Assembly (NCBI GenBank): GCA_002780065.1 | Contig: PEWQ01000110.1 | Span: 1,089-20,727, forward strand | Source of the DNA: Candidatus Hydrogenedentes bacterium CG07_land_8_20_14_0_80_42_17 | Lineage (GTDB): Bacteria > UBA8481 | Length of the DNA: 19,639 nt | Direction of reading: 5' to 3' | Shown: positions 1 to 19,639 of the stretch, in pieces | How the letters are laid out: every line of letters begins with the position of its first letter | Position numbering within the stretch: the stretch's first letter is position 1 | Notes under the pieces: generated by a model | What the model saw: the letters and a program-made list of their open reading frames with translations, nothing else | Database searches by the model: none | Told to the model about the DNA's origin: nothing | Program-made: the position numbers and the translations under genes

Positions 1-23
1 GGGCTGGGCCTGTTTAGCTTGCG

Positions 24-102
24 TAGCCCAAAGCCTGCGACTACCGTTCGAGCGCCATAACTACATAGCCCAAAACCTGCGGCTACCCTTGTTACCATAA
101 CT
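24..102. repeat. Two REP-like direct repeat copies
   Basis: Two 22-bp copies lie at 24-45 and 66-87 and differ at only two positions (20/22 identical by eye). Each is followed by a related tail ending in CCATAACT. Each copy has short complementary ends: GTAG/CTAC at 23-26 and 41-44 in the first, TAGCC/GGCTA at 66-70 and 81-85 in the second. They could fold into small hairpins. A further GGCTAC at 107-112 may be the remnant of a third copy. GTAG-footed short hairpins in pairs are typical of REP sequences mobilised by RAYT transposases, but no transposase is present here, so that label is inference. The repeats lie just downstream of the ATPase gene's stop codon and might also stop or stabilise its transcript. 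Confidence 0.6.
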
Positions 103-169
103 GACCGGCTACAAATGAGATTCTGAAAGTAAATTTCCATGTGGTTTGATCAAGTCCGGTTTAGAATTA

Positions 170-1840
170 TTACAGCTTTTCCTTTTGGCTTGCAGTCTCG
201 TAAATGAGATCAAGTTTTTCTGTAATTTCAGGCTCCAATTCATCAGCTTTTGAAAAGGATGCTAAAATATAATAGTCACTCTTATTAAATAAAATCGGCA
301 TTTTTCTTGTCTGAAAATATTTGCTAAATACTTTATCTAAAAAGTCATCACTTATTTTGGAATTAATCCACCAACTATGATTTTTATCTTTTAACGCCGC
401 AGGCGGAATCTCATCTTTTATTATATCCGCCATTAATTCCGTATCATGTAGAGAAAATAAATCTTTTGATGGTTCTGAAACATAACGCTCAATAACCTCG
501 GGTATAGGCAAATAATTCTCGATTTCGCGCCTTTTCCACATCATCTCTACTAAGTCGTTTTGCTGAAGTTTTGCATTAATTTTATCAAATAAAGCTACGC
601 CTTTTAGTTTAGACACTCCTTCCTGTAATCCATAAAAGTGTTCCCTTGCAACGCTAGGTAAATTGGTAACATATTTAACAAAAGGGCTTTCTAAATAAGG
701 CAATACGGGATGATTTAAAATTTTTGCATACTCTTTCAAAATTGATAGATCTGTTGACCCTTCCAGATATAGAATCCAGCCCTTTTGCTCTGCAAGCAGA
801 TATTGCTCAAATCCAATTGAGGTTAACGATTTTACTAACTGGGATTTATTATTAACAATGTGTGGCTTTCCGATAAAAGCAATAATTGAACTTTTTTCCG
901 TAGCTTCGTCTAATACGGATATAGAATGTGTTGCAATCATCAATTGAGCATTTTCTCGTTTTAATTTTTCCGACAATATATTGAAAACTTGTTTTTGTCT
1001 TAAAATTTCCAGATGGGCATCCGGCTCATCGAGAAGAATTATGGAATTATTATTAGCGTAGATATAGGAAAATATAAGTAAAATTTGATGAAATCCGCGC
1101 CCGCCATTAGAGAGGTCAAATTTTTTTCTGTTTTCTTCATAAGTCATTGTAATTTTTCCCGTAAAAATATCATATTGAGGTTCGTTTATTGTTATTCCAA
1201 ATAATGTTGCTATTATGTTAGTTAATTCATTCCATTTTTCCGGTTTGCTATTTAATACATACCAACAAAGATTTCTTAAAACATCTGCGGTTTTACCTTC
1301 GCCAATACGACTACTTATTGATCCTAATTCCAATTTATCTTCTTCTCCTGCCAATCCGGACATAGGAGGCAAAAGACCGATTTTTTCTCTCAAAGCAAAT
1401 TTTATATTGTCTTCATGATGGTTGTGATTAATTATCCTGCAATAAAAAGATTCCGAATTTGCATAATCAAATTCAAATCCTAATTTCCAATTCTCACCAT
1501 CGGTAAATCCTTCAACTTCGATTTCTATTTTAATATTTATAGTCTGCTTTCCTTTGCTTTTTCCCGATCCTCTTACAACTAAATCTTTCCATAATTGTTT
1601 TGCCGAAGGGACAGGAATATTGATTAAGTCTTTTCTATTAATTGCTACTCCAACTCTTTTTTTTGCTTTCGATTCCTTTTTAGCTTCTGCCCATTTTGCT
1701 AATCCCAAGCTCCATAAAGTAATTGCCTGCAAAATGGAAGATTTACCTGAATTATTAGGGCCAACAAAGACAACAGTTTGAGACAAATCTAAAGTTGCAT
1801 TAAGTTTTTTGAAATTATTTACTCTTATTTTTCTTAACAT
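170..1840 (-). CDS. OLD-like AAA/ABC ATPase with C-terminal TOPRIM-like region
   Basis: This 556-residue protein has an ABC/SMC-type ATPase head and a C-terminal putative nuclease region, as in the OLD (overcoming lysogenization defect) superfamily. Visible motifs are Walker A GPNNSGKSS (27-35), the signature-like LSNGGRG (243-249), Walker B with the D-loop IILLDEPDAHLE (267-278) and the H-loop ATHS (303-306). After the head come YLEGSTD (358-364), which fits the TOPRIM glutamate, then ALFDK (416-420) and WKRREIENYL (435-444), typical of stand-alone AAA proteins with an OLD-type tail. No UvrD-like helicase (GajB) partner lies beside it, so it is not a Gabija pair as seen here. Such proteins are linked to phage defence or DNA metabolism; the substrate is unknown. 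The gene is AT-richer than its neighbours (a sample line is about 28% GC, against about 55% for one in mutS), which suggests transfer. It is divergent from the lipoprotein operon and has its own promoter. Confidence 0.85.
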   Translation of the reverse strand: MLRKIRVNNFKKLNATLDLSQTVVFVGPNNSGKSSILQAITLWSLGLAKWAEAKKESKAKKRVGVAINRKDLINIPVPSAKQLWKDLVVRGSGKSKGKQTINIKIEIEVEGFTDGENWKLGFEFDYANSESFYCRIINHNHHEDNIKFALREKIGLLPPMSGLAGEEDKLELGSISSRIGEGKTADVLRNLCWYVLNSKPEKWNELTNIIATLFGITINEPQYDIFTGKITMTYEENRKKFDLSNGGRGFHQILLIFSYIYANNNSIILLDEPDAHLEILRQKQVFNILSEKLKRENAQLMIATHSISVLDEATEKSSIIAFIGKPHIVNNKSQLVKSLTSIGFEQYLLAEQKGWILYLEGSTDLSILKEYAKILNHPVLPYLESPFVKYVTNLPSVAREHFYGLQEGVSKLKGVALFDKINAKLQQNDLVEMMWKRREIENYLPIPEVIERYVSEPSKDLFSLHDTELMADIIKDEIPPAALKDKNHSWWINSKISDDFLDKVFSKYFQTRKMPILFNKSDYYILASFSKADELEPEITEKLDLIYETASQKEKL

Positions 1841-1848
1841 ACATAATA

Positions 1849-1877
1849 AGAATAATTCATGTCACCTAAACTATCAA
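1849..1877 (-). promoter_or_regulatory. Candidate promoter of the OLD-like ATPase gene
   Basis: On the minus strand, TTGATA (1872-1877, 5/6 to TTGACA) is followed after exactly 17 bp by TATTCT (1849-1854, 4/6 to TATAAT). Only 8 nt separate the -10 from the ATG at 1840, and no Shine-Dalgarno is present. The start site would then fall at or next to the ATG, giving a leaderless mRNA. Inferred from consensus match only. Confidence 0.5.
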
Positions 1878-1904
1878 TTAAAAATCCAACCTGTGTCTTA
1901 ATAA

Positions 1905-1936
1905 TTGCTGTCTATTCCGGCATAAAATGATAAAAT
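1905..1936 (+). promoter_or_regulatory. Candidate promoter of the lipoprotein-pgm-mutS-mutL operon
   Basis: TAAAAT (1931-1936, 5/6 to TATAAT) ends 8 nt before the ATG at 1945. The best -35-like element, TTGCTG (1905-1910), is 20 bp upstream of it, longer than ideal, so the -35 is weak. There is no Shine-Dalgarno before the ATG, again suggesting a very short or absent leader. The region is AT-rich, so chance matches are possible. Confidence 0.35.
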
Positions 1937-1944
1937 AACTTATT

Positions 1945-2403
1945 ATGAGTAGCGCAATAAAATGTAAAAGAAAAAGTATTTTCATGGTTGCATTGTTATC
2001 AATTACTTTTTTAACTGTGTCTGCGTGTTCGGCTCCAATACGCGATACTGAAGCTAAATTGAATACTACTGCTTTTGCTCTGCCTTTTGAAATGAAGTCG
2101 GGTAGGGAAGAATACAAGTGGCTGTCAGAGGGGATTAGCATAACCTTCAACGACAGATTCCGAAGGAGAGGTATTCTTGCCGGTTCTACCGAAACTGCGA
2201 GAATTTGTGTAACCGGAGAATATTGGGTCAGAGATGACAGAATCATCGTGACTGCTGTGGCAGGAAAAAGAATTCGAACATTTGGGACTTATCAATGGGA
2301 ATGGAATTCTAATGCTGACGAAACTCTAATGCCATTTTTATTTTCCCTCGTGAGCGAAGTAGAAAAAGATATGGAAAACAAAGGATATATTTCGAGAAGA
2401 TGA
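1945..2403 (+). CDS. Small predicted lipoprotein, unknown function
   Basis: This 152-residue protein begins with a basic n-region (KCKRK), a hydrophobic stretch and the lipobox VSAC, placing the lipidated cysteine at residue 28 in this reading. It is therefore predicted to be exported by Sec and anchored in a membrane. The mature part is hydrophilic with several charged and aromatic residues, and I recognise no family. An internal ATG at 1984 would give a shorter but still plausible signal peptide; the first ATG is kept because it supplies the positive n-region and sits 8 nt after a -10-like box. The stop overlaps the next gene's ATG (ATGA), so it is almost certainly co-transcribed and probably translationally coupled with the phosphohexomutase. 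That link does not reveal its role. Confidence 0.75.
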   Translation: MSSAIKCKRKSIFMVALLSITFLTVSACSAPIRDTEAKLNTTAFALPFEMKSGREEYKWLSEGISITFNDRFRRRGILAGSTETARICVTGEYWVRDDRIIVTAVAGKRIRTFGTYQWEWNSNADETLMPFLFSLVSEVEKDMENKGYISRR

Positions 2404-3917
2404 CTTCTACTTCAGGCCTGCGTTTTGGGACAAGCGGCCTAAGAGATACAGTCGAGCGAATGACCGATTTGGAATGCTACGTTGCGACTCGTGGATTTCT
2501 CGATTATCTTTCCTCGATAAATAAATTCACTTCGAATATGAAAGTTCCTATAGCCGGAGACCTTCGCCCAAGCACTCGCAGAATTCGAAGAGCTGTTGCT
2601 CTTGCAATCAGAGATTCCGGCGGAATTGTCGACGATCAAAGTCTTGCTTCGAGCCCAGCGCTTTGCCTTTACGCATTGAACCGCGGAATTCCTAGTATTA
2701 TGGTTACGGGCAGCCACATTCCCGCAGATCGAAACGGAATTAAATTTACTATGCCTGACGGCGAAGTTATGAAATCTGACGAGTCGGAAATTTTGAATTG
2801 CATCGAATCTCAACGAAAAAAATTGCCTCTGCTATTTTCTAACGACGGAAAATTTCTACCGGAGATAGAAAAAGAAGCTGAACGACTGCTATGGCACTCT
2901 GAAGAATTGCGTTCTGCAGATTTCGAATACTGTGAGCGTTACATTTCGTTTTTTGGGAAGTGCCTTTCTGAAATAAAAATGTTTTTTTATCAGCATTCTG
3001 CCGTAGGGCGCTCTGCAGTGACAAATATTTTTTCTGCTCTTAGCGCCGAACTTTTTGCTTCACCGAAGAGCGATGATTTTGTAGCGATCGATACTGAGAG
3101 CGTATCGAAAAACACTCTGGACATTTTCAGGAAGGTAATGGACGAAGAGGGAATAGATATTGGAATTACGACTGATGGTGATTCTGACCGGCCTTTGCTT
3201 GTATACCGAGAACTCGATGGAACTATAACTCATTTGACAGGCGATATTCTCGGTCTGCTGTCAGTGATTGCGCTCCGGCATTTTGGAGTGAAAATCAATT
3301 CCGTTGTTGTTCCGATATCGGCAAACGATGCAATTCAAAAGAAGCTTGAGTCCGAAGGCATATCGGTGCACGCGACCAAAATCGGTTCGCCTTATGTGAT
3401 CGCGGAAATGAACAAAGAGATAGCTAATGGAAAAAATTCAGTTGCGTGGGAATCAAACGGCGGATTCATACTTGGAACAGATATATTTTTGAATGGAAGT
3501 AAATTAAGAGCGTTGCCTACTCGAGATTCAATGCTTCCTCTGATTTTGACTTTGTCTTATGCAAAATATATTGGAAAGAGTATTTATCAAATAGTTTCTG
3601 AATTGCCCATGCGGTTCACTGCGGCTGATCTAATCAAAAACTTTCCGAATGAAAAGGGGAGAGCAGTAATTGAATCTTTGACGCATGAAAGATTGAAGAG
3701 AGTTTTACATAATGCCGGACTAATTACGTCGATTCAAAATATAAACTATTTGGACGGAGTTAGAATTTTATTTGAAAACGGTGAAGTAATGCATTTCAGA
3801 CCCTCGGGAAATGCTCCGGAGTTCAGATGCTACGCTGTAGCGGACTCAAAAAAACGCGCGGAAGAAATTGTAGAGTTCGGGTTAAAAAAAGTGATACCAT
3901 TGCTAATTGAAGATTAG
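2400..3917 (+). CDS. Alpha-D-phosphohexomutase (phosphomannomutase/phosphoglucomutase family)
   Basis: The enzyme interconverts hexose 1- and 6-phosphates through a phosphoserine intermediate in the cytoplasm, feeding nucleotide-sugar synthesis. All four family signatures are visible in its 505 residues: the N-terminal GTSGLRD (10-16), the active-site loop TGSHIPADR with the phosphorylated Ser105, the metal loop DGDSDR (259-264), and the C-terminal phosphate-binding RPSGNAPEFR (467-476). The sugar-recognition loop reads ESNGG (351-355) followed by LPTRD, rather than the classic GEMSG. I recognise this as a subgroup variant, so sugar specificity (mannose, glucose or glucosamine) cannot be called. 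The start ATG overlaps the lipoprotein stop by 4 bp and leaves only 9 residues before GTSGLR, which supports it. It lies 18 bp upstream of mutS. Confidence 0.92.
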   Translation: MTSTSGLRFGTSGLRDTVERMTDLECYVATRGFLDYLSSINKFTSNMKVPIAGDLRPSTRRIRRAVALAIRDSGGIVDDQSLASSPALCLYALNRGIPSIMVTGSHIPADRNGIKFTMPDGEVMKSDESEILNCIESQRKKLPLLFSNDGKFLPEIEKEAERLLWHSEELRSADFEYCERYISFFGKCLSEIKMFFYQHSAVGRSAVTNIFSALSAELFASPKSDDFVAIDTESVSKNTLDIFRKVMDEEGIDIGITTDGDSDRPLLVYRELDGTITHLTGDILGLLSVIALRHFGVKINSVVVPISANDAIQKKLESEGISVHATKIGSPYVIAEMNKEIANGKNSVAWESNGGFILGTDIFLNGSKLRALPTRDSMLPLILTLSYAKYIGKSIYQIVSELPMRFTAADLIKNFPNEKGRAVIESLTHERLKRVLHNAGLITSIQNINYLDGVRILFENGEVMHFRPSGNAPEFRCYAVADSKKRAEEIVEFGLKKVIPLLIED

Positions 3918-3935
3918 GTTTTAAAGGAAAGACTG

Positions 3936-6542
3936 ATGGCAGATGAGACTCCACTTCTAAAGCAATATCGCGCTGTCAAGGCGGAGCATCCTGATGCAAT
4001 TTTGATGTATCGCATCGGAGATTTCTTTGAGATGTTCGAAAGGGACGCTGAAATTGCGGCGCGTGAGCTGGAATTGACTTTGACCTCGAAGCCAATGGGA
4101 AAGGCCGGCCGGCTTCCTCTTGCCGGCGTGCCGCATCATGCAGTTGAATCTTACATTGCAAGACTAATTCGCAAAGGATATCACGTAGCGCTATGCGACC
4201 AAACTGAAGATCCTAAAAAAGCGAAAGGACTTGTCAAAAGAGAAGTCGTTCGAATAATTACTCCAGGCACATATTCAAGCTCCGACGGCAGAGAAAATAA
4301 ATTCATTGCCGCATTTAATTTTGTCTCGGATGATACTTCGAAAAAACATAAAAAATATTCTCTCGCTATTTGTGATCTATTGACAGGAGAGATGTATTAC
4401 GGCATCTACGACACTTTAGACGAAATAAACAGCGCTCTTGCCGGATTTAGAACATCCGAAATATTAATCCCTGATTCGAACCGCTCAATCGATAATCAAT
4501 CGATTGACGATTTTTTACTTTCATTCGGTTTTGAAACTCATATTACCAAACTGCCTTCATGGAGATTTGGCGCATCACATGGTGAAGAAGTTCTGAAGAA
4601 TCATTTCGGAGTTGAAACTCTAATTGCTTTTGAACTCGATGAGAATGCATTGTCCGCGCTCGGCGCGCTCTTCTCATACCTCATAGAAACTCAAAAGTCT
4701 TCTCTAAAACACATTGCTGTTCTGACAAGAATAGGATTGAACGATACAGTTAAAATCGATGCCGCCACACTGCTTCAATTAGAGATATTAGATTCTCCTT
4801 CACGCGATACCGAAGCAACTCTCCTTTCATCTATGGATAAAGCGGTTACTGCTATGGGTTCCAGACTTATTGCGCGCAGAATTGCGGCTCCAATCAGAGA
4901 TGCTGTAGAGATCAGAAAGCGATTGGACGCAGTTGAAGCCTTCTTTTCAGACAGCATCATGAGAGCGGAAATGAGAACACTTTTGAAGAAGGTTTACGAT
5001 TTGGAACGGCTTTCCGGCAAGGTTGCGCTCGGCAGAATCACTCCTCATGAGGTCGTTGCTCTGGCAAGTTCGCTTGAAGCGATACCTGCAATAATAAATG
5101 CGGCAGACCATCCGGCTCTTGAAGATATTAAAAATGATGTAGACCCGATTCCTGAATTAATCGAGCTCATACGAAAGAAGCTTGTTGAAAATCCTCCGCT
5201 TGATATTGGAGAGGGTCCGCTTTTTAGAGATGGAGTCAATTCGTTACTTGACGAATTGAGATACGGGTCGCGAGAGTCGAGGCAGTGGATTGCAGGGCTT
5301 CAGGAGAGGGAGCGAGCAAGAACAGGCATCTCTTCTTTGAAAGTTGGATTCAATAATGTTTTTGGATATTTCATAGAGGTGACGAAAGCAAATCTTGATA
5401 AAGTGCCTTCTAACTATATCAGAAAGCAGACAATGACAAGTGCCGAGCGTTATTACACTGAAGAGTTAAAGCATCATGAAGAGATTGTGCTCGGCGCAAA
5501 AGAGAAGATTACGGAATTAGAGATAGAACTTTTTAATCGATTGAGAGAAGAAATTTTAATTTTCCTGCCCAGAATCCAGAAAACAGCTCATAAGATCGCC
5601 GTATTCGATTTATCTGCGGCGTTCGCTCAAGCGGCGGCGGATCGACATTACACGAAACCTGATGTTATCGAATCCGATGAACCGTTCATCAGGATTGAAG
5701 GCGGCCGCCATCCGGTAGTCGAGGCATTACTCTCGGCAGAATCAAGTTTTGTTCCTAATGACACGCTAATGGACTCGAAGAATCGGTTTATGATTTTGAC
5801 CGGCCCGAATATGGCAGGCAAGTCGACTTTTATTCGTCAGACTGCGGTCATAAGCCTGATGGCTCAGGCAGGCTCTTTTGTGCCTGCCGCCAGATGCGTA
5901 ATTTCGCCATTCGACGGCATTTATGCCCGCATAGGCGCTTCGGATAGGCTTGCGCGCGGGCTTTCGACTTTCATGGTAGAGATGATTGAGGCGGCAATGA
6001 TATTGAGAAACGCGACGAAAAAATCGCTGGTCATTCTCGACGAAATTGGACGCGGGACTTCAACGTTTGACGGGCTCGCGATTGCATGGGCGATTGTGGA
6101 GGCGCTCTCATCGCGCGGGTGCATCTCTTTGTTTGCAACTCACTATCATGAACTGACTGCTCTTGCCGAAGAAATTGATGGAGTCTTTAACTGCACAGTT
6201 TCGGTGAAGGAATGGGGAGACAAAATTCACTTTCTTCATGCTATAAGAAACGGAGCGGCGGACAGGTCTTATGGAATTCAGGTTGCGGCGCTTGCAGGAG
6301 TTCCGAAACATGTTTTAGAGCGGGCAAAAAATATTCTTTCTTCCTTAGAAGATGGAGATATGAAACGGCATAGCAGTGAATCGGATCAACTCTCTCTTTT
6401 CTATTCTTCAACTGAGCCGAATGAAACTAATTCTTCAGAAAAAACCGTTCTTGACGAACTGAGCAAACTCGAACCCGATTCTATTTCTCCTAGAGAAGCT
6501 CTCGATTTGATTTCAAAATGGAAGGAGAGTTTGAAGAGCTGA
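3936..6542 (+). CDS. mutS: DNA mismatch repair ATPase MutS
   Basis: MutS scans DNA as a dimer and recruits MutL at mismatches and small loops. The 868-residue length is normal. The mismatch-reading Phe-x-Glu motif is present as FFE (30-32, inside GDFFEMF). The ATPase has Walker A TGPNMAGKS (622-630), Walker B LVILDE (698-703), the signature region RGLSTFMVEM between them, and the H-motif ATHYHEL. Near the C-terminus QLSLF (818-822) matches the beta-sliding-clamp binding motif of MutS proteins. A Shine-Dalgarno AAAGGA at about 3924-3929 precedes the ATG with good spacing. Its stop shares one base with the mutL start (TGATG), giving tight coupling of the two repair genes. Confidence 0.98.
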   Translation: MADETPLLKQYRAVKAEHPDAILMYRIGDFFEMFERDAEIAARELELTLTSKPMGKAGRLPLAGVPHHAVESYIARLIRKGYHVALCDQTEDPKKAKGLVKREVVRIITPGTYSSSDGRENKFIAAFNFVSDDTSKKHKKYSLAICDLLTGEMYYGIYDTLDEINSALAGFRTSEILIPDSNRSIDNQSIDDFLLSFGFETHITKLPSWRFGASHGEEVLKNHFGVETLIAFELDENALSALGALFSYLIETQKSSLKHIAVLTRIGLNDTVKIDAATLLQLEILDSPSRDTEATLLSSMDKAVTAMGSRLIARRIAAPIRDAVEIRKRLDAVEAFFSDSIMRAEMRTLLKKVYDLERLSGKVALGRITPHEVVALASSLEAIPAIINAADHPALEDIKNDVDPIPELIELIRKKLVENPPLDIGEGPLFRDGVNSLLDELRYGSRESRQWIAGLQERERARTGISSLKVGFNNVFGYFIEVTKANLDKVPSNYIRKQTMTSAERYYTEELKHHEEIVLGAKEKITELEIELFNRLREEILIFLPRIQKTAHKIAVFDLSAAFAQAAADRHYTKPDVIESDEPFIRIEGGRHPVVEALLSAESSFVPNDTLMDSKNRFMILTGPNMAGKSTFIRQTAVISLMAQAGSFVPAARCVISPFDGIYARIGASDRLARGLSTFMVEMIEAAMILRNATKKSLVILDEIGRGTSTFDGLAIAWAIVEALSSRGCISLFATHYHELTALAEEIDGVFNCTVSVKEWGDKIHFLHAIRNGAADRSYGIQVAALAGVPKHVLERAKNILSSLEDGDMKRHSSESDQLSLFYSSTEPNETNSSEKTVLDELSKLEPDSISPREALDLISKWKESLKS
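6522..6527 (+). promoter_or_regulatory. Shine-Dalgarno AAGGAG deciding the mutL start
   Basis: AAGGAG lies inside the 3' end of mutS, 14 nt before the ATG at 6542. It is just downstream of the in-frame ATG at 6518, so it cannot serve that earlier codon. The spacing is long but the match is good; GAAGAG at 6533-6538 is a closer, weaker alternative. Together with the canonical MutL N-terminus, it argues for 6542 as the true start. Confidence 0.55.
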
Positions 6543-8290
6543 TGATACACAGACTGGACGAATCAACGATAGTCAGAATTGCCGCTGGCGAGGTAATAGA
6601 GCGGCCTGCGTCGGTAGTTAAGGAATTGGTCGAGAATTCTTTGGACGCCGGCGCTAAAAATATTTCTATACGAATTGAACGCGGCGGTCTTGGGCTCATT
6701 GAAATTTCGGATGACGGAATCGGCATGACGGAAGAAGAGCTGCCTATTGCAATAGAACGGCACGCGACATCAAAGATAGTATCTGCCGACGATTTGGAAA
6801 ATATTTCCACAATGGGATTTCGTGGAGAAGCTCTTTCAGCTATTTCTGCCGCCGGACATTTAACAATTGTGACAAAGAAAAAAGGCTCGGAAGGCCGGAT
6901 GCTGAAACTTTCTGACTCGTGGAAGCCAAATGACAAAGCCGGAATTGAAATATTACCTCAGGGTAGAGCAGAAGGGACAACTGTGATTCTCAGAAACCTT
7001 TTTCAAAAAACTCCTGCTCGATTAAAATTCATGAAGTCTGAAACTGCAGAATTTTCGAAAATTTCTGAAATTGCTGAAAGAATAGCTCTAGCGCGGAATG
7101 ACGTTTCGATTGAATTATTTCGTGAAGGTAAAAAAATATTCAGAACTCCAGGCACAGGCGATTTACGCGCCACCGTTTCGGAACTTTTTGGAGCAGACCT
7201 TGCGAAAGAATTGATAGAAGTTTCTGAGCGCGGTGGAGATATTATTATTGAAGGAGCAATTGCTCCTCAGCATATTTCGCGCAAGAATCGAACCGGACTT
7301 TACTACAATATATCAGGAAGACCGATTGCTGATAAAAGCATCGTTCACGCGATTGTGCAGGCTTATGAAGGCATTATGCCTCAGGGAAATTTTCCAATCG
7401 CTTTCATATCGATTGCAATACCTCCTTCAGATGTCGATGTAAATGTGCATCCCGCAAAAGCGGAAGTCCGATTCAAAGATCCTTCTAAAATTCATCGCGT
7501 CATTGTTCAGGTTTTGAGGTCGAGACTGCAGAGAGGCATTTCTGTAAAACCAATTTCGAATGATGATTTTAATTTGCAGGCTTCTAAAATTGATAGAGAT
7601 TCAAATGCGCCTTATCGCAATCAGGTTTTCTCCGCAATTTTTGATTATGAGACTAAAAGGGAAAATCTTGGCACAATTACTCCAATAAAAGAAATTTCTG
7701 ATGAGAGATTATCATTGCGATTTATTGGTGAGATTGCCGGCAGATTTATTTTAGCTGAAGGGTTTGACGGACTCTACCTAATTGACCAGCATGCGGCTCA
7801 TGAGAGAGTTATCTTCGACAAATTGATGATTCAGATTCAGAATGAAGAGATTGTTTCCGCCCCATTTTTGACTCCTATGCTGATAGAAGTTACTCCGTCC
7901 GAACGCGCGATAGCTGAGGATGCTGTCGAATTATTTTCTGAAATTGGTTTCGAAATTGAAATATGGCCGGACTCTATTGCGATTAAATCAGTACCGGCGC
8001 TTTTTGCTAATCTTGCTAAGGCAGATGAAATTATCAGGAGCGTCATTGAAAATTTAAAGGAGATCGGAGTTGGAGGAAATGAATCAGAATTGAAAGCTCC
8101 TTATCATAAAATCGCAAAACTTGCATGTAAAGCCGCTGTGAAGGGAACAGAGCGAATGACTGCCGAAGAAGCATCAAAACTTATTTCCGATTTACTTTCG
8201 ACAACTGATCCCTCGGCCTGCCCTCACGGTAGACCTACTATGATCAAACTTACAATCGAAGAATTGGATAAGCGATTTTTGAGGACATAA
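6542..8290 (+). CDS. mutL: DNA mismatch repair protein MutL, endonuclease type
   Basis: MutL is the GHKL ATPase that links MutS recognition to strand incision. From the ATG at 6542 the protein has 582 residues and begins MIHRLDESTIVRIAAGEV, matching the canonical MutL N-terminus; the ATG at 6518 would only add 8 non-conserved residues. GHKL motifs are visible: ELVENSLDAGA (motif I), DDGIGM (II), GFRGEAL (III) and GTTV (IV). The C-terminal domain carries endonuclease-type motifs: DQHAAHE (415-421), ACKAAVKG, and CPHGRP (560-565). The last acidic position of the DQHA(X)2E(X)4E motif is Asp426 rather than Glu, a conservative change. No mutH is seen, which fits an intrinsic nicking activity. The gene follows mutS with a one-base overlap. 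A small inverted-repeat element begins immediately after its stop codon. Confidence 0.97.
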   Translation: MIHRLDESTIVRIAAGEVIERPASVVKELVENSLDAGAKNISIRIERGGLGLIEISDDGIGMTEEELPIAIERHATSKIVSADDLENISTMGFRGEALSAISAAGHLTIVTKKKGSEGRMLKLSDSWKPNDKAGIEILPQGRAEGTTVILRNLFQKTPARLKFMKSETAEFSKISEIAERIALARNDVSIELFREGKKIFRTPGTGDLRATVSELFGADLAKELIEVSERGGDIIIEGAIAPQHISRKNRTGLYYNISGRPIADKSIVHAIVQAYEGIMPQGNFPIAFISIAIPPSDVDVNVHPAKAEVRFKDPSKIHRVIVQVLRSRLQRGISVKPISNDDFNLQASKIDRDSNAPYRNQVFSAIFDYETKRENLGTITPIKEISDERLSLRFIGEIAGRFILAEGFDGLYLIDQHAAHERVIFDKLMIQIQNEEIVSAPFLTPMLIEVTPSERAIAEDAVELFSEIGFEIEIWPDSIAIKSVPALFANLAKADEIIRSVIENLKEIGVGGNESELKAPYHKIAKLACKAAVKGTERMTAEEASKLISDLLSTTDPSACPHGRPTMIKLTIEELDKRFLRT

Positions 8291-8416
8291 GGGGTCAGGC
8301 TTGAACTTTTTTACTTTTTTTGTAACCACGAATAGAAATACTTCTAATTAGAGTTATAAATGCCACAAGTTTTTGAAATGAAAAAAGAAAAAGTAAAAAA
8401 GTTCAAGCCTGACCCC
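8291..8416. mobile_element. Small MITE/REP-like inverted-repeat element between mutL and glyQ
   Basis: A 126-bp non-coding element has perfect 29-bp terminal inverted repeats. The left arm (8291-8319) begins GGGGTCAGGCTTGAACTTTT and the right arm (8388-8416) is its exact reverse complement. The 68-bp centre is AT-rich with no evident gene. It is flanked by TAA on both sides (8288-8290 and 8417-8419), which could be a 3-bp target duplication; the left TAA is the mutL stop codon. Ends of the GGGGTCAGG type remind me of repeat families dispersed in bacterial genomes and mobilised in trans, but I cannot verify that here. As RNA it would form a long hairpin, with no clean U-tract after it, so it may stall transcription or block RNA decay without being a standard terminator. 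Confidence 0.75.
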
Positions 8417-8425
8417 TAAATACTC

Positions 8426-8453
8426 TTGCTCGAATTTGCATTTTCGTTATGAT
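8426..8453 (+). promoter_or_regulatory. Candidate glyQ promoter
   Basis: TATGAT (8448-8453, 5/6 to TATAAT) ends 8 nt before the glyQ ATG, with a weak -35-like TTGCTC (8426-8431) 16 bp upstream. No Shine-Dalgarno precedes the ATG. The predicted start site falls at or very near the ATG. The promoter lies wholly downstream of the inverted-repeat element, so glyQ probably starts its own transcription unit. Confidence 0.4.
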
Positions 8454-8461
8454 TCTAACTT

Positions 8462-9373
8462 ATGAATCTGCAAGAAATAATATTGAAGCTTTCGGATTTT
8501 TATTCGAAAAAAGGTTGTATTATTGTTCAACCTTACGATACGGAAAAAGGAGCAGGCACATTTTCTCCTCATACATTTTTGCGTTGTCTCGGGTCTGAAC
8601 CTTTCAATGCCGCGTATGTTGAACCTTCGAGAAGACCTACGGATGGCAGATACGGACAGAATCCAAACAGGCTTCAGCATTATTACCAGTATCAAGTCAT
8701 AATGAAACCTGCTCCTGAAAATGCTCAGGACATTTATTTGGAATCGCTTATAGCATTAGGACTTGATCTTTCCGAGCATGATGTGCGCTTTGTGGAGGAC
8801 GACTGGGAGTCACCGACTTTGGGCGCGTGGGGACTTGGCTGGGAAGTTTGGCTGGACGGAATGGAAATAACTCAGTTTACATATTTCCAACAGGCAGGCG
8901 GAATTGATCTTGAACCGTTTTCTCTTGAACTAACTTATGGGCTGGAACGCATCGCAATGTATCTTCAAGGCGTGGATAATGTCTATGACGTAAATTGGGG
9001 AGGAGGAATGAAATATGGAGACATTCATCTTGCGACAGAATTTCAGTTTTCTCATTTCAACTTTTCTCATTCCGATTGCAAATTTTTATTCCAATATTTC
9101 GATTGGTGCGAAAAAGAAGCCAAGCGTTTAGCAGAAACTTTTGTTGAGGATCAAAATGGAATTAAAACTCCGCTCGTTTTTCCCGCATACGATCACGTTC
9201 TAAAAGCTTCGCATACTTTTAACTTGCTGGATGCTCGCGGTGCGATTTCCGTCACCGAACGTCAGGCGTATATCGGCAGAGTCAGAAATATTTCGAAAAG
9301 AGTAGCTCAGGTATACCTAGCGTGGCGTGAAGCCCTGGGGTTTCCGCTCTCTAGAGCAAAGGCTGGACAATAA
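8462..9373 (+). CDS. glyQ: Glycyl-tRNA synthetase alpha subunit
   Basis: The alpha subunit of the bacterial alpha2-beta2 glycyl-tRNA synthetase holds the class II catalytic core that activates glycine. The 303-residue length is normal. The sequence is strongly family-like: [15 protein letters not shown] (12-26), [16 protein letters not shown] (50-65, containing the class II motif 2 arginine), [18 protein letters not shown] (127-144), and [15 protein letters not shown] (156-170). The ATG at 8462 leaves the usual short N-terminus. It has no visible Shine-Dalgarno and sits 8 nt after a -10-like box. The stop shares one base with the glyS start (TAATG), so the two subunits are coupled for stoichiometric synthesis. 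Confidence 0.98.
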
Positions 9374-11418
9374 TGAAGTTCCTTTTGGAAATCGGAACCG
9401 AAGAGATTCCGGCAGGTTTTTTGCCTAACGGCAGAACAGCTCTAAAAAAATCGTCCGAAGATATTTTAATAAAATCAGGTCTGACAAATTTTGTAATCAC
9501 GGAGTACGGTTCTCCAAGACGACTTGCAATTCTTGCCGATAACCTTCCTCTAAAAAGTAATGATTCGATTGAAACTTACAAAGGCCCGCCGCTACGCGTT
9601 GCATTCGATTCTGACGGCAATCCGACTAAAGCGGCAATTGGATTTGCTAAAAAAGTCGGAGTAAACATTTCTGAGATTTCAAAAGAAGGAGAGTATCTTA
9701 TTGCTAAGGTTCACATTCCCGGCAGAACTTTAACTGAAATTCTTTCCGACGCAATTCCTTTGATTATCGAGTCGATACCATGGCCTAAATCAATGAGATG
9801 GAATAATAGCGGAAAGAGATTTGTAAGACCTGTCCGCTGGATTGTTGCGCTTCTTGAAAACAACATTGTTAATGCAGAATGGTCAGGAGTGATTGCGGGA
9901 AGAAACTCTTTTATTCGGCGAATGCCGAACGAAAAAGATTTGATGTCGCGGCCTGTTCCGATTAATTCTGCATCTGAATACGTTGATACTCTGCGGAATG
10001 CAAATGTAATTGTAGATCATAGAGAACGTATAAAATTTATTCGCGATGGAATCGAGAAAAAAGCGAAGTTAATTGGAGCCGAGCCTGTACTTCTTTCCGG
10101 AGAAGAAACATTTCTTTATCTCTGTGATCATACGGAAGACCCTGAGATTATGGTTGCAGATTTTGATACGGCTTTTATTACGGCTCCGAGAGAAATTTTA
10201 GAACTTACAATGTGGCGTCATCAAAAATATATTCCTCTAATTAAAAATGGGAAATTGATTCCGAAATTTATATTGGTGTCGAATCGAACATTTGGACATT
10301 CTTCCAATGATGAAGCAAATGAAAGACGCTATTTAAATGTCATATTAGGAAACAGGCGCGTGCTTTCAGCTCGACTTTCCGACGCAATATTTTTTTGGAA
10401 GACTGACATTGAACGGCCGCTGATATCACGAGCCGAAGACCTTGCAAAAGTGACCTTTCAGAAGGACGCCGGGACAGTTCTGCAACGGGTTGAACGCATA
10501 ACTGCTCTTGCATTGCGCATTGCGCCGATTTTGAAGCATCAGGACTTGAAACGTGTAGAGAGAGCAGTTCGACTTTCAAAAGCTGATTTGACTACAAAAT
10601 TGGTATTCGAGTTTCCTGAACTGCAGGGAGTTATAGGAAAAAGAATTGCGCTTCATCAAGGTGAAGACTTAGAAATTGCAGAATCGATTGAGGAGCATTA
10701 TTGGCCTATCGGAGCTGACCCGAGAATACCGAAGGGATTGTCTGCGATAGTTGCTCTTGCTGAGAAGGCTGATACTCTTCATTCGATTTTTGGAGTCGGA
10801 CTTGAACCGACGGGTTCGGCTGATCCGTACGGATTGCGTCGCGCCGCGCTTGGAATAATTCGGATACTTCTCGAAAATAAAATTTCATTTGATATCACAA
10901 ATCTTATTTCAGGTGAAAAGGTTTTGAACTTTGTGAGACAGCGTCTGGTTAATTACATTTCGGAAACTTTGAAAATAAATATTGCAGTGCTCGAAGCTGT
11001 TGCCGCTTCCGGTTGGCATAATTTCGTAGATTTTGAACTGCGCGCGATTGCAGCATCCAAATTGAAAGAACGTTCGGACTTCGAAGATATGGTCACCTCT
11101 TTCAAACGTGTGATGAATATTCTCGACTCTGAAGAAGGACGCTCCTCAGAACCTTCGCAGGAAAAATTTGTGGAGCCGGCTGAAAAAGACTTATTCAATG
11201 CAGTGAGCATTCTGGATCGAAACGTTGCCGAAAATCTTTCGAATGGAAATATTGAAGAGGCTCTCGATGAGATTGCTAAAATGAGACCGCTAGTTGATAA
11301 ATTTTTCGACGAGGTTCTTGTGAATACCGATGATCTTTCTCTTCGCATTAATAGGAAAGCTTTGCTCAATCGGCTCGGTTTGATCTTTCTAAGGATTATG
11401 GACTTTTCAAGACTGTGA
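9373..11418 (+). CDS. glyS: Glycyl-tRNA synthetase beta subunit
   Basis: The beta subunit binds tRNA-Gly and completes the alpha2-beta2 synthetase with GlyQ. It is 681 residues, near the family's usual size. The characteristic N-terminus FLLEIGTEEIPAGF (3-16) is present, as are the central HQGED...IEEHYWP region (from residue 428), belonging to the HD-like part, and SADPYGLRR (482-490). The C-terminal approximately 100 residues correspond to the DALR anticodon-binding domain. The ATG overlaps the glyQ stop by one base. The stop overlaps the GTG start of the following VKOR-DsbA gene (GTGA), so the operon continues. Confidence 0.97.
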   Translation: MKFLLEIGTEEIPAGFLPNGRTALKKSSEDILIKSGLTNFVITEYGSPRRLAILADNLPLKSNDSIETYKGPPLRVAFDSDGNPTKAAIGFAKKVGVNISEISKEGEYLIAKVHIPGRTLTEILSDAIPLIIESIPWPKSMRWNNSGKRFVRPVRWIVALLENNIVNAEWSGVIAGRNSFIRRMPNEKDLMSRPVPINSASEYVDTLRNANVIVDHRERIKFIRDGIEKKAKLIGAEPVLLSGEETFLYLCDHTEDPEIMVADFDTAFITAPREILELTMWRHQKYIPLIKNGKLIPKFILVSNRTFGHSSNDEANERRYLNVILGNRRVLSARLSDAIFFWKTDIERPLISRAEDLAKVTFQKDAGTVLQRVERITALALRIAPILKHQDLKRVERAVRLSKADLTTKLVFEFPELQGVIGKRIALHQGEDLEIAESIEEHYWPIGADPRIPKGLSAIVALAEKADTLHSIFGVGLEPTGSADPYGLRRAALGIIRILLENKISFDITNLISGEKVLNFVRQRLVNYISETLKINIAVLEAVAASGWHNFVDFELRAIAASKLKERSDFEDMVTSFKRVMNILDSEEGRSSEPSQEKFVEPAEKDLFNAVSILDRNVAENLSNGNIEEALDEIAKMRPLVDKFFDEVLVNTDDLSLRINRKALLNRLGLIFLRIMDFSRL

Positions 11419-12575
11419 AAAGATCATATCTCTGGTTGATCCTATCGGTTGTTGCGGCGCTTTGCGCTCTCGACTCGATTTGGCTTTCTGTGCTTCAGCG
11501 CGATTTGGACAGCCTCGCTTCTTACTGCCACATAGGAGAAGGTTTTGACTGTCTGCCCGCCTTGAAATCCAGATACGGAAAACTCTTTGGAATTCCGCTC
11601 TCGAATTTTGCGGTCGGACAATATCTGCTTATCTTCGCTCTTTCAGTTCAGCCTGTATTGCAACTGAAACGCTCAGACAGAAATTCTTTTTTACTGCTTC
11701 TGCTGAATGCGTGGGGAACAATTTTCTGCTTTTGGCTGGTTTATATTTCTTACGTCAGATTGAAGGCTTATTGCCCATTCTGCCTGGTTCTGCATATTTT
11801 AACTCCTGTTTTATTTTTGATTTCGTTTTTACTTTTTGCTCAACGCAAAATTTCAATTCGTGAAATTTTTAAGTCTGAATGGATATCAATAAAGAACAAT
11901 AAAATTATCGCGTTAGGAATTATTGTTGCATTGCTGATGGCTGTAGTTGGAGTTCCTTGGGTTCACTATAAAGCTAGAGAAAGACTCTTAGACGAGAGCC
12001 CGGCATATAAACAGATACTCGAAGGCAAGTATCCAAAGTTTGAAAAACTTAATGAATTGTTGGGAGAACGAGCGTTTAGAGGCACTAGCGACGCTAAAGT
12101 GACCATTGTAGAATTTGCGGATTTTATGTGCCCTATTTGCAGTGAGAGCAAAAGAGTTTTTGAAGACCTTATGAAATCTTATGACGTAAAACTTATTTTT
12201 GTACCGTATCCGCGCTCACGTGAATGCAATCCGACAGCGAAAAGCGACATACCTAATTCATGTTATGCGGCTCTTGTTGCTGAATTCGCTTCTCGCCGCG
12301 GAAAATTGTGGGAAACTTACGACGCGATATTTGATGACCCTGAAATATTGAAGCAAGATAGGGAAGGCGAATTGGCTAGAATTGCCGGAGCTTCAAATAT
12401 GGCCGAGATAACCAATGATACTCAGGCGGTAGCAGATTTGCAGAGAGACATTGCAATTGCGAATATATCCGGAGTGAAGCATACGCCTTCGATTTTTATT
12501 AATAACATGGGATTGGAAGGCATGCCTGACGAATGGTTTTTGTTTGAAGCGGTAGATAAAGAAAGCAGGCGATAG
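11415..12575 (+). CDS. VKOR-DsbA fusion, disulfide bond formation membrane protein
   Basis: This 386-residue protein fuses an N-terminal vitamin K epoxide reductase (VKOR) domain to a DsbA-like thioredoxin domain. It should oxidise exported proteins and pass electrons from the thioredoxin cysteines to quinone through VKOR, so one polypeptide replaces a DsbA/DsbB pair. The VKOR part has membrane segments at about 6-25, 66-84, 92-113 and 123-142. Its loop cysteines are Cys38 and Cys46, with Ser63 in GIPLSN and the redox pair CPFC (120-123). Another membrane segment at about 164-181 leads to the thioredoxin domain, with CPIC (239-242) and the cis-proline in HTPS (Pro358). Two further cysteines, 271 and 283, may form a structural disulfide. 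The GTG start overlaps the glyS stop by 4 bp; no in-frame ATG precedes the first membrane segment. Confidence 0.93.
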   Translation: MKRSYLWLILSVVAALCALDSIWLSVLQRDLDSLASYCHIGEGFDCLPALKSRYGKLFGIPLSNFAVGQYLLIFALSVQPVLQLKRSDRNSFLLLLLNAWGTIFCFWLVYISYVRLKAYCPFCLVLHILTPVLFLISFLLFAQRKISIREIFKSEWISIKNNKIIALGIIVALLMAVVGVPWVHYKARERLLDESPAYKQILEGKYPKFEKLNELLGERAFRGTSDAKVTIVEFADFMCPICSESKRVFEDLMKSYDVKLIFVPYPRSRECNPTAKSDIPNSCYAALVAEFASRRGKLWETYDAIFDDPEILKQDREGELARIAGASNMAEITNDTQAVADLQRDIAIANISGVKHTPSIFINNMGLEGMPDEWFLFEAVDKESRR

Positions 12576-12580
12576 GTGCT

Positions 12581-12585
12581 GGAGG
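12581..12585 (+). promoter_or_regulatory. Shine-Dalgarno GGAGG before the N-acetylglutamate synthase gene
   Basis: GGAGG lies 12 nt before the ATG at 12598, in the 22-bp gap after the VKOR-DsbA stop. It is the clearest ribosome binding site in the window. It shows that this organism does use Shine-Dalgarno sites for operon-internal genes, in contrast to the genes that lead transcription units. Confidence 0.65.
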
Positions 12586-12597
12586 TTTCGAGACCGT

Positions 12598-13896
12598 ATG
12601 GAACGGTATGAATTAATCATAAGATTTTTTGAGGAGATTGGAGCTTCGAGAGAAGCTGAAATGTATCTTAAACTCTTCCAGAAGGGCGAGCCCCAGAGAT
12701 TCGCCGTTATTGAACTCACAAGCGATATTTCCAGTTTATCGTTGCATATTCTTTCGCTTCAGCTTGCGTTTCTATCTTCTCTGGATCTTTATCCTGTCAT
12801 TGTTCATGGTGTCTCTTTAGCTGATCAAAAAAGAAAACAAGGAAAGTTTATTCATTGGCTGGACGGCTTGACTAAAAGAAAACCTTTGCCGGAACGGGAT
12901 GAAATTTACAAGGCTTCGGAAATGACGCTTGCTCTTAATGAAACGCTTGTTTCTTCGCTCAACGTAAATGATGTGGAAGCGGCAGGTCTTGTCGGAGGCA
13001 TTTTTCATCGAGATGAGAATGATCACATTCATGTTCATACAGCTCAAATATCAAAGTCGATTAGAAAAGATACCTTGCCGATCGTTGCCGCAACGTCTTC
13101 TCAAGAACCGATATGCAAAGAAAAAATTAATAGTTCACCTTTGAGATTATTCGATGCAACAAAAGCTCTAGTGGAAAAACTTAAGCCTAGAAAAATAATT
13201 AAAATCCGAGAGTTTGGTTCTTTGAGGTCTTCAAACAATTCTCCAATTGAATATGTGAATTTAAAACTGCATAAAGAACAATTTATGAATTCAGATATGA
13301 TGTTGAAAGAAGACAAACGAATCATTTCTGAATCAGCTTTGCTTTTGGAACGGCTTCCCAACCGAACAATTGTTGAAATTTGTAGTGCATCAAATCTTCT
13401 GAGAGAACTTTTTACTCAAAAGGGCGCAGGCACTCTTATTAAGGCAGGCCGGAGCATAAAAATTTATGATTCTTTAGAGGATTTGTCGTCAGTCAGGCTG
13501 AGAGCATTGATTCAAAAAGCGTTCGGCAGAAGTTTGATTCGTTCTTATTTTACAAAACAAAAAGAGAAGTTTAAGACAATTATTGTTGATCCTGATTACA
13601 AAGGAGCCGTTATCGTAAAAGAAGTAGAAGGACTGAACTATCTCGATAAATTTGCTGTTCGGCCTGAAGCTAGAGGAGAGGGGATAGCTACCGATCTGTG
13701 GCAGATGCTTCTTCACCATCATGATTCCTTCTTCTGGCGAAGCAGACCTGACAATTCGATAAACGGTTGGTATTTTGAAAAAGCTTCAGGATGCGTCAAA
13801 ACCGATAAATGGTTTGTATTTTGGAGAAATCTAACTGAAGCGGAAATAAATAAAGCTATTGAATTGGCTCAAGCGATTAAACCGACTTTGATTTGA
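12598..13896 (+). CDS. N-acetylglutamate synthase, amino-acid-kinase-like domain plus GNAT (DUF619) domain
   Basis: The 432-residue protein has the layout of vertebrate and Xanthomonas-type N-acetylglutamate synthases: an acetylglutamate-kinase-like N-terminal domain and a C-terminal GNAT domain of the DUF619/NAT type. It should acetylate glutamate with acetyl-CoA, the first step of arginine synthesis. The acetyl-CoA loop is RGEGIA (359-364), and the substrate region shows RPDNSINGWYFEKASG (NGWYFE at 389-394) followed by WFVFWRNL. The linker GAGTLIKAGRSIKIYDS is also family-like. In the kinase half, PVIVHG (66-71) is followed by VSLAD instead of the glycine-rich GGGP loop, and the usual NVNAD motif near the phosphate site reads KINSSP. 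Kinase activity is therefore doubtful, and a separate argB would be expected elsewhere. GGAGG precedes the start. Its last 20 bp overlap the convergent flippase-like gene. Confidence 0.87.
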   Translation: MERYELIIRFFEEIGASREAEMYLKLFQKGEPQRFAVIELTSDISSLSLHILSLQLAFLSSLDLYPVIVHGVSLADQKRKQGKFIHWLDGLTKRKPLPERDEIYKASEMTLALNETLVSSLNVNDVEAAGLVGGIFHRDENDHIHVHTAQISKSIRKDTLPIVAATSSQEPICKEKINSSPLRLFDATKALVEKLKPRKIIKIREFGSLRSSNNSPIEYVNLKLHKEQFMNSDMMLKEDKRIISESALLLERLPNRTIVEICSASNLLRELFTQKGAGTLIKAGRSIKIYDSLEDLSSVRLRALIQKAFGRSLIRSYFTKQKEKFKTIIVDPDYKGAVIVKEVEGLNYLDKFAVRPEARGEGIATDLWQMLLHHHDSFFWRSRPDNSINGWYFEKASGCVKTDKWFVFWRNLTEAEINKAIELAQAIKPTLI

Positions 13897-15184
13897 CTAT
13901 TCTGAATGCCGAACCTGCGCTTATCGAAAATGCTATCCAATACATCATACTGGTCGATAAAGCCACTCCGCTCAAACCGAGATGCGGTTCCAATATTGCA
14001 TTTAATATCAATATCGATAATAGAGAGAATCCTGAAATCGCGCCGACAATTTTGTTTTGATTCATTGCAGTCAGCAATCGCTGGCTGATTACCATTCCGA
14101 TGTACGCAGGCAGTTGCAAAAGAAAAAGTTGTTGAACGGCAGTCACTTTTTCAATTTCAATAATTCCGAAAGAGCCGCCTGCAAAGAGAAGTGCCACGAG
14201 TTCTTTGGATAACCAAATCAACACTGCGACTACGGGTACGCTAATAATTAAACTTACCAAAGTGTATTTTGCCCACACCCTCGCACATTCTTTTTTTTCG
14301 GATTTTGCAAGCAGTTCAGAAAAGTGTGAAAGTATCGAAGCTCCAAGCGGAACGGCAGAGAGCGCGATTAAGAGATACGGAAGCCTCATTCCATAATACA
14401 AAATAGAAATACCTCCGCTTCCGGATAATGTTGCAAAGGCTTGTTCTACCAGTGAAGTGCAGAACATAAGAAAGGTTCCAATTGAAAGAATGAATGATTC
14501 ACCTGCGAGTTTTCGGCATTCTTTGGAAATATTAAATGTAATTCTCGATAGGATTTTTGTTCGGTTTAAAATCCAAAATGAAAGCAGAAATTCAAATAGA
14601 ATTCCGACGCACATACAGATAACGAATAACTTAATTCCTATTGAATTCTTAAACGTGAAAAGAAATAGAACAGTAAGTAGAGGAGTAATTCCTGGAATAA
14701 TGGCAGAAGAAAAGAAACGCTTCTTCGACTGCAAGACTCCTGTAAGAATCCATGCAGGCCCTGAAATGATTATGAAAGGGAAGAGCTGAATCAGAATATC
14801 TATAACATTTGAACGAAGTGTCTCGTTGAAACCCGGAGCTAAAAAGGGCATGAAAATCCATGCGAGAGGAATTATTGCAATGCCTGAAAGAAGCGAAATC
14901 GCGACCGATAAAATTAAACTTTCTGTTACAAATCGCGAAACCTTTTCTTCACCGTCTTTGGATACTTGCGAAAGAGTTGTCACCAGCACTGCTTGCATAG
15001 CAAAAAACAAAACATTTACCGGAAGCATTGAAATATTAAACGCGATGAAAAAAGTGTCGAGCTCGCTGGAAACTCCAAAAACATTTGCAGTAATTATGCT
15101 TTGAATGAATCTGATTCCTTTGACTAAAATACTTGCTCCGAGGAAAAAGAAAGCTCCTTTTAATATGGATTCTTGAGTCTTCAT
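13877..15184 (-). CDS. MurJ/MviN-family (MOP superfamily) flippase-like membrane protein
   Basis: A very hydrophobic 435-residue protein with roughly a dozen membrane segments. Family features are visible: ANVFGVSSELDTFFIAF (33-49), LAPGF after the third segment, GVLQSKKRFF, and a GMRLPYLLIALSAVPLGASI stretch. MurJ flips lipid II; other MOP members move O-antigen or other undecaprenyl-linked sugars. It is shorter than typical MurJ (about 510 residues, 14 segments). By eye, Asp43 matches E. coli Asp39, but arginines matching Arg24 and Arg52 and an acid matching Glu273 are not apparent. It may therefore be a paralogue for another lipid-linked sugar rather than the essential lipid II flippase. 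No symbol is given for that reason. No Shine-Dalgarno is visible before the ATG. It converges on, and overlaps by 20 bp, the N-acetylglutamate synthase gene. Confidence 0.8.
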   Translation of the reverse strand: MKTQESILKGAFFFLGASILVKGIRFIQSIITANVFGVSSELDTFFIAFNISMLPVNVLFFAMQAVLVTTLSQVSKDGEEKVSRFVTESLILSVAISLLSGIAIIPLAWIFMPFLAPGFNETLRSNVIDILIQLFPFIIISGPAWILTGVLQSKKRFFSSAIIPGITPLLTVLFLFTFKNSIGIKLFVICMCVGILFEFLLSFWILNRTKILSRITFNISKECRKLAGESFILSIGTFLMFCTSLVEQAFATLSGSGGISILYYGMRLPYLLIALSAVPLGASILSHFSELLAKSEKKECARVWAKYTLVSLIISVPVVAVLIWLSKELVALLFAGGSFGIIEIEKVTAVQQLFLLQLPAYIGMVISQRLLTAMNQNKIVGAISGFSLLSILILNAILEPHLGLSGVALSTSMMYWIAFSISAGSAFRIVKSKSV

Positions 15185-15192
15185 TTATCGTG

Positions 15193-15223
15193 ATTATTCT
15201 GAGGAAAAATTTGGATAACGCAA
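15193..15223 (-). promoter_or_regulatory. Candidate promoter of the MurJ-family gene
   Basis: On the minus strand AATAAT (15193-15198, 5/6 to TATAAT) ends 8 nt before the ATG at 15184. The -35-like TTGCGT (15218-15223) is 19 bp upstream, so its spacing is loose. The 8-nt gap repeats what is seen at three other transcription-unit-leading genes in the window. Confidence 0.35.
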
Positions 15224-15284
15224 GTTTTTTTACACAGCCACAATTGCTATTGAAATTACATAAGATAGTAATATCAAACGAGAA

Positions 15285-15312
15285 TTGACTTTAATAATTG
15301 AGATAATAAATT
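15285..15312 (+). promoter_or_regulatory. Possible upstream polC promoter
   Basis: TTGACT (15285-15290, 5/6) and TAAATT (15307-15312, 4/6) are separated by 16 bp. This would give a leader of about 60 nt for polC. It is a weaker alternative to the TTGACA element downstream, and the region is very AT-rich. Confidence 0.25.
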
Positions 15313-15335
15313 ACCATTTCAATCAATTTGTTTTC

Positions 15336-15365
15336 TTGACAAAGCATTTCAATTCCAGCTACTCT
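15336..15365 (+). promoter_or_regulatory. Candidate polC promoter
   Basis: A perfect TTGACA (15336-15341) is followed after 18 bp by TACTCT (15360-15365, matching TATAAT at 3/6, at the T, A and final T). The ATG at 15378 is 12 nt beyond the -10 and has no Shine-Dalgarno, so the leader would be about 5 nt at most. The -35 is convincing; the -10 is weak. Confidence 0.4.
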
Positions 15366-15377
15366 TCATTCGCAATT

Positions 15378-18300
15378 ATGACTGATATTTTAAACATAGA
15401 TTCTAATTTAGATACACCGAAAAATGAAAAGAAAGCCGGATTGGATAGAATACTTTCATGCCTCGCTCACGGCGAAGTCACTTCCGAAGAAAGAATACTT
15501 CTTCAGAAAGCAGAATTAATGGAAATAAGATTTGAACGGAAAAAATCGCTAATCATAGTTGTGATGGACCTACCCGCAATTCTTACTGATGATACATTAA
15601 AGAGGATAGAGGTTGCGGCTGTAAAAGCAATTCCAGGAATGACAATTAAGATTGAGCGTTTCGAGCGCGAATTCAATTCGACTGAAATTGTTACTGAAGA
15701 TGCGCTGAAAGAAAATTGGGAATCTGTTGTATCCGGAGTTAAATCAAAAATGACTCAGTCTATTCCTTGGCTCTTAGTTTCACAGCCTCAGCTTAAAGCC
15801 GAAACGTTGAATGTTGTTTGTGCGGATTCGATAGCCGCAGGAAGACTGACAGTTTTGAAATGCGGAGATGCATTTTTGCAAGAGATCAATAAGAGATGGC
15901 AAGGAGTAAAAAAGATTAAGTTTGTGGAAGGTTCGCTCGAACTTCCATTGCCGGAGAAAAAAAAGGTGCGAAGCTCAAAGCAGAAATCTTTTGAACTGCT
16001 TGCCGGCGCTGAATTTCCGCTGAGAGCAGACTCTATGAAGATTCAGGATATTGCAACTCCTGTACGATACGCAGTGATTCAAGGCTCGCTTTTTAACATC
16101 AACATTCGTGAAGGCAGGAAAAGAGTTTTCACTGCCGGAGTTACAAACAATGAAGACTCAATACGCGTAAAGTTATTTGAACCGCCTGAAAAAATTTCCG
16201 AATTACGCAATGGAGATTATGTAAAAGTTGGAGGCAAAATCGAATCGGATACTTTTATGAACAATGAGCTATGCCTCTCTATCCGCGATATTGCGCGATT
16301 GGGGCAAAATCTCAGAATCGACAAAGCTGTTCGCAAGCGAATCGAGTTCAACTGTCACACAAAATTGTCGCGTCTTAATGGGCTGATTGATATTGAGAGC
16401 CTTATAAACACAGCGAAGAGATGGGGCTGGGATAAATTTGTTTTGACTGATGACTCAGTGGTGCAGGCTTTTCCAAAATTATATTCGCTTTCAAAATCAG
16501 CAGGCATACAAATGGGGCTTGGCTGTCAGATAAATTTTGTCGATGATACTAAAAAAATATTCAAAACTCAAAATTCAAAATTCGACAAAATGATAAGCGG
16601 TTCTGCTGTTGTATTTGATCTCGAAACAACAGGGCTTTCGGCAAATTCAAATAAAGTAATCGAGGTTGGAGCATATCGAGTTGAGAAGGGAAGGCTTGCC
16701 GAAGAATTTCATTCATTCGTTAATTCAGGCGAAAAGCTTTCTCCAGTTATTACGAAGCTTACAGGTATAAACGATGAAATGCTGGTTGGCGCTCCGGAGT
16801 GGAAAGAAGTTTTAGAAAAGTTCAGAAAATTTATCGGTGATTCGGTGTTGATTGCTCACAACGCAGATTTCGACGCGGGATTTTTAAGAAAGCATTGGCC
16901 GAAGAAAAACGAATTTCCTCCGCTTGCTGATACTCTTGGTATTTGCCGAGCACTATTGCCAAGAATTAAGAATTTTCAGTTAGGAACTATTGCAAAAGAA
17001 TTGAAGGTGCCTTTGGTTGAGGCTCATAGAGCTGTTGAAGACGCCAGAGCGCTTGCGCGAATATGGCTGGAATTGTGCGTTAGATTGAAAGATGCAGGCA
17101 TAACTAAATTTGCTCAATTGAATGAACTGATTCCTAAAATTGAAGCGAAGAGACTTCATTCGAATGAGGCGGTTCTGATTGCGAAAAATAGAATCGGACT
17201 AAAAAATCTTTACCGAATCGTTACTGCATCGCATTTTGAACATTTCTATATTCGCCCGCGGGTTCCTTCTTCTTTGGTTAATAAACTTCGCGAAGGATTG
17301 CTGTTAGGCTCTGGAGCCACAGAGGGGCCTATATTCGATTCTATTGTTAGAGGAGACGACAAAAAGGAAATAGAAAGAATAGCGAAGAATTTTGATTATC
17401 TGGAAATAGCTCCGCCTGATCTTTATTCTGATAAACTAGCTGAAGGAATATTCAATTCCGAAGATGAAATTCATGAGCTGATTCGAGTGGTAATAGAGCT
17501 CGGCAAAAAAATGAACAAACCTGTAATCGCCGTTTCGAAAGCGTATCATCTTGAGTCTCATTTGTCTGCCTCGAGGAAGATTGTGAGAATTCAGAAAAGT
17601 CATAATTTGCCTTCTCATCATTTGAGGACAACGGATGAGATGCTTGAGAGTTTTTCATTTCTCGGAAAGGAGCTTGCCGAGGAAGTTGTTATTGACGCTC
17701 CGTCAAAACTATTCGATACACTTGAAGACGTGTCGCCTTTACCAAAAGGATTCTTTCCTCCGATTATTGACGGAGCGGATGTAGAACTGCAAAAGGTGAC
17801 GATGGAGAAGGCTACAGAACTTTACGGAGGCAAAGACCGCAAATTTGAAGATGTGCCGGATATAATTAAAAATTCAATCGAGAAGGAATTGAAAGCGATA
17901 ATCGGAAATGGATTTGCAGTTCTTTATCTCATTGCTATGAGGCTTGTAAAAAGTTCGCTGAAAAATGGATTTGTTGTTGGCTCCCGCGGTTCGGTCGGCT
18001 CTTCACTTGTCGCATTTCTTTCGGGAATTACAGAGGTGAATCCGCTTCCTCCTCATTATCGATGTTCAAAATGCGGTCGAGTTGAATTTTTTACAGAGAA
18101 GAATAAAAAAGGTTCTTGCGGTCCTGACTTGCCTCCAAAGGATTGCTGCGGCGAGGCTATGATTTGCGATGGATATGAAATTCCTTTTGAAGCTTTTATG
18201 GGATGGGAAGGAAACAAAGTTCCGGATATTGATTTGAATTTTGCAGGCGAGTATCAGGGAAGGGCAATGCGCGAGATTGAAGAGACATTTGGGAAAGAAT

Positions 18301-19639
18301 ATGTTTTTCGTGCCGGCACAATCAGCACTCTTCAAGCACGAAATGCTCTGGGCATCGTAAAAAAGCATCTCGAAGAAAATGGAATTACGATGAAGCCGAT
18401 CGAGATGGAACGGCACGCATCGATATTAACTGAGGTTGCGCGCACGACAGGCCAGCATCCTGGCGGCATTGTGATTATTCCAAAGGATAAGGAAATATAT
18501 GATTTTATGCCTGTTCAGCGGCCGGCAAATTCTGAAGAGTCCGATTCGATTACGACTCATTTCGATTTTCATTCGTATGAGGGAACGGTCGTAAAGGTCG
18601 ACGTGCTTGCGCATGAGGCTCCAACTGCGATCAGAATGCTTCATTCGATTACGCAAATAGATCCTATGACGGTGCCTATCAACGATAAAAAACTTCTTTC
18701 TCTTTTCAACTCGCCTAAAGCTCTTGGAATAACTGAATCGAGATTGGGTTATCCTTCGGGCACGCTTGGAGTTCCTGAATTCGGAACGCCAATGGCAATG
18801 GGAATACTTTCGGATACTCGCCCCGAGACAATAGATGAGCTGATCAGAATTTCCGGCGTTTCGCATGGCGAAGGCGTATGGCAGGGAAACGCTCAGACAT
18901 TGATAAAAAGTGGTTCTGCCAGACTCTCCGAGGTGATAGCTACCCGTGAGGACATAATGAACGGACTTATCAAATTTGGAATTAAGCCGGCACGAGCGTT
19001 TGGAATAATGGAGCGCGTAAGGAAAGGCAAAGGCTTGACTGCGGAAGACGAAGCCGAGATGCAAAAGCATCGAGTTCCGCAATGGATGATCGACAGCTGT
19101 AAGAAGATTCGATACATGTTTCCTAAAGCCCACGCAGCCGCTTATGTTTTGATGTCGCTTCGTATTGCATGGTTTAAACTTTATTACCCCGCCGCTTTTT
19201 ATTCGACTTGGCTGACTATAAATGTAGAGGATTTCAGTTATGATATAGCGGCAGGCGGCGAGAAAGCGGTTGCAAAGGCTTTGTCAGAATTTAAAAAGAA
19301 AGAACGTGAACGTCTGACTACGAAGAAAGAGGAAGACAAAGCAGTGGTATTAGAAATTATTAGAGAGATGTTCTTGAGAGGTATAAGTCTTGAACCAGTC
19401 GATATCAGAAGATCAGACTGCACAAAATTTATTGTGGAAAACAATTCGGTTCGCGCTCCGCTTCTTTCAGTTCAGGGACTTGGAGAAAAGGCGGCAAAAA
19501 AAATCGAGAAGGCGCTAAAAGAGGAACAGATTTTAAGCGTTGAAGATTTGATAACCAAAACTTCACTTTCACGCCCGATTGCTGAGCGCTTGAAGTCGTA
19601 CGGTGCATTCGGTGACATGCCCGAATCCAATCAGCTTAA
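15378..19639 (+). CDS. polC: DNA polymerase III alpha subunit, PolC type (3' end beyond window)
   Basis: PolC is the replicative polymerase with built-in proofreading. I read 1420 complete codons without a stop, plus two bases of the next. The C-terminus MPESNQL matches the last residues of PolC just before the clamp-binding QLSLF-type end, so only a few codons are missing. The window's final TAA is out of frame. In order: an N-terminal domain; an OB fold (about 230-315); the first half of PHP (about 320-400); a DEDDh exonuclease with DLETTG (Asp414, Glu416), AHNADFD (Asp499) and HRAVED (His550, Asp555); the rest of PHP; then polymerase. The catalytic aspartates are Asp950 and Asp952 (VPDIDLNF) and Asp1075 (KVDVL). 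SRGSVGSSLV and TTGQHPGGI(V) are family-typical. Zinc-region cysteines are at 896, 899, 914, 923, 924 and 930. The PHP metal ligands are largely lost. The start is the first ATG in frame; no Shine-Dalgarno is seen. Confidence 0.96.
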   Translation, partial: MTDILNIDSNLDTPKNEKKAGLDRILSCLAHGEVTSEERILLQKAELMEIRFERKKSLIIVVMDLPAILTDDTLKRIEVAAVKAIPGMTIKIERFEREFNSTEIVTEDALKENWESVVSGVKSKMTQSIPWLLVSQPQLKAETLNVVCADSIAAGRLTVLKCGDAFLQEINKRWQGVKKIKFVEGSLELPLPEKKKVRSSKQKSFELLAGAEFPLRADSMKIQDIATPVRYAVIQGSLFNINIREGRKRVFTAGVTNNEDSIRVKLFEPPEKISELRNGDYVKVGGKIESDTFMNNELCLSIRDIARLGQNLRIDKAVRKRIEFNCHTKLSRLNGLIDIESLINTAKRWGWDKFVLTDDSVVQAFPKLYSLSKSAGIQMGLGCQINFVDDTKKIFKTQNSKFDKMISGSAVVFDLETTGLSANSNKVIEVGAYRVEKGRLAEEFHSFVNSGEKLSPVITKLTGINDEMLVGAPEWKEVLEKFRKFIGDSVLIAHNADFDAGFLRKHWPKKNEFPPLADTLGICRALLPRIKNFQLGTIAKELKVPLVEAHRAVEDARALARIWLELCVRLKDAGITKFAQLNELIPKIEAKRLHSNEAVLIAKNRIGLKNLYRIVTASHFEHFYIRPRVPSSLVNKLREGLLLGSGATEGPIFDSIVRGDDKKEIERIAKNFDYLEIAPPDLYSDKLAEGIFNSEDEIHELIRVVIELGKKMNKPVIAVSKAYHLESHLSASRKIVRIQKSHNLPSHHLRTTDEMLESFSFLGKELAEEVVIDAPSKLFDTLEDVSPLPKGFFPPIIDGADVELQKVTMEKATELYGGKDRKFEDVPDIIKNSIEKELKAIIGNGFAVLYLIAMRLVKSSLKNGFVVGSRGSVGSSLVAFLSGITEVNPLPPHYRCSKCGRVEFFTEKNKKGSCGPDLPPKDCCGEAMICDGYEIPFEAFMGWEGNKVPDIDLNFAGEYQGRAMREIEETFGKEYVFRAGTISTLQARNALGIVKKHLEENGITMKPIEMERHASILTEVARTTGQHPGGIVIIPKDKEIYDFMPVQRPANSEESDSITTHFDFHSYEGTVVKVDVLAHEAPTAIRMLHSITQIDPMTVPINDKKLLSLFNSPKALGITESRLGYPSGTLGVPEFGTPMAMGILSDTRPETIDELIRISGVSHGEGVWQGNAQTLIKSGSARLSEVIATREDIMNGLIKFGIKPARAFGIMERVRKGKGLTAEDEAEMQKHRVPQWMIDSCKKIRYMFPKAHAAAYVLMSLRIAWFKLYYPAAFYSTWLTINVEDFSYDIAAGGEKAVAKALSEFKKKERERLTTKKEEDKAVVLEIIREMFLRGISLEPVDIRRSDCTKFIVENNSVRAPLLSVQGLGEKAAKKIEKALKEEQILSVEDLITKTSLSRPIAERLKSYGAFGDMPESNQL

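Follow-up and report, generated by a model that had tools for sequence, protein, structure and literature searches.

Start-abutting sigma-70-type promoters and probable leaderless initiation in a minority of leading genes of an uncultured Hydrogenedentes bacterium

Genes and upstream elements of the window

The window analysed here is the whole stretch of 19,639 nt (C206:1089-20727) taken from the assembly of Candidatus Hydrogenedentes bacterium CG07_land_8_20_14_0_80_42_17, which is fragmented (2.39 Mb in 207 contigs, 86.9% completeness). The genes and upstream elements under study are collected in Table 1; the window also holds mutS, mutL and an N-acetylglutamate synthase gene. A preliminary description of this DNA had reported that the genes of the OLD-like ATPase, the lipoprotein, GlyQ and the MurJ-family protein lack a Shine-Dalgarno (SD) sequence and carry a -10-like box (TATTCT, TAAAAT, TATGAT and AATAAT, respectively) ending 8 nt before the ATG, that polC has a TTGACA and a -10 box 12 nt before its ATG, and that mutS, mutL and the N-acetylglutamate synthase gene have purine-rich ribosome sites. 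All of these observations were reproduced. Upstream of the first four genes and of polC we detected no anti-SD pairing (duplex energy +0.2 to +1.7 kcal/mol); the values for mutS, mutL at ATG 6542 and the N-acetylglutamate synthase gene were -5.7, -9.7 and -10.5 kcal/mol. The mutL ATG at 6542 overlaps the mutS stop and is preceded by a strong SD, GGAGAG (window 6518-6545), and it is probably this codon, not the longer ORF start at 6518, at which mutL begins.

Table 1. Coordinates of genes and candidate upstream elements in the window
Feature	Position	Strand	Details
OLD/AbiEii-type AAA ATPase gene	170..1840	-	Pfam AAA_21/AAA_15; no SD
Putative OLD-like gene promoter	1849..1877	-	-35 TTGATA (1872-1877), 17 bp, -10 TATTCT (1849-1854), 8 nt, ATG 1840
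-10-like TAAAAT	1931..1936	+	8 nt before lipoprotein ATG 1945; no fitting -35
Small putative lipoprotein gene	1945..2403	+	Pfam: no match
Putative glyQ promoter	8426..8453	+	-35 TTGCTC (8426-8431), 16 bp, -10 TATGAT (8448-8453), 8 nt, ATG 8462
glyQ (glycyl-tRNA synthetase alpha)	8462..9373	+	Pfam profile; no SD
MurJ-family flippase gene	13877..15184	-	Pfam MurJ
AATAAT	15193..15198	-	8 nt before MurJ-family ATG 15184; not TANNNT; no -35 at 16-18 bp
Putative polC promoter	15336..15365	+	TTGACA (15336-15341), 18 bp, TACTCT (15360-15365), 12 nt, ATG 15378; no SD

Two of the four genes, glyQ and the OLD-like ATPase gene, combine a -10 box with a matching -35 element, and their 8-nt distance predicts a leader of 0-2 nt. 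The start codon of glyQ is backed by the Pfam profile, whose position 1 corresponds to residue 3, and by the GlyQ of a genome of the same order (G001, the order-mate), which is 81% identical and begins at the same residue. Upstream of the OLD-like gene a G at -2 could serve as the transcription start and would give a 2-nt leader; this gene is probably leaderless or has a leader of 2 nt. At the glyQ start of the order-mate we found TAGGCT ending 10 nt before the start, likewise with no SD; in unrelated genomes the starts were ambiguous in the glyQ upstream regions. The lipoprotein gene probably starts at ATG 1945 rather than 1984, since only the former retains the basic n-region of the signal peptide. 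The boxes upstream of the lipoprotein and MurJ-family genes are unproven as leaderless promoters, and polC, whose layout would give a leader of some 6 nt, looks short-leadered.

Several further features were observed in the window. A near-perfect inverted repeat with AGGGGTCAGGCTTGAACTTTTTTACTTTTT arms (8290-8418) separates the mutL stop from the glyQ promoter. In 945 kb of the source genome the 15-mer GGGGTCAGGCTTGAA of this repeat has 10 copies, spread over 6 loci, and it is absent from the sampled part of the order-mate, so that it looks like a mobile repeat of the MITE or REP kind. The left end (1-120) holds repeated GTAGCCCAAAGCCTGCGRCTACC-like units that resemble short palindromic repeats. 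A VKOR-DsbA-type fusion gene (11415-12575) lies in line with glyQ-glyS, and the gene order glyQ-glyS-VKOR is kept in the order-mate.

Position of the -10 box, linked -35 elements and Shine-Dalgarno sequences

The genome-wide analysis covered 945 kb, about 40% of the assembly, in which 722 genes were called. To keep the choice of start free of bias from the upstream sequence, starts were picked from nothing but coding potential and start-codon type; some starts are nevertheless misplaced by the caller, for example that of the lipoprotein at 1984 rather than 1945. We compared 276 operon-leading with 307 operon-internal genes. The spacer was defined as the number of nucleotides between the end of the -10 box and the start codon, -35 coupling as a TTG 16-18 bp upstream of the box, and the full structure as TTG-16..18-TANNNT-6..8-start, with 300 dinucleotide shuffles as the null. 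SD sequences were called by a strict 4-mer test genome-wide and by anti-SD duplex energy for the window genes. An unsupervised motif search of the regions upstream of leading genes found chiefly the SD, and TATAAT did not emerge from it unaided. Since a free promoter mixture model was weakly identified, above all in the order-mate, we based the analysis on TANNNT as a fixed pattern, with the -35 element as an independent signal.

TANNNT boxes proved to be locked to the start codons of leading genes at a distance of 6 nt. A box at -12 to -7 was present in 30 of the 276 leading genes against 8.3 expected (p = 2e-9; dinucleotide shuffles gave a mean of 7.6 and a maximum of 15), with a shoulder of 15 and 16 boxes at spacers 7 and 8. 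The peak persisted when only unambiguous ATG starts were used (12/89 vs 2.7, p = 2e-5), and no significant spacer-6 peak was detected in operon-internal genes (8/307 vs 4.9, p = 0.12). The position-locked TANNNT that the preliminary description had proposed to look for across the genome was thus found, coupled to a -35 element, exclusive of the SD and present in a second genome as well; its distance, however, is 6 nt and not 8. The shared 8-nt distance did not hold as a rule: matches of at least 4/6 to TATAAT were at background level at spacer 8 upstream of leading genes genome-wide (30 vs 26.7, p = 0.28), and TANNNT was mildly raised there (16 vs 8.3, p = 0.01). The full structure, by comparison, was observed 27 times against a null of 1.7 (maximum 6). 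For spacer 8 with a -35 TTG at 16-18 bp the count was 7 against 0.56 expected (maximum 4), which marks spacer 8 as a genuine but small class that becomes clearly significant only once the -35 element is required. Two of its seven members, judged by layout, are the promoters of glyQ and the OLD-like gene, the only ones of the four original examples with such a -35 TTG.

The -35 element was found at the expected distance from the locked boxes. A TTG lay 16-18 bp upstream in 17 of the 30 spacer-6 boxes (control distances gave 1 and 3) and in 10 of the 31 spacer-7/8 boxes, compared with 18/165 background boxes. The profile of promoters selected on the -10 box alone showed T76/T73/G40 at -35 to -33, a pyrimidine at -1 in 79% and an A at +1. 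A strict SD was found in none of the 30 genes with a spacer-6 box, against 25% of all leading genes and 38% of internal genes, and the anti-SD is intact at the 3' end of the 16S rRNA (CACCTCCTTT). For several genes with a locked box, namely those for SucC, RecR, a thiolase, GlgC, RpoZ and PycB, the start codon fits the family profile.

Three individual loci may be mentioned beside these counts. Just left of the window, a family-2 glycosyltransferase gene (L003:70-1005) is preceded by TTGACA-16-TAATGT-6-ATG, which has the look of a textbook leaderless layout. The genes at L015:10877-12589 and L021:2829-4187, whose starts are likely leaderless, encode proteins in which an N-terminus resembling the ATP-cone of ribonucleotide reductases is followed by a uridine-kinase-like domain, possibly an uncommon fusion.

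Similar results were obtained with the order-mate, the sole genome of the same order in the comparison, whose GC content is 57% against 42% in the source genome. Its spacer-6 peak (8 vs 1.0, p = 1e-5) was accompanied by -35 coupling in 7 of 15 boxes with spacers 6-8. The thiolase orthologs share the same layout in both genomes (TTGACT-17-TAGCCT-6-ATG and TTGCCC-17-TAGATT-6-ATG), and concordance between orthologs of the source genome (G000) and the order-mate was weak overall, as 3 of the 61 pairs were positive in both genomes (Fisher p = 0.016). The remaining genomes returned among 60 relatives are no closer than 'same domain' by collection placement, and the GenBank phylum label (Hydrogenedentota) may therefore not hold. 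A scan of genome contigs with MutL gave no match, and one with a VKOR-DsbA alignment returned the order-mate contig only. With the same pipeline, 300 kb of Escherichia coli K-12 showed no peak at spacers 6-8 (2 vs 9.2 expected) and 300 kb of Deinococcus deserti plasmid P1 showed one (11 vs 2.5).

Probable leaderless initiation and competing explanations

We consider it likely, with a probability of roughly 0.87, that a minority of the leading transcription units use sigma-70-type promoters abutting the start codon and are translated by leaderless initiation, beside initiation at SD sequences. In the mechanism we propose, these units would carry an ordinary promoter of the form TTG(-35)-N16..18-TANNNT(-10) with a spacing of 6 nt, or in fewer cases 7-8 nt, between the -10 box and the start codon. 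Transcription by RNA polymerase would begin on the A of the ATG or 1-3 nt before it, leaving the mRNA no room for an SD, and the ribosome would recognise the 5'-terminal AUG with the initiator tRNA. An SD and the intact anti-SD would serve the operon-internal genes and many of the other leading genes. The window would contribute glyQ and the OLD-like ATPase gene, both with spacer 8. The sequence itself shows how the promoters are built, that they are locked to the start codon and that they exclude the SD; from this we infer the 5' ends and the leaderless translation.

Leaderless or near-leaderless initiation very probably operates in 13-30% of operon-leading genes, as estimated from the box counts. 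In the source genome the direct excess of TANNNT at spacers 6-8 corresponds to 13% of all leading genes and to 18% of those with unambiguous starts, and in the order-mate to 7%. Since the match of genuine -10 boxes to TANNNT is partial, we infer by way of correction that the share is probably 15-30% of leading genes. The wide use of leaderless initiation suggested in the preliminary description is supported in part, but the extent is that of a minority (about 13-18% of leading genes by direct excess) with the SD retained, and the SD remains the larger mode. It is doubtful that leaderless initiation is a major mode, used with full -35/-10 promoters by at least a quarter of leading genes including the core genes glyQ, sucC, recR and rpoZ. 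If it were, the leaderless expansion would extend beyond the actinobacterial and Deinococcus groups into a deep, almost unsampled lineage.

The alternative that survives best is one of very short leaders in place of true leaderlessness, with transcription starting 1-6 nt upstream of the start codon, notably at spacer 8 (glyQ and the OLD-like gene) and at polC. We regard it as possible but rather unlikely. Canonical transcription starts lie about 7 nt past the -10 box, which counts for short leaders, as do the shoulder at spacers 7-8 and the polC arrangement TTGACA-18-TACTCT-12-ATG. Against it, the most frequent spacer is 6, the spacing that places the canonical start on the A of the ATG, with a pyrimidine at -1 and an A at +1; at glyQ, too, the A of the ATG is the first purine 7-9 nt past the box. 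Promoters with spacers 7-8 could nevertheless give leaders of 1-2 nt rather than none.

It is very unlikely that the signal arises by chance, in that AT-rich upstream DNA is full of TATAAT-like boxes and four of them at 8 nt were a coincidence picked out post hoc. Some 10% of the positions before leading genes hold a match of at least 4/6, spacer 8 is not enriched by that measure, and the AATAAT of the MurJ-family gene and the TAAAAT of the lipoprotein, which has no -35 element, are compatible with chance. For the class as a whole, chance was rejected on the genome-wide lock, the -35 coupling, the shuffles and the replication in the second genome. Least probable of all, and hardly to be credited, is that the T/A signal is a translational enhancer: A/U-rich recruitment of ribosomes of the S1 type has been proposed for Bacteroidota, and such a non-SD leadered mode may apply to some of the many leading genes with neither an SD nor a locked -10 box, but an enhancer needs neither a TTG 16-18 bp upstream nor one fixed spacing, and since both were observed it was rejected as the source of the locked signal.

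Known leaderless systems and other genomes

Preferred over these alternatives, leaderless initiation at start-abutting promoters is of a kind already described in Deinococcus and Actinobacteria. Zheng et al. 2011 (PMC3160421) described genes with a TANNNT whose first T lies about 12 bp before the start as leaderless (TA-led) in 207 of 953 bacterial genomes of many phyla; the signal and its reading are the same as here, and this lineage is not among the groups that they name. The motif of Deinococcus radiodurans is placed some 6-7 bp before the ORF (PMC12340547). As described in that paper, and in de Groot et al. 2014 as cited there, the leaderless genes of Deinococcus-Thermus resemble those described here in having TANNNT and no SD, and in occurring beside a class with GGAG ribosome sites. 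On D. deserti P1, unlike here, where the -35 element is clear at 16-18 bp, it was found in 0 of 11 boxes with spacers 6-8, a small sample. Usage in the source genome also appears lower than in D. deserti, for which up to 60% of genes are given as leaderless (PMC9031893). In Mycobacterium and Streptomyces leaderless mRNA serves around 20-25% of genes (PMC9031893; for M. tuberculosis, PMC3898074); those mRNAs were mapped by RNA, whereas the evidence presented here comes from sequence. A full-text literature search combining leaderless with Hydrogenedent* found no paper. What appears to be new is the poorly sampled lineage, together with unusually clear -35 elements.

An uncultured lineage would thereby join the bacteria that mix SD and leaderless initiation, and a 20-kb window combined with genome statistics can detect such a mode without RNA. 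For this lineage, starts and promoters should be predicted with a leaderless model, and no start of a leading gene should be moved up- or downstream in search of an SD that is absent.

A count over the whole genome that needs no annotation, of TTG-N19..21-TANNNT-spacer-ATG, gave 130 sites at a spacer of 6 nt against 59 at 12 nt. The excess of spacer 6 over spacer 12 passed the corrected threshold in 7 of 60 sampled genomes, and the source genome had the highest excess per Mb. A strong excess was also observed in five others (G030, G026, G041, G036 and G020), which on this count are likely to represent further lineages that use leaderless initiation.
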